NCBI GenBank assembly: GCA_006503475.1
Contig: RSEH01000011.1
Coordinates: forward strand, 124,001-188,000
Direction: 5' to 3'
Length of the DNA: 64,000 nucleotides
DNA from: Stentor roeselii
Taxonomy: Eukaryota > Ciliophora > Heterotrichea > Heterotrichida > Stentoridae
Shown: positions 1-64,000 of the stretch, in pieces
Layout of the letters: the number at the start of each line of letters is the position of its first letter
How positions within the stretch are numbered: position 1 is the first letter of the stretch
Notes under the pieces: generated by a model
Databases searched by the model: none
The model's input: only the letters and a program-made list of their open reading frames with translations
What the model was told of the DNA's origin: nothing
Made by a program: the position numbers and the translations under genes

Positions 1-1
1 A

Positions 2-550
2 AAGACCCCAGAGGTCTCAAAACGAAAAAATCTTTCATATGACGGAGGAAGTTTGAAAGCGCCTCGTCCTTCTTTACCCTGCGGTTCATTCATCTGCTTG
101 CCGTGTTCAAGAGACCTTATCAGATCCTCTGACTTCCTCACATTTCAACCCAACAAGACTTCTGAGTCATTCATGAAAAAAGGCCCTTCTCAATCTTCTC
201 AATCTTCTCTCTGCTCCTTTTGTGCCTTCTGCTCTTCTTCCCTCTCAAAAAAATTTAAAGTCCTCTGCTCATCTTGTTTCATTTCCTCATCTCTCAATTC
301 CTCACCAATCTGTTCCTCCTCAGGTCCCCTTCAATGGTTAAACATTCACCAAGAACAAAAAGACGAAAGTTCTCCATGCAACTTTTGCAACTTCATAACT
401 TTAAACGTCTTTCTCCTCAAACTTTGTCGAAACTGTGAAGAACTCGCTTGTTTCAGTTGCATTCGTCGAAACGATTATCTTTTAACAGGCAGCTGCGGGA
501 GTTGCAGGTCGAAGCGTATTGCCAGTCCGATGCTGATTAATGATAATTAG
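2..550 (+). CDS. Cys-rich protein, C-terminal part (5' end outside window)
   Basis: The frame is open to the left edge, so this is the last roughly 180 residues of a longer protein; no start can be assigned. It is Ser- and Cys-rich with repeated CxxC pairs (CLPC, CSFCAFC, CSSC, CNFC, CRNC, CFSC, CGSC), which suggests structural zinc sites of a zinc-ribbon or RING/B-box type. No named family is recognised. It ends in TAG, and its last four bases overlap the stop end of the convergent ferlin gene. A chance open frame is possible but unlikely, given its length and the ordered Cys spacing. Confidence 0.55.
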   Translation, partial: KTPEVSKRKNLSYDGGSLKAPRPSLPCGSFICLPCSRDLIRSSDFLTFQPNKTSESFMKKGPSQSSQSSLCSFCAFCSSSLSKKFKVLCSSCFISSSLNSSPICSSSGPLQWLNIHQEQKDESSPCNFCNFITLNVFLLKLCRNCEELACFSCIRRNDYLLTGSCGSCRSKRIASPMLINDN

Positions 551-3500
551 TTAGGTTTACTAATAAGTCCTGGGTATATAAAAAGAACAACAACTGTTCC
601 GATCAATGAAAGCAACAAAAGCAATTTTTTCAATAATCCAAAGTTGAACAAAGACCACTTCGACACGTCCAGAGCAGTTCCTTTCAAGAAGTCGGTCACG
701 CCTCGGCCTTCTTCGGGCTTTTCCAGCTCAGGGTCTCTGTTGGGTTCGTTTTGACCTTCGCCGACTGGCGTGTTTTCTGCTTCTGCAAAACTGAGGATTG
801 TGAAACTGATGAGAACCTTGCCGCCTGGCTTTGGATGCTCGCCTGGAACTATCAAATCTATCCATTGCTCCTCTTGGCTTAACTTTCCTTCTTTCATTAC
901 TCTTCTGAAGTACCTCGCAAGGTCTAGAACTACTTCGCTTATCATCTCGTCTGTCCCGAAGGTTGAAAAATCATATGCTACCATTCTTATCCGCGCAAAG
1001 TTGCAGGGAAGCTCAAAATCGAACTTCATTCGCCAGTTGAAGATACCGTTACCGTCTTCTGAACCGCAATGGACGTCGGTTTCTTTTGATTCTGATTCTG
1101 AGAGCCAACCTGAGGGATCGAACTGAACTTTGAAGTAAATATCAACAGCATCTCTTTCCCCTAAAGGAATCCCTTCACATTTCCAAATAATAAGCCTTAA
1201 CTCATACTTCTCAGGTGAAGGTTTAGCGATTTTCGACAATGGTACAAGCTTAGCAGTTTGGCTATCAAGAACCTCAACAAAAAGTTCAATCATTCCCTGA
1301 GCAGTCTGTTTTCCCTTTGCCTTCAAAGGTCGATACTCAACCGGAGCAATATATTTTTCATCTTTAAATTTAGCCTTCGCACTTTTAATCTCCTTCTTAA
1401 CCAAATTAAGCATAACCCTTCTATCCGAGTCAGTTTCCGCTTCAATATCACGATCAATCCGTTCTTTAGCCTTATCAAGCATTAAATACCTTTTAATGAA
1501 ATTATCTCCAAAGTACCTATCTTCAATATCAATTGCAGTAGTTCCTATAATCTGATCGAAAGACAAAGTATTTTGATTCCAAATAGTGACTTGCAAGTTA
1601 AAATCAGAGGGAAGTACTCCAGAAAGTTCATAAGTCCTGAAGTACTCAGGGTTCAAGTTGTCTTTCTCAACGGTCGCACTGTCCAAATAGTACTTCACGT
1701 TTCTTTGCTTCTTTTCACCCAGTTGGATCTCGGGGTATGTCGTCGCACTTGATAAGGCCTCCATTCCGACTGCCATCGCTTTTAGGTCTGAAGCGTTGTC
1801 GACTGCTGACAGTGAGAGCGCTCGGAGGATGTAAACTCGAACAGCCACGTTGATGTCTTGAAAACAGTTCAACAGGTCGTTTCCTTTTTGGAAGACTGGG
1901 TGGAAGAAGTCGAAATCCCATTTTAGATCTTTTGGGTTACTCAATGGGTCTTCTTTTGAGTCGTTTGTTTGGATGTTGACCATCGCTTTTAGAACAGCTC
2001 CTATCGGCTCACCTATTCGATAATGGCAAAGTTTGTTAATGTTTTTAGTCTTTCGGAATAATGGGTATCTGTGATATGCGGTTTCTAGGATATCGTCGAG
2101 TAGACCGGTTTTGTAAACAGGTCGGTTGTATTGAAAAGCATCTTCATCTTCTTCATCATCTTTTTTCAAGAATCTTTTCATATCCATGACTCCCAATTCA
2201 AATACTTCCAGTTCCGCTTCCAGTTTTTTGATGCTGGCTCGAAGCTGGTCTGATACTTTTCCAGTTTTTTGCAGAGAAGCTTTTGCATCGTTTTGTAGTT
2301 CCAGGATTTTTGACTCTACTTTAGCTTTATCTGCTTCGCGTTGTGCTTTTTCTAGTTCTTCGTCTTCTTCGCTTTTGTCGAATTGGATTTTTGTTAGAAC
2401 TTTCGAGTTTTTTGGCTCGAAAATATCATCGAGACTAGCGATTTTCTTGAAATTTTGGTTTTCATCTTGTTCTGTATCGTTTTCTGAGGAGTCTGAACCG
2501 TATTCAGTCATTTCTTCTACTTTATCCTGTTTCTTCTTGGAATTTTCTTCTTTTTTTTCTTTTGGAAATTGTTGAATCATATCTTCTTTAGTGAAAACTT
2601 TGTTATATAGCTCAAGTGCCTCCCTTTTCTTGATTCCATCCTCTACCCAGCTGCAATAGTTTATAAGGGAGATGTAAGTGAAGCACCGATTCCAGGAAAG
2701 AAAGGCGGTATCTTCTATTTTAATGTAAACTGCTGGAAGATAGATTAATTTCGAAGGTAGCTTCACGTTTTCAAATCGATATATTTCTAAAATACTTGGA
2801 TTACTTTTGTCTCTATACTTCTTCGGTTTGCAAATTAATGCTTTTTCCTTATCACAATATCCAGGAATTTCTAAAGTGACTTTAAGTTCTTCATATGGAG
2901 GTTTAAGCCCTCGAATTCCTACCAAGGCAACTTCAACATTGCAATCTTTATACTCCAGATCTTTATCTATGCATGGGTTGCTAGCTCGTTTTTCCTTACT
3001 AATAAAAAAACTTGCAATGATTCTTCCTTGACTGACGCCTTCATCCTTCGAATTGATGACATGATAAAAGTTCGGTTCTTGTGATTTTTCCTCAGACAAA
3101 TCATGAAGAGGAATAGAAAACTGTCCGATTTCGTCATAAGCATCAAAAAGCTTTAAATGAGTGACTTGATTATGAACCTCGACTCTCAAGTTCTGTTCAA
3201 AGTGAAGGTCTTCATGCAACTGCAAAGGACATTCTCCATACCAGTTCCAAATCGGATATTTCGACGAGGTGCTTATATCTTGTTTGGGATTGTACCCATT
3301 ATTTTTATCCATAGGCACAACAATATCTCCACAATAAATCTTAAGATAAAGCTTAGTATCTTCATCAGTAAGCATCGGCGCCATATCAATTCCACTGTAA
3401 ATATTCCAATACAAATAACGGTCAACTTTTCGAGGTTTAAGCTTTGGTCCTTTATTTTCAATTGACTCCACTCCGTAAAAAACAGAAGCCAAAAGCAGAC

Positions 3501-5013
3501 CTGGAGAAGCCTGTCCGACATTTGAATGGGTATCGATTGACTTAAAGGGAATCCAGATAGGACTATCATTTTCCATGATTTCTACAACAGGTTTGCGAAT
3601 ATACCCAATACGTTTTTCTCCAAAAATCCCATCAGAATACAGGTCAATTATCAAATCAGGGGTCTGGGTAGGGTCTAAAGGAAAAGGTTCTTTAATTTCA
3701 GGAAGAAGTTCCCCACTATAACTACTTCCCCAGCTAAACCGAATGATTTTTTCCCCAGAGTTTTTATCAACTTTATCATCACTTTTCCTAGCATATTTCG
3801 AAAAAACATAAAAATGTCCAATGCTAAACCTGATTCTAACTCGATCTCCACATTCACCAGCATTTTTCATTTCATACAAAGTGACTTTCAATGAAAATAT
3901 CTGAGATCTTGGTTCTCTATACTGATTGGCTTTCGAGACTCCAGTTTCAGGGTCTTCATTAGGAGAAACAGTCATAGACATCAAGATTCTTCCCAAATAA
4001 CAAGTCCCATAATAAGTCTTTTTCGCCAGGCCAGTCATTTTTTTAATATCATTCCAAATAGTGTCTTCCTGCTCACTGCCTCCATAAAGGTTGAGCCATC
4101 GACAGGCCATGACTCCTCCTCTGCTGAGCAGGGTGCTGATGTTGAAGATGTCGCTATCGTTGGGGACTTCAGGAAGAGTCGCGATGAGCTTGTCTCTTGA
4201 ACGTGCTCGATAGTCCCAGATTCTTATTGTGATTCGGTCGTTCATTATTGGAGATGATGCTGGAAATGATAGTTTTATGTTCCAGATCGGGTTGCTTGAT
4301 GACTCTGTCACGTGGGTCTTTTCTACTACGCCGCAGGTTCGCACACTTACAAAGGCGGATGGGTCGTTTCCGTCGATTTTTGCCAGTTTGTCGGCGCGGT
4401 AGATGTTTACTGATAACTGGTACATTTTTTTCGCTATCATTGGGGTTTTCACTACGCTTATTGCGCTTTTTTTTAACTTTTTTATTTTTCGTTGCTCTGG
4501 GGTTAGAATATCGTCGTTGTCTTCGTCGTCTTCATCTGCATCTTCTTCCATTCCCATCTGTTCACCGATTGCATGAGCAGGAGGAACATCATCAGGTCCA
4601 ACAATAAAACAATTAATCAACAAATACCCTCTAGGAGTAGATCCATAATCAGGATGCAGTAAAGTAATCCAAGTATTATAAAACTCATGATTGCTATTTC
4701 TATTCAAAGTAGCCAATCCAACAGAAAACATTCCAATAAGTTGATTCGTCATGAACATATTAAAATCAATGCATTCGATTTTGAGTTCCCAGGTCTCCAG
4801 TTCTGTATCAGTCAAGCTAAGATTTGAAAAAGTGAATGACTGGTTCCAGCTGGGATTATTCGTCTCAGATTCAGTGGTAGTTGCCTGGGGTTCAGCGTTT
4901 CCACAAGTGACTTTAACGTAAGGGTCACAAGTCCCGGAATCATCAGTCCCTGCGAATTCCCGCCCTTCAACAATAGTGACCTGACAGAGATATTCTTTGC
5001 GATGAAGTGACAT
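547..5013 (-). CDS. Ferlin-like multi-C2 membrane protein
   Basis: 1488 residues. Six C2-like segments can be seen, starting near residues 6, 195, 370, 535, 1080 and 1290. The first has the DxxGxxDPYVKV calcium-loop pattern. The segment 'RGYLLINCFIVGPDDVPP' (about 127-144) is the ferlin signature between C2A and the FerI region. A coiled-coil stretch lies at about 880-950 and a single hydrophobic helix near 1460-1482, followed by a few residues, giving a tail-anchored protein. Ferlins are calcium-dependent vesicle-fusion and membrane-repair proteins. This one is shorter than animal ferlins (about 2000 residues). The ATG is the only sensible start because the first C2 begins at residue 6. It lies 6 nt after the MCMBP stop on the same strand, in the same frame. 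Confidence 0.85.
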   Translation of the reverse strand: MSLHRKEYLCQVTIVEGREFAGTDDSGTCDPYVKVTCGNAEPQATTTESETNNPSWNQSFTFSNLSLTDTELETWELKIECIDFNMFMTNQLIGMFSVGLATLNRNSNHEFYNTWITLLHPDYGSTPRGYLLINCFIVGPDDVPPAHAIGEQMGMEEDADEDDEDNDDILTPEQRKIKKLKKSAISVVKTPMIAKKMYQLSVNIYRADKLAKIDGNDPSAFVSVRTCGVVEKTHVTESSSNPIWNIKLSFPASSPIMNDRITIRIWDYRARSRDKLIATLPEVPNDSDIFNISTLLSRGGVMACRWLNLYGGSEQEDTIWNDIKKMTGLAKKTYYGTCYLGRILMSMTVSPNEDPETGVSKANQYREPRSQIFSLKVTLYEMKNAGECGDRVRIRFSIGHFYVFSKYARKSDDKVDKNSGEKIIRFSWGSSYSGELLPEIKEPFPLDPTQTPDLIIDLYSDGIFGEKRIGYIRKPVVEIMENDSPIWIPFKSIDTHSNVGQASPGLLLASVFYGVESIENKGPKLKPRKVDRYLYWNIYSGIDMAPMLTDEDTKLYLKIYCGDIVVPMDKNNGYNPKQDISTSSKYPIWNWYGECPLQLHEDLHFEQNLRVEVHNQVTHLKLFDAYDEIGQFSIPLHDLSEEKSQEPNFYHVINSKDEGVSQGRIIASFFISKEKRASNPCIDKDLEYKDCNVEVALVGIRGLKPPYEELKVTLEIPGYCDKEKALICKPKKYRDKSNPSILEIYRFENVKLPSKLIYLPAVYIKIEDTAFLSWNRCFTYISLINYCSWVEDGIKKREALELYNKVFTKEDMIQQFPKEKKEENSKKKQDKVEEMTEYGSDSSENDTEQDENQNFKKIASLDDIFEPKNSKVLTKIQFDKSEEDEELEKAQREADKAKVESKILELQNDAKASLQKTGKVSDQLRASIKKLEAELEVFELGVMDMKRFLKKDDEEDEDAFQYNRPVYKTGLLDDILETAYHRYPLFRKTKNINKLCHYRIGEPIGAVLKAMVNIQTNDSKEDPLSNPKDLKWDFDFFHPVFQKGNDLLNCFQDINVAVRVYILRALSLSAVDNASDLKAMAVGMEALSSATTYPEIQLGEKKQRNVKYYLDSATVEKDNLNPEYFRTYELSGVLPSDFNLQVTIWNQNTLSFDQIIGTTAIDIEDRYFGDNFIKRYLMLDKAKERIDRDIEAETDSDRRVMLNLVKKEIKSAKAKFKDEKYIAPVEYRPLKAKGKQTAQGMIELFVEVLDSQTAKLVPLSKIAKPSPEKYELRLIIWKCEGIPLGERDAVDIYFKVQFDPSGWLSESESKETDVHCGSEDGNGIFNWRMKFDFELPCNFARIRMVAYDFSTFGTDEMISEVVLDLARYFRRVMKEGKLSQEEQWIDLIVPGEHPKPGGKVLISFTILSFAEAENTPVGEGQNEPNRDPELEKPEEGRGVTDFLKGTALDVSKWSLFNFGLLKKLLLLLSLIGTVVVLFIYPGLISKPN

Positions 5014-5019
5014 TTATTA
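5014..5019 (-). promoter_or_regulatory. 6-nt gap between MCMBP stop and ferlin start (tandem stops, AATAAA)
   Basis: Read on the minus strand, the junction is TAG-TAA-TAA-ATG, all in one frame. The gap gives two extra stop codons, and together with the A of the ATG it forms the hexamer AATAAA. Any ferlin promoter must therefore lie inside the MCMBP coding sequence, or the two genes share a transcript. Whether AATAAA serves as a poly(A) signal here is not shown by the sequence. Confidence 0.4.
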
Positions 5020-6303
5020 CTAAACTGTTTGTTGGGAAAGAGAACTTTGAAGCGCAAGAGCAGCTTCCCAGTGAGCCTGAGAGACTTTTGATTGGTTGTG
5101 ACTCTGGGCAACTAAACGGGTTAAAAGTAAAATCAAGTGGAAGTCGTCTACAGTGATTTTATTTTCTTTCCGTTTCTGAACAAAATAATCCTGAGCGGTT
5201 TTAATCACTGAGTCCGGCAGGGAGACCTTCACCTTGCTGCATTGGGATAAATATTCCCTGTCCTCTTCATTAAACTCGTAATAATTACACCTGTTGACAA
5301 TTAACGACTGTTTTACTTTCAGCATACTTTTTCCAGAGGAAACTAGAAGAAATCGCAAGTCAGTCGGAAAAGGAATTTTGCTGAACCCGAAGTCATAAAT
5401 AAGGCTTTGAGAATGGACAAGTTGCATTAAAATATCGAGATTTTCAACACCTTTCGTCGATAAAGGCCCTTGGGTTATTTTTGTCTCATCGATGAAAAGA
5501 AGTGTTTCACTTGGAAGCTGAAGAATTGAAGGCCTGAGCTGCTCTGTTTCAGGATCTTTAAAGGGAGTAAAGTCAGAACTGTTCAAGGTAGATAAAGACA
5601 GTTCAAGTAAAACAACTCGTGTTAAAGTCTTGAGAGTCGTGAATAAAACTTCAGGGTTTTGAAGGTCTTTCAAGTTTATCGGAAGACTTCCAAGCAAGGT
5701 GGACCTTTCTTGAATTGAAGAAATTAAGACATAGAAAAGAAGCTCTGCGGGTAGAGAACTTCCAAGACTTATCTCGAGTCCTCTTAGAATTGAATCTCGA
5801 CGGTCTGGACATGGGCCTTGAGTTGGGCTGAGGTAAGGACAAATCACGTGAAACTCGTTGTTGAGAGAAACACCCACCACGTCGATGATGCTTGTTACTT
5901 GGAACTGGTCTGACCAGTCACTGTAGAAGAAAACTTGGGGAAGTTCTTCTAAAGTGCTCTCGCCTGGAATACTTGAACAGCGTAGGGGGTATCTCTGAGT
6001 AAAAAGACCTTCGATGTACTCAGCTTCTTCACTTGGGAAATTTCCGTAAAGCGAAGAGTGCAGGGTATTATTTTCTGAGAAGAAGGATAAACAGAACTCA
6101 GGCTCGTCTTGGTCTAATATCATCGCTCGTAGACGGCTCAGCTTTTTAGACTCTGGACTTAGCAAAGGAGCTTCTCTAGTGAATGCCAGGTCAGGTTTCC
6201 ACTGTTTCAAGAGTTCCTTATGCACTGAGGACAAAGGAAGGACGATCGAATTCTCTTGAATATATTCACAGAGCTGTGACTGGATAATCTGAAAGGGGTC
6301 CAT
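5020..6303 (-). CDS. MCMBP: MCM complex-binding protein (MCMBP)
   Basis: 427 residues, shorter than human MCMBP (about 640). Family-like segments include the N-terminal 'RLRAMILDQDEPEFCLSFF' (about 58-76), matching the 'VRFRCMVQDMFDPEFY' type motif. A 'LYGNFPSEEAEYIEGLF' block and the C-terminal half with 'LPSETLLFIDETKITQGPLS' and 'LVSSGKSMLKV' also fit, as a degenerate AAA-like/MCM-like region. MCMBP binds MCM3-7, helps handle newly made MCM subunits and unloads MCM complexes from chromatin. The ATG at 6303 starts the conserved region directly. It is head to head with MCM3 (188 nt between start codons) and 6 nt upstream of the ferlin gene. Confidence 0.85.
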   Translation of the reverse strand: MDPFQIIQSQLCEYIQENSIVLPLSSVHKELLKQWKPDLAFTREAPLLSPESKKLSRLRAMILDQDEPEFCLSFFSENNTLHSSLYGNFPSEEAEYIEGLFTQRYPLRCSSIPGESTLEELPQVFFYSDWSDQFQVTSIIDVVGVSLNNEFHVICPYLSPTQGPCPDRRDSILRGLEISLGSSLPAELLFYVLISSIQERSTLLGSLPINLKDLQNPEVLFTTLKTLTRVVLLELSLSTLNSSDFTPFKDPETEQLRPSILQLPSETLLFIDETKITQGPLSTKGVENLDILMQLVHSQSLIYDFGFSKIPFPTDLRFLLVSSGKSMLKVKQSLIVNRCNYYEFNEEDREYLSQCSKVKVSLPDSVIKTAQDYFVQKRKENKITVDDFHLILLLTRLVAQSHNQSKVSQAHWEAALALQSSLSQQTV

Positions 6304-6491
6304 ATTAAAATATCAACTTCCAACAACATTCCCTAAAATCTTTAAAATTTAACCCTTTACTAAAAATCCCTGAATCAACCCCAAAACATTTAAATAATTT
6401 TTTCCCAAAAAAAATCCATTCATTCCTCCCACCCACCCAAAATAAACCCCATACCAAAAAATCTCTAAACTCATTGGTTCTTAAATATAAA
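6304..6491. promoter_or_regulatory. Bidirectional MCMBP/MCM3 promoter region
   Basis: 188 nt separate the two divergent start codons and hold no ORF of note. The plus strand is C-rich and G-poor (long C/A/T runs, 'cccacccaccc'), as upstream of other plus-strand genes here. A TATA-like 'aaatataaaatg' abuts the MCM3 start. Co-regulation of the pair is an inference from the shared spacer. Confidence 0.5.
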
Positions 6492-8774
6492 ATGGCAGCA
6501 GAACTCACCGAAGCCAAAAAGCAAGAAGTCCAAGCAGACTTCCTAAAGTTACTAGCAGACGAGAGGTACTCAGAAAAAATCAGCGACATGTTATCCGAGG
6601 ACCAGAGTCGACTTTCAATAAACCTTGACGACCTGCGTAAGATCGCGCCAGATTTGCCCAAGCTGGTCATGGACCACCCGATAACTCTGATTCCAGAAAT
6701 TGAGAGAGCTTTAGAAACAGTTATCAGTTCAGACCACAAGACTGACACCAAAGCACAAAAGCGATATCGAGCGACTTTTGAAGGGAATTTTGGAACTAAT
6801 TATATTACTCCTCGCGGGTTGAAGTCTGAATTGCTGAATAAACTTGTGAAGGTTCAAGGAATTGTCACTAGGATGAGCATTGTTCGGCCGAAACTTGTGT
6901 ACAGTGAGCATTACTGTGAAATCACTGGAAAAGTAAGCAATAAAACATATGGGGATAATATGGAAGTCGCTACTGTTGAAGCGAGAAATAATTCAATTCC
7001 AACACATGATGCTGATGGAAGGCCTTTGACGTTTGAATACGGGTTAAGTCTTTACAAAGATCATCAGAACCTTTTAATACAAGAACTTCCTGAACGTGCC
7101 CCGACAGGACAACTGCCAAGGTCCATTGAAATCATTGTAGAAGAGGACATGGTCGATCGAGTCAAGCCTGGAGATCGCATCGAGGTGGTCGGAGTTTATA
7201 AAACAGTCAACTCTTCATCTTCTTCCAACTTTGGACTTCTAAGAACGAAGATCATTGGTTCAAATGTTTATTCAATCAGTGCAGAATTAGCTGTTCCGAA
7301 AATGACAGGTAAAGACATTCAGTTCATTAAAGATTTTGCGAAGAAGGAAAATATTGTAAGTCTTTTAGCGGCTTCTTTCTCGCCTTCTATCTTTGGTCAT
7401 GACCAGATGAAAAAAGCTCTGATTTTACTTCTGCTTGGCGGTGAAGAGAAGAATTTGGAAAATGGGACTCATTTGAGAGGAGATATAAATATCATGTTCA
7501 TTGGGGATCCCTCGACTGCCAAGTCGCAGTTGCTGAGAAGTGTTCTGAATATCGCTCCTTTGGCTACCAACACAACTGGGCGAGGAGCCTCGGGGGTCGG
7601 TCTCACGGCAGCGGTGTCTATTGATAAGGATACTGGAGAGAGACAACTTGAAGCTGGAGCTATGGTCTTGGCTGATCGCGGAGTTATCTGCATTGATGAA
7701 TTTGATAAAATGAATGAACTTGATCGAGTCGCTATTCATGAAGTTATGGAACAACAGACGGTTACTATTGCAAAGGCAGGGATTCATACTTCACTCAACG
7801 CTCGGTGCAGTGTGATCGCTGCTGCGAACCCTCTTTACGGCACCTACATGAGAGACAAGACCCCTGCATGGAACATCGCTTTGCCAGACTCCCTCCTTAG
7901 TAGGTTCGACTTACTCTTCATCGTGCTTGATCACAAAATGTCTGAACTTGACAGACTAATCGCGAGTCGAGTGATCAACAATCATTGCACCCTTGCCGGA
8001 CACACCTCAGACGAAATGGACCTCGACACCCCAGTCATCGAGCCTCTTCCTCCACAAGATGATGAAAACGAGCAAAAGCCAGCAACATTCAAATTCGAAG
8101 GAAAAGAAATCTTCACTCGAAGCTTCTTAAAGAAATTCATTCATTACGCAAAACAAAGCGTGCACCCAGTTCTTACCAATCAAAGTTCTGACTTTATATC
8201 AAAAGCTTGGGCAGATCTTAGAAGTAAAGAAGAAGAAGCTGGAAGACATCGTGTTGTTTCTATCACTGTCAGAACTTTAGAGACTATGATTCGACTTTCA
8301 ACTGCCATCGCCAAGGCTCACTTGAGTAGAGAAGTGAATAAAAAACATTGTGAAGAAGCTTTGAAATTGATGAAATTTGCAATTTTCCAGGAAGAAGAAA
8401 ATAGTTCTTTACCTGCGCAAGAAGAGCAGATGGCTGATGTTCTCTCTTCTTTGGGGACTAGGTCTTCGAGGAGGAGGAAAAGAAGGGATGATGAGGTTTC
8501 GAAAGTCACTGAATTGATTTCGAGTTCAACGAAATCACCTCAAAAAGTCACGGATAACAATAAAAAATTGGTTTTTCGGGCTGTTGTTGATCATCTTCGT
8601 GATAGTGAGTCACCTATGATCAAACTTCAGCAACTCTGGAAAATCATTCAGAAAGTGCCTGATAATAAAATTGAGGACTTGAATCAACTTACGGAAATCG
8701 TCAAGGCTTTAGATCATGACGGAAAGTTCGTTTATCAGGAAAAGGATAAGAATATTATTTTGGTCATTAGTTAA
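6492..8774 (+). CDS. MCM3: DNA replication licensing factor MCM3
   Basis: 760 residues from the ATG at 6492; the frame is open six codons upstream to a TTG but the ATG fits. MCM3-specific blocks are 'RYRATFEGNFGTNYITPRGL' and 'KLVKVQGIVTRMSIVRPKLVYSEHYC' in the N-terminal domain. Walker A is GDPSTAKSQ (about 339-347), followed by the TGRGASGVGLT hairpin region, Walker B CIDEFDKM (about 399) and the arginine finger SRFDLLF. A C-terminal winged-helix region ends in 'GKFVYQEKDKNIILVIS'. As usual for MCM3 there is no full Cys4 zinc finger. It is a subunit of the replicative MCM2-7 helicase in the nucleus. No intron is visible. Confidence 0.95.
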   Translation: MAAELTEAKKQEVQADFLKLLADERYSEKISDMLSEDQSRLSINLDDLRKIAPDLPKLVMDHPITLIPEIERALETVISSDHKTDTKAQKRYRATFEGNFGTNYITPRGLKSELLNKLVKVQGIVTRMSIVRPKLVYSEHYCEITGKVSNKTYGDNMEVATVEARNNSIPTHDADGRPLTFEYGLSLYKDHQNLLIQELPERAPTGQLPRSIEIIVEEDMVDRVKPGDRIEVVGVYKTVNSSSSSNFGLLRTKIIGSNVYSISAELAVPKMTGKDIQFIKDFAKKENIVSLLAASFSPSIFGHDQMKKALILLLLGGEEKNLENGTHLRGDINIMFIGDPSTAKSQLLRSVLNIAPLATNTTGRGASGVGLTAAVSIDKDTGERQLEAGAMVLADRGVICIDEFDKMNELDRVAIHEVMEQQTVTIAKAGIHTSLNARCSVIAAANPLYGTYMRDKTPAWNIALPDSLLSRFDLLFIVLDHKMSELDRLIASRVINNHCTLAGHTSDEMDLDTPVIEPLPPQDDENEQKPATFKFEGKEIFTRSFLKKFIHYAKQSVHPVLTNQSSDFISKAWADLRSKEEEAGRHRVVSITVRTLETMIRLSTAIAKAHLSREVNKKHCEEALKLMKFAIFQEEENSSLPAQEEQMADVLSSLGTRSSRRRKRRDDEVSKVTELISSSTKSPQKVTDNNKKLVFRAVVDHLRDSESPMIKLQQLWKIIQKVPDNKIEDLNQLTEIVKALDHDGKFVYQEKDKNIILVIS

Positions 8775-9063
8775 GGTAGTTATGGAATTGATTTTGGAAG
8801 GATTATTGATTTTTAAGAGAATTAGATTAAGTGAAAATTAGGAAGGTTTATTGAAGATTTGTGAAAATTTTGTTAATTAGTGAAATTTTTTTATATTTTA
8901 TGAAAATAATGCAGAGGTTAAGCACATATTGAAGTGATTGTATTTATCTAATAAAACAGTAACAATTTTCCCTAAAAATTACTCAAATTAAATATAATCT
9001 TTATCTTGCTACCCCCACATAATCTAATCATGAGATTTCTTTCCTCTCTCTTATAAATATCCA
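8775..9063. other. Spacer between MCM3 and the WH1 gene
   Basis: 289 nt, AT-rich. The first part, downstream of MCM3, is G-rich and C-poor on the plus strand. The part upstream of the next gene turns C-rich and ends in 'cttataaatatcc' just before its ATG. No gene or RNA seen. Confidence 0.5.
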
Positions 9064-10146
9064 ATGCCTGTAGAAGAAATACTAAATGAAATTTACTCCT
9101 TATTACCAGAAACCGAGACCATTCTCTCATCAGCCTTCGTAAAACTTTACACAAGTGACCAAAAGTCCAAAAGATGGATCGATTCAAGACTCTCAGGTAT
9201 TCTTCTTCTCATAATAAACCGTGGTCTTTCCGCCGTACTTCTTCGTTTATATGACTTATCAAAGCTAGAAATGACATTCGAAACAGAACTTTACTACAAC
9301 TTCAGCAAGACTTACACAAGCCTTTCCGACCTTTTTCATTATTTTTTAATTCCAGGAGGTCAAGTGGGTTTGAGTTTCGCCCGATACGAGCAAAGCAAAG
9401 ATTTCCAAAACAAAATAAATATTTACTCTCCCCAAGAAAAGCTTTTAAAGCCCATATCAAAAGTAGAATCAATTCAAAACACGAAATGGATCCATTCATT
9501 CAAGTCAGCTCTATCCTTAAAAAAAGCTGATAAAAGTAAAGCGAAAATTGAAATCAGCAAGCCTTACGCTGTTCAGCTTGTCAGTCGGGTGGATTGGGAC
9601 AAAGAAAAAGACGATTTTATTTTAGACTCTTTGCCTTTGGAACTCAGGAAAATCTTTACTTTTAACATGGAACTTAAAGGAAGTCATGAAAGGTTTTCAG
9701 TCAGGTCGCCTGGTGACCCTTCGGAACATTCTTCTGTTGTTCATCGAAATACTTTTAATCAAAGTTCAAGGAATTCAAAAGAAGTGGAAAGTCCTCCGAG
9801 ACGAAAAATGAAAATTAAGGTTTATAAGGCTAGCCCTGAAAGATCTGTTGATAAAAAAAATACAAAAAATTTTGAATTAAGAGAAAAAGTTGTTGAAAAT
9901 AAAGAGACTAAGAAAAGTGAAGGATTTAGTGAGAGGAGTGATGAGAAAGAGGTGAAAAAGTTTAGGATTAAGTCTGCTGAACCTAATAGAAAGGAGGAGA
10001 ACTTGAAAAAATCAGAAAAACAGAAATCTTATGCACAGCTTTATAGAGATTTGCTGAAACAAGGTGTTGCTAATCGGCATCGAAATATGAACTTGTATGG
10101 AAACTCTGAGTTTTCATCTGAGTCTAGTCTTTCAAGTAAAAAATGA
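9064..10146 (+). CDS. WH1/EVH1-domain protein, WASP-like N-terminus
   Basis: 360 residues. Residues about 1-135 fit a WASP-type WH1 domain: 'LLLIINRGLSAVLLRLYDLS', then 'FETELYYNFSKTYTSLSDLFHYF', then 'GGQVGLSFARYEQSKDFQNKI', matching the WASP pattern FxxELYxNFxY...FHxF...QVxLxFAxxEEAKxFxxxV. The rest is low-complexity, basic and Ser/Lys/Glu-rich ('PPRRKMKIKVYKASPERS'), ending in 'YAQLYRDLLKQGVANRHRN' and a Ser-rich tail. I see no WH2, proline-rich or acidic VCA module, so Arp2/3 activation is not supported. WH1 domains usually bind proline-rich or WIP-type ligands. The family call rests on pattern recognition. Confidence 0.6.
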   Translation: MPVEEILNEIYSLLPETETILSSAFVKLYTSDQKSKRWIDSRLSGILLLIINRGLSAVLLRLYDLSKLEMTFETELYYNFSKTYTSLSDLFHYFLIPGGQVGLSFARYEQSKDFQNKINIYSPQEKLLKPISKVESIQNTKWIHSFKSALSLKKADKSKAKIEISKPYAVQLVSRVDWDKEKDDFILDSLPLELRKIFTFNMELKGSHERFSVRSPGDPSEHSSVVHRNTFNQSSRNSKEVESPPRRKMKIKVYKASPERSVDKKNTKNFELREKVVENKETKKSEGFSERSDEKEVKKFRIKSAEPNRKEENLKKSEKQKSYAQLYRDLLKQGVANRHRNMNLYGNSEFSSESSLSSKK

Positions 10147-10198
10147 AGAAGATTTACTGTGAATCAATTCAACAATATCATAAAAATAATATTAACAT

Positions 10199-11236
10199 TC
10201 AAATATCGTCTTGGCTCATGCTTTGAAAAGGATTCCGATTCAACAATGACGCAATTTCAACTGAATTTATAAGCCGATCAATCAAAATAGCTCTCTCTTC
10301 AGAACCTGAAGCAGGTCTAGGTCTCTGAGCAAGCATATCACGAATTTCCTCAACAATCCTCCTAACATTATTTTCCATTTCAGTCCTATCTTCCATTTCA
10401 AAGGCAAAAGCATTTCTGATACTTTTCAAGTTTTTTCTTTCAATTTCAAGTTGTTTCCTAAGCCTGGCAACGACATTTTCATATCTTTCAGTTTTATCCT
10501 CAGTGTTTTCATAGTGAATCATTGAATTTGCAGTTTTCGGGATTTTACAGTCTTCAGATTGAGGTTTATCCAAAGGTTTGAGTCTTCTTTTTGCATAATA
10601 ATAACTTTGAATAAGTTCCTGGTACTCAAAATCTTTCCTTTTAATCATCTCTTCCAGTCTTTTATTTTCTTCTTCAAGTAATTGGTTCTTTTTTTCAATT
10701 AAAATCGAAGATTCTCTTAAATTTTCCAAATCTTTCGCTACTTTTTTTTCAGTATTTTCCATTGAGCTTAGTTCCATTATTCTTTTTTTCTTCCGGTCTT
10801 CAATTTCGTTGCAGATTTTTGCAAGTTTTAAGTCGAATCTTTTGACAGTATCTTTTTCTGTGTCTCTTATTTGTTTATCGATTTCTAACTTGAAGTCGTT
10901 TATGGCGAATAAAACTTTTTGGTGTAAATTTTCAGCTTCTTCGATGTGTCTGTTGATTGTTTCTGCTGTTGGAGTAGGATGAAGTCTGTAGTGAGTTATT
11001 TGCTCTCTTAAGCTTTTTATTTGTTTCTGGTACTCATCCATTTTCGTGGTACATGACAATTCAGATTTCGTGATGCTTTCTTCAATCAAAAAAGTTTTAT
11101 GTTTTTCTAAATTAAGCATTTCTTGAGTTTCTTTAATTTTCGAGCTATCCTGTGAAACAATAACACTTCTTCTTTTATTGCTCTCTTTGGACTCCAGAGT
11201 TCTTTTTCGTATGAAAAGTGCATTGACATAAGACAT
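10199..11236 (-). CDS. Coiled-coil protein of unknown function
   Basis: 345 residues, almost entirely heptad-rich from about residue 35 to 310, with Lys/Glu clusters. A conserved-looking segment 'LEIERKNLKSIRNAFAFEM' is followed by 'RTEMENNVRRIVEEIRDML', a style seen in ciliary and basal-body coiled-coil proteins, but I cannot name a family. It ends in TGA. It starts 17 nt downstream of the MORN gene's stop on the same strand, and its 3' end is 52 nt from the convergent WH1 gene. The start is an ATG with 'tcaaaatg' context. Confidence 0.7.
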   Translation of the reverse strand: MSYVNALFIRKRTLESKESNKRRSVIVSQDSSKIKETQEMLNLEKHKTFLIEESITKSELSCTTKMDEYQKQIKSLREQITHYRLHPTPTAETINRHIEEAENLHQKVLFAINDFKLEIDKQIRDTEKDTVKRFDLKLAKICNEIEDRKKKRIMELSSMENTEKKVAKDLENLRESSILIEKKNQLLEEENKRLEEMIKRKDFEYQELIQSYYYAKRRLKPLDKPQSEDCKIPKTANSMIHYENTEDKTERYENVVARLRKQLEIERKNLKSIRNAFAFEMEDRTEMENNVRRIVEEIRDMLAQRPRPASGSEERAILIDRLINSVEIASLLNRNPFQSMSQDDI

Positions 11237-11253
11237 TTTGATTATTAATACAG

Positions 11254-12153
11254 TTATTTTACCCGAACACCATTGTTATAAATGACTTCATCAGTTGTTC
11301 CGTCACATTCAACTACTTTAAAATTTCCATGTTGCCTGTTATTAATCCAGTTTCCAATATACTTCTTTCCAGATCGATTCCTTAAAATTCCGAATCCCTG
11401 TCTCATATCAAAGCAAAATTCTCCTTCATAAGACTTTCCATTAGGCCAAGTGAGTTTTCCAAATCCATTCATTTGTGAGTCTTTCCATTCTCCATCATAT
11501 ACCTTCCCATCAGGCCACGTAAAAAGTCCATTTCCACAAATTTTATTCTTGACGAAATCCCCTTCAAACATTGACCCATCCCTATAAAAAAGTAGTCCTT
11601 TTCCATACTTTTCCCCTTCATGATAGTCTCCACGATAGACAGTTCCATCTTTCCAAGTTTCCACTCCGAAGCCATGTTGTTTGTTTCCTTTCCAAAACCC
11701 TTTGAAAGTACCTCCGGCCATGTCTTGATACTCTCCATATCCAGAAATCAGCCCGTTTTTCCAAAACCCTTCAAAAATTGAAACGTTTTTAATGATCAGC
11801 TGGCCGAGACCCCAGGGTTTGTCGTTTTTCCAGAAGCCTTTGTAAGTCATGTCGCCTGGAGACGTTTGGAAGCCGAGACCAGTTCTTTTGTTGTTGAGGA
11901 CCTGGCCTGAGTAAATCGAGCCTTCTACGATTAAGGAAGGTTCCCATTTCAATGAAGGACTTGGCTTTAAAACTGTATTCAAAACCCAAAAGAATGGTTT
12001 TTGGTCTTGGAAGTATTCTGATGCTATTTGCATTTGTTTTAAGATTATGTATCTTCGTGAAAGACGGTGTAAAAAACTACCTTTTCGCTTTTCTTGTTTT
12101 GAATTTTCACTTAAGTAGCAGCTGCATGAGTCTAAAATACCTGCATTTCCCAT
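11254..12153 (-). CDS. MORN-repeat protein
   Basis: 299 residues. About nine MORN repeats (YxGxwxxxxxxGxGxx) run from residue about 80 to 285, for example 'YKGFWKNDKPWGLGQL', 'FKGFWKGNKQHGFGVE' and 'YDGEWKDSQMNGFGKL'. The N-terminus 'MGNAGILDSCSCY' has Gly2 and nearby Cys residues, so N-myristoylation plus palmitoylation is possible, though residue 6 is Ile instead of the preferred Ser/Thr. An IQ-like or basic helix follows ('LHRLSRRYIILKQMQIA'). MORN proteins often sit at membranes, the cell cortex or cilia. The start codon is only 7 nt from the divergent WD40 gene's ATG; an internal Met at about residue 41 is a weaker alternative. Confidence 0.85.
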   Translation of the reverse strand: MGNAGILDSCSCYLSENSKQEKRKGSFLHRLSRRYIILKQMQIASEYFQDQKPFFWVLNTVLKPSPSLKWEPSLIVEGSIYSGQVLNNKRTGLGFQTSPGDMTYKGFWKNDKPWGLGQLIIKNVSIFEGFWKNGLISGYGEYQDMAGGTFKGFWKGNKQHGFGVETWKDGTVYRGDYHEGEKYGKGLLFYRDGSMFEGDFVKNKICGNGLFTWPDGKVYDGEWKDSQMNGFGKLTWPNGKSYEGEFCFDMRQGFGILRNRSGKKYIGNWINNRQHGNFKVVECDGTTDEVIYNNGVRVK

Positions 12154-12160
12154 TTGTAAT
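12154..12160. promoter_or_regulatory. 7-nt spacer between two divergent start codons
   Basis: The plus strand reads CAT-TTGTAAT-ATG, so the MORN gene (minus) and the WD40 gene (plus) have start codons only 7 nt apart. Promoter elements for each gene must lie in the other's coding region, or at least one transcript begins at or inside the annotated start. Confidence 0.5.
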
Positions 12161-13765
12161 ATGGAATTGAAATGCTTTGTGAACGGCTGTGAGGATCAAG
12201 TGAGGATCATGTGGGAGTTGAATAAAAAATTGACTTTTTCATGTAATCAACATAAAATCGATGACTCGCTGTCAATGGTTCTCTCTCAGAAGTTCGATCC
12301 TTTGAAAGTACCAAGTTCTTCGAGTCGATTTTCTAATAAAATCGTTTTGGTTCTGATACTTGTGACAGTTGCACTGATGAGTTTGACAATCACTCGATTT
12401 TTAATTCAACAAAATCAGTACTTTACCCAGATCACCAAAGAAATCGAGACCTTGAAAATGCAGACTGACTTAAACTACAAATTTTACTTAGAAATTCAGT
12501 CAGTGAAAGATCTCCTTGAAAACTCCGACATCGATTTCGACAAGAAAAAAACTCCAGAGTCTTCAAAAGTCAGTCAAATATTCACTCAGCGACAATTTTC
12601 TCAAAAACTCGGAAAACAAGAAACAATAAAAGCTCTTCTCACCAAAGACCTATCCTTAACAAAGAAGATAAATTTGATTACCCAGAACTTAGGAATATTG
12701 TTATTCGATCAAGAGTCAGAAGTCTTAAGCATTGCCCATTTACCTGAAAGTCCTAATGTTTTATTCGGGTTGATGAATGGAGTGCTTGTAGAGTTGAACT
12801 TATTCACTCACACACAAGAAATGTTCAATGTGGGCAAGTCGAGGATCTACGGAATCACTGCGACAAGTGAGAACTCTTTAGTCTACCTGACAGGCGACAC
12901 ACAAATCAACGTTTTCAGTCCATCAATGAAAAAAGTGATAAAGTCAGTGACTGGCCATTCGCATTGGATTCTCTCGACGACGATATCAGCAGATGAAAAG
13001 TTTTTAGTCACAGGATCATGTGACAGGTTCATTAAAATATGGGACCAGTTTAAGATTAAGGAACTGGCTTCTCTGTCTGGACATAGTCATGATATCTGGG
13101 CATTGACAGTGAGTGATTGTAATAGTTACCTGGTGTCAGGAGCTGAAGATAAGCAGGTGATTTTATGGGATCTTCACAGTAAAACAGTTATTCACAAGTT
13201 TACAGGTCACACAGCTGCAGTTTACTCCGTCCAAATCACCAAAGACCTGCAACAAATCGTCTCAGGTGGAGGTGACGGTTCAATCCGAGTATGGGATATA
13301 AATCTAAAGCAACAGATCCACTCATTCGAGCACGCAGGTCTAGTACGCAGCATTCTATTACTAGAAAACGACAAAACCTTACTAACAATCTCAGGAAAAA
13401 CCCTAAAAGTCTGGGACTTCCACCAAAGACATCAAATCATCCAATTGAACCACACAGCGAACCTGATCAGTTTAAAAGTAACTCAAAACTTAAAATACGC
13501 CATCACTGGAGACGTCTTAAGCAGGGTCTGGGTCTGGGACCTGAACTCGAAACATCTTTTATGGGTCTTCGGAGGAGCCAAAGCAAACATCAGATGGGCG
13601 GTGGTGTCAAAAGACTCCAAATTTTTAGCTATCGGCGAAATTGGACTTGTCAGGCTTTGGAGCCTTGATCATGAAAAACAGATTCAAACGATTGTTGGAA
13701 AAGAAGGAATTGGAACGTGGGGAGAACTTTTTGATATTGAAAGATTTTTAGAGGTTTTAAGTTAG
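12161..13765 (+). CDS. Membrane-anchored WD40-repeat protein with Cys-rich N-terminus
   Basis: 534 residues. The N-terminus 'MELKCFVNGCEDQ...FSCNQHK' resembles the Cys/His knuckle of the two B-box/kelch proteins at 31.6 and 33.2 kb, but lacks their middle CxxC. A single hydrophobic helix at about 62-84 ('IVLVLILVTVALMSLTI') precedes a short coiled coil. WD40 repeats fill residues about 195-525 ('GHSHWILSTTISADEKFLVTG', 'GHTAAVYSVQITKDLQQIVSG', 'IRVWDI'). A WD40 propeller after a transmembrane helix is unusual; topology cannot be read from sequence. The ATG is supported by the shared N-terminal motif. The convergent neighbour's stop is 4 nt away. Confidence 0.8.
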   Translation: MELKCFVNGCEDQVRIMWELNKKLTFSCNQHKIDDSLSMVLSQKFDPLKVPSSSSRFSNKIVLVLILVTVALMSLTITRFLIQQNQYFTQITKEIETLKMQTDLNYKFYLEIQSVKDLLENSDIDFDKKKTPESSKVSQIFTQRQFSQKLGKQETIKALLTKDLSLTKKINLITQNLGILLFDQESEVLSIAHLPESPNVLFGLMNGVLVELNLFTHTQEMFNVGKSRIYGITATSENSLVYLTGDTQINVFSPSMKKVIKSVTGHSHWILSTTISADEKFLVTGSCDRFIKIWDQFKIKELASLSGHSHDIWALTVSDCNSYLVSGAEDKQVILWDLHSKTVIHKFTGHTAAVYSVQITKDLQQIVSGGGDGSIRVWDINLKQQIHSFEHAGLVRSILLLENDKTLLTISGKTLKVWDFHQRHQIIQLNHTANLISLKVTQNLKYAITGDVLSRVWVWDLNSKHLLWVFGGAKANIRWAVVSKDSKFLAIGEIGLVRLWSLDHEKQIQTIVGKEGIGTWGELFDIERFLEVLS

Positions 13766-13769
13766 TTAA

Positions 13770-14090
13770 TCATTTTTCTTGAGAATTTTCATAGATTTTT
13801 AGGATTTCTTCTAAGGAATAGACCAGGTATTTCGCTGGCTTCTTTGCTTTTATTGGCTTTTTTAAGGTGTTGTTTAGTGAACTTGACATTGAGCTTTTTA
13901 AGGCCTGTAGACAACCTTTGGGCTTTAAGAGTCGGGAAGTGCTTGATAAGGGAGTCCGTGGACTTGCTTGAGATGTAAGGCTTTGTCGAGGGATGCTCAA
14001 AGAGTTCAGCTCAGATTTTGTCGGAATTGAAATGATCGGTCTTATCCGGTTTATGGGAGAAATCGATGAGAAACTAGGAAGGTTATCCAT
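13770..14090 (-). CDS. Small Ser/Pro-rich basic protein, unknown
   Basis: 106 residues. The first 60 are rich in Ser, Pro and Ile ('SPINRIRPIISIPTKSE'); the C-terminal 45 are basic and end in a likely helix ('KYLVYSLEEILKIYENSQEK'). It fills the space between the WD40 gene (stop codons 4 nt apart, convergent) and the NDR kinase (180 nt between divergent starts). ATG start, TGA stop. No family recognised. Support is its fit into the gene-packing pattern and non-random composition; a spurious ORF is possible. Confidence 0.5.
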   Translation of the reverse strand: MDNLPSFSSISPINRIRPIISIPTKSELNSLSIPRQSLTSQASPRTPLSSTSRLLKPKGCLQALKSSMSSSLNNTLKKPIKAKKPAKYLVYSLEEILKIYENSQEK

Positions 14091-14270
14091 TAATCACTTA
14101 TTCTATTTAATGAAGAAAAGTGGATTTCATTTAAAAATCTAAATAAAGACTAACCCATCATTCTTTAAAAAAATCAGTCAAATTCCACCTTTTCCTAATT
14201 TCACATCTTTTCCACTCATTCTTCCCATTCCGCATTTTATTCTTAACGTCCCATTTAAAGATCCTTATAA

Positions 14271-15695
14271 ATGGCAACCCCAGTATCCCCTAAAAACGCG
14301 GCAGATCAAATAACTCCTTCATCATCAACACTAGAAAAAGCTCAATACGCGAAACAGGTGATCGAAATGAAATATTCCAAAAAGAAACGCGATGATCAAA
14401 GCAAAGTTGAAGAATGGGCTCTGATCGACCAGAAGATGGACGAGCTTCGCATGTCCCATAACGAAAAAAAGTTAATGAAAGAAGAAATCCTTCATCAAGA
14501 AGCTCTTTCATTGCGAAAAAGTCGAAAAGAAACAAAAATCTTCGATTTTCAACCTGAAGCCATAATCGGTCGAGGAGCTTTCGGAGAAGTGCGAGTAGTT
14601 CGTGATAAAAGAACAGGACAGATCTTCGCATTGAAAAAGTTAAACAAGTCAGAAACAATAAGAAAAAACCAGGTTCATCACGTGAAATCTGAAAGGAACG
14701 TTCTGGCCTTGGCTGAAAATCCTTGGGTGGTCGACTTGAAATCAACTTTTCAAGACGAGAAGTTCTTATATCTGGTCATGGAGTACCTCCCCGGTGGTGA
14801 CCTGATGAATATCTTAATAAAGCGAGATGTTCTCCCTGAAGCTGAAGCCAGGTTCTACATGGCTGAATGTATTCTCGCTGTTGAGTCAGTCCATAGGTTG
14901 AACTATATTCACCGTGACTTGAAACCTGATAATATTTTAATTGATTACAATGGACATGTCAAGCTCGCTGACTTCGGACTATGCAAAAGTACTGAGATTT
15001 ACTTGGATAATCCTTATGAAAACTTAACGAAACTTGAAGAAGCCAGGACTGAAAAAACTGGACCTTATCAAAGGTCGAGAAAATTGGCTTATTCCACTGT
15101 TGGAACTCCTGATTATATCGCACCTGAAGTCTTTGGAAGAGTCGGCTATGATGAAAAAGTTGACTGGTGGAGTCTTGGAGTTATTTTCTTTGAAATGGTC
15201 GTTGGATATCCACCATTTTATGCAGATGAACCGAAAGTCACTTGTCAGAAAATATTGAATTGGAGAAAAACTTTCAGGGTGCCGAAAGATGCGAACTTGT
15301 CACCTGCTGCGATTGACTTGATAGAAAAATTGGTTTGTAATAAGGAGAATCGACTTGGAGCTAATGGACCTGAAGAAATCAAAGCCCACCCGTTTTTTGC
15401 TGGGGTTGATTGGAATGGAATTCGGAAGGGGTCTGCGCCTTGGATTCCTGAACTTGATAGTGATGTTGATACTCGTCATTTTGATAAGTTTGAAGAAATT
15501 GAACCGTTTTACCCACCGGATCCTATCAAAAGTAATAGAAAGAAGAGGAAGGATGGGGAGTTTATTGGGTTTACTTATAAGAGGGAAAATAGCCAAAGGA
15601 CTAGTCTCATTTCAGCCTTTGAAAATCTTGAGAATTGCAATCCTACACGGTTTAGTTTGAACCCTTTTGAATTAAATGAGGCGGATAGTGCTTAG
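14271..15695 (+). CDS. NDR/LATS-family Ser/Thr kinase
   Basis: 474 residues. The N-terminal basic helical region (about 25-90, 'QYAKQVIEMKYSKKKRDDQ') matches the MOB-binding part of NDR kinases. The kinase domain follows: GRGAFGEV glycine loop (about 101), ALKKLNK lysine, HRDLKPDN catalytic loop, DFG in 'LADFGLCKS'. An NDR-type insert of about 40 residues separates this from 'YSTVGTPDYIAPEVF', which keeps the activation Ser. The C-terminal hydrophobic motif is 'GEFIGFTYKRE', matching NDR 'FxxYTYKR'. NDR kinases act with MOB in cell polarity, division and morphogenesis. It starts at 'ttataaATG'. No intron seen. Confidence 0.93.
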   Translation: MATPVSPKNAADQITPSSSTLEKAQYAKQVIEMKYSKKKRDDQSKVEEWALIDQKMDELRMSHNEKKLMKEEILHQEALSLRKSRKETKIFDFQPEAIIGRGAFGEVRVVRDKRTGQIFALKKLNKSETIRKNQVHHVKSERNVLALAENPWVVDLKSTFQDEKFLYLVMEYLPGGDLMNILIKRDVLPEAEARFYMAECILAVESVHRLNYIHRDLKPDNILIDYNGHVKLADFGLCKSTEIYLDNPYENLTKLEEARTEKTGPYQRSRKLAYSTVGTPDYIAPEVFGRVGYDEKVDWWSLGVIFFEMVVGYPPFYADEPKVTCQKILNWRKTFRVPKDANLSPAAIDLIEKLVCNKENRLGANGPEEIKAHPFFAGVDWNGIRKGSAPWIPELDSDVDTRHFDKFEEIEPFYPPDPIKSNRKKRKDGEFIGFTYKRENSQRTSLISAFENLENCNPTRFSLNPFELNEADSA

Positions 15696-15947
15696 AATAT
15701 AAATAGTTATATTTTTGGGTATTTTGCAAGGTTGATAATGATTAAATAATAATTATTGGTGATTTTTGTATGGATGACTTTAAGGTTTATTACAAATATA
15801 GTAAAAATTAATCGTATAAGATTTATATATTGAGGATTCTTGCGTAGTATTAAATTTAGATTTGAAGATAGAGATATGAATAGATCTAATTTAAGATATT
15901 CTGGATTATTCATTAATCCTCAGATTCATTATTTTTATCAATCTAGT

Positions 15948-17252
15948 CTACTTCTTCTGCACCCGATGTAACTCAATCCCAAATTTCCCTTCATCTTCAT
16001 GTGAGATTTCATGATCCTCATCTCTAAGTTCCTGAGTATCAGCAAGTAACTTCGAGTTAGTATTAACCCTCCAAACCACAATCAAGCTAGTAACCAAAAA
16101 GAAGAAAATCAAATCCCAAACGGCGAAATACAAGCAATTAACCCACCAAATACTTCTCTTCAAAAAGAACCTCGCAATAATCTCAACAATTCCCCAAACA
16201 AGGCTGCAAAGTCCTCCAATTCCCAAAACCACTGCAAACTGCTTTAAAAGTTTGAGTTTATATTCTTGTTTATAAAACTTGAGCCTAAAGACCGTTTTCG
16301 AAAACCAGGAAAAAATGTAGTAAAAAACAACAGTGTTTAAAGTAATCAAAGGAAGACTGAGCAAAACCAAATAAAACAACTCAGGATGTTGCATCATCTT
16401 CAACGGGATCTGGTAGCTTAAATCAAAGACAAAGTAAAAAGTCCCTAAAATATAAAGGCCTTTATTTGAAACATCTCCTGAAATTTGAATGATGCCGACA
16501 CCGCGACTGGCTGCCATGAGAAGAACTCTTCCAAGGGCGTCTTTGAAAGACTTGATCACTATCGCAGTCATCTGGCTTGTAATGTTTTGAAAGCCTGTCG
16601 AGTTCAGAGAAAGCCAGGAGCTTAAGTCGAAGAAGTTCTCCAAGATGCAAAGGACTAGAATGCAAGGAATCCAAATGCGCTGGATGGAAATTGAATTAGA
16701 ATAAAACATGCAAAGGCGACATGTCCAAGTAAGAAGAAGTAGTAAGTAAGAAATTGTGGCTAAAAAGTAAAACTATTTAAAAATCACTGGAATCAATGGA
16801 AGAAGGTCTGCTGAAACGTAACCGTATGGGTTCAGACTTCTTACTTCTGCATTTAGTTGAATCGAACTATCACTGCAGATTATTAACAAGATGTAAAATG
16901 TGTCAGTTTTTTCTATTGCGAACTCGAATTCTCCAGAAGATAATGGCTCTCGGTTCGGGAGAAAGCTTTTAAGTATCTCGCAGCGAAATGAAGATTTCGA
17001 CATATTTCCAATTTTTTCATATTCAGAAGAATCCGCAATGATAATAAACCCATCAATATCAAGTCCTTTCCCTGAATAATTCTTACATTTGATTTCAATG
17101 GTTGAGTTATATTTTCCATAAGTATCTCCTGTTGTGTACATCGGTGATTTCACCAATTCAGTGAGCGATGGTCCTTTGAATAGTTTATCGATTTTTACTA
17201 TGGATGACTCTGTCAAGGTCATGAGAAAGACAAGTCCTGCCATGATGATCAT
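15948..17252 (-). CDS. TMEM87/GOST-family seven-transmembrane protein (one 15-nt intron)
   Basis: CDS is complement(join(15948..16772,16788..17252)), 429 residues. Exon 1 carries a signal peptide ('MIIMAGLVFLMTLTESS') and a lumenal domain ending 'SLNPYGYVSADLLPLIP'. Exon 2 resumes 'FYFLATISYLLLLLTW' and has about seven hydrophobic helices. Blocks such as 'SISIQRIWIP', 'LENFFDLSSWLSLNSTG' and 'LLMAASRGVGII' line up with TMEM87 rather than GPR107. Family members are Golgi or plasma-membrane proteins with a GOLD-like domain, linked to trafficking and mechanosensing. Unspliced, the gene would stop at an in-frame TAG that is the intron's last three bases. The first ATG at 17252 is used; the TTG at 17261 is not needed. 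It starts 20 nt after the AP-endonuclease stop. Confidence 0.82.
16773..16787 (-). other. 15-nt intron in TMEM87-like gene
   Basis: Sense sequence gtgatttttaaatag, phase 0, A at position 10. Removal joins 'PLIP' to 'FYFL', restoring the family's continuous motif; the retained intron ends in an in-frame TAG. Confidence 0.9.
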
Positions 17253-17272
17253 TTTTATCAAAAAGGAAAAGA

Positions 17273-18214
17273 TTAGTCTTTAGATTTGGAAAGGGATTGG
17301 ACTGTTCTAAGCTTCAACTCAATTGGATGATGATCGCTTCCCATCACGTTGTCGTGAATTAAACTGTCAACAAGTCGGGGACGGAGAGACTCGGATAAAA
17401 CCGCCATGTCAATTCGCCAGCCTTCATTGTTTGATCGCGATTTTTTACTTATCGCTGAGTACCAGGAATACTTTACTTCTGAAGGGTATAGTGCACGGAA
17501 ACTGTCGAAATAACCGGATTCGAGAGTTGAATGAAAACTTTTACGCTCTTCTGGAGTTGCTCCTGCATGTTTTTCGTTACCTTTCAGACGAAAGATGTCG
17601 ATGTCTTGGTTTATCACGTTTAGGTCACCGACCCAAACAACTGGCTTTCCCCTACTTTCAAGATCCTTCAAAAACCTCCTCAAGTCCGGGTCCCATTCAT
17701 TAAGTCGATATCCAAATCGTTCCTTCCCGGAGTTAGGGACATAAGTACAAACCAGAAAAAACGAGTCAAACTCAGCAACAGTGACCCTTCCCTCAAGAGG
17801 ATGTCCCCGAAGCCCTTCACTCCATGCAACAGGTTCAACCTTAGAAAGAATAGCAGTTCCAGAGTACCCAAGTTTTTCATGACTGCAGCTCCAGAACTGA
17901 AAAGGAAACTGTTTGAAGTGATTTTTGACTTCTTTGATATGAACATCTTGAATTTTAGTCTCATTGAAACAAAGGACGTCGATATTTTCCTGACTTGTAA
18001 ATTCAAGAAACCCGGGTTTTTTGATGCAAGCTCGGATACCATTGACATTCCAGCAGACTATCGAAACGACTTCCTTTGAAAACTCGCCTTTTCCTGCTGC
18101 TGAGCCGTTGCTGGGCGTTAAAGTCATTTGTTTTACTTTTTTCGTTGTGGAGGACTCGTCGTTTTTCCTTTTTAGACCTTTTGACATTTTTCGAGTCAAT
18201 ACTGAACGAATCAT
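17273..18214 (-). CDS. AP endonuclease (APE1/exonuclease III family)
   Basis: 313 residues. Catalytic motifs of the Mg-dependent ExoIII/APE1 fold are present: 'CWNVNGIRA' (Asn), 'LCFNETKIQ' (Glu metal ligand), 'YSGTAILSK', 'CTYVPNSG' (Tyr), 'WVGDLNVIN' (Asp/Asn), 'WRIDMAVLS' (Asp) and the terminal 'GSDHHPIEL' (Asp-His). It cleaves abasic sites in base excision repair. The N-terminal 50 residues are basic: 'MIRSVLTRKMSK' could be a mitochondrial signal, while 'GLKRKNDESSTTKKVK' looks like a nuclear signal, so a second ATG at residue 10 might give a nuclear form. It is divergent from the WDR47-like gene by 51 nt. Confidence 0.93.
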   Translation of the reverse strand: MIRSVLTRKMSKGLKRKNDESSTTKKVKQMTLTPSNGSAAGKGEFSKEVVSIVCWNVNGIRACIKKPGFLEFTSQENIDVLCFNETKIQDVHIKEVKNHFKQFPFQFWSCSHEKLGYSGTAILSKVEPVAWSEGLRGHPLEGRVTVAEFDSFFLVCTYVPNSGKERFGYRLNEWDPDLRRFLKDLESRGKPVVWVGDLNVINQDIDIFRLKGNEKHAGATPEERKSFHSTLESGYFDSFRALYPSEVKYSWYSAISKKSRSNNEGWRIDMAVLSESLRPRLVDSLIHDNVMGSDHHPIELKLRTVQSLSKSKD

Positions 18215-18265
18215 TTATTTCTTTTGTGAATTGATTTCAATACATTCGGCCATAATTCGCTAAAC
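18215..18265. promoter_or_regulatory. 51-nt bidirectional spacer, AP endonuclease / WDR47-like
   Basis: The whole intergenic distance between two divergent ATGs. On the minus side the start context is 'gaaataaATG'. No further motif is evident. Confidence 0.4.
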
Positions 18266-20194
18266 ATGTCAGTTCAAAGGGAAAAACCGATCCTTGTTAT
18301 TCTTGATTATCTCAAAAATTATGAGTTTTACAAGGCACTTATTTCGTTGGAACAAGAGTCGAAAGTCCGCCTGCATTCTTATGGAAAAGAAATCGACTTT
18401 TTGTATGATCTTCTCATGGAAGGCCGGTTCGACGATGCTGAAAAGTTTATCTCCCCATTAAGGTCTCGTCCAGAGTTCAACTACACAAAAGTTTTATTTG
18501 AAATCCGTAAAGAAAAGTTTTTAGAAGCCCTAGAAAATTCCGAATCTCCAAATCTTCAAGAGCTTGTGAGTGCCTTAAAAGAAATCGAGTCTCTATCATC
18601 CAAAGAAGAGTTCAACAACCTATGCTATTGTCTAAGTCTCAACAAAATAACAGACCATCCCGATTATTCAAACTGGGACCAATGGAGAGGCCGATTCAAG
18701 TGTTTCGAAATATGTCTTTCATTTTTCAGTCTTATTTTTCCAATCAACCCTTACGTGCGGTCGTCAGTCAACATTGAAGACCTGCTTCTTTTGAGTCAAA
18801 ACCTGCCTCAATCCCCCAACATGAAGGAAAGTTCAAGGTACAGTCATTCTCTTCAACTCAAGCCTTCTGAGTCGAGTTTTATCATTGAAGACAGTGAGAA
18901 AGAAAAGCCAGATGGAACGAAAAAGTCGGTTTCTTGGAACATGGACGCGAAGGAAGAAAATGAATATTGTGATGAAAGCAAAAAAGTCTTTATTGAAGCG
19001 ATTGACGTACCTTCTGAAACGCCTCATGACTTGATCTCGGAGCATGAATCTGAAAAATATGTTCCGACTAACTTGGAACTCATGAAACAATTCGACCCCA
19101 GTTATCTTAGAGAAATTTCTCAGGTTAAAGATGTTCAGCCTATACGCGCAGCAAGTTTTAATAATGATGGAGACTACTTCGTACTTGGGACTAACTCGAA
19201 AAGTCTTAAGGTCTGCTCTTTGCATAATATTGTTGATGGACTTATTTATAATGAACAGCAGGGAAGGGAACAGTATATTGATGTCGTTTTTGAAATGCAT
19301 GCTGTTCATATTGGATCGGTTTATTGTGTTGATTGGAGCTACTCTGGAAAGTTTATTGCTTCTGGGTCTAATGATAAGACTATCAAATTACTTAAATGTC
19401 CTGATTTTTTAACATTGCAGGAAAATAACTCTGAGACTGTCATCTATTCCAATGGAAAGTTTATTAATGGTGAAGGAGATTTACCGGATATCATGGAAAA
19501 GTCACTTACAGGCCATGACGGTACAGTCCGAACAGTTTTATTCAACCCCGTAGACGATAAGTTTCTTTACAGTGGAGGTTTGGGAAACGCTTCTCTAAAG
19601 GTTTGGAATACTGAAACAGGATCTTGTCTATCAAGTCTTCACGAGCACAAAGGTGCAATATACGGCATCGCAGCTTCAGGTGACGGGCAGGTCATTTCTT
19701 CAGTAGGAACTGACAGAAAAATAAGGATCTGGGACGTAAAATCAAGCAAATGTTCTTTCAGTATGAATGCTGAAAGTTTCAGTGATATGAACTCGGTTTC
19801 TTTAAACTTCGGAGCGAATAACTTCAGGTCCATGACTCATTCAAAAGTTGCTTCTATTTATTCAGGTAAGCAAGGAGAACTACTCAATCAAAAAATCATC
19901 GCCGTGGGGCATAATGATGGAGTTGTCAGTTTGTGGGACTTAACTGCTGGGAAGCTCTTCAGTAAGTTCACTTTTCATACTTTGGAATGTAGAAGTGTTG
20001 AATTCTCTTCTAATGCTAATTGGCTCGCTACTGGAAGTTTTGACTGTTCACTGGGAATAGTTGAGGTGATGAAAGGTCAAGTCTTTAAGTTCGATCACCA
20101 CAATGATAAAATAGTTAGCGTCAGATGGCATCCAACCCTTCCTATTTTACTCTCAACCTCAGCCGATAAAACAGCCCGGATATTTTCAATATAA
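18266..20194 (+). CDS. WDR47-like LisH/CTLH plus WD40 protein
   Basis: 642 residues. The N-terminal about 110 residues ('ILVILDYLKNYEFYKALISL', 'DDAEKFISPLRSRPEF', 'EIRKEKFLEAL') match the LisH-CTLH region of WDR47, including the 'LDGQWDEVLQFIQPL'-type block. A low-complexity linker (about 190-275) precedes WD40 repeats from about 285 to the end ('GSNDKTIKLLK', 'GHDGTVRTVLFNPVDDKFLYSGG', 'RKIRIWDV', 'TSADKTARIFSI'). WDR47 works with CAMSAP at microtubule minus ends and in ciliary central-pair assembly, which suits a ciliate. The start ATG is directly followed by conserved sequence. Confidence 0.8.
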   Translation: MSVQREKPILVILDYLKNYEFYKALISLEQESKVRLHSYGKEIDFLYDLLMEGRFDDAEKFISPLRSRPEFNYTKVLFEIRKEKFLEALENSESPNLQELVSALKEIESLSSKEEFNNLCYCLSLNKITDHPDYSNWDQWRGRFKCFEICLSFFSLIFPINPYVRSSVNIEDLLLLSQNLPQSPNMKESSRYSHSLQLKPSESSFIIEDSEKEKPDGTKKSVSWNMDAKEENEYCDESKKVFIEAIDVPSETPHDLISEHESEKYVPTNLELMKQFDPSYLREISQVKDVQPIRAASFNNDGDYFVLGTNSKSLKVCSLHNIVDGLIYNEQQGREQYIDVVFEMHAVHIGSVYCVDWSYSGKFIASGSNDKTIKLLKCPDFLTLQENNSETVIYSNGKFINGEGDLPDIMEKSLTGHDGTVRTVLFNPVDDKFLYSGGLGNASLKVWNTETGSCLSSLHEHKGAIYGIAASGDGQVISSVGTDRKIRIWDVKSSKCSFSMNAESFSDMNSVSLNFGANNFRSMTHSKVASIYSGKQGELLNQKIIAVGHNDGVVSLWDLTAGKLFSKFTFHTLECRSVEFSSNANWLATGSFDCSLGIVEVMKGQVFKFDHHNDKIVSVRWHPTLPILLSTSADKTARIFSI

Positions 20195-20333
20195 TCAAAT
20201 AGTCTAGAATCATTCTGTAAATATTTCATCTCAAAAAATCAATCCTCTCTAAAATCTCAAACAATAAAAATTTTTTCTTTTTTCAATAAAAAAACCCAGA
20301 ATTTTTCTCTGGAATTGACAAGATTGCATATAA

Positions 20334-20600
20334 ATGGATATAAATATTATGACTCAGTATGTAGCCCCTGGTTGTCCAATAATGCACCCAAGATTACGTG
20401 AAGTGCTTCAAGCCTCAGCTCCTCTAAGTCCAATGACAGTTCCAAGAGACTCATCACAGCCAAGAGCCGGAGACCTTCACACAATCCACCAAAACACAAA
20501 AGACGAGCAAGATTCCTTAACCCTTAAAGAAAAACAAGAAAAAAGCGAGGTTCGTCTAAGTCTAGACTCAGTCCTCCTTCGAAGACGAAAATGTAAATAG
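20334..20600 (+). CDS. Small unknown protein (88 residues)
   Basis: The ORF begins at 'gcatataaATGG'. A second ATG 15 nt on ('MTQYVAPGCP') may be the real start if the TATAAA element is a promoter instead of leader. The product has a Pro-rich first half and a Lys/Glu/Arg-rich second half ending 'RRRKCK'. No domain recognised. It sits alone between the WDR47-like gene (139 nt upstream) and a convergent membrane-protein gene. Spacing and codon composition look gene-like, but evidence is thin. Confidence 0.45.
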   Translation: MDINIMTQYVAPGCPIMHPRLREVLQASAPLSPMTVPRDSSQPRAGDLHTIHQNTKDEQDSLTLKEKQEKSEVRLSLDSVLLRRRKCK

Positions 20601-20711
20601 TAAACCTTTTTCTTCAATTTTCCATATCTTCTCTATTTAAAGCAAAAATTAACGATTTCTATTCCCTCAGCTTGGTTTTAATCCTGCCAGTCCAAACGAT
20701 ATCCTAATTTA

Positions 20712-21500
20712 TTACTTGCCAGCATGAAGGACCCTTCTATAAATAATGTTAAACTGGTTCTGATGCACTTCATATCCTCGATCATTGATATCCCGTCTGG
20801 CGATTTTCTGCTGCAAGACCAACAAAAAGTAGATACAGCAGGTCTTAAAGTAAGCGACCATGTAAATGCTTAACTCGAAGCTGACCACAGGAGAAATAAC
20901 GACTGAGACCAGAAATCCAGCCAAGGCAAACATGAGCCAACTGGCAGTGATCCAGACCCTTAAAGCTGTGGCAAAGACAAGACAAGCCACAAGCCAAAAA
21001 ATGTCCCAAACATAAACAGAAGTCAACATCTTGCCCGGCACGTAAATCACAATGCTGCCCATCCGCGCAAGGACAAGTCTTGAACTCGCAGCTAAAAAGT
21101 TTACTTGAAAGTAAACAACCAACATGAAAGCGATCACTACTAACAACAGGACTAGGCTAGAAACAAATAAATATTTCGATGTCGGCTGAAAATTCTGCTT
21201 TGTTGCCATAAACGAGTTCATGTCGTTTAAAACTGCGAATATCAAGGGACTCACTAAAACTTCTAAAAAGATACGTGCGAAGCTTAGGTTGTATAAAATG
21301 TTTCCTGAGTCCCAACCGAAACCTGTCGCGATTATCTATGTTTGGGTTACCATGTTGGATAACATGTTCAGAACACCCAGCCAGAAGAGAAGGATGTAAG
21401 TTTTTTGGGCTTTTACTCCCCCGCAGGACCAGGCGATGTAGATTAGACCGTGGACTCCTAAAGTTCCGAAGTAAAAAGAAGACATGAAGCTGTAAGACAT
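20712..21500 (-). CDS. Multi-pass membrane protein, unknown family (one 15-nt intron)
   Basis: CDS is complement(join(20712..21335,21351..21500)), 257 residues. Exon 1 (50 codons) starts 'MSYSFMSSFYFGTLGVHGL' and holds the first helix and part of the second. Exon 2 continues 'IIATGFGWDSGNILYNLSFA' and holds five or so more helices, ending in a cytoplasmic-looking basic tail ('RRVLHAGK'). In total about seven hydrophobic segments. I do not recognise the family; a small 7-TM light- or ligand-sensing fold is one possibility, but no retinal-Lys motif is evident. The unspliced frame would stop at the intron-terminal TAG. ATG context is 'gaataaATG'; 228 nt separate it from the divergent PDE start. 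Confidence 0.75.
21336..21350 (-). other. 15-nt intron in multi-pass membrane-protein gene
   Basis: Sense sequence gtaacccaaacatag, phase 0, A at position 10. Splicing joins 'LSNM' to 'IIATG' and turns two ORFs into one hydrophobic protein. Confidence 0.88.
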
Positions 21501-21728
21501 TTATTCGATGATTTGAGTTTTTAGGATTTTATGAAATACTTGGATTTGGTTTAAGGGTTTCAGGTTGAATAACATGGAAATAATTATTTTGAATTCAGAA
21601 TTTAAAGATTTTCTATTAAAGGTTGAAAATTATGCAAGATAAAATTTCATATTGGAAGGGAGTTGGAAGCTAATAACTTCATTAAATTATTCATTCTTTA
21701 TTCATTTATTCATTTGTTTACTAAAATT

Positions 21729-23927
21729 ATGGATGATTTTGACGCGCAAAATAGTAAACTCAAAGTTCCTCAGAATGAACTGGAAGAAGGTAAGATTTAT
21801 ACTTTGCTCAATCGAGATGAAAATGAAAAAAGAACACTGCCTGTTGACCCAAATTTCGCAAAGTTCTATGATAAGGGTGCGGATAAAGACTATAAAAAAT
21901 ATTTGTTTCTAGGGAAATCTGAAGACAAGTTATCTGATATTGTTGTTGGAAAGTTGTGGGTTTTCTTCATTTATATGGGACTTACTTGTTTCTGTTATAT
22001 AGTCTTTACAGGATTGGCTTATTCGGGAGGGAGTTTGAGTTACAATCAGATGATTTTTCATGTTTTGAGCAATGTTTTGATTCCAGTTACTTCTTCATTA
22101 TCGTTGGTGTTACTTAAAAGTCCAAGAATTTTAATAGAATACATCCACGTTATCTTTACTTGCATCAGCTTTATTTACTGTTCTTACTTGATTCTTGGAA
22201 GCCGAGTTTTTCTAGCAAAATTAATGAACGAAGATGAAAGCGAGTTCGAAATCCCTTTAAACCTCTCAATAATTGGTTTTTCGATAATCCTTAGATTTTT
22301 ACTTTTCCACAGTTTTTTCTCAACTCTCCTCCACAACACTTCAATAATTCTAGAGTATCTGATTCTGACATTCCTCACCAAGACTTACTCATTGAATAAT
22401 TTTTGCCAGTTTTTCATCTTACTAATCTTTTTAATTCTTCAGATTATCGATGTGAAACACACAGAACTAGACCAAAAAAAGGTTTTTTGGCTTCAGTTCC
22501 AGTACGAAAAATCATTCAAAACAAGTCTTTCGAACAGATTTGAAGACTGTGACCCATCAATGCACACAGAGACAGAGATTCTAATAAATTCTCTTGACTC
22601 AGTTAAGAAGACTTTAAAACAGTGCTGCCTGGTGATAATTTATAAAGACATAAAAGATAGTTTAAAACTCGCTCAAGTAAAACTAGAAAACATAAAACAA
22701 AGACTTGGAAAAGGTCTTTATCTAAACGAGGTAAAAATCGAACAACACGAAAACATGGACCCTGAAGATAAAAAGTTCATCTATCAGAACTTCATTGATT
22801 TTTCGCATATCAACACTCCTGAACGCTCAGCAGTTACTGAACTGACTGTCTTCGAATTCAAAGAATTTCCTGAAAGCTTCCCTTTTAGCCACTACGGAAT
22901 AGAAAAACTCGAAAGTGTCTTGTCACTGTTCGGTAAAAACTGGAGTTTTGATATCTGGTTCATTCACAACGCAACAGGTCAAAGCGTGTCCATCATCGGT
23001 AAGTACCTATTCCAAAAATGGCAATTTAACGATTTTCTAAGCCAATCATCTGAAGTAACAGACGAATTTTTCATAAAAATTGAATCAGGCTACAACAAAA
23101 ACCCTTATCACAACGCATGTCACGCTGCAGACGTTCTCCACACCCAACTTTTTTTCATAGCCCAGTCCGACCTAGCGAAGACTTTAACCCAATTAGACAT
23201 AGTATGCTGCATAATCGCATCATGTGGACACGACATAGGCCACCCAGCTCTCACAAATCGTTTCCTCGTAAACAACTGCGACGACATTGCAGTGACTTAC
23301 AACGACTTCTCAGTTCTCGAAAACATGCACTCAGCAAAGACCTTCAGCATCCTTCGTTCTCCAGGCTACAACATCTTAGAAAACCTTTCAAATGAAGACT
23401 GGCTGAAAAGTCGAAAGATGATAATCGAGATGATTTTAGAAACTGACATGTCTAAACATTTCGAAATTCTTGGAAAGTTTAGAACTCGTGTAATTACACT
23501 TTCGAACCTTGATATTACGATTTTTGATGATAAGTGTCAGGTTCTTGGAATGGCTTTGAAGTGTGCTGATATCGGGCACAGTGCAAAGGACTACGACTTG
23601 CATGAAAAGTGGAGCATGATGGTCTGTGAAGAGTTCTTCAGGCAGGGAGACATTGAAAAGTCTAGGGGACAGGCTGTGTCGATGTACTGTGATCGTGAAA
23701 CTACGGATATTCCTAAGAGTCAGGCAGGGTTTATTAAAAATATTTGTCTTCCGTTGTATGAGGTCTGGGCTTTTTACCTTAAAAGTGAAACTGTTGAAAA
23801 GTTTTCTTTGGGGCAGCTGAGGAATAATCTTGAGTTTTGGAGTCAGAAGAAAAAAAGAAGGTCCACTGTTAAACCGGATGACTATAAAATGTTGGAGAAA
23901 TTTAAAAGGATTCAAACTTCTGGATAA
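21729..23927 (+). CDS. Membrane-bound 3',5'-cyclic nucleotide phosphodiesterase
   Basis: 732 residues from the ATG at 21729; the frame is open upstream to a TTG only. Residues about 60-270 hold roughly six hydrophobic helices. The C-terminal catalytic domain has the class I PDE metal motifs: 'YHNACHAADVLH' (about 458-469), 'CGHDIGHPALTN' (about 499) and 'KCADIGHSAKDYDLHEKWS' (about 610). It would hydrolyse cAMP and/or cGMP; specificity cannot be read with confidence. The pairing of N-terminal membrane helices with a PDE domain is common in ciliates. No intron visible. It runs divergently from the multi-pass membrane gene. Confidence 0.9.
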   Translation: MDDFDAQNSKLKVPQNELEEGKIYTLLNRDENEKRTLPVDPNFAKFYDKGADKDYKKYLFLGKSEDKLSDIVVGKLWVFFIYMGLTCFCYIVFTGLAYSGGSLSYNQMIFHVLSNVLIPVTSSLSLVLLKSPRILIEYIHVIFTCISFIYCSYLILGSRVFLAKLMNEDESEFEIPLNLSIIGFSIILRFLLFHSFFSTLLHNTSIILEYLILTFLTKTYSLNNFCQFFILLIFLILQIIDVKHTELDQKKVFWLQFQYEKSFKTSLSNRFEDCDPSMHTETEILINSLDSVKKTLKQCCLVIIYKDIKDSLKLAQVKLENIKQRLGKGLYLNEVKIEQHENMDPEDKKFIYQNFIDFSHINTPERSAVTELTVFEFKEFPESFPFSHYGIEKLESVLSLFGKNWSFDIWFIHNATGQSVSIIGKYLFQKWQFNDFLSQSSEVTDEFFIKIESGYNKNPYHNACHAADVLHTQLFFIAQSDLAKTLTQLDIVCCIIASCGHDIGHPALTNRFLVNNCDDIAVTYNDFSVLENMHSAKTFSILRSPGYNILENLSNEDWLKSRKMIIEMILETDMSKHFEILGKFRTRVITLSNLDITIFDDKCQVLGMALKCADIGHSAKDYDLHEKWSMMVCEEFFRQGDIEKSRGQAVSMYCDRETTDIPKSQAGFIKNICLPLYEVWAFYLKSETVEKFSLGQLRNNLEFWSQKKKRRSTVKPDDYKMLEKFKRIQTSG

Positions 23928-24232
23928 TGAGAAGGGTTGATTTAATAGAGTTTTGAATAAAGAGGGTTTTTGAGTTTTTTTTAAGGGTTATAGGGAAAGA
24001 CATGGAATAGGTTTTTGATTAGAATTTAATTAAATTGATAATAGTTTGAAATTTTAATTTTTTTTTTTAGTATTTATCAACTAAACCAAAGAACTCGATT
24101 TCTTTATGATCTTATAATCCTCTATAATTTCTTCAGTTATTTCAGAAGTTTAAACCCTATCTCCTAAAATTCTCAGTTCTATCAATCAAATCCTCTCTAT
24201 TTTCCCTTATCTAAATAACTTTCATTAAAAAA
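23928..24232. other. Intergenic spacer
   Basis: 305 nt, AT-rich. It is G-rich and C-poor just after the PDE gene, has a T tract near 24058-24068, then turns C-rich before the next start. No gene or RNA recognised. Confidence 0.5.
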
Positions 24233-25186
24233 ATGCTTGGCGATTCATTAATCCACAATGTTTCAAAACAATCCCACCAGAGTCTCTACGAGTTAAATTT
24301 TTTCCTGACCCTTCTTCAATCACGTCCTCGTAAATCTCTTTACCTAAACATTCCAGAGACTTTAATCTACGGTTTTGGCTTTCAATCAGCAACTCTGATA
24401 TGCACGGACAATTCCTCATCAGAACTCGTGATAGAAGAAGGTATCTCATCAGGAGGGGTATACGAAATTTTCCAATTTTTTCAAGAAAAAATCGAGTCAG
24501 GTAGTCCTATCGCAGTGCTTAAAACACAGCCAAGGTCTCACGATAAGTGCAAAATCTTGTTAACATTAAGAGACCTGGCTTCAGCCTGGGAAAATCGAAA
24601 GCGTTACGCTGAAGGTATCGTGATTCAAAGGTTTATCAATTCAGGGTCTCCTGTGAAAGTTGCTAAAGTGAGGTACTCTCTCAACTCAGCCTTTACTTCA
24701 ATGAAAATTTTTACCAGGTCAAGAATTTTGGCGCATCTTTCTCAAGCCTTGAATCCTTTGAGTAGAGCTTCTGGAGTCAGAATCAATGAAAACTCGAATT
24801 TTCTTGTGAAGAAGAAGGATTTGACTAAGGTTAAAGAGGAAATTCTTGATTATGCTGTTAGGTGTCAGGTTCTTGGACTTGCTCAAGCTATTGAAAAGGT
24901 TTATTCAGCAAAAAAAGAATGCAAGGTGGATTGGGTTGAGACTAGCTGGGTACCTGACTTGAAGGGGGTTTTTTTTTTGGTTAATGTCACATTTTTTAAG
25001 ATACTTTATCTTGTTGAAAAAGAACTTCCGAAGGCTATCAGACATTTCAAGAATCAGAGTGAAGATGTCAGCGCTTTTAGAGTCTTGTTTCGAAGTAAGA
25101 AAAATGTGAAGAGTTGCAAAAAAATAGAAAAATTGAGGAGTTCTTGTCAGAGTGTTAAAACGGTTAAGAGGGTCTTTTTAAAATAA
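24233..25186 (+). CDS. Unknown protein, 317 residues
   Basis: ATG in the context 'ttaaaaaaATG'. Mixed alpha/beta-looking composition in the first 100 residues ('SLYLNIPETLIYGFGFQSAT', 'ELVIEEGISSGGVYEIF'). Later there are basic helical stretches ('VKKKDLTKVKEEILDYAVRC') and a strongly basic tail ('FRSKKNVKSCKKIEKLRSSC'). A short hydrophobic stretch near 245-262 ('GVFFLVNVTFFKILYLV') could be a buried strand or a weak membrane segment. No family recognised. Length, composition and position support a real gene; it is convergent with the coiled-coil gene to its right. Confidence 0.65.
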   Translation: MLGDSLIHNVSKQSHQSLYELNFFLTLLQSRPRKSLYLNIPETLIYGFGFQSATLICTDNSSSELVIEEGISSGGVYEIFQFFQEKIESGSPIAVLKTQPRSHDKCKILLTLRDLASAWENRKRYAEGIVIQRFINSGSPVKVAKVRYSLNSAFTSMKIFTRSRILAHLSQALNPLSRASGVRINENSNFLVKKKDLTKVKEEILDYAVRCQVLGLAQAIEKVYSAKKECKVDWVETSWVPDLKGVFFLVNVTFFKILYLVEKELPKAIRHFKNQSEDVSAFRVLFRSKKNVKSCKKIEKLRSSCQSVKTVKRVFLK

Positions 25187-25477
25187 AAGTTTTTTAGAAG
25201 GACTCTGTTTTTGTGATTATTTATCAAAGTTTCGGTATTGGATATAATATCTGTAATTCTTTATAGGAATTAATTTGAGCTGATTTGTCCAAACAACAGT
25301 AATTTATGTTAAAAAATTTGAAATAAAATATCATTCAAAATTTTAACTACCTTCAATAATTCTCAAGTAAAACCCTTATATTCAATAATATCTAAAAATT
25401 CCTCATCCCCTCATCAAATTAACTCTAAAACTACCCCTCTCCCTAAATCCTTCGCTAAGCGAAAATTAGTTAAATAC

Positions 25478-26587
25478 TTACCTCTTAAACCTACTCCCAC
25501 TACACTTGGAAGTATTTTTAATAAGTAAAACATTTAACTGGCTTTCAATCCAACTGTTCCATTTATGAAGAGGCACGGCTAAACCCACAGCACTTCTATA
25601 AAGTTCCTTTGAATTAACAGGAAGACTCGAAAACTGGCAACAATTGATCTTGATATTATTGAGAGTCTAAATATTTCTGACCATATTAAAAAATATCTCT
25701 TCTGTAAACTCTTGCACGAACCTCGGTTTCGGTTCAATTAAAAAACTTTGCAACGAAACAATTTCCCAGTTTTTCGCTAAACTGATAAAAGAGTTGTTGC
25801 AAGTAGCGCAGACTTCAGGAGAACTTTTCAGTTCTGAGTAAAAATCATTAGATTCTGATTCGCCTTTGTCAATAACAGTCTTCAGACTCACCCTTCCAGG
25901 GGTGTTAGACAAAACGCTTTCAACATCAGTTGAAGCCTGACGAAAAAGCTCAGAATTTCTCTGTTTAACTGAAATAATAGCTTCTAAAGCCAGTACTTTT
26001 TCAGTAAGTTCGTTACAAACCATTTCGACCTCCTTTTTTTCCTCTACATAAAAGTCACTCATGAGTTTATCGTAGTCTTCTCGGAAGTGGTCTTTGACAT
26101 TAGAGATCTCTGCCGAAAACCTTTCAAAAGAAATTGAACCAAGTCGTTCTAGAGTCGAATTTTTGATTTGTTCTCGAAGGACAGATGAGTGTTGTTGCTT
26201 CCAGTGATGGACTTCATCTTCTAGTTTGTGGATTGTGTGATTGTTTTCAAGTATTTTGTCTTCAAGACTATGGTTTTCTTCTTTCATTTTTAGAAGATCT
26301 TGTGATAGGTATTCGATTTTTTGGGAAAATTTCTCGGATTCTTGGATTTTTGATGATAGAAGGTTGTTGTTTTTTATCAGAAGCTTTGCTATCCCTATGC
26401 AGGCGATTAAATCGTTTTCTCGATGTTTGATCTCGCCTAAGGCGTGCTTTAGTTGGCTTTCGAAGTCTTTGCCATCTGAGGGACGTGAGTCTGAATAAGG
26501 ATTTTTCAGCTCTTTTTCAAGGGATTCAAGAAGATTCACGAGTTGGTAGATATCGGAATTGCCTAAAATTCCATGAAAGTTGTCCAT
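25478..26587 (-). CDS. Coiled-coil protein, possible CC1-box dynein adaptor-like (one 15-nt intron)
   Basis: CDS is complement(join(25478..25666,25682..26587)), 364 residues. The first exon alone is a 306-residue ORF; splicing out 15 nt adds 62 residues ('TLNNIKINCCQFSSLP...'), ending TAA at 25478. Coiled coil runs from about 45 to 145. The segment 'ENDLIACIGIAKLLIKNN' (about 57-74) resembles the CC1 box of BICD/HAP1/Spindly adaptors (AAxxGxxLL type), but the small-residue pair is imperfect (IACIG). That is suggestive only. A CxxC occurs near 266 ('VCATCNNSF'). A generic coiled-coil protein is the safe reading. Confidence 0.65.
25667..25681 (-). other. 15-nt intron in coiled-coil gene
   Basis: Sense sequence gtcagaaatatttag (GTC at the 5' end instead of GTA/GTG), phase 0, A at position 10. 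Its last three bases are an in-frame TAG. Downstream the frame is open for 62 more codons with coding-like composition, unlike the AT-rich flank beyond 25478. Confidence 0.75.
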
Positions 26588-26813
26588 ATAATTACTGGTT
26601 GTAAATATTAAACATATGATTACTTAATTTAAATTCCTATTGTTTTTAGCAAAAAGTAACAAAAATGTTAGACGATGTAAGCCACAAACCTCCAATCAAA
26701 ACCCTTCAAACACTAATAAAAAATCCATTCACAATAATCCAAAACTCTATAACTTTCAAACTAAAGTCAACAAACAACCCTATCCCAAGATATAATACAA
26801 ATTCTTCTAATAA

Positions 26814-28196
26814 ATGGATGAAGTTAAAAGGCCTCAAAAAGATAGCAGCTCCGGGGCCTTGGTCTTTAAAAGTATTTCACTGCACGCGACGCGGTACACC
26901 TTATGGTCCAAAACATCAACAGGGGAGCCAACGGAATTTCTAGTCTCTTCCATAATTCCCTGTTTCAAGTTATCCAACAGCTTCAAAAACTCACTCCAGA
27001 GGTTCTTTCGTGACTTAAAAAAACATCCATCCTCATCCCCAGTAGTTTCCGCATCTCCAGCTCTGTTCAACCCTCAAGAAATCGACCTGATCACAGTGAC
27101 TTCCCTTCCAACAAGCAGCAATGACCTGTTCTTTCCGCTTATCCAATCCCAAAGCTTCGACAAGTCTCACTACGAGTCAGCAATCGAGAAAATCTCTTCA
27201 AAAGTCGAGAACTTCGAAGAATTCGAGGTTTTAACAGTTCTCGACCTATGCATTCCTTTTTTTACTTTTCAAGTTCAAGGAAACGCGCTAAAACTTTTAA
27301 TGCATTTGGTACTTCCAAGTGTTTCATTCAACATGCAACCGATTTCGAGTCTTAAACTTGTGTCGACTTCACTTTGCCAGAACTTGGCGAAAAAAGAGCG
27401 GCGGGATTTTTCTGCTGGTTTTATGGCTGTTGACGCCAAAATGAGACTTTTGCCTTTAAAGCTCGCTGATAAAAATGTGCTTAAATATCCTTTGGTTGGA
27501 GTCTGGGCAACTGGATGTCGAGATGATTTTGCTAAGGATGGAAATCTTTGGGCTTTGTTTGTCAGGTTTGTTGAAACTGTTTCGGTTAAAGAAAGAATTT
27601 CACTTAATCCTCCTGCTGGATCTTTTATTTTTACTAACTTTGCACAGAAAATCATGTTTTATGAAATTACTTTCAATGGAAAACCCGCTTGGAAAGTTAT
27701 TAGCAAAGCGGTTTCTGCCTCTGCTGCTGAAGTTCGATTTGGAGATGATGGAAATTTTGGGTATTTTAGGAGTTTAAGGGAAAAAAAAAGCTTTACTGCT
27801 TCGACGACTTCTTCAGAAGGAAGGTACAGCAGAGTCAGGGGAAGTTTCGAGTCGTCATCAACTGAAAAGATGATAATGAAGCAGAATGAGAAGTTGAGAA
27901 GCCTTGAAAAACAAATAAACTTGCTTCAGCATGCGCTGAGTGAGCCGAAATTAGTAAATGCTGAGACAAACACGACATCTTACTTTAAAGACTCAAACAG
28001 GATAAGTACTCGAAGACTAAGTAATGAAATCAGGACAAGTGTTGAAGGGTTTCGAGGTAACCCTTTAAGGAATTCATGTAATGTTGAAATAAGGCATGCG
28101 TTTGTAGATGGGACTATTAATGTTCCGAAGATTATTTATAAGCCCGATAGTGAAAGTGATGAAGAGCTTTCTTTAGAACTAAATCAGCATTTTTGA
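26814..28196 (+). CDS. STIL/Ana2/SAS-5-like centriole duplication protein
   Basis: 460 residues. The N-terminal half resembles the conserved STIL N-terminal domain: 'LKYPLVGVWATGC' (about 222-234), then 'LWALFVRFVETVSVKERISL' and 'PAGSFIFTNF', like the STIL pattern PLVGVWLSG...WACxLRF...ER...SGNF. A short isolated coiled coil 'MKQNEKLRSLEKQINLLQ' (about 356-373) matches the STIL/Ana2 central coiled coil in length and style. The C-terminal 60 residues could hold a divergent STAN motif. Such proteins recruit SAS-6 with PLK4 to start centriole or basal-body assembly. The start 'aataaATGG' is preferred; an overlapping ORF at 26665 lies in another frame. Confidence 0.62.
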   Translation: MDEVKRPQKDSSSGALVFKSISLHATRYTLWSKTSTGEPTEFLVSSIIPCFKLSNSFKNSLQRFFRDLKKHPSSSPVVSASPALFNPQEIDLITVTSLPTSSNDLFFPLIQSQSFDKSHYESAIEKISSKVENFEEFEVLTVLDLCIPFFTFQVQGNALKLLMHLVLPSVSFNMQPISSLKLVSTSLCQNLAKKERRDFSAGFMAVDAKMRLLPLKLADKNVLKYPLVGVWATGCRDDFAKDGNLWALFVRFVETVSVKERISLNPPAGSFIFTNFAQKIMFYEITFNGKPAWKVISKAVSASAAEVRFGDDGNFGYFRSLREKKSFTASTTSSEGRYSRVRGSFESSSTEKMIMKQNEKLRSLEKQINLLQHALSEPKLVNAETNTTSYFKDSNRISTRRLSNEIRTSVEGFRGNPLRNSCNVEIRHAFVDGTINVPKIIYKPDSESDEELSLELNQHF

Positions 28197-28763
28197 AACG
28201 AGAGTATTGAGGTTTATGTAAATTTTAATTGATTTATTCTTGAATTTTGGATGGTTTAGTTTTATGTTTAGAGCTTTTCAAGAGATTTCAGATTGATTTA
28301 TTTTGGATTTTTAGTGATTATGATCAAAGAAATTGAATAAATAAGAAGAGACTGTGAAAAGGCTACAATTTTGATATTTTTATATCATATAAAAAATATA
28401 TTTAATTTAAATTATCTCATATTTGTTCATGGTAAAAACGAATGATATTTCTATTCATCTTTCTAAAATTACATATAAATGCCAAACAAACCAACTCTCA
28501 GAAAGCATCTCTACCATAAACCCATCAATCAATCTCAACTCAATTTAAACCCAACCTTATAACTCAAACCATCATATCAGAAAAAATCCTTCTCCCAATT
28601 TCCAACCTCCTCATTTCATCCAAAATCAGAAAATCTCTAACCATAATCTAAAACTCAAATCCCACTAAAACTCTGCCCTTCAAAAAAACCTAAATCCTTA
28701 AAAAAAATTAAACTTAAATAAAATTGCATAAATCACTAAAATCTTTATTCCCACCAGTAAAAA
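28197..28763. other. Intergenic spacer upstream of glutamine synthetase homologue
   Basis: 567 nt, very AT-rich. The first 300 nt are G-rich and C-poor with 'atatatttaatttaaatta' near 28396. The last 290 nt are C/A-rich and almost G-free on the plus strand. No ORF, tRNA or repeat recognised. The C-rich part is presumably promoter or leader. Confidence 0.5.
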
Positions 28764-29885
28764 ATGAACGAGCTCAAATCAGCCGTGATAGATTTTTCAA
28801 AGCGAAGCACAAACGGAATGATGATAGTCGAGTACATCTGGATAGGTGGAAACGACTTAGACATTCGATCAAAATGCATGGTAATCTCAGAAATGACTGA
28901 ATTTGAAGACCTGCCAGTCTGGAACTACGACGGCTCTTCAACTAACCAGGCCTTAGGCCACGACAGTGAAATTTTAATAGTTCCAAGAAAAGCTTACCCA
29001 GACCCTTTCCGTTTGGATAACCATCTTTTGGTCTTATGTGATACTTGGTACCCTGATGGCACTCGCACTGACTCCAACTTCAGAGCTTTGTGTCAAGATG
29101 TCTTAAAAGGCTGTGAATCGGAACAAGTTATGTTTGGAGTTGAACAACAGTACATCTTTTATCGCAAGTTTCAGAATTGGCCTCTTGGATTCCCGGTCGG
29201 AGGATACCCGAAACCTCAGGGACCTTATTATTGTGGAGTTGGAGCTGATGTCAATGTTGGAAGGAGGATTGTGGATACGCATAATCGCGCTTGTCTTTAT
29301 GCTGGACTTAATATATCTGGTATGAATGCTGAGGTTATGCCTGGACAGTGGGAGTTCCAGATTGGGCCTTGTCAAGGAATTGATATTGGGGATCAACTTT
29401 GGATGGCTCGTTACCTTCTTCTTCGATCAGCAGAGTTATACGGTATCAACGTCAGCTGGGATCCCAAACCAGTAGCCTCAGACGAATGGAACGGTTCGGG
29501 AGGTCTATTCAACTACAGCACAAAATCCTCCAGAGCCGAAGGCGGCATCAATTCCCTTCTGACCTACATAAAAAAACTTGAAACTCATCATCTAAAATTC
29601 ATCGAAATGTCAGGAATCGGGAACCAAAAGCGTTTAAATGGTAAAAACGAAAGTTCAGACTGGCACTTTTTTTCATTCGGAATCGCTGATCGCATGGCTT
29701 CAGTTCGAATCCCCAAAAGAATTGAGCAACTTCGAAAAGGGTACATCGAGGACCGAAGACCAGCAGCGAACATGGACCCTTATCTCATCAGCGCTGCGAT
29801 CACTGACATCACCTTGAAAGACGGACTGCATTTAGGTCAGATAAGCGAGCAGTATCAAAGATTTCAGAAGAAGTTGAATAGGTAA
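28764..29885 (+). CDS. Glutamine synthetase (GSII) homologue with altered metal ligands, probable pseudoenzyme
   Basis: 373 residues, normal length for eukaryotic GSII. The fold is clear: 'WNYDGSSTNQA', 'PQGPYYCGVGAD', 'RACLYAGLNISGMNAEVMPGQWEFQIGP', 'GYIEDRRPAANMDPY'. Two metal ligands differ. The ExE pair is 'E127-Q-Q129-Y', so the second Glu (human E136) is Gln. The His of 'GAGCHTNFSTK' (human H253) is Leu248 in 'GSGGLFNYSTK'. The His of 'GFHETS' is also changed ('GKNESS'). The ligands in 'AEVMPGQWEF' and 'EDRRP' are kept. Known GS enzymes need both metal sites, so glutamine synthesis is doubtful; a structural or regulatory role is an inference. Confidence 0.88.
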   Translation: MNELKSAVIDFSKRSTNGMMIVEYIWIGGNDLDIRSKCMVISEMTEFEDLPVWNYDGSSTNQALGHDSEILIVPRKAYPDPFRLDNHLLVLCDTWYPDGTRTDSNFRALCQDVLKGCESEQVMFGVEQQYIFYRKFQNWPLGFPVGGYPKPQGPYYCGVGADVNVGRRIVDTHNRACLYAGLNISGMNAEVMPGQWEFQIGPCQGIDIGDQLWMARYLLLRSAELYGINVSWDPKPVASDEWNGSGGLFNYSTKSSRAEGGINSLLTYIKKLETHHLKFIEMSGIGNQKRLNGKNESSDWHFFSFGIADRMASVRIPKRIEQLRKGYIEDRRPAANMDPYLISAAITDITLKDGLHLGQISEQYQRFQKKLNR

Positions 29886-29925
29886 ATTCAGTGTTTAAGT
29901 CATATTAGCTGATTAACTAGAATTA

Positions 29926-30525
29926 TTAGCTTATCACTGATCTGATTGTAGAGAGAAGAAAAGCACGTTTTTCTGACATCGCATTGACAACTGCTGAAGG
30001 AATACTGCCCTTAGGGTCAGTTCCGCTGATATGAGTGACTTCTGTTGCGATGTCTTCAATGTTTTTCAAGTAGAAGGCTCCAAGAACGACCTCAGCTCTG
30101 ACAAAATCAGGAACCTCAGGAAAACCGACATCAACACTTTTGGCGATAATAAAGATATCTTCTCCTTTCAGCACTTTTTTCGATGCGAACACAACATCTC
30201 GACTTGAAATGGGCCAATTAAGTTTAATTTGTTCATGCAAGACTTTAAGTTCACCAAAGTCATGAAGAATTTCAGTTTTTTCTAAATTTTCCATGTAAAG
30301 TTTTCGTTTGCTGAGGTCAGATAAAAATCGAGCCACGGCTTCTGGAGGATGGCCTATTGTTCCAACTCCTTTTGTTAACACCCTGTCTCCTTCTGAGGTT
30401 CTGTATCCGTGAACGTCGTCTTTTACTCCGAGGTCTTCCCAGTTTGTTCTGCTTTCGAGAGACTCGAATTCGATGAAAGCTTGATGGATCGCTGCTTCTG
30501 CTGATTCTCTTGCCTGACCTTCCAT
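29926..30525 (-). CDS. START-domain lipid-binding-like protein
   Basis: 199 residues, essentially one START domain: 'RVLTKGVGTIGHPPEAVARFL' near the middle, 'LKVLHEQIKLNWPISSRDVVFASK' (the hallmark WPxSxRDxVxxxxW region of START proteins) and a C-terminal helix 'GSIPSAVVNAMSEKRAFLLS'. START domains bind lipids in a deep pocket. There is no membrane or targeting segment, so it is probably cytosolic. Start context is 'aaataaATG'. The convergent glutamine synthetase homologue ends 40 nt away. Confidence 0.82.
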   Translation of the reverse strand: MEGQARESAEAAIHQAFIEFESLESRTNWEDLGVKDDVHGYRTSEGDRVLTKGVGTIGHPPEAVARFLSDLSKRKLYMENLEKTEILHDFGELKVLHEQIKLNWPISSRDVVFASKKVLKGEDIFIIAKSVDVGFPEVPDFVRAEVVLGAFYLKNIEDIATEVTHISGTDPKGSIPSAVVNAMSEKRAFLLSTIRSVIS

Positions 30526-31653
30526 TTATTTGAATGGATCAACAGGGGTTTATGGAGGATTGAGAAATTTGAGAGTGGGTAAAATTTGATGGGATAGATG
30601 GAATTTATGGGTTTTTGGAGGGTTTAAGGTTTTAGAGTTTTAGTGAATTGAAAATTTTAGTTTTTCAGGAGAATATTTGGATTATTTATTGAAAAGGTGA
30701 TTTGGGTCTTTGATGAGGTTTAGATTAAAGGATTATGTCGGAATGATTGATTGTGATGATGATTGGACTGTCAAAGATATCGTTGAGTTTATAAGATAAT
30801 TACTTATTTTACTTTGTGTTATTGGGTAATTGTTTTCTTTCGGGTTAGTTCCACTGAAATGAGTTACTACTTGAAATCCTTGCCATATTTTTCGAGAATA
30901 CCCTCAAGATTGACCAAAATTATATAACATCACTCGTAGGCCAAGATTGATATAAACGCTTTAGTTTAAATGATGAACTCTCTATTAATTCTAGGTATCA
31001 TTCAATAGATGCAACAGTATCAATTATATAAAGGCCAATTTGTTTCATTATCTAATGAATGATTTTTAGATCTCAAATATCATTGAGAAACACTTAAGAC
31101 TAAGTTTTTAATCGTTTTAAATAAATCGATAGATAATTTTGCAACTCTTAAGCTGAGTGATTATTATCCTTGAGCTTTTAGTAATAAATGATTACCTCTG
31201 GAGAGTTAAAAACACTAAATTAATCTTAAACCATATCTTTCCATTGAATGTAAAAGTATAATTCATATTTGGAAAAAATTACTTATATCTTTTCATAACT
31301 TCTCTCGAAAGATTTCCATTTATATATCATTTGAGTTTACTAAGTTTTAATTTGATATTTGGTAAATATATTAAATAAATTTCTGCTCTAAAATATAATT
31401 TGTTCAGTTATGTTGATTGAATACTTTCATCCTTGAATTATATCAATCTCAAAGTATACACTGATCATTTTTAGTATATTTATAGCAAATTGAATTTACT
31501 AAGAATATACCATTTACCTAGGTACTTAAGATCTACAATATCACGCTGATTAACTTCATTTTAATAAAATATTAATTACCCAAAAAATAATCAACTGGAA
31601 TTCGTTTATGTAGTTGGATTCTTTATCATCTTTTATCTGAATCAATATAATAA
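30526..31653. other. 1.1-kb AT-rich intergenic region between divergent genes
   Basis: 1128 nt without a credible ORF. The first 250 nt are G-rich on the plus strand, i.e. C-rich in the sense of the minus-strand START gene they precede. The rest is A/T-rich with no skew. I searched by eye for tRNA B-box sequence and inverted repeats and found none convincing. It is the longest spacer in the window and lies just before the kelch tandem pair. Confidence 0.5.
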
Positions 31654-32937
31654 ATGAACCAGTTTAAGTGCTCAGTATTCAACTGCACGAAACCAGCAAC
31701 AGAAGGTTGTGGAACATGCAAAAAGACCAGCTGTCCAACCCATTCTCATTCATCATCCTGTCCATCATCATCAATCCACAACATATTCCTCGACCTAAAA
31801 AACTCAAACAAATCAAAGCACATAAACTTACTAATATCAGCAGCCTCTAAATGTTCCTCTCTTCGTTCAGATATCCAAAAATCAAGCAGCCTTTTAATCC
31901 AAAAGATATTAAGAGAGACCGAATCACTAACAAATGCTCTCTACAAACTTGAAGCCGAGACAATATCTCTTCTTCAAAAGCTCCAAAGCTACGAAATTAT
32001 CCAAATCTATCAAAACAACAATCCAGCAGATCAAAACCTAGTAAACTACTTGAAACAAGGTGAAAAACACGAATTATTCGAAAAAATTCATTACTTTCGT
32101 CCAGACTTCCTTCAAATGATTCTCAGAGACTACCAAGAGTCATACATCAACTCATCTCCATATCAACACTCAATAAGCTACATGGCTTTCTTCGCCAGAA
32201 ACTCTTCCACTTTGACCTTGTACCACATAAAAGATAATACAATCAAAACTGAAAGATTTGAAGAAAAAATGGCTGAAAGAGCTGGATGGTGCTATTTACC
32301 TGATGGGAAAATATTTTATTATGGAGGAAGAAAAGATCAAAATGTTGGAGTCGCGTGTTTAATAAACCCTTCAACTAGAACTATCGAATTTTTGAAGAGA
32401 GGTCCTGAACTGCGAAATTTAGGACAACTTACTTATTATAAAGGAGAAGTTTATGTTTTTGGAGGATTCGCAAAACAAAAGGCTTCCAGTAGTGTTTTGA
32501 AATTTAGTTTGATGAAAAATATTTGGATGAATTTAAATGATATGCCTGTAGCTTCTGAAAGCTGCTGCTCTTGTTTTTATGGGAATTCTATTGTTGTCAC
32601 TGGTGAGAATATGATAAGTTTACTTGATTATGATAGACAAAATGACTCTTATAAGATTTTGATGGATATTGAAATTGGGTTTAAAACTGTTTGGAGTGCG
32701 AATGGAAAATGTTTTTTACTTGTGAAAAATTGTATTTATGAGTCTGAGATATTTAATAAATTCTCCTGGAAATCTTATTTTGAAACTACTGTTATTGTTA
32801 ATCATACTCGGCTTATGGCCCCAACTGTGAAAAGAGGTGAAGAGATTTTTATATTATTTGAAAATAGACAACTGTATTCCTTCCAGTTACAAACACGAAG
32901 GATTAGATTAGTTACTGAGATTGCTAAGTTTAGTTAA
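31654..32937 (+). CDS. B-box-like zinc finger / kelch-repeat protein, tandem copy 1
   Basis: 427 residues. An N-terminal Cys/His knuckle 'KCSVFNCTKPATEGCGTCKK' continues with TSCPTHSH (C..C..CxxC..CxxH, B-box-like). A coiled-coil region lies at about 55-125. Kelch-type beta-propeller repeats fill about 205-425 ('LPDGKIFYYGGRKDQN', 'YKGEVYVFGGFAKQ', 'CCSCFYGNSIVVTGE'). The order B-box, coiled coil, propeller recalls TRIM-type architecture, but no RING precedes it. It is paralogous over its whole length to the next gene, which follows on the same strand after 247 nt. Start 'aataaATG'. Confidence 0.82.
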   Translation: MNQFKCSVFNCTKPATEGCGTCKKTSCPTHSHSSSCPSSSIHNIFLDLKNSNKSKHINLLISAASKCSSLRSDIQKSSSLLIQKILRETESLTNALYKLEAETISLLQKLQSYEIIQIYQNNNPADQNLVNYLKQGEKHELFEKIHYFRPDFLQMILRDYQESYINSSPYQHSISYMAFFARNSSTLTLYHIKDNTIKTERFEEKMAERAGWCYLPDGKIFYYGGRKDQNVGVACLINPSTRTIEFLKRGPELRNLGQLTYYKGEVYVFGGFAKQKASSSVLKFSLMKNIWMNLNDMPVASESCCSCFYGNSIVVTGENMISLLDYDRQNDSYKILMDIEIGFKTVWSANGKCFLLVKNCIYESEIFNKFSWKSYFETTVIVNHTRLMAPTVKRGEEIFILFENRQLYSFQLQTRRIRLVTEIAKFS

Positions 32938-33184
32938 TTAAAATTCATCAAAAAATTTCTGATTAATTATAGTCATTAATCATTACTCAACTGATGCTTC
33001 ACTTGATGCATTCCTATTCGCAACATAAATAATAATTCTCATCATTACTAATCTCTTACTTCAAAAAGAGATAATTCAAATTTCTGTATTGACTTTAATC
33101 TTATTTCAAAAGTTTATCGATTCCTTGATCATCATCTACACGCATAAATGTCTACAAGGATTTCTAATCAATATATTTGCATAA

Positions 33185-34465
33185 ATGAATGAAGTCAAAT
33201 GCTACGTGGCAAACTGCTCAAGACCTGCAGTCGAAGGTTGTGAGATTTGCTCTACTACCAACTGTTCAGTTCATCTTCATTCAAAAGCATATCCTGCACA
33301 CCCAACAGTTCCAATATCAATAATCCTCACAGAAGAAATCAAAGAAAGCAAAAGATCTATACTAACCTCAGTGATCTCGAAATGCACTTCAACCCGTTTA
33401 GAACTAATCAAATCCTGCGAAACTCTGGTAAAAAAGATACAAAATGACACAAAATCCCTGTTAAAGACCCTAAACCAACTTCAAGAAGACGCACAATCAC
33501 TTCTAAATCTCCTCAACAGCTACGAAACCCTCCAAGTCTACAAAAACTCATCACCCAACGAGTCAAAACTTCTAAAATTCCTAAACAATACCGAAAAACC
33601 CGAAATGCTCGAACAACTATCCCTTATCCATCCAGAAGTTTTATCATTACTTCTAAAAGATTTCCTTTCCAGTTTCATAAATTCATCTCCAACAATGCAC
33701 AACATGACATTTTTTGCCTTTTTCACTCGGAATTCAGGAACTTTGAACTTATACAACATCAAAGAAAACCAGTTTAAAACAAGTAAACTTTTTGATACCC
33801 TTGGAGACCAGGCCGGGTGGTGCTACTTGCCCGACGGGAACATTTTTCACTATGGAGGTCGAAAAAAATCAGAAAATATTGGAACGACTTGCATAATCAA
33901 CCCTTCCAATAAAAACGTGAAATATTTAAGTGATGGAAAAAGAAAGTGCTGTGTAGGACAAGTCACGTTTTACAAAGGAGAGGTTTATGTTTTTGGAGGA
34001 TTTAATAAGGCTCCGCTTAAATCAGCTTTTAAGTATAGTTTTTTGAAGGACTCTTGGAATGACTTGAATGATCTTCCAATGGCTTCTCAGGACTGCTGCT
34101 CATGTTTTTATGGAAATTCTATCATTGTGACTGGAGAAAGCTTTTCAGGATTGTATGAATTTTGCAGGATTGAAAACTCTTATAAAATCATGGCGGATTT
34201 TGAACCTGGGTTCAAAGCTATTTGGAGTGCTAATGGAAGGTGCTTTTGTTTAAGTCAAAATCAGGTATTTGAAACAGCAATTTTTGAGAAGTTTGTTTGG
34301 AAACGGTATGAGACTTGCTTGGATTTTGAACCTAAACGACTTATGGCCCAGACTGCGAAGAGAGCTGATGAGATTTATATTTTGTTTGAGAATAAAAAGC
34401 TGTTTGCTTTTAAATTGGACAGTCGGAAAATGGTCTTTGTGACTGACTTACCTAAATTTAGTTAG
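33185..34465 (+). CDS. B-box-like zinc finger / kelch-repeat protein, tandem copy 2
   Basis: 426 residues, collinear with copy 1: knuckle 'KCYVANCSRPAVEGCEICST', coiled coil, then kelch propeller ('LPDGNIFHYGGRKKSEN', 'YKGEVYVFGGFNKA', 'CCSCFYGNSIIVTGES'), ending in the same 'KFS' tripeptide. The shared 'SSPxxHxxxxxAFFxRNSxTL' block links the two across the middle. The gene pair is best explained by tandem duplication followed by considerable divergence. Start 'gcataaATG'. Function unknown; scaffold or substrate-recognition roles are typical for such domain sets. Confidence 0.82.
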   Translation: MNEVKCYVANCSRPAVEGCEICSTTNCSVHLHSKAYPAHPTVPISIILTEEIKESKRSILTSVISKCTSTRLELIKSCETLVKKIQNDTKSLLKTLNQLQEDAQSLLNLLNSYETLQVYKNSSPNESKLLKFLNNTEKPEMLEQLSLIHPEVLSLLLKDFLSSFINSSPTMHNMTFFAFFTRNSGTLNLYNIKENQFKTSKLFDTLGDQAGWCYLPDGNIFHYGGRKKSENIGTTCIINPSNKNVKYLSDGKRKCCVGQVTFYKGEVYVFGGFNKAPLKSAFKYSFLKDSWNDLNDLPMASQDCCSCFYGNSIIVTGESFSGLYEFCRIENSYKIMADFEPGFKAIWSANGRCFCLSQNQVFETAIFEKFVWKRYETCLDFEPKRLMAQTAKRADEIYILFENKKLFAFKLDSRKMVFVTDLPKFS

Positions 34466-34642
34466 CTCAAAATATTTTTCTAACTTTATATTAGTAGAAT
34501 TCGGTTAAATCCTTATAATAAAGGTAAAAAGCAGTCATCGTTAGAATTTAAATATTTTCACTTAAATCCTCCTAAAAAATCAAATAATCCTAATCCCCTT
34601 ATTTTCCCACTTTTTCAAATCTAAAGTTCATATTTTAAATCC

Positions 34643-35974
34643 ATGGATTACTACAACGGCGTAGTCAAAGTAAAAGATGGTCTCTTCATGGGAAATTGCG
34701 AAACAGGTGAAGACCTGGAATTCATAACAGACAACAAAATAACCCGAGTGATAAATTGTGCAGGATTTGAACTCACAAATTTATTCGAGTCATCAGGAGT
34801 AAAATACTTGACATTTGACTGGTTGGACAACGAAGGCCAGCAAATCTTCGACGCAGAAGACTCAGTGATTAAAAAGGTCACCTCATTCATCGACGACTCT
34901 CTTGAAAAAGGCGAAAGTTGCTTGGTCTGGTCAGTGAATGGATGTTCTCGCAGTGCTTGCGTCATTTGCGGGTACCTGATGAATAAGTTTTCATGGACTT
35001 TGTATAAAGCTCTAGAATATCTTACTTCAAAATTACAGTCTTTGTGCCTTTGCCCCAGCTTTCTTCATCAATTGTTCAGTCTTCAAGAAAGGCTGCTCAA
35101 TGATCATCAAAAATCTTTGACTTGCACCTGGGAAGTTCAAAATGGTGAAGTTGATGACCTGCTCTTGCAAAATACTTTTTTGAATAGCAAGTCGCCGCAA
35201 GTCTCGATGCCGCCAAGACCTTTGAAGAACTCAGGGGCTTTGACGTGGTCTGAAAGACTTTTGAAAGGGAAGGAAAATAAACAAGATGGACCTATTCTGG
35301 TGAAAAGCTGTCTTAAAGGTAATACAGAGAATAGTTTTGTTTATAATCCTTCTCGTGGGTCTAGTGCGGAAGTTTCTTTTAGAAGTGACGGTGAAAGTCG
35401 TAAAGGTCTTTTGAAAAAACAAGAATTTCCTTTGAAAACCTTGAAAAATTCTAAAAATTCACTTGATTTTCTACTTAAAAAAAAAGAAAATACTAAAGCA
35501 TTTTCAGAACGGGAAAATATTTTAAAATCTTCAGAAAGATCCATAAAAGAGAGAGAAAATTCAAGTAGATCTTTAGAAAAACCCACAAAATCACGAGAAA
35601 ATTCTACAAAATCTTTAGAACGTCCGACAAAAGAACGAGAAAATTCAATAAAACCATCAGAAAGACCCACAAAAGAAAAAGAAAACTCAATAAAATCCTC
35701 AAAGCTCTCATCATCATCAAACCCAAAACCAATCTCAACAAGAGTAAAAACCTTTAGAAACCCAATAAAAATCCTAAGAGATCCAAAAGAATCCCTAAAA
35801 ACCCAGACTTTAAAAGACGTTTCCAGTCTTTTAAACACAGGAGGCCTGAACCAGTCAAGCAAAGCAGTAAAAACTTTGAAGTCCGTTAACAGCCGAACAG
35901 TGCGAACGCCTTCGCCGATAGTTTTTTCCGACCCGGTACTTCAACAGAACCGCCTTCGCAGACCATGGAGATAA
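34643..35974 (+). CDS. Dual-specificity phosphatase-like protein, catalytic Cys replaced (pseudophosphatase)
   Basis: 443 residues. Residues about 8-150 form a DUSP fold: 'KDGLFMGNCETGEDLEFI', 'ITRVINCAGFE', the acid-loop Asp in 'FDWLDNEGQQIF', then 'CLVWSVNGCSRSACVICGYL'. The P-loop should read HCxxGxxRS; here it is W-S97-V-N-G-C-S-R103-S, so both His and the nucleophilic Cys are gone while Arg and the loop spacing remain. This resembles STYX-type pseudophosphatases. The C-terminal 280 residues are disordered, rich in Ser/Lys, with about four 14-residue repeats (about 296-352, PTKxRENSxKSxER). ATG at 'aaatccATGG'. Confidence 0.85.
   Translation: MDYYNGVVKVKDGLFMGNCETGEDLEFITDNKITRVINCAGFELTNLFESSGVKYLTFDWLDNEGQQIFDAEDSVIKKVTSFIDDSLEKGESCLVWSVNGCSRSACVICGYLMNKFSWTLYKALEYLTSKLQSLCLCPSFLHQLFSLQERLLNDHQKSLTCTWEVQNGEVDDLLLQNTFLNSKSPQVSMPPRPLKNSGALTWSERLLKGKENKQDGPILVKSCLKGNTENSFVYNPSRGSSAEVSFRSDGESRKGLLKKQEFPLKTLKNSKNSLDFLLKKKENTKAFSERENILKSSERSIKERENSSRSLEKPTKSRENSTKSLERPTKERENSIKPSERPTKEKENSIKSSKLSSSSNPKPISTRVKTFRNPIKILRDPKESLKTQTLKDVSSLLNTGGLNQSSKAVKTLKSVNSRTVRTPSPIVFSDPVLQQNRLRRPWR
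35530..35700 (+). repeat. 14-residue (42-nt) tandem repeats in DUSP-like gene
   Basis: About four degenerate copies of a unit like 'PTKERENSIKSSER' within the coding sequence, Lys/Glu/Ser-rich. Unit length is 14 residues in the clearest three copies. Copy number may be polymorphic. The positively and negatively charged alternation suggests a single alpha helix or disordered linker. Confidence 0.6.
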
Positions 35975-35989
35975 TTATGTAAATTTAAC

Positions 35990-37198
35990 CTAAGGCATAA
36001 GAATTGACATTCTTTTCTTCTCCGGCATCGCCGGCTTATAAATTTCGTGCATGGGAGGCCGATTTGCGAATAAGTACAAAGTTCCAAAAGTGTCAGAAAG
36101 TCCTTTTTCTAAGTACTTCTGAGATGTTATCATGAACTTTTCCGCTCCTTGCAAATTTGAAGCGATTGAAGCGCCAATCCAAGTTAAAACGTTTCTTGGA
36201 AATAAAGAGTCTTTGATGCAGATGTATTTTTTTAAGGGTTTTAATTTGATGAACTCTGGAGACTCGATTTGTTCTAAGAGCTCTTCTTCGAGCCTTTCTA
36301 TGAAACCTGGAATCATTGAAGAGCCTCCGCTTACGATGATCTTTCCGATTAAGGCCTTTCGAGTGTCGAGGTCACACTAAGTTTTTGTTACCTTTAGTAA
36401 AGACTTTAAGAGACTTGATGCGAGGTTCGTTGAATCGCTTTCACTGTCTCCGAAAAATAATTCGTCGGGTAGAAATCTTTGACGTAGAGACATTGTTACT
36501 TTTGAAGGATGTCCTAAAGGGTAAAAAGTGTAAAGCTTGTTTTCTGATGGGCTTTTTAGAAGGTCTTGACGAAGTCTCCCGTAACTCATCATTGAGAGCC
36601 TTGCCTGAGTAGTGGATACGCTTATGTCTTCGAGGGTTTCTTGGGAAAACTTGCCAGGGTTTTTTTCTTTTAAGGTGTTTTCGGTTAAGGTGAAGAGGGA
36701 CTTAGCCCCAACATCCAGATCCTGATAAGCTAAAACAATAGGAATCCCTTCAAAAATCTGCATAACCCATACAGGTAAAATTCTAGTCTTCGAATACCCA
36801 GCATCAACCATAAGTCCAGTATACATCCCAGTAGTATAAAGCGGAAGACTTTCCTCTAAAACCAGACAAACTCCAAGTACCTGAAGGTCTTCAAACAAAA
36901 TCTTGACAATTGCTTCAATTTTCCCTCTTGGAGCCATCAAAGACTCTGACAAAACAGTGACAGATTCTTTCGGGTTGACTTGGACCTTGTGAAAATAAAT
37001 CAAATTTAAAAAATCACGAAGGACTTCATAAAATTCGTCACAGGTGGACGAGTGGTTCAATGAAAGCAGTCCAGGAGGATTCTTAAATATGGCTCTTGGG
37101 AAAGTCTCTTTGCCGATTCCACATTTTGTATAAAAAGACCCGATCTCTAGAACGATAACATCATCTTCGCTTCCTAAAGCTTTAAACCCTGGCTCCAT
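35990..37198 (-). CDS. Actin-related protein ACTR10/Arp11-like (dynactin pointed end; one 15-nt intron)
   Basis: CDS is complement(join(35990..36376,36392..37198)), 397 residues. The actin-fold N-terminus 'VIVLEIGSFYTKCGIGKE', the 'GLMVDAGYSKTRILPV' phosphate-loop-like region and, across the splice, 'CDLDTRKALIGKIIVSGGSSMIPGFIERL' match ACTR10 ('CPIDxRKxLxxNIVVxGGTSMLPGF'). ACTR10 is a dynactin pointed-end subunit. Unspliced, the frame would end at the TAG closing the intron. It lies 18 nt downstream of the dynein heavy-chain stop on the same strand; its 3' end is 15 nt from the convergent DUSP-like stop. Confidence 0.85.
36377..36391 (-). other. 15-nt intron in ACTR10-like gene
   Basis: Sense sequence gtaacaaaaacttag, phase 0, A at position 10. 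Splicing joins 'SLLK' to 'CDLDTRK', a motif conserved in ACTR10. Confidence 0.92.
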
Positions 37199-37216
37199 AT
37201 ATTATTAATGTTTATT

Positions 37217-40200
37217 CTAGTCGTTTGTTTGGCAAAGCAAGGCTACTCCGAGAAGAGTCCACTTGTCAGGGTTTTCTTCTGATGATAAGTCGACGTAAAC
37301 TACGAAGTTTGTGCTGAGTCCAGTACTGCTTAAAATTCCAGCCCTTGACGTAGTCTTATATAAAGGACATAGGTAATCTCCTTCTTTAGCGACATAGTTA
37401 TTGGTAGGTAAAAAATGTATAACAGGCATAGTAAAGTAAATCTCTTTTTCCAAAGCATCAATCAAAATCATCTCTTCTCTATCCCACCTGGCAGCTTCTA
37501 AAAATAGCCCATAAATAAAAACTCCATCTGCAGGGTTCTTTCTAAACTCCTGAAAGCTCCAAGGGGTGACTTCAAATGTAAACACAAGACTATCAATAGG
37601 CAGAGAGTACTTCCGAGAATGTGTCTGAAGCACTGCAGTTAAAAACGACTGAGGAAAGAAAAACCCAGACAGCCAGTAACAAGACTGGTATCCATACTTG
37701 ACCCAATCATAAATAAACTTGACTCTCGCATTAAAGTCAGCCACCCAAGACGCTAAAGACTTGAGCGACGGGTATGAAACTTTTTTCCACATGTCAGGAA
37801 CTGAAGAGTTTAAAAGACTTGAAAACATTTCAGACAACTCTTCAGTCATGATGACTTTTCCCTTAATCGCATTTCGCAGGTCCTTCAAAGAACTTCTCAT
37901 TTTATTCAAGAGCCGGTTGAACTTTTCGACTTCTTGAAACAGAAAAGTGCTCAAAGACGGGATCAATCCGTTTGAATCCACTGCCAGGTGGTCATTGTGA
38001 GCAGCTCGGAGATCCATGTTGTCCATGAGGCTGTTTGAAAGACTTTTACACATCGAGTGAACCATTTTATCAGAGTCAGCAGCATCTTCACTTACTTCTT
38101 TCGGTTGAGTTTGAATGAGACATTGAATGATTGAGTCACTTGTCTGTGTTTCAAGAGTGATCTGCGCGTTTATGTTCATTCCGAACACCTCAGGAGGGTC
38201 GACATTAGGAAGACTAGAGATGTATTCCAAGAAGTCACCTTGACTAGGAACTTTAAAAACTTCATCTTCTGTATAAAAGTAATTTTCTTCTAAAGTCTCC
38301 GCATTGCAGCATTTATTAAACATGGCCATGAGACAGACCTGGTCGTTTTTATCAGTCACCCTGCCGCCGTAGTTGATATTCCCAATAATATACTGAATAC
38401 CTTCCCAAGGCACATCTTCATTTTCTTCAACCAGGAGCTTCAACAGTTTAATCGAAGTGATGAAGTCAGAGTCATTAAACTCGTACCTGATATTAAACCC
38501 CAAAGGGCCGAATTTTCTCCTTTCCACAGTCAAAGCATGGAAAAAACTCACTCCAAAGACCATCTTTTTCCAGATCTCCGGACGAGGCACTTCAGCACTT
38601 GTTGTGTCCACCTGGCTGAAAACTGCAGAAATATTCGACTTAAGACCTGAAGGCGGCTCAGTCGTCACTTTTAAAGAGTTCTGAAGAATACTCACTGGAA
38701 ACGACTCAGAAGGCATGGATGTTAAAATCACTCGAAAGTCTCGATGTCCAGCACTGTCTTCTTGCAAGTTATCAACAAGTGTTTCTAATGTCGGAAGCCA
38801 GGACCGTGACAAGTGGCAATTTTGAAGCAAAAGCCACCATCCAGCTGCTTTTGACTTGTCAAAAGCCTCTTGGGCCTTAGCACCTTGTCCTTGTCCTAAA
38901 CTGATCATGACGAGTTTTTCAGACATTCCTCGGTCTTTCGTGATTTTTAAAATGTTTTCCACTGGGTCAGTCCCCTGCGACAAGATGAAAACTATTGGAG
39001 TCTTTTTATCACTTTCATCGAATAAAGAGTTCAGATCAGCGGGGGGCACCTGAGAAAAGAAAGGCCCGAGCGCAGCTCGGGCAAATGAATCAATCGCGTA
39101 CATGATCTTTTCAGGCCGTAAGGCCTTTACAAGTAAAAGCTTGGCGAAAGGGTCTAGCAAGTTGTACTTGCCAGGAGGCGATTTGGTTAAAACATCAGTG
39201 ATGAAATCAGTCCATTCCCGAGAGCGAAGCTCGAAATCATCTGCGAGGCCTTCAAATCCAGAGACTTTTTCAAGTTTACAGAGAAAGTCCCATTGTAAGT
39301 CATTTAAAACAGAACTCATCGGGTTCTTTTTCGCGTTTTTCTTAGCGACCAGGCCAGCTCCTCGAATGAAGAACTTCCAAGTTTCATTAGAAATTTTTTT
39401 CAGGTTTTTCCAAATTGCGACTGCGAAGAGAAACGCGAGGATTTTCTTGTCTTTTTCGAAAAGCCCTCGACAAATGACTTTAAATATGGTCTTTGTCACG
39501 TTTTCTATTATGGCTGATGACCGGTCTGAAGATGAAGCAGTTGACTGGATAGATGAGCAGAAGAGTTTAGTGTAAAAGGCCAAAGAGTACTGGTACATCG
39601 GGTTTATCCCTGGAATGCTGGTGATCACGAAAAATAAAACACTTCCTCTTATCGCGATTTCCCGAAAGGCGTCTCGAGCAAGGTTAACCTGATTTTCCAC
39701 TTGTGTAGTCGAAGCAACTCTTCTTGTAATGTCCTTTGAAGTGCTCTTGCTTCTCTGAAGTGCCGAGATGAGGTTCAAGTTATCTAAAATAAACCCTTGA
39801 CTATCAGCGATCATATCTAAAATAGCATTTTGAGTCTCTTCCAAGAGTTTCTGATCAGCAGCAAGACTGACAATAATATCATCTCTTTCTCTTTCCAGTC
39901 TCGGGTTCTCCAGTCGAACCACTTCAACAAGCAGCTGATCTTCAAGTCCAGATTCAGTCACTGTAAAGTTAACAACGTTTAAAGTTCCAAAAACTTCCGG
40001 CAAGAACTGAGGATTCGACAGTCTACATTGAAGCACCATGAAAAAACCTTCATCGTACATCACTTCATGGTCAGTCAAGCGAATCACAAGTCTTCCATCG
40101 TCTTTTTTGTAAAACTTTCGCGAAAGCAAGTTGGTCAATGACGAGTCCTGACTTTCGCCAACGTCTTCGAAAAGAACTGGTTTCGCTGAAGTCACAGCTG

Positions 40201-43200
40201 ATTCAAGTATGCGAAGAACGTCTTTTGACTCTTTAGACCCTGGCTTGACTGGCTTCAGTTGGACCAGGTTTTGCTTTTTAAAAGAATTTTTCAGCCATCT
40301 TCGCGCCTGGTCTTGGGGGTCGATGATTATAGGCCATTTGCAGGAATTCATCACGATTATTGAGTTTTCTTGAGATGTCTGGTCTTTTGGAAGACCTGAG
40401 ATTTGCCATTCACGGATCTCGATAGGTTTGCCTAAGGTTGAGATGAAGGAGTAGTTGTCGGAGATTGGAAGTTGCAAGTGATTTGCTAGGATTATTGTTT
40501 TTTCTTTCAATTGGCTTCGGAAACGGTCGGTGAAGACGCCTTGGTAGTTGATTACTGAAGCGTTTAGCATTGATTCGACTTCTACGAATTTCAGGTAGTT
40601 TTGGATTTGGTTTACTGTTTCTTGCCATTTTATACCTTCTTCTGATAGGAGCTCTAGAAGAAGCTCTGCTCGTTTTACTCTGTCCATTGTTAGTTTTATG
40701 TCTTTTTCTAGTGTTCCTACTTTTTGCTCTGTCATTGCGCACTCGTCTTTTAATTTGTTTACTTTTTCTTCTACTGATCTTAACTCGCTTTGCTTGCTTT
40801 CAAGCTTTTCCATGTCGCTTTTCAACTTTGCTTGCATTTGAAACACCTTTTCTCGCTTGGGCTTCACGATTTGGAATATCTCTGTGTAGTTGAACATTGC
40901 ACGGCACCAGATGCAGAGGCTTTTTGCTGCTTCTGAACTTTGGGCGACGATTTCTGGCTGGAATTCTGGCTTGGAGACTATTATTCGCAGTTTTTTGAAG
41001 GTTGAGTTGGACACTGATTCTTTCGGGTAATTCACAATCCGCTGCAAGAAATCCATTTGTCCAAGAACAACAATAGCATTATTCCAGTCAGACCTTTCCC
41101 CAAGCAGAATACAAACAGCTTCCATAACCATTTTAATAGTTTCAGGAGGCTTCAGGTACTTTTTAAACTCAATAATATGACTTTTATTTTTTTCCAAGGC
41201 CTGAACCGCTTTCAAAGCATTTTCTAAAATAGGAGTAGCTTCAGCCAGGTCTCTTTCAGCATCATCACTCTTCAATTTACAATCCTGAAACTGTATTTCA
41301 ATAAATTCCGTTTCTTTTTCAACAGAAACCTGCAAGTCAACCGCAGCTTTAGTCTCTTTCTGCACCTCCAAATAATAATTCTCAGCTCTTTTCTTCTGAA
41401 TTTCAAGATCTGGCATCATTTCCTGCAATTTTATCTGACTTTCCGCAATAATTTTTCTAGTTTCATTCAATTTGCTAAGTCCATTTGTGAGTTTCGTGCT
41501 TTTTTTCCACAAGTTATCAGAAGTTTTCTTAAAGATTTTAGAAAAAACTTCAAAAAAGTCGAAAAAAAGTTTTGGAGTTACATAAGCTGGTCTTTTTAAC
41601 ACCTTGTAAAAGGAAAGACCTTCGTTTTCAGCTGATAAGTGAATAGCGCTTGCGAAGTTCGCCAAAGATTTTATTTGAATTTTTAGGTCTGAGAGCTTGG
41701 AGGTCGCAACTGATAAAAGTGCTTCTTCTGGCCAGTTGTCGAACCATTCGATTGTACTGCAGTTCACGAATGATGGGAACATCCTGCACCGGTTTCTTAA
41801 AGTGCTTCCTACTGGAGAGGTGCAGAGCAAGATGTGAAGGTTGTCTCGGACTCGGTTGATGAACTCTTTGTAAATGGTTTCTTTTGAATCTTCTATACCT
41901 TGGTGGTCGACTAGTTCTGATCTTAGGGAATTTACTATTTCTTCTACTTCTTCTTCGCTGTAGAGGTCAGATACTTCTCCAGAGTTGATTAAACTATTAA
42001 GATCTTCCAAAAAGCTATCAAGTATCATATGTTGATCAGAAAAAACAAAACTGACCGGTTTCCCCTCAACTCCTGACTTCCTCGTCAACTTTTTCAAATC
42101 CTCATGAAAATTTTCAATATTATACCCTTTGATAAGCTGTATCGAAAACGGTTCAAACATTAAAATCGAAGACGAAAGAAACGCCAAGCTTTGTTTCCCG
42201 CTTCCCCCAACCCCAACGAGCATCATATGTCCTCTAGGACAATAAATTCCTCTACAAACATGCAAAACATGTGCAAGAGCCTCTTCAAACATTTCCAAAG
42301 GCATTTTCTGTCGACTTCTAATATTAAAGTCATCAAGTCTATCAATAACAAACCTTTTAATTCTTTTTTTATCAACGATTTCCTCATAAATTCTTTCAAC
42401 ACTATCCAAATTCATAATATTCGAGAACTGAAGCGGGTGAGTTTCAAGCCAGTCATCTTCAAGAAAGCCTGACTTGAAGTACTTCATCGCAGTGGTCGAC
42501 GCAGCCTTGTTGAACCAGACCCGGTCCAAAGGGTTTGTGAGTCGATCGAAAAAGACTCTGGAGCTTTCATGAAGCCACAACTTGGTGAGTTTATCAGTCG
42601 TTACAAGGGAATTCGGAGTGGCCAAGGTGATGCCTTGGATAACTTTTCCTACATCTCTTAAATTGTATTTATAATGAAACTTCGAAGGCGTCGGCTTCAA
42701 CTTGTTCACAACTTTTTCGTATAGTTCGACTGTTGACTGGATTATCGTCGATATCGAACGGCGGATAGGGTCCGGGTAGATTTTTTCGAAGTGAGTTGAA
42801 AGCACTGGCGAGTAAAGACTTAGCAGCACTGAAGAAGAAGGCTCTGATATGAAAAATAAGTGAAAATGACGCATGAATCTTGAGGATAAGTCTTGAAGAT
42901 TTGAAGTACCTGTCGCTGAGACTATTAAAAAATTGCTGATTTTCTTGAAAAATCCTTTTTTTCTGTCGTAGAAGCCCTGGCTGTCGATTAATTGTCTTAA
43001 AAGCTCGATTGGGGGCTGGGAGTCGAAAGCGTCCTTGCCCGGCATTCCGACGTCATCTATAAAAATAAATAGTTTTCGTGAAGAACTCGCGGAATAAACC
43101 CCTGCTGCTTTCCTTTCAAGTTTTGATTCAATGAAATTTTGGGTTTTTTCACTTGAAGTCCTTGCAGAAAAATTGGCGTGGGACAAGTCGATTTCTTGAT

Positions 43201-46200
43201 TTTTTAACAAGTCTTCAACGTGCAAACTGATGATCGCTGATTTCCCAACACCTGACCCTCCTGCAAGCATAGAGCAGAAGTTCTCAGTTGAAAGCATTTT
43301 TAAGACTGAAGTGTAAGCAACAGTTGTCGTTGTCGGTATCAAGATCTGCGATAGACTCAGTCCTTTAACGACTTCAAAATGAGGGATTTTTTCTTTCCAG
43401 GACTTAAAAACATAGTCTTTGTCTAAAAAGTACTCAAAAACCGTGTCAGTGATGGGAAACGGCGAAGTCTGTGCGAAGAGATGCCGAATGGTATTAGAAA
43501 ACTATTTGAAACTTACCCTTTCATGTTTCGAGCTGTCCAACAACACTCCTAAGCTCCAGATGCATGCAAAAGCGAAGACACTATGAAGGTACTTGACTTT
43601 AGGTTTATTTTTCAGCATGACAGTCAAGATATTGCATAAACATCGAACTTTATGAATCTCCGACGAGGGAATCATATCATTTTCAGCATCAAAAGCTCTG
43701 AAAACAAGAGGTAAAATATTCCCAAACATATTCTGAAGTACTTCTTTCAGTTCTTTTCCCTCCAGTTGTTCAAGCCAAGAAGTGGCAAGCATGTTCCAAG
43801 TCAAGTTATCATGAGGAATATAAACCATTCCACATCGACTCACAGTGGCCGGAGAAGCTTTGCTTAAATCTGCGACTTCAAACAAGATCCTCATTGATGG
43901 TTTCAGTTTAATTCTTTCACCATTCGGCAAACAAAGCATCATATTATCGTCAAGGACCGTATTCATGCTTTCAATCCAAAGTGAATCAACAGGCCCATCA
44001 AAGACGACCCATCGAAGTTCAGGGTTGGGTCCATTCGTGATTTCTCGAAAGATACTCGAAGCAAGTCCATCTTTCCAATCCTGTGTCAAATGGTTCATAT
44101 CTCCATAAAGCTCTCCTATCGTTATCGACTTCGGGTTCAAAACACTTAAACTCGTCCCTTTGCACGTCGATAAAGTCCTGATCAAAGTCGACTTCCCTGA
44201 CATTGCCGGGCCTACCAACATGCTTCCATATCTCACTGACATCGTATCAGCTAATTCAAACACTTTACGAATAAAACCCTCAGGACCTTGAAGTCCTTTC
44301 TTCATCAAATCCGCTTTAATCAATTCAAGAAACGACTCATTCTGGACCTTTGGCAAAGAAACTCCTGGAAACAGGTCCTGAACAAGTGCCTTGAACAACA
44401 AGACATCTTTTTGAACTAGTTTAGGAATATTGCTCTCGTTCATCGCTTGAATCAAGATATTTTCCTCAGCTGTTTCCTCGAGTTTTCTCCTGATATCTCC
44501 AGCAGTGAGTAGAACACTTTTAAGAGCTCGAAGTCCGAAGTCATAATGAAATTGTGAGCTGAGCTGTTCGTTGGCCAGTTTGTAAAGCTGGACTATTTTT
44601 TTACTGAGTCTTGAAGCCTCGTGAAAGCCTTCAGCCATGAGCATGATTTCAGCGATCATCGAGTAGTCAGGTATCATCATGGAGACTGGTCTGAAGAGGA
44701 CTTTAAGGTTATCAGGAAGTTCAGTGCGACCTGCATATCCTGGATTCATTGTCACGAAAACACCGAATCCAGACCTGATAGGAATTTTTCTGTTTTCAAA
44801 TTGAAATTCTTTCATATTGTTCTGCAAAGCGTTTTTTATTGTCTGCAACTGCTGCGCGATCACTGATAAGACCTCGATGTCAATTCGGTTAAACTCGTCT
44901 AAACAGCTCCAAGCGCCTTGTTGAATGAGACCTGCGAAGAGTCGACTGGTCATTTTATAAGTGATTTGCTCTGAGCAGTTAAAAACAATGCATAACTGTC
45001 CTAAAGCCTTCGCCAGGTCCTTCGTTGATTCAGTCTTGCCTGTTCCAGCAGGGCCAGAAGGACAAGCTCCAAGTTTGACATTAAGAGCAGAGGTGATAGT
45101 GATCCAACATTTTTCAGTTAGAGGAGTCACCACAAGTCTTGAGGTACATCCAAGGTACTCATAAGCATATTGACATGAAAAATTTATTTGCTTTATCAGG
45201 CAAATATCACCGTCCCAGTAGTACCTTAACTGCTTTTGCCATGAAAAGTCTGAATTCGTTTCTACTTCAAGTTCCTGAAGATTTGCAAGAATATCTCGAT
45301 TATGGACAGAAGTCGTGATCATCGCGACTATCAGCTTTCTTTTTAACTCGTTGACTGGACTTTTCACCAGGTCTACCAAGTGGTTCAGGTTTCGATGACA
45401 GGTGTTAATCCATTCTTTTAAAACATTTGGCGAGTCGTGAATAGAACCGAGAGTTAAATCTGTTTCAATGCACCAGTTAATGCTTGCCACTGTTGATATC
45501 GCCTGGCAGGGATAATTCGACAACACCCAAGGTTTAAACTGAGATTTTTCTGAAGACTCTTTGCAGAATTTCATTGATCTCTCAAGGGTTTCACACATCG
45601 CTACTTGAACGTTTAAAAGCCACTCCTCGACATTTCCTCTTGCTTTCAGCGGACGACCTTCAAAGCTGACTATTTCTCCTTCAGAGGAAATCATTGCAAG
45701 AATATCAGCGGCTTTCAGGTCTTCACCAATTTGTAACTGGTGAATGTTCTCGAAGCACTTGCTGATGAAAGGTTGAAGTGACAGAGGGTTCGCGGCTTGG
45801 GCGAGAACTTTAAGCAGCTCGTCATCTGAGATGAAGTAAAAACGAGGAAAGACTCCTCTTTTGTCTTCTAAGTATTGAGAAAGGTTTTTTTGGACTACTT
45901 CAAGTGAAGTGTTGAATTTTTTTAATTGATCTAAGAGTTTTCCTTCGAGAACCATGATTTTTATTGCGTTGTTGTTGAGGTTCGTTCGCTTCATGAAACC
46001 ACGGTAAAATTTGTCGACTGTTTCGTAAGTTTGTGACTCGTAAGCCAGTTTTCTTTTAATGTCTTGAGAACTGAAAATAGCTGAAAAGTACATCCAGGTC
46101 TTTTGAAGTGTTGCCCATTCATCAAGCACGTCTTGCACTGTGTTCAGATGGTTTCTCCACAGGTTTACCTCGTCTCTCAAAGGAGTCACGTAGCGATTTC

Positions 46201-49200
46201 CTGAAATAAGACTGAGTTTCGCTAAAGAGTCTTCTAAATTCATAACGAACTCTTCAATATCCCCTAAAATATAAACATCTTTTTCTTTAAACTGTTGAAG
46301 AGGAATTTCTAGTTCATCCCAAAGATCAACAACAGCTTTTAACTGAGCTTTAAGTTCAAATTCCTGACTGGCTTGAACAGAAATAGCTAAAATTTCTTCA
46401 TTGTTTTCTTTAATCTTAAATTTTTTAAGAGAGTTTAAAGTAAGTGAATCATTTAATTCAAACTGATCAGTGAGTAACTCTCTAAGCATTTTCCAGTGAG
46501 TTTCTAAGAAAGGTGCCCGAAGTGCAGAAACAATAGGCATCAGTTCAAGGATATCTTGGACTTTTGACTTTAATGTATCAAGAACTGAAGAGTTTTGCAA
46601 AGCCGATTCTGACCTTCTTACAATTTTGTAAAATTCTTCAGCTTGGATGGTGGACTGTGAAAAATCGATGAGTTTTACTGGAGTGTATTGGATCCGAGTG
46701 TAAATTTTCTCGTATTCTAAGAAACCTTTCCATAGTTTTTCACGGATATCGACTTGCTCTGCTGCTGCTTGGACCTCAGAGAAAACATGAACTGTTTCTC
46801 CAAGTACTTCTTGAAACTTTGAGAGATTTCTTGAGTTTTCACTGAATTCTTTACATTTTATTTGCATACTTGTTAGTTCTTGGAGAATTATTTCTGGATT
46901 ACTCTCGATTTTTAAGAATTTTTCTTCTGCTATTCTCATTGACATGAGATTCACCTCATCTAAGAACTGTGGAACCATGTTTTTTAGTTTTTTCTTGTAA
47001 ATTGCCATGTTTTTAGCTGCTGTGCTTTCAATGTTGATGATGTATCCATTTAGCATGGTCATAATTGACATAGTTAAAGTGTATTGGTCAGTATCTTCAG
47101 TAACTAATCCAATATCTGACCTAAGTCCTAAATTGTACAAATACCCTAAAAGGTCAAGATTTCTCTTAACTTCTGAAATCTGGTCATTCACCTCCTGCAA
47201 TGAAACCTTCTGAATCACGAACTCTTCGACCGTGAAAACTTTAGTTCCAAGAATGCGAGCTGATTTTGAAGCCCAGCTTCTACAACTTTCTACTTTTTTT
47301 CTGATAAACTTTAAAAGGATATCTTGGCTGACTTTTAATGAATCTTTAGAGTTTTGAATGAGAAAGTTCTTGACTTTTAAACAATCTATTCTGAAAAGAC
47401 CAGAATCCATCAACTTTGGAGCTTTTTCAATTAAAGCCTTTTGACTGCGGAACATGGCAAAGGTCCAGTCAAAAGAGTCAACTTTTTGCATCAAATTTTC
47501 TTTTTCAAGTAGTTCAAATCGAATTTCAAGATTTTTCCAATAAGCTGAAAGTGCATAGTTAAAAGACTGAAAATGAATTTTTGAGTCTTTGAAAGCTTTT
47601 TTGATTAAACCATTGAGTTTTGTTCTGATTTTCTTATAATAATTCGAGTCCTCAAGCCAACTAATCACATCCAAAAAGATATCTTCAGCGACAGTCCACT
47701 TGTCAGCGACTTTATCATCCCATTCTTCCAAAGCAGTGACATAATCTTCCATTTCTGGGTGTCTACTCCACCGCTGCATGTTTTTCAAGGCATCAAGTCC
47801 TTCAGCGATGATATCTTCTAAAGTGATAACAAAAGTTTTCCTATCTGGAGCAAGTTTAAGCCAAAAGTTTTGAATCTCAGGAACAACAAAGCAAGGAACA
47901 TTCAAGTTTTCACCGTCAAAGTTCAAATGAATGTTAGGGTGGAAGTCCTCAGGAGGGGACTTCCTCGGGACAAACTCATTTTTCAGCGGAATTTTTTTAC
48001 TGGAGTCGACTGGAACCCTGTCAAGAACCAGTTCAATTTTAAATAAAGGAACTCGGTTCCTTTTTTTCTGGTCTGAAAGAAGGATCATTGACTTGTCTGA
48101 CGACAGGTCTTCAGAAAGTTGACTGAACTGTTCGTATATTTTAAGTAGAAGTTCACGGACTGATGAGAGGTAAATATTTTGAAGACTTTCTAAAGTAACG
48201 AAATCTGCGAGATAAGTGAACCGAATGAACCTGGAACATTCTTTTCTAAGATCAGCGCGTTGGTCGTAAGACATGTTTTCAGGAAAGCCCATTTTTTCAT
48301 ATAAAGGGCAGATTTTCCTGACCTGTGGGAACATCTGAAGGTTAAGTTTTCCGTAGTTCTTCTTTTCCGCGATGTCCATCACGATCTCCTCACGAAGTAG
48401 GTTCATGATATTGATAACTCCTTGTCTCACGTTGATTCTCAAGCTCTTGCCAGTCTCTTCAATAACAGTTCTAACTTCAGCGATTTTCGCCTTTTGTCGA
48501 TCGACGAATTCTTTTAAAGTGACCTGGTCAAGATGCCCTGGAATTTCCACAAACTTGATTTTTTCCATATCAAGACACATCCCTCGATGAGTTAAAAGGA
48601 CTTTCGAGTAGCTGCTATCAGCGGAGTACAACTTTTCCTCAAGTTTTTTCCTTCTTTTATTCCTTCGATGTCGGTTCACGTTTCTTTCCCACATCTTCAC
48701 GATTTTCCAGACACGAAACTGTTGAAAAAACGCGACTTTTTTAAGACTAAAAAACTGTTTCCGCTCAGCTAAAAACTCTTTGAAACTACTGAACTCGACA
48801 GGAGACCCTGCAACAAAAGAAGAGAGTCCAGCAGCAGAAAGTGTGAAATAGTCTCCATTCTCCTGACTTCTAGCAACTTCAGCAGAGACCACTTCAAAGT
48901 CATTAGCTTGTCCGACAGGTTCTCTTAAAAGATAAACAAACTGATTATGTTCAGCAGTTTTATCACGAATACTTCTTATAAACAAGTCAAGTCTTGATTC
49001 TTCAACAGAAGACTCAACTTCAGCTTCATGTTCCATCATTTTCGGGACAGGTGTAAAAATTGAGTCTTTTCTAGCAGTTGCTGGTCGATTCGTGATTTTT
49101 TCAATTAAACTTGCAACTCGTTCCTCATCAGTTTTGCTTGGTTCAAGTCGAAAAGTATGAACTTTTGTTATGGAAGTCAAATTCGTTCTTGCTGTGCAAG

Positions 49201-49579
49201 GTCTACTCGGTTGGTTCGCTGTTCGAAGGATGAGGCTTGTCGGCACTTTTGAAGTTTTTAGAGCTGATGACGGTCGCAAGGCTCCTGCACTTGTAAAGCC
49301 CGTGATTGAAACGCGACTTGTACTTGGAATTAGAGTCAGTTTGTTGTCGTTTGTTGTGGGAAGAGTTTGAACTGTTTGCACTGTTTGAAGCCGGTGGGAG
49401 GAAGATGTCGTCACTCTTGGCTTTTTTACTGATGGCAAAGGGTTCGTGCCCAGGCCTCTTTCGATTAAACGGTTTTTCAGGCTTTGCGTTTTGTCGATTT
49501 CTGATATGCCGAGCTTGGGAATTACTGCTTTTGCATTCATTCGGAAGTTTTCAGGCCGTGCTGATTGATTCCTCTTCAT
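37217..49579 (-). CDS. Axonemal dynein heavy chain, inner-arm single-headed type (one 15-nt intron)
   Basis: CDS is complement(join(37217..43501,43517..49579)), about 4115 residues, full-length. P-loops: AAA1 GPAGTGKTE (about 1506) with Walker B 'CLDEFNRI', AAA2 GPAMSGKST (about 1791), AAA3 GGSGVGKSA (about 2100), AAA4 GVGGSGKQS (about 2455). The stalk coiled coils lie near 2690-2760 and 2940-3000, around the microtubule-binding region with 'LKPPETIKMVMEAVCILLGE'. AAA5/6 and the C-terminal domain follow. The AAA1 segment 'FNCSEQITYKMTSRLFAGL' and overall length point to the DNAH3/6/7/12 class, closest by eye to DNAH6. The two long ORFs are one gene. The start codon is 7 nt from a divergent gene. 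Confidence 0.93.
43502..43516 (-). other. 15-nt intron in dynein heavy-chain gene
   Basis: Sense sequence gtaagtttcaaatag, phase 0, A at position 10. It is the only break in a frame of over 12 kb. Splicing joins 'SKHER' to 'FSNTIRHLFAQ', and the 58 codons between the two apparent ORFs then read through. Confidence 0.95.
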
Positions 49580-49586
49580 ATTTAAT
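49580..49586. promoter_or_regulatory. 7-nt spacer between divergent dynein and ankyrin-like start codons
   Basis: The plus strand reads CAT-ATTTAAT-ATG, almost palindromic. The dynein heavy chain (minus) and the acylated ankyrin-like gene (plus) share essentially no intergenic DNA. A later dynein Met at residue 14 would add only 39 nt. Confidence 0.5.
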
Positions 49587-50615
49587 ATGGGAAACTGTCA
49601 AGATTGTTGTGCTAAAGGACCGAAAGTGAATAAAGGACCGAAAGTATTGTTTTTAGAGTTGATTGATAAGAATTATTGGAAGGATTTTAGAGTAAGATTT
49701 GTGAAGGACTTGAAATTTAAAGAATTTATTGAAAATTACTTGGATTTTCAATGGGATGGAATTTATATGAATGCTCTTGGAATCGCTTATGTTAAAAATA
49801 GGCCGAAATTTGTGAAGGCTTTGATGGGAAATGAGAAGATGTTTGAAGAGATGATGAAAGGGTTCAAAAAGCAGAAGTTTTCGTTGATGAATTATTTGTG
49901 TTCGAATGATTATGTTGAATGTGTGAAGATTTTAATTAAGGATCAAAGACATCTGGATTTTTCGAAGAGTAATTCTGTGACTATTGACTTTGAAGAAGAG
50001 AATCGGGATTCTATTATTGAGGAATTTCCGATAATAGTTGCTGCGATGAATGGATCTATCAAGACTATCAACTTGTTTTATTCTATAAATATCAACTTGA
50101 GGACTCCTCATAAAGATACCTCGTTTGACACTTGTAATGAAAAAGGAGAAAATGTTGAGCTTATTGCTTGTAGAGCAGCAAATTTTCCATTAGTTAGATT
50201 TTTGCATGAGGACTGTGGAAGACAGTTTAAAACAGTAAACAGATCTAATGAAAATGCTTTAGTTGTCTGCCTCGCAACTAGAAACAAGGGAAACTGCTAT
50301 CCAACCTTCAAGTATCTCTTAGAAACCGTTAAAGTTGACATGGAAAATTGTTATCAAGATCTTCTTATTCTTGGTAATTATCAACCCCTCAAAAATTACA
50401 TTCAAGAAAAACTAAAACAAAAAGGAATCAATGTAAAAACAGAAGACTATCTTATAGATCCTGAATCTTTTTCAAAAAAGGATGAATTCTTTTCAAGGTC
50501 TAGAATTTTCACTCCTTCTTTCTTAAATGACCTGAGAAGACAAAGTCTCACCTCAGCGATAAGTTCAATTGACCCTCACCCAGACGAGCTAATATACTCA
50601 ACCTCTCCATTATAA
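49587..50615 (+). CDS. Ankyrin-like repeat protein with acylation motif
   Basis: 342 residues. The N-terminus 'MGNCQDCCAKG' has Gly2 and Cys4/7/8, a strong candidate for N-myristoylation plus palmitoylation, so membrane association is likely; this also supports the start. Residues about 60-270 contain degenerate ankyrin-type helical pairs ('MNALGIAYVKNRPKFVKAL', 'MNYLCSNDYVECVKILIKD', 'FPIIVAAMNGSIKTINLFY', 'ENVELIACRAANFPLVRFL'). The tail is polar. Specific partners unknown. Its 3' end is 19 nt from the convergent EF-hand gene's stop. Confidence 0.72.
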   Translation: MGNCQDCCAKGPKVNKGPKVLFLELIDKNYWKDFRVRFVKDLKFKEFIENYLDFQWDGIYMNALGIAYVKNRPKFVKALMGNEKMFEEMMKGFKKQKFSLMNYLCSNDYVECVKILIKDQRHLDFSKSNSVTIDFEEENRDSIIEEFPIIVAAMNGSIKTINLFYSININLRTPHKDTSFDTCNEKGENVELIACRAANFPLVRFLHEDCGRQFKTVNRSNENALVVCLATRNKGNCYPTFKYLLETVKVDMENCYQDLLILGNYQPLKNYIQEKLKQKGINVKTEDYLIDPESFSKKDEFFSRSRIFTPSFLNDLRRQSLTSAISSIDPHPDELIYSTSPL

Positions 50616-50634
50616 CCATACCACTAGTTTAATA

Positions 50635-53274
50635 TTATACTAAATCCGATGTATCCAAAGAAATCCTTGAAATATCATTACTCGAATAACATACAAAGCT
50701 CTTTCTAAAGCTAAACCCATTCCTTTCACGCAGTCCTTGAATCAAGTTAAAAACCGCGAAAGGATTATTTTTCCAGTTTCCGATTCCTTTTCTCATAACC
50801 AAAGAAATAAATTCGAAATTTTTAACTTTTCCATCAACCTGCATGATATCAACGAATAGTCTTTCACTGTCTTTAGCGAAACTAGGGTCAAGTTTCGCTA
50901 TTAAATCAGAAAATTCACTTTTGTTGAGGTTTTCAGGGTAGTACTCTAATATCGCGATCATTGAAGCGACTTGTTTTTTGTATTCAGACCTGTGCAAGTC
51001 GGTCAGTACCTTTAAAAAGCTTTCTTTCGACACCAAGTACCTTTCATTATCATTAGCTTGAGTGAAGAAGTCAGTCGAAAAGGTCCTGATGAAGGCATCA
51101 TGATGAATCGAGTTAGTCCCAGGCGTGACCAGATGCTGAAAACAAGTTTCCAAGTCACTGTCATTGACCCACAAGTCCATTGAAGCCCTGGTGAAAGAAG
51201 CTAGTTCATTCAAGTCAATTGTCTTGCTGCTGTCTTTGTCAATCGCTAAGAAAAGATTTTCTATTGACTGGTCCATTCTCGCTACTTTTTGACAGATAAG
51301 AAAAGTGACGAATTCTTGAGAAGATATCGTCTCTGGCTTTATCATTTGCAAGGCGGTTATTCCTAAAGACTTACTGTTTTCAAAGATGCAGACTATCAGG
51401 TCAACTACGTCACTTAGACTTGCATGGCCTCCTTTTTCTAGGTACTCGGCTTGCTTGTTTCTTGGACTTTTTAATGGCTTTGAACCGAAGTCTTTCTTTT
51501 CGTATTTGTAAATTATTGACTGGAAGTCGTAACGAGTTCTTGTTAAAAAAATACTGAATTCGTATGATGTTGGATCTGAGGTGAAGACTTGGAATAAATC
51601 ACAGAAAAATTTGGAATAATGATGGTTTTTTTCGGAAAGTTGCTTTAATGATAAGAGGATTCGGGTTAGGTGGCGCTCTGCACTTTTTTGGATTCCAAAT
51701 GTGAGAAGGGTGAATTTGTATACGAATTCTGGGTAGGATGTTGGATTGAGACCTTCACTTATGTCTTTTATGTCCATTTCGTATTTTCTGTCCATTATTT
51801 CTTCGAGGTATTTGAATAACTTTAGGGATTCCATTGGTTTTATACCGGTGAAGTCTGTGCATTTTAGTAGAGGATTGTCATTATTCAACATTATTTCCTT
51901 CTCTTCATTCATAAAGTCCTCAGCAGCCTTGAAATACTCCTGGTCCAATGCATCAAAATCAAAAGACTTAGGTATAATCGAAGAATTCAAAGACCTGGCA
52001 TATTTCATAATTTTCCACTTCCAAACCCAATGCTCTAAACTTTCTCTCAAAGAATGAAAAAGTCTCAAAGCAATCTGCACCTTCATCTTCTCCTTCTTCC
52101 TCCTCATAGACTCCTTCAAGTTTTTATCAATTTCATTAGAAATCGAAGCAACATCAGTTAAATTCTTATCCATCTGAAGAGTCCTCTCATCTTTTTCATG
52201 CAAGCTATCCTCTAAAGCCTTTTCATTATCACCTTTAAGTTTTTCCAGTTGTTTCAAAAGTTCATCTCTGGTCTTTTTCCGAGCTTCAACTTTTTTACTG
52301 ATTCGACTAGAAACTTTAAAAATTTGTGAAAAAATTTCAAAATCTTTTGAAATTTCTGATTTTTTCATTTGAAGCAGGTCGATTTCAGTTTTGCAATAAT
52401 TAAGTCTTATCTGAAGTCTGGCGATTTCTTCAAGTTTATTAGCATGAACTGATTTATAGCTTTTTCGACTTTTTATATCGATAAGGGTGTTATTTATGAT
52501 TTTTTCCAGGTCTTCAAGTTTTTCATCTAAAGGCTGGATTTCGTTTTTAGGAACATTTTCAAGAAGAGCTTTTAAAAGACTTGAAGATTCTTCTGTGGCT
52601 TTGATTTTATCCCCGAGTTCAGCAAGTTCTTCATTCATTTCTTCAGCATTAGTTACAATATTATCAAGGTCTTGGGAGTACTGAGCTGATTCAATTTTGC
52701 TTTGAATCATTTCAAGTTTTTTGCTGATAGCGCATCTTCTCTCAATTCTACATAAAAGGTTATGCAGTGAGCCTCCTCTAAAGCTACTCAATTCAATCTG
52801 TTCTTTCCTGATTTCTTCAAGTTCCGGTTTCAATTCATCGAATTCCTTTTGCTCTAAAATTCCTCGAATTGTTTCAATGGCTGAGTTGTTGACGTGGTTT
52901 TTATGGTTATCGATTTTCTTTAACTGATGGTTTAAGTCAGCAAGTCGCTTTATCACCAAAGTCTGAAGTTCTGCGATTTTCAGCTTATTGGTTATGTAAG
53001 GTCTGGATACTGGGTACTCCCAGTGAATGTCTGAAATGTTTTCACTGATGTTTAAATTTTTCACAGGGAATAAACGTGAAGTTCGTTCCAGGTTTTCAAG
53101 ACTCAGTTGATGCTCGGATTCCAAGAGTTTCATGTCTGAGGCCTTCTGCATGTCTCGGATGTTCCCGTCGTATGTGGCTAGCTTGGTTTCTGCTTTGTAG
53201 AGCTCTTCAGTTTTGTTTTTGAGTTCGATGATAAGAGTTTCAGCTTTGGCTTTACTTGCGAAGCAGCATCCCAT
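50635..53274 (-). CDS. EF-hand and coiled-coil protein with acylation motif
   Basis: 879 residues. The N-terminus 'MGCCFASK' fits dual acylation (Gly2 with Cys3/Cys4). Long coiled-coil segments cover about 10-430. The C-terminal part is globular with an EF-hand 'LAIDKDSSKTIDLNELASF' (about 677-695) with D/D/S/T/D/E ligand positions, followed by helical pairs resembling degenerate EF-hands ('SIHHDAFIRTF', 'EFSDLIAKLDPSFAKDSERLF'). A calcium-responsive, membrane-linked scaffold is a fair inference, in keeping with ciliate cortical proteins, but no family is named. Confidence 0.72.
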   Translation of the reverse strand: MGCCFASKAKAETLIIELKNKTEELYKAETKLATYDGNIRDMQKASDMKLLESEHQLSLENLERTSRLFPVKNLNISENISDIHWEYPVSRPYITNKLKIAELQTLVIKRLADLNHQLKKIDNHKNHVNNSAIETIRGILEQKEFDELKPELEEIRKEQIELSSFRGGSLHNLLCRIERRCAISKKLEMIQSKIESAQYSQDLDNIVTNAEEMNEELAELGDKIKATEESSSLLKALLENVPKNEIQPLDEKLEDLEKIINNTLIDIKSRKSYKSVHANKLEEIARLQIRLNYCKTEIDLLQMKKSEISKDFEIFSQIFKVSSRISKKVEARKKTRDELLKQLEKLKGDNEKALEDSLHEKDERTLQMDKNLTDVASISNEIDKNLKESMRRKKEKMKVQIALRLFHSLRESLEHWVWKWKIMKYARSLNSSIIPKSFDFDALDQEYFKAAEDFMNEEKEIMLNNDNPLLKCTDFTGIKPMESLKLFKYLEEIMDRKYEMDIKDISEGLNPTSYPEFVYKFTLLTFGIQKSAERHLTRILLSLKQLSEKNHHYSKFFCDLFQVFTSDPTSYEFSIFLTRTRYDFQSIIYKYEKKDFGSKPLKSPRNKQAEYLEKGGHASLSDVVDLIVCIFENSKSLGITALQMIKPETISSQEFVTFLICQKVARMDQSIENLFLAIDKDSSKTIDLNELASFTRASMDLWVNDSDLETCFQHLVTPGTNSIHHDAFIRTFSTDFFTQANDNERYLVSKESFLKVLTDLHRSEYKKQVASMIAILEYYPENLNKSEFSDLIAKLDPSFAKDSERLFVDIMQVDGKVKNFEFISLVMRKGIGNWKNNPFAVFNLIQGLRERNGFSFRKSFVCYSSNDISRISLDTSDLV

Positions 53275-53532
53275 GGTTATTATGAGTGAATTATCAGAGT
53301 TTTACGTTAGATATTTACTGTTATATCATTGAGAATATTATTTGGATGAGAGATGCTTGATATTAGGTTTTATTGTTTAAGAGATAAAGTTTTTCATTAC
53401 TTAAACTACTTTTTTTTCATTGTTTTTTTTTACTGTTAAAACCTGTATTGTTTAAAATTTTTCATACTTTGTAATTATTTACAGTCAGAAAGCAGTTTAT
53501 TTAAAAAATAAGTATAATTCCATTGATTTTCG

Positions 53533-55896
53533 ATGGGTGAACTAGGAGATTGTCTAATCAAATGGGTAAGTTCCATCCAGCTGAATACAAACGAACTCTC
53601 AAAGTCCAGTACCCGTCTAGAAGAGCTTTCAGATGGTATCCTTTTCTATGAACTTCTAAGTACAGTGTAAGTTTCATTCAGCTCACAAGACTTTTTTGAC
53701 CTAGAAGCGATATCCTTAGACGTTAAAAACACATGGGCCTTAAAACTAGGAAACCTTCGCAAGCTCAAGAAAAACCTCGACCGTTACTGTACCGAGGAAC
53801 TCCGTGTAAAAACAATAAAATACGACCGAATCGACCTTCCTCAAATAGCTCGAACCAGTTCTCCATCAGAGATTTTAAAGCTATTTGAATATGTGATGCT
53901 AGTAGTCGTGAACTGTTCCCAAAAGCACATCTTCATCAAGCGCATCATGGATCTTGAAGAATACGTCCAAGTCCAGTTGATGTACTTCATTCAAAAAGTG
54001 ATGGGCTCCGACGAAGACAACTCTGATGAAAGTCAAACTCAGAAAAAAGAACTTGACTCACTTCGGCAGGAGCGAAAAAGACTCAGTGATCAGGTCGGTG
54101 ACCTTGAAAACGAGTTGTCAGTCGCACATGAGGAATACGCGAATCTTCATAGTACCTATCAACAGCTTAAAGTTGACTATGAAAGACTTTCTTATGATAT
54201 GGACAGACGAGCGGATAATGAAGAAAAGGAAACAAAAGCTATTCAGATGGACTTGAGGACAAGACTTAGTGAAAAAGATGAAATGATCTTCGAGCTCAGG
54301 AAAACTATTGAAAAAAATAAGAAAAAGTATGAGGGTGAAATAAATCAGCTTAAAGATGACCTTGATATCATGAATAATAAATTGTTGGATGCTGCTAGTA
54401 ATGAAAAAATGATTCAGCAGTATAAAAAAAGACTTGAATCTCTTTCTAATGCTAAACAAAGGGCGGAGGAAATGGAGAAGGAAAAGGATTTGTTGCTTGG
54501 TAGTCTCAATAGCATGAAAAATGAGCATGAGTCGCTTTTGAAGATTAAAGGAAATTATAACAGTTTAAAAGAACAGATGGAACAGGAAAAACTTAAAGTA
54601 GAAGCTCAGAATTTTTCTATTGAGAGCAAAGATAAACAGATAAAAAAGCTCGAAAAGTCCATGAACGACTTTCGAGAAAAAGCTCTTTACTTCCAGAAAA
54701 AATGCGAAGAACTCGAAGCAAACGACTGTTACATGGAAAGTTCCAACCTAAGTGAAGACTCATTCGCAGGTCATTTCGATAAAGACTTCTTAGCAGTCAA
54801 CAAGCAAAGAGCTCCAAGCCTATCAGATCACCTTGACAACATGACAAAAGACTTCAACAAGCAGAAAACCTTAGCAGAGTCTCGAAAAAGCAAGTTAAAA
54901 ACCTTAAAAGAACGTTTTTCAATGTTAGCCGAGGAGCTTTCAGGCCGTTTACAAGAGTCAGAAGAGACTTCTCAGCATTACCAAAGAGCCATCGAAAGAC
55001 TTCAAAAAGACAACATCTTCTTAAGCGAAGAAATCCAGAAGATCAACGAGTTACTCAAAGAAAAAGAACACGAGGTCTTCAACCAACGTGAAATCATCGA
55101 AGAACTCGATTCAGTCAAAGCCAGCAAAGCCGCCATGATGGCCGAGTTCAAGTCTTTGCTAGCTGAAAAAGAAAAACTCACCAAGACCTTCAGCGAGACT
55201 TCCTCAAAGGTCCTGGAGCACAAATCGTCGATCACTTCAAAAGACTCTCTTATTTATGATCTGCAGGATAGACTAAGGCAAGCCTTGGAACAGGTAAAAG
55301 CAATGAAAAATCATGAAGAAATGTATAAAAAACAAATCGCCACAATAGAAAACAGCCAATCTCATCAGTTCGACGCAAAAGCTCAGACTGAAAACATTCA
55401 ACTAAAGCAAGAACTCGCTTCTCTTGCTACTCGTGAGAACCTTCTTGATGGAAGGGTCAAAGAATTGATCAAGGAAAATGAAGAAATTCTTTTTGAATGG
55501 CAGGAAAAACTTAGAATTGCACAGGAAAACTTTGCGAAAGAAATAAAGAAAAGGGATGATGATATGATTAGGCAAATTGAAGAAGCTACTAATGGACTTA
55601 TGAAGCAAAGGGATCAACTTGCTTCTAGGTTGCAGTGTGAAAGAAGGAACTCGCTTATGAACTTTCAAAGGGCTATGTCGATTAAAGAGTCTCCTCTTCC
55701 TGGAGCTAAGGATGTGTTTAAACTTAGGGATGATATTTTACAGAAGGATAGGGAGATTGCTAAGTTGACTAGAAGTAATAAGGAACTTAAAAACTGCTGG
55801 AAACAAACTGCGAAACTTTTAAAAGCGGTCTCTAAGGAACTTGGAAACGAAACATTGAAAATAGAAGAAGCGGTTAAGGACAGAATTTGCGTATAG
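53533..55896 (+). CDS. Hook-family dynein adaptor-like protein (two 15-nt introns)
   Basis: CDS is join(53533..53565,53581..53666,53682..55896), 777 residues. The spliced N-terminus 'MGELGDCLIKWLNTNELSKS' continues 'STRLEELSDGILFYELL', matching the Hook CH-like domain (LxxWLxxFxV...xxELxDGVxLxxVL). Further Hook-domain sequence 'NTWALKLGNLRKLKKNLDRY' and 'SPSEILKLFEYVMLVVVNCSQK' follows through about residue 150. Long coiled coils then reach almost the end. Hook proteins link dynein-dynactin to cargo. An unspliced ORF would start only at 53893 and lose the whole Hook domain. Upstream, 258 nt separate it from the divergent EF-hand gene. Confidence 0.85.
53566..53580 (+). other. 15-nt intron 1 in Hook-like gene
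   Basis: gtaagttccatccag, phase 0, A at position 10. Free of stops, so retention would insert V-S-S-I-Q between 'LIKW' and 'LNTN' in the conserved CH-like motif. Confidence 0.92.
53667..53681 (+). other. 15-nt intron 2 in Hook-like gene
   Basis: gtaagtttcattcag, phase 2, A at position 10. Retention gives an immediate in-frame TAA ('ACA GTG TAA'), so splicing is required for the full protein. Confidence 0.92.
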
Positions 55897-56010
55897 AATA
55901 TCCTCTAATGTTTTATGTGAATATTCATAAATTATATTGACCATATAATACTTCCTTGTTTATATTTCTCTAAATTGAAAGATCATTTCTAATTTTTAAT
56001 TCAATCCAAT

Positions 56011-56532
56011 ATGCAGAATTATAGTTTTCCTATAATAATAAAGTCATCAATGAATACTTTACAGCAACTAGCTGCGAGTTTTCGACTTGTGATCCTCGGC
56101 GAAACAACATGTAGGCTATTCTTTGTGAGTTCTCCAATAGTTTGGATATTTGGCTGTTTTTTTCTCGGGGTGAGCGCAATTACTATCTACTCGAAGTACT
56201 TATTATCGACTTTTACTATCTACCTCGTGATATTCGGATTATTCATGCTTGTTTCTGGAGTCTTTTCAGCTTCAAACACAATTCATGTTTGCATTCAGCT
56301 GCCTACGTCTCCAGTCGCTTTGAGAATCCAGAAAATCGGCCAAATTGTGATACTCGCAGTTTACTTCATCATGGTTTTTGTAGGATATGGGCTTTCTGGG
56401 GCTTATATTAATAAAAGTGACGTGGAAAACTTGGAAAGACGTCTGGAGTCTGACTTTGACACGTTGTTTTATCATGAACTTACTTTTTTAGCTTTGTTTT
56501 TGGTGACGACCTTGTCTTGTTTATTGTCGTGA
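56011..56532 (+). CDS. Four-helix membrane protein, unknown
   Basis: 173 residues with four hydrophobic segments at about 41-60, 69-88, 108-130 and 154-172, and a 25-residue polar loop before the last. The size and 4-TM plan recall small tetraspanins, but the large Cys-containing loop is missing, so that family is not claimed. The first ATG (56011) is used; ATG at 56050 would give a slightly shorter N-terminus. TGA stop. Confidence 0.65.
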   Translation: MQNYSFPIIIKSSMNTLQQLAASFRLVILGETTCRLFFVSSPIVWIFGCFFLGVSAITIYSKYLLSTFTIYLVIFGLFMLVSGVFSASNTIHVCIQLPTSPVALRIQKIGQIVILAVYFIMVFVGYGLSGAYINKSDVENLERRLESDFDTLFYHELTFLALFLVTTLSCLLS

Positions 56533-57162
56533 AAAACTTAATTCGTAATAAGAATAGTTCGATTAAGATATTTAAAGTCGGAATTTAATTATAATGAGTT
56601 TCTTTTAAAGTGATTGAAAAATGACTTTTAGTGATATGGAATTTTTTTGTTGTTTAGTATAACACTTTGCATGTTTCTTTGAAAATAAGAGGGTTAGATT
56701 AGTTAAGATTCAAATTTTGGGAATATTAAAGATCAATAAAGATTATTAAGGTTGAAAATTAACTCAAAGAAACAGAAAGATGACAAATGTGTTCAGATGA
56801 TGATTATTACATTAAATAATGTTTAAAAAATTGCTATTAATTGATCCAAAGATTTTTACTATTTGATAATCTAATCAAGTCCTTCGTTTTAAACGATTTT
56901 GAAAATTTGAATTAATGATATAAGTGACTTATATTTAAAGATTTTCATGAAATATATATACACCCATTCGAAATCCGTTTCAATTTTCCAATTCAAACAT
57001 AATTACCTCGCTACTCTAAGAAGTAAAATTAAGTATTATTATAATTATGAATTCATCATTTTTTCTTTCTAAATTTAAAATAATGATTTAAGTATATGGC
57101 TTCATAATCATTATGATATGAAAATTTAGTTCTAAAACATATGGAAACATCACTTATAATAT
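56533..57162. other. AT-rich intergenic region
   Basis: 630 nt, strongly AT-rich. The first 150 nt are relatively G-rich. 'atgaaatatatatacacc' occurs near 56947. An upstream ATG at 57141 opens only a 13-codon frame before TAG. No gene or RNA recognised. Confidence 0.5.
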
Positions 57163-57954
57163 ATGGGCTGCATGGTTATTAGACGAACAAAAAGTAAAAT
57201 AATCCAAGATGCAAACCTTTCATTGAACTTAATTTCATTGAATAAGTTCTGTGAAACTATTGAATCATCACTTAACGACTCATCTAAACTGAAATTTGTT
57301 TGCCGTAAATTCAAAATTCCAGACCCTGAACCGAAAATATACAGTCTAGACTTCGCGAAGCTTTACGCTTTCGGGGCAAGTCAGTGCCAAGAAACAGGTA
57401 CAAAAATGACTAAAATAGTTCAAGATTCTTTATACCTGGCTTCAACAAAGAGTTACTTCTATACGAATCTTCATTACGCTTGTATTCCCGAATTTACGAC
57501 TGAAACAGGACTTTCAGTTTTCGTTATTTTCTGTCAGACTCAGAATTTCAACATATCGGTAACAAAAAAATTCCCTTTTATAGAAATTTCAGATCCAAAC
57601 CCTGACTTTAAAGACTTTTGCAGGTCTTGGAGTGAGTTTGTAGAGATGATTTTCAAGTTAAATGAAGAATATCGAAAAATGAAGTACTTTAAAGAAGTTT
57701 ACGTAACGACTCAAGAATTGATATCAAGATATAGCACTATTGAAGATGCTAAGGCAAAGAAAAAAGTCAAGTACTTTAAAGAACTTTTAAACATTTATGA
57801 CGAGTTTATCAGAGATGTTAAAGAAATCCCTAAAAAAATCACCCGATTCGCTGAAAATTTTGAAGAAATTGAAGAAGTACTTAAAAAAATCGCGAAATCT
57901 CTTCAAGGGCTAGAATTGAAAAAATGCGAAAAACTAGTGCATCTGATGTTTTAA
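57163..57954 (+). CDS. Unknown protein with possible acylated N-terminus
   Basis: 263 residues. 'MGCMVIRRTKSK' gives Gly2, Cys3 and following basic residues, a plausible myristoyl/palmitoyl anchor. Residues about 85-140 look alpha/beta ('YTNLHYACIPEFTTETGLSV', 'FVIFCQTQNFNISV'). The C-terminal 100 residues are helical and Lys/Glu-rich ('KKVKYFKELLNIYDEFIRDV'). No family recognised. Convergent with the docking-like coiled-coil gene, 61 nt between stops. Confidence 0.65.
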   Translation: MGCMVIRRTKSKIIQDANLSLNLISLNKFCETIESSLNDSSKLKFVCRKFKIPDPEPKIYSLDFAKLYAFGASQCQETGTKMTKIVQDSLYLASTKSYFYTNLHYACIPEFTTETGLSVFVIFCQTQNFNISVTKKFPFIEISDPNPDFKDFCRSWSEFVEMIFKLNEEYRKMKYFKEVYVTTQELISRYSTIEDAKAKKKVKYFKELLNIYDEFIRDVKEIPKKITRFAENFEEIEEVLKKIAKSLQGLELKKCEKLVHLMF

Positions 57955-58015
57955 ATAAACTTCAAGAATAATTGAAAATTCATTATAAACCTTTTCTTAT
58001 TTTATCATCTTAACG

Positions 58016-59440
58016 CTAGTTAACATTCGATCTTTTCACAGAAGATCTAATATTTTTTTCTGATCCTTGATGCTTTTCACGGTTTTGTGCCCTGAAAACA
58101 TTCATAGCAAGATAAACTTGCATGATTTCTTGAATCCTTACTTTTTTCCTTTTCATTTCATTTTCACTAACACGCTCCAAATTCAAAAAGTTTCTAAAAA
58201 GTTTCAAAACATTGACTGAAAAAACTTGAAATTTTTCCATCAAAGTCTTTTTTTCCATTTCCTCAGCTTTAAATCCCATTCTTTTAAACATAGACTCAAT
58301 CCAAATATTGACAAGTAAAAAAACCTTTCCAAATTCATCTTGTTTTTCCTTCATTCTGCAAAGTTCATCTAAAGTATTTTTAATTGAATTCTGATTAGAA
58401 TGACTAGATTCTTTCGTATGGACAAGAAGATCGACTTTGGCCTGCATCGAATTGATTTTTTCTTTATAGTCGTTGCATTGAATTTCTTTGTTGTGAAGGC
58501 TTTGAGTGAGTTCTCGGTAGTTGTGTTCTTGAGTCAAGAACCTTTCTATGACTTCATCAACGTTTTGAAGTCCTGTCTTCACCTTGACCCTGGCGAAGGC
58601 TTCGTTGAGCCGATTGAAGACTACCTTTTCTATCGCTAGCTTTTTTCGGAGGAACCCGTCGTAGCTGAAGTGAAGAAGTTTTGAATTGCGGATCTCTTCG
58701 AGATGAGCGCTTCTTTCCTCGATCATCGTCAGCTCCACGATCTCAAGTCGATGTTTGTTATGTTCTTCTGTTTTTTCTATTAGTTGCTTTTTCATTGTTG
58801 ACTGGTTTTCAAGTCTAGAAATCTCACCTCTAATCAAATCCTTTTCATACTCAACCTGTCCAAAAGCCTCCTTAAAAACAGATTTAAACTGATTGACCGT
58901 ATCCACAGTTTCCTTCCTTTGCTTAGCTTTAGTATCCAGGTCATGTGAATGACATTCTAATTCTTTTTTGAGTTTCTGCTCCTTTTTTTCCAAGAACTTT
59001 TTAGTAGATCTCATCCTTTCCTGAATATTTTCAAGGATTCTCTGATCTTCCAACTCTTCTTGCATTTTATCAAGTGCTTCTTCAATTTGGTTGTTAAGCT
59101 TCTGGTAGTAGTCCAATCGTCGAATTTCTTGTTCTTTAATAATTTCTGATTCTTTGAGATCTTTCAACTTGAACTTCAGTTCTCGAAGACGATTTTCTTT
59201 GTGAAAGTTGGAAACCGAGTACTTATCAACACTTTTTCGAAGGGTTGAAAGTTGAAATGAAAGCTCGGAACCTTCGCCTGGAACGTTTTTAATGTTTCGC
59301 AAAGTACTGGAAAGGTTTATAAATCGAGTAGTGTCTCGGGTTTCGAGAACTTGACGTAACATTCGAACTGATGAGGGCGATATTGGACTTGGTCTTCTGA
59401 ATGAAGCTTGAGACTTCGGAAGATGGGGAAGTCTTTCCAT
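58016..59440 (-). CDS. Coiled-coil protein resembling outer-arm docking complex subunits
   Basis: 474 residues, coiled coil from about 60 to 360. The segment 'NEAFARVKVKTGLQNVDEVI' followed by 'ERFLTQEHNYRELTQ' (about 277-311) has the form 'FxRIKxATGVxDVxEVIxxFLxQ' found in CCDC63/CCDC114/CCDC151-type dynein docking proteins. The rest is less diagnostic: a short Pro/Ser-rich head and a C-terminal helix ending 'RSSVKRSNVN'. If correct it would help attach outer dynein arms to doublets. The alternative is a general ciliary or cortical coiled coil. ATG at 59440; TAG stop. Confidence 0.55.
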   Translation of the reverse strand: MERLPHLPKSQASFRRPSPISPSSVRMLRQVLETRDTTRFINLSSTLRNIKNVPGEGSELSFQLSTLRKSVDKYSVSNFHKENRLRELKFKLKDLKESEIIKEQEIRRLDYYQKLNNQIEEALDKMQEELEDQRILENIQERMRSTKKFLEKKEQKLKKELECHSHDLDTKAKQRKETVDTVNQFKSVFKEAFGQVEYEKDLIRGEISRLENQSTMKKQLIEKTEEHNKHRLEIVELTMIEERSAHLEEIRNSKLLHFSYDGFLRKKLAIEKVVFNRLNEAFARVKVKTGLQNVDEVIERFLTQEHNYRELTQSLHNKEIQCNDYKEKINSMQAKVDLLVHTKESSHSNQNSIKNTLDELCRMKEKQDEFGKVFLLVNIWIESMFKRMGFKAEEMEKKTLMEKFQVFSVNVLKLFRNFLNLERVSENEMKRKKVRIQEIMQVYLAMNVFRAQNREKHQGSEKNIRSSVKRSNVN

Positions 59441-60540
59441 TTAAATTATGATATAAGAATTAAGAGAGTTATTTGGTTGAAAATTGGAAATTTTTGGATT
59501 TTTATGAGATTTTTTAGCTGAGGAGGTAATTTTTTGTGTTTTTAAAGTTTGGAGTAGCTTTTGTGGATGAGTAGAATATATTTTTCAGGTTTATTTTGAA
59601 TCGATACATTTAAAATAGCTTGAAATTAATTTAGTCTATTGGAAGTTTCTATAGTTTTCGAGTGAATAATTGTTATTTTAATATATTGTATGTAAATTTT
59701 TTTTGGTTATAAACACTAGTTTTTAAGTATTGATTTTAATTTATCAACATGATATGAAATAATTTTTTTATTGGAATTTCAACTTCCACATGAAACAAAG
59801 TTTGTGAAGCAAGAGGTTGTGTAGACATAATGATTTTATTTTTTGCCGAATCAAAATTTATAAATTTAATAATTTGAGTATGAATTTCTGAATATTTGAA
59901 TCTACAATTTTTCTTTATGGTTAAACAGAAAACTTGATATTTAATTGTCAATATATTATATTTTAGCAGTTCATGCATCACTATTAATATCAACTATTTG
60001 TATTTCCAAATTAATTTTTGTACTTTTCTATCTGTACTATTGATCAGATTTCGATTAATTTCTTTCTCAATGGATCTAAAAAATAGTTATTGACTTTAAG
60101 ATCCATATAAAATTTTCTTATAATGAAGTAAGATTAATAATTATCAAATCTAGTAGATACTCATATTTATATATTCAAAGTATTACATTTTAACAGTAAA
60201 GATGTGCTTTAAGCTATAAAAGTTCCATTTAAAGCCATAAAATTTATCGCATTGATTAAAAGCACACAATGCAGCTACATCATCTGAAAGGATAATTATA
60301 AGACTTATTTTTAGCATAAACAATCATATCCCCAGATCTAAACACCTACAATTAAAACATCAGACTATATTTCTAACTAAAAATTTCTCCTTCTCAATAT
60401 TTTTTCCTATTCTTCTATCAACAAACCGATTTCTCAATAAAAAAAATTCTTATCTAAATCACTAAAAACACCAAAACCAAATTCTTTAAAATCCATAAAA
60501 AAACCTCCATGAAAATCCATAACCAAACTCATCCAAAACT
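59441..60540. other. 1.1-kb AT-rich intergenic region
   Basis: 1100 nt. 59441-59600 is G-rich on the plus strand (C-rich in the sense of the minus-strand gene it precedes). The middle is A/T with no strand bias. 60330-60540, downstream of the minus-strand kinase, is C-rich on the plus strand. A minus-strand 85-codon frame at 59736-59993 starts in AT-rich DNA and does not look coding. No RNA gene recognised. Confidence 0.5.
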
Positions 60541-62025
60541 TTACTTAATATTTACATTCTTCATCCTAGACATAAAACTGAGCTCCTTAAACTTCGGACT
60601 AACCCTAGCCGATCCTTTAAACTCATACTTGAAATCCGCGGACTTATTAACTTTTCTAGAACTTTTGCTAGAAGCAGCGATTTTTTTATTTTTCGGTCTG
60701 CTTTGCCTAACACCCTGAGGTTTAACAGAGCTAGGTTCTTTAGGGATATACCTTCCAGCACTGACATACCTTCTAGCCCTGAGAGACTTGACCTGCGAGG
60801 AGTTATTTCGAATCTTATGATACGGGGAGCTGTTTCTCTTGGGAGATGTCAACTTGCGAGGTTCAAACTCATGAAAAGACGACCCTCCAGTACTTTCAAC
60901 TTTTTTTTCAAAGTACTTTCGATGCCTGAAGTTTGACTTAGAATTAGGCATGATGGGTGCCATGGGAAGACTAGGAGGTCTTGGAATAACATGTTTATCA
61001 GAAGGTACTTCAACAACACCTGGATGTGCATGAAACTTCTTGATAAGCAAGTAATAAGTTGTCGTTATATGATTGTGTTTATTTGCTTCAATGCACTTCT
61101 GACTATGTTCCAAGTCAAAGTTGAACTCAATCAACTTCTGAAGAATCTCCTGATTAACTGGGATCTGGTTGTACCCCACAAGTATCCCCAAACTACTCTC
61201 AGTGAAAACCTGTTTAAACCAAGAATGCCCTCGAATCTGAGAAATTGTAAAGCGAGTATCAGGGTCAGTATCCAAAACAACACGAATCAAGTCAACCCCA
61301 GGCCTAGAAATCCATTCAGGCACTTCATATTCACAATTCAATATCTTCCGATAAAGCTCAGAAGTATTCGGGTCTTCAAAAGGCAGGTACCCGCTGAGCA
61401 TTGCATATAAAATCACTCCAGAGCTCCACAAGTCAACTTTTAAACCCGCGTATTTTTTTCCTGCAATCATTTCAGGTGCTGCATAACAAGGACTGCCGCA
61501 GGCAGTCTGAAGAAGCTCTCCTGGTTTATAAGTGTTTGAAAGGCCGAAGTCAACGATTTTGATGTTTTTGTTGTTGTCAAGAAGAAGGTTTTCAGGTTTC
61601 AGGTCGCGATGGACGACGCCGAGTTTATGGATGTACTCGATGCCTGAGATGATTTGTTGGAAAAATAAACAAGCTTCTTTTTCATCTAGTCTCGTTTTTG
61701 CTACGATGTAGTCGAAAAGCTCGCCTCCTGATGCGTATTCCATGATTAGGAAGAGGTGCTTCGGGGTTTCGATTATCTGAATGGATTTTACCTCGTAGAG
61801 CTGGATTATGTTAGGATGACGGATCAACTTTAAGATGTGGATCTCACGCGCGACTCTCTCGACGTCTGATACGTCTTTGATTCGCTCTTTTTCTAGGATT
61901 TTTACTGCAACTTTCTCGGTTGTTAAAGTGTGTTGTCCGAGCTTTACCTTGCCGAATGTACCTTCTCCGATTGTCTTGCCTAGGATGTAGTGGCCGATTA
62001 TTTTGATTTTTTTAGATGGTTCCAT
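60541..62025 (-). CDS. AMPK/SnRK1-type Ser/Thr kinase (one frame-neutral 15-nt intron)
   Basis: CDS is complement(join(60541..61776,61792..62025)), 489 residues. Kinase motifs: 'GKTIGEGTFGKVKLG', 'VAVKILEKERI', 'IMEYASGGELFDYI', 'HRDLKPENLLLD', 'IVDFGLSN', and the activation loop 'LLQTACGSPCYAAPE' with the AMPK-type Thr. A UBA/AID-like segment 'NQEILQKLIEFNFDLEHSQK' follows at about 285-330, then a basic low-complexity tail. AMPK/Snf1-group kinases sense energy status; several ciliate members exist, so this need not be the single AMPK alpha. As one unbroken ORF it carries five extra residues (VKSIQ) in 'LYE-IIETPKHLF', explained by an unspliced intron. Confidence 0.9.
   Translation of the reverse strand: MEPSKKIKIIGHYILGKTIGEGTFGKVKLGQHTLTTEKVAVKILEKERIKDVSDVERVAREIHILKLIRHPNIIQLYEVKSIQIIETPKHLFLIMEYASGGELFDYIVAKTRLDEKEACLFFQQIISGIEYIHKLGVVHRDLKPENLLLDNNKNIKIVDFGLSNTYKPGELLQTACGSPCYAAPEMIAGKKYAGLKVDLWSSGVILYAMLSGYLPFEDPNTSELYRKILNCEYEVPEWISRPGVDLIRVVLDTDPDTRFTISQIRGHSWFKQVFTESSLGILVGYNQIPVNQEILQKLIEFNFDLEHSQKCIEANKHNHITTTYYLLIKKFHAHPGVVEVPSDKHVIPRPPSLPMAPIMPNSKSNFRHRKYFEKKVESTGGSSFHEFEPRKLTSPKRNSSPYHKIRNNSSQVKSLRARRYVSAGRYIPKEPSSVKPQGVRQSRPKNKKIAASSKSSRKVNKSADFKYEFKGSARVSPKFKELSFMSRMKNVNIK
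61777..61791 (-). other. Stop-free 15-nt intron in AMPK-like kinase gene
   Basis: Sense sequence gtaaaatccattcag, phase 0, A at position 10. No stop and length divisible by three, so ORF finders read through it. Removal restores the canonical 'LYEIIETPK' motif of the kinase N-lobe. Confidence 0.88.
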
Positions 62026-62734
62026 GAATTTGAATTTTATTGTTTTTTGGATTTTGAAGAGATTGACAGGCGGTTTTAGGATTTTTGTTTTTTAGGAATG
62101 TTGAAAGGATTTGAGGTTTTTTGGGAATGGGGTGGAGGTTTTGTGTTTTTTATTAGAGATTTTTGGATTTTTTGGAAAGTTGTCTGGAAACTATATTGGC
62201 TGATTGGGAATCTTTTATTGAATATTCTGGATGGCTTTAGTATTTTTAGGTGGTTTGTAATAATGTAATTTAAAATTGTTTGTTAGAGTATATATGATTT
62301 TTTTATTAATATAAAGAAGTGCTCAGAACTTTAAAGCTAATATTTGTCACCTATTCCATTATACCAAATGACCTGAAAGAGATCAGGCTTAAAATAATCA
62401 ACTTTCTTAAGATTTTCTATGAAGTAAAGTAATTCTTGTCTGTTTACTTTTTAATAACGAGATATAAATCTCATTCTTATCTCCTTTATCGCAATCCTTA
62501 AACCTTATTCACTCAACAATAACCCTTCACAATAGCCCATCTAATCCTCAAAGACCCAAACATAAAAACCATTTTAATTGTATCTTCCAAGATACAAATC
62601 TTAAAATCTTACATATACAAGATATAAATCGAATCTATGAAAACCTTGTACTTTCAACTTCAGTCGAAGAAACCTAAAAAATCTTAAAAAATGTCAAAAA
62701 TTTCGTATCTTAAAAGACCCAACCTCCAATTTGA
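62026..62734. other. Intergenic region
   Basis: 709 nt. 62026-62230 (upstream of the minus-strand kinase) is G/T-rich and nearly C-free on the plus strand. 62480-62734 (3' side of the minus-strand coiled-coil gene) is C/A-rich. The core is A/T. No ORF, RNA or repeat recognised. Confidence 0.5.
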
Positions 62735-64000
62735 CTACTTAAATAAATTATTCCCAGCCATAGCCAACTTCGAGTGAGACTGGGGTGCTCTAGTAATCCT
62801 TTCTCCAGGAAGCACTCTGGGCAGTTCCGCACCAATAGGATTAGTGATAGGATTATGCTTATAAGGGTCAGGAAAGTTGTAATTTTTCCTATACGAGTTC
62901 TCAAAAGCCTGTTCTACAAAAGGTGGAGGAGTCAAAGAAAACTTGTTCCTATCAAAGCTATCATAACTCCTATCAGAAGCCTGTCCATATACCTTACGAA
63001 AGACTTTCTTAATCGGACTTTCCGTGGAATGTGAACCAGGAACTCCAGGAAACGCGACGATTTTATTTTGCTGTAAACTGTTCAGCAAGTCGCTGTGAAT
63101 TTTCTTCTCCGCCTGGTTCATGCTAAGGTTTTGCATGACTTCTCTGTCCTTATCAACAAGTTGCTGTTCATAAACCCTTTTCAGCTCTTCTTGTTCCCTT
63201 GCCCTTTTTTCCCTCTCATAAAATTTCCTGTTTTCTTCTTCAGCTGCTTTACTTTGAGCGACTTTTTTATAAAACTTGTCAGTTTCGATTTCTTGAAATC
63301 GTTGTTTTTGTCGTTCTTCTATTTGGTTTTCAAGAGAATTTCTAAGTAAAAGTGAATTTCTGATCCGGTTTTCCTCGTCGATTTGATCTTGCAAGGCGAT
63401 TTTTTCTTGCATCATTTTTTCCCAGTCCTCGTTTCTTCTTCTGATGAGTTCCTGACGGTTTGCTGCGGAATCAAGAACAGGTTGCAAGTTTTTCAATCTT
63501 TGGTCGAGTTCCTGCATTCTTTTATCGTAGAATTCCCGATATCCTGACTCAGCGTTTTTCATCTGGTCGATTCGTTTTTCTATCATTTTCTTATCCTGCT
63601 GCTTTTCCAGAGAAGCCATTCGAGCCTTCTGAGCTTTTTCTTGATTCTGCCTGCGGATTTCATCTTGTTCATCTTGGATTCTTTTATTTTTCATGAAGTT
63701 TTCTCGAAGTCTTTCAGTTTCCAGGTCTTGTTGAGTCTTTCTGATCCTTTCTTGTTCTGCGTTTTTTTCTTGTTCAGTCATCAGATTCATCATTTTTTGA
63801 CGTTTTTCTAAGTCATTTTGGTTGTTGTTCTGAATAATCATCAGGTGGTTCCGATCCTGCATTTTTTTCTTGTTCTCGAAGTCTTTCATTGCCAGTTGTT
63901 GCGCGACGTGAAAGGAAAACTCGTCGTTTTTGTCTTGTTGCTGATTTTTCAGTTGGTGGCTCTTGTAGAGGAGTTGCTTGTCCAGCTCTTCTTTGTATCT
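62735..64000 (-). CDS. Coiled-coil protein, 5' end outside window
   Basis: The frame is open to the right edge, beyond the internal Met at 63889, so at least 421 residues with no start visible; the first visible residues are 'RYKEELDKQLLYKSHQLKNQ'. Residues are dominated by Glu/Gln/Arg/Lys coiled coil ('RYKEEL', 'EREKRAREQEELKRVYEQQ') of trichohyalin-like type. A conserved-looking C-terminal tail 'YKHNPITNPIGAELPRVLPG' follows. This plan (charged helix plus Asn/Pro-rich tail) resembles ciliary microtubule-associated proteins, but I cannot name it. TAG stop. Confidence 0.75.
   Translation of the reverse strand, partial: RYKEELDKQLLYKSHQLKNQQQDKNDEFSFHVAQQLAMKDFENKKKMQDRNHLMIIQNNNQNDLEKRQKMMNLMTEQEKNAEQERIRKTQQDLETERLRENFMKNKRIQDEQDEIRRQNQEKAQKARMASLEKQQDKKMIEKRIDQMKNAESGYREFYDKRMQELDQRLKNLQPVLDSAANRQELIRRRNEDWEKMMQEKIALQDQIDEENRIRNSLLLRNSLENQIEERQKQRFQEIETDKFYKKVAQSKAAEEENRKFYEREKRAREQEELKRVYEQQLVDKDREVMQNLSMNQAEKKIHSDLLNSLQQNKIVAFPGVPGSHSTESPIKKVFRKVYGQASDRSYDSFDRNKFSLTPPPFVEQAFENSYRKNYNFPDPYKHNPITNPIGAELPRVLPGERITRAPQSHSKLAMAGNNLFK

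Follow-up and report, generated by a model that had tools for sequence, protein, structure and literature searches.

The question raised by this locus is what a glutamine synthetase (GS) would be kept for after two of its six cation ligands have been replaced. The gene lies at 28764..29885 on the forward strand of the window, by which we mean the whole 64,000-nucleotide stretch analysed (positions 124001-188000 of contig RSEH01000011.1, C40, in an assembly of 44.4 Mb and 522 contigs), and consists of a single open frame that runs from ATG to TAA over 373 uninterrupted codons in the standard genetic code, which is the code used by Stentor.

The product of this gene, the window copy, is a class II GS (GSII). 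Its residues 10-351 match the solved GSII chain 2d3a_A with an E-value of 8.4e-118 (phmmer), and among the NCBIfam models GlnII fits best (E 1.9e-108, compared with 3e-9 for type I); the GlnII scores of 362.5 bits for the window copy and 383.8 bits for its paralogue on contig C72, described below, both lie under the cut-off of 500 bits of a model that describes bacterial and archaeal proteins. In Pfam the GS catalytic domain passes its cut-off; for the beta-grasp domain 33.4 bits are needed, and the window copy scores 29.7 bits and the C72 protein 33.0 bits. A TATAAAT word at 28474..28480 (+), 290 bp upstream of the ATG, may be a promoter element; the same word stands 194 bp upstream of the ATG of C72 and occurs within 350 bp in 1 of 19 other window ORFs. 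Upstream of several genes the sense strand contains hardly any G (8 of 300 nt in 28464-28763, 3 of 150 in 6342-6491 and 2 of 150 in 62026-62175), and other genes on the same list do not have this near-absence of G.

A neighbour gene at 26814-28196 (+) has a Pfam match to STIL_N (E 2.5e-10), a family linked with centriole duplication, and immediately downstream of the GS gene a convergent gene at 29926-30525 (-) encodes a START-domain protein (Pfam E 1.6e-12). Two adjacent genes for Kelch-motif proteins, at 31654-32937 and 33185-34465 (+), are alike along their length by eye and form an apparent tandem duplicate. Further on, a gene in two ORFs at 37217-49579 (-) is dynein heavy chain-like by appearance and contains a 15-nt intron, GTAAGTTTCAAATAG, that holds an in-frame stop and beyond which the frame resumes; counted by length, GTA..YAG words in the window have no excess at 15 nt. 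An intron this short, together with genes that read through in the standard code, agrees with a heterotrich of the Stentor kind; in Blepharisma, introns of 15 and 16 bp and the reading of UGA as Trp have been reported (PMC9942806).

Six cation-coordinating residues are named for GSII-1a of Medicago (PMC3975887), and these are Glu129, Glu131, Glu192, Glu199, His249 and Glu330 in the numbering of the maize enzyme 2d3a. Aligned to this chain, the window copy keeps four of the six (E127, E190, E197 and E329) and has lost two (E129Q and H248L). Codon 129 (29148..29150, +) is CAG and places Gln where maize has the ligand Glu131, in the motif GVE127-Q-Q129-Y; codon 248 (29505..29507, +) is CTA and places Leu where maize has the ligand His249, in the motif NGSG-G-L248-F-N. 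Both readings had been proposed in an earlier note on this DNA, the first as an ExE pair changed to E127-Q-Q129, and both proved correct. The corresponding human residues are presumably E136 and H253. Compared with eukaryotic GSII (maize 2d3a and Medicago GSII-1a), the window copy has in common its length, its homology, four ligands and the arginines, whereas it has Gln, Leu and Asn at the positions of Glu131, His249 and His296. Asp56, Glu296, Arg290, Arg310, Arg315 and Arg331 are retained in the alignment to maize 2d3a. Further changes within the pocket or next to it, all private to the window copy, are W123M, I126V, V200I, T249F, T297S, N309D and G311M. The earlier note had also stated that the rest of the GSII fold and the other ligands were kept, which is accurate for the four other ligands but too generous in view of these additional pocket changes and of a branch about four times as long as that of the sister gene.

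Among relatives the two positions are as near to invariant as that note had claimed: position 129 is Glu and position 248 is His in 82 of 82 relatives, which are prokaryotic or viral and comprise the best 80 of at least 581 confirmed in genome contigs together with two of two viral loci, a near-duplicate pair. Both residues are also present in all five solved chains compared, out of 19 matching chains. One relative, L021, carries EQE and GAHTN. With L021 left out, the other 81 relatives were thinned to 51 by discarding those 90% alike, and these gave 100 invariant columns, at which the window copy alone departs four times (E129Q, D241E, H248L and T297S), C72 alone once (A180C) and both copies together 14 times. 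Two of the four lone departures of the window copy fall on the six ligands (hypergeometric P = 0.017, a post hoc value because the ligand loss was itself the finding tested). The two viral loci are near-duplicate IMG/VR contigs (L088, L089 1501-2547) with a GSII gene that has kept both the Glu and the His, and the branch of L088 is long.

The paralogue is a GSII gene at C72:9899-11017 (L002 1501-2619) that encodes 373 amino acids with all six ligands and aligns with the window copy without a gap over 373 residues at 62% identity. It is the second, canonical GS that the earlier note had proposed to search for, and its presence removes the case, named there as refuting, of a genome with no other GS. 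C72 is like the window copy in being 373 residues long, collinear and its sister, and is unlike it in having six ligands and a short branch. Its activity is presumed, as it has Cys295 at the position of maize His296, which is His in 81 of 81 aligned relatives and Asn in the window copy. Only these two GSII genes were found when the assembly, which may be incomplete, was searched with either protein, both Pfam GS domains, a class I model and the class III N-terminal domain. Across the whole assembly there was no class I match beyond the two GSII genes (TIGR00653, PF00120), and the class III N-terminal domain, by which alone class III was sought, was not found; a search of the assembly with the DNA of the window gene returned the gene itself and nothing else, so that no recent duplicate is seen. 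A weak match inside a 2010-residue frame (E 0.14, 32% over 63 residues) was considered as a third GS gene and taken as chance.

In a tree of both copies, three solved chains (maize 2d3a; 4is4, which we take to be the Medicago enzyme; and 9wp6) and 32 of the 82 prokaryotic or viral loci, the window copy and C72 are sisters with a support of 100/99 and a common stem of 0.61; for this tree the tool warned that long branches meet. The branch of the window copy is about four times the longer (0.55 against 0.13), and private changes number 36 in the window copy and 14 in C72 (P = 0.003). Relative-rate counts of window copy to C72 are 40:18 with 2d3a, 39:16 with 4is4 and 40:12 with 9wp6 as outgroup (chi-square 8.3, 9.6 and 15.1), and range from 23:23 to 36:14 with six prokaryotic or viral rows (chi-square 0 to 9.7). 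The rate asymmetry is thus clear when the outgroup is near, but some far outgroups show it weakly or not at all. Between the two copies dN is 0.306 (NG86); the dN/dS ratio, put forward earlier as a check, gave no estimate because synonymous sites are saturated. The history that best explains the two sequences would be that a GSII gene was duplicated in this lineage, after which C72 kept six ligands and the window copy lost two.

Could the changed codons be trivial? An artefact of sequencing, assembly or gene model is scarcely credible, even though another window gene does contain a 15-nt intron of the kind that might be hidden here: the window copy aligns with C72 over all 373 residues without a gap, which leaves no room for an intron at the two codons, and the changed codons are each two bases from those of C72 (CAG against GAA, CTA against CAC) amid other differences, so that assembly error and hidden intron were both rejected. 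A single base separates the Gln129 codon from the other Glu codon, and the CTA of Leu248 is two bases from either His codon.

A gene that has lost its function and stands in early decay is favoured by the long branch, about four times that of its sister, and we consider it very improbable. Against it stand 373 codons free of stops and frameshifts and ungapped with respect to C72, and the differences between the copies, which are distributed over codon positions 1, 2 and 3 as 109, 82 and 212. The codon index of the window copy (0.719) is inside the range of 0.694-0.799 for 19 of the 35 listed window ORFs, and its GC3 (0.437) is slightly above the 0.29-0.433 of the same 19 ORFs. In addition, when neutral point decay of C72 was simulated, the stop-free fraction fell from 0.041 at 10% protein divergence to 0.001 at 20%, and at 30% none of 1000 runs was free of stops, so that neutral decay as simulated nearly always yields stops past 10% divergence. 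The description of the gene as intact and not decaying therefore stands on the open frame, the ungapped alignment, the codon-position pattern and the simulation, and the gene looks constrained.

If the gene is constrained, does it still encode an enzyme? If the class I scheme applies, Glu131 is a ligand of metal site n1 and His249 one of n2; by this geometry each of the two main metal sites would be one of three ligands short, and glutamine synthesis is likely to be lost for that reason. Mutational data from other organisms point in the same direction. In GSII of Fusarium fujikuroi, nine of 14 mutants are reported to be glutamine auxotrophs, among them those in E131/E133 (printed 'E131/E1331') and in H250 (PMC3829961), and His249 of the Phaseolus (bean) enzyme is termed essential in a review (PMC3430217). 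By residue numbering rather than by a published alignment, E131/E133 and H250 of Fusarium are the two positions lost in the window copy and E200 is Glu199 of maize; the Glu pair was mutated jointly and is not shown as a change from Glu to Gln, which limits the comparison with E129Q. The same study reports that mutants in E200, E297 and R311 grew like wild type (PMC3829961), and the growth of a mutant in E200, a ligand by numbering, means that loss of one ligand is not always fatal, which counts against a dead enzyme. Weighing these data with the two substitutions, we consider it likely that the window copy cannot make glutamine.

The counterpart of this conclusion is an altered or residual enzyme, in which the metal sites would have been rebuilt around Gln and water for weak GS activity or other ATP-dependent chemistry. 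Its appeal is that four of six ligands are present together with Asp56, Glu296 and the Arg residues listed above, that the frame stayed open and that the Fusarium mutant in E200, by numbering another of the ligands, could grow. The auxotrophy of the Fusarium mutants mapped to both lost positions and the essential His249 of Phaseolus speak against it, as does a pocket further altered by W123M, T249F and G311M; moreover, those GS relatives with new substrates that we know of retain their metal ligands. We regard an altered enzyme as quite unlikely. A non-catalytic role, as the earlier note proposed, is the likeliest reading; the addition that this role would be in the manner of lengsin did not hold up, for reasons given below.

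How a protein of this kind might act is suggested by the architecture of the family. Each GSII pocket is described as lying between two adjacent subunits, one of which contributes its N-terminal and the other its C-terminal domain (PMC3975887), so that the window subunit could complete the site of its neighbour. We compared segments on this basis. Codons 53-68 (maize 53-68; 28920..28967, +), in the beta-grasp and including D56 and S59, were taken as neighbour-serving and have no window-private change in 16 columns; codons 136-155 (approximately maize 138-157; 29169..29228, +), an inter-ring contact, differ from C72 in three of 17 columns, none of them window-private. The inter-ring contact regions are those named in PMC3975887; segment limits come from that one paper and partly from our own choice rather than from coordinates, those of the neighbour-serving segment being chosen, and of the inter-ring stretch Pro236-Ala246 only 236-244 was counted, which avoids overlap with an active-site segment.

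In the active-site segments six of 33 columns have a change private to the window copy and none has one private to C72; in the inter-ring and neighbour-serving segments together the respective counts are 0 of 42 and 1 of 42, and in the remaining columns, flap included, 30 of 266 are window-private. By Fisher tests the active-site segments differ from the contact segments (6/33 vs 0/42, P = 0.0055) and the contact segments differ from the rest (0/42 vs 29/259, P = 0.020); the active-site segments are not significantly faster than the rest (6/33 vs 29/259, P = 0.26), and the active-site contrast between the window copy and C72 is not significant either (P = 0.17). The contact regions are thus protected in both copies and the pocket is not clearly worse than the rest, and the conservation of the contacts is partly general to GSII, as C72 also has just 1 of 42 columns private. 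The C-terminal tail is diverged (5 of 24 identical). Overall, the pattern fits a subunit that still assembles and can serve its neighbour, short of a proof of mixing.

The reading that competes most closely is a stand-alone, non-catalytic homo-oligomer, a nitrogen sensor, scaffold or structural protein that does not mix with C72. Lengsin, a class I GS relative of the vertebrate lens, is intact and has a role other than catalysis, and serves as a class I precedent; the longer branch and the diverged C-terminal tail are also in favour of this reading. In Fusarium GSII, mutations are reported to split regulation from catalysis, which also favours such a role; in the same study (PMC3829961) the E131/E133 and H250 mutants lost regulation too, making no bikaverin and no gibberellin, and this loss of regulatory outputs in addition to growth speaks against a simple Fusarium-like sensor. 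The ring-contact segments, moreover, have no window-private change, so that the window copy and C72 could hardly be kept from mixing if they share one compartment. We therefore hold a stand-alone protein to be unlikely, if less so than an altered enzyme.

In a judgement that comes close to evenly balanced, we tentatively suggest instead that GSII was duplicated and that the window copy is a pseudoenzyme working as a pseudo-subunit with C72. In this model, (i) the window copy would enter GS decamers together with C72 as a pseudo-subunit, (ii) its intact N-terminal part would complete the active site of the neighbour, (iii) its own site would be dead or merely ligand-binding, and (iv) GS activity or stability would be adjusted by the relative amounts of the two gene products, in the way that the prozymes of trypanosomes act on their partners. 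Mixed assembly of GS polypeptides in Medicago has been reported, according to a title cited in PMC3430217. The fully specified version, a GS prozyme in which a dead class II subunit lends its N-terminal half in mixed decamers and its dose sets cellular GS activity, is possible but more doubtful than the general one.

The comparison with lengsin fails on ancestry: lengsin is of class I, whereas the window copy is class II by NCBIfam and stands beside a class II paralogue, and a class II protein next to a collinear class II paralogue points to a regulatory pseudo-subunit rather than to a protein of the lengsin type. With modest support, the window copy thus seems to resemble a prozyme more than lengsin. 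One mark of a prozyme, the loss of catalytic residues together with a retained canonical paralogue, is present in the pair of window copy and C72. In trypanosomatids dead paralogues are reported to activate their partners, as in the AdoMetDC prozyme and the dead DHS paralogue (PMC3663545, PMC5201418). These systems are like the present one in that a protist keeps a dead paralogue as well as an active one, with inactivity predicted here; they differ in that their enzymes are unrelated to GS and in that hetero-oligomers have been shown for them, while the GS pair is known from genes.

Among the papers listed in the literature searched, at the level of titles and abstract openings and with few subscription papers covered, no class II GS pseudoenzyme was described. 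GS is among the most conserved enzymes. If the window copy is indeed a retained class II pseudoenzyme next to one canonical GS, the two genes of S. roeselii would constitute a simple two-gene system for asking whether a ring enzyme in which neighbouring subunits share each active site can be regulated by a dead subunit.
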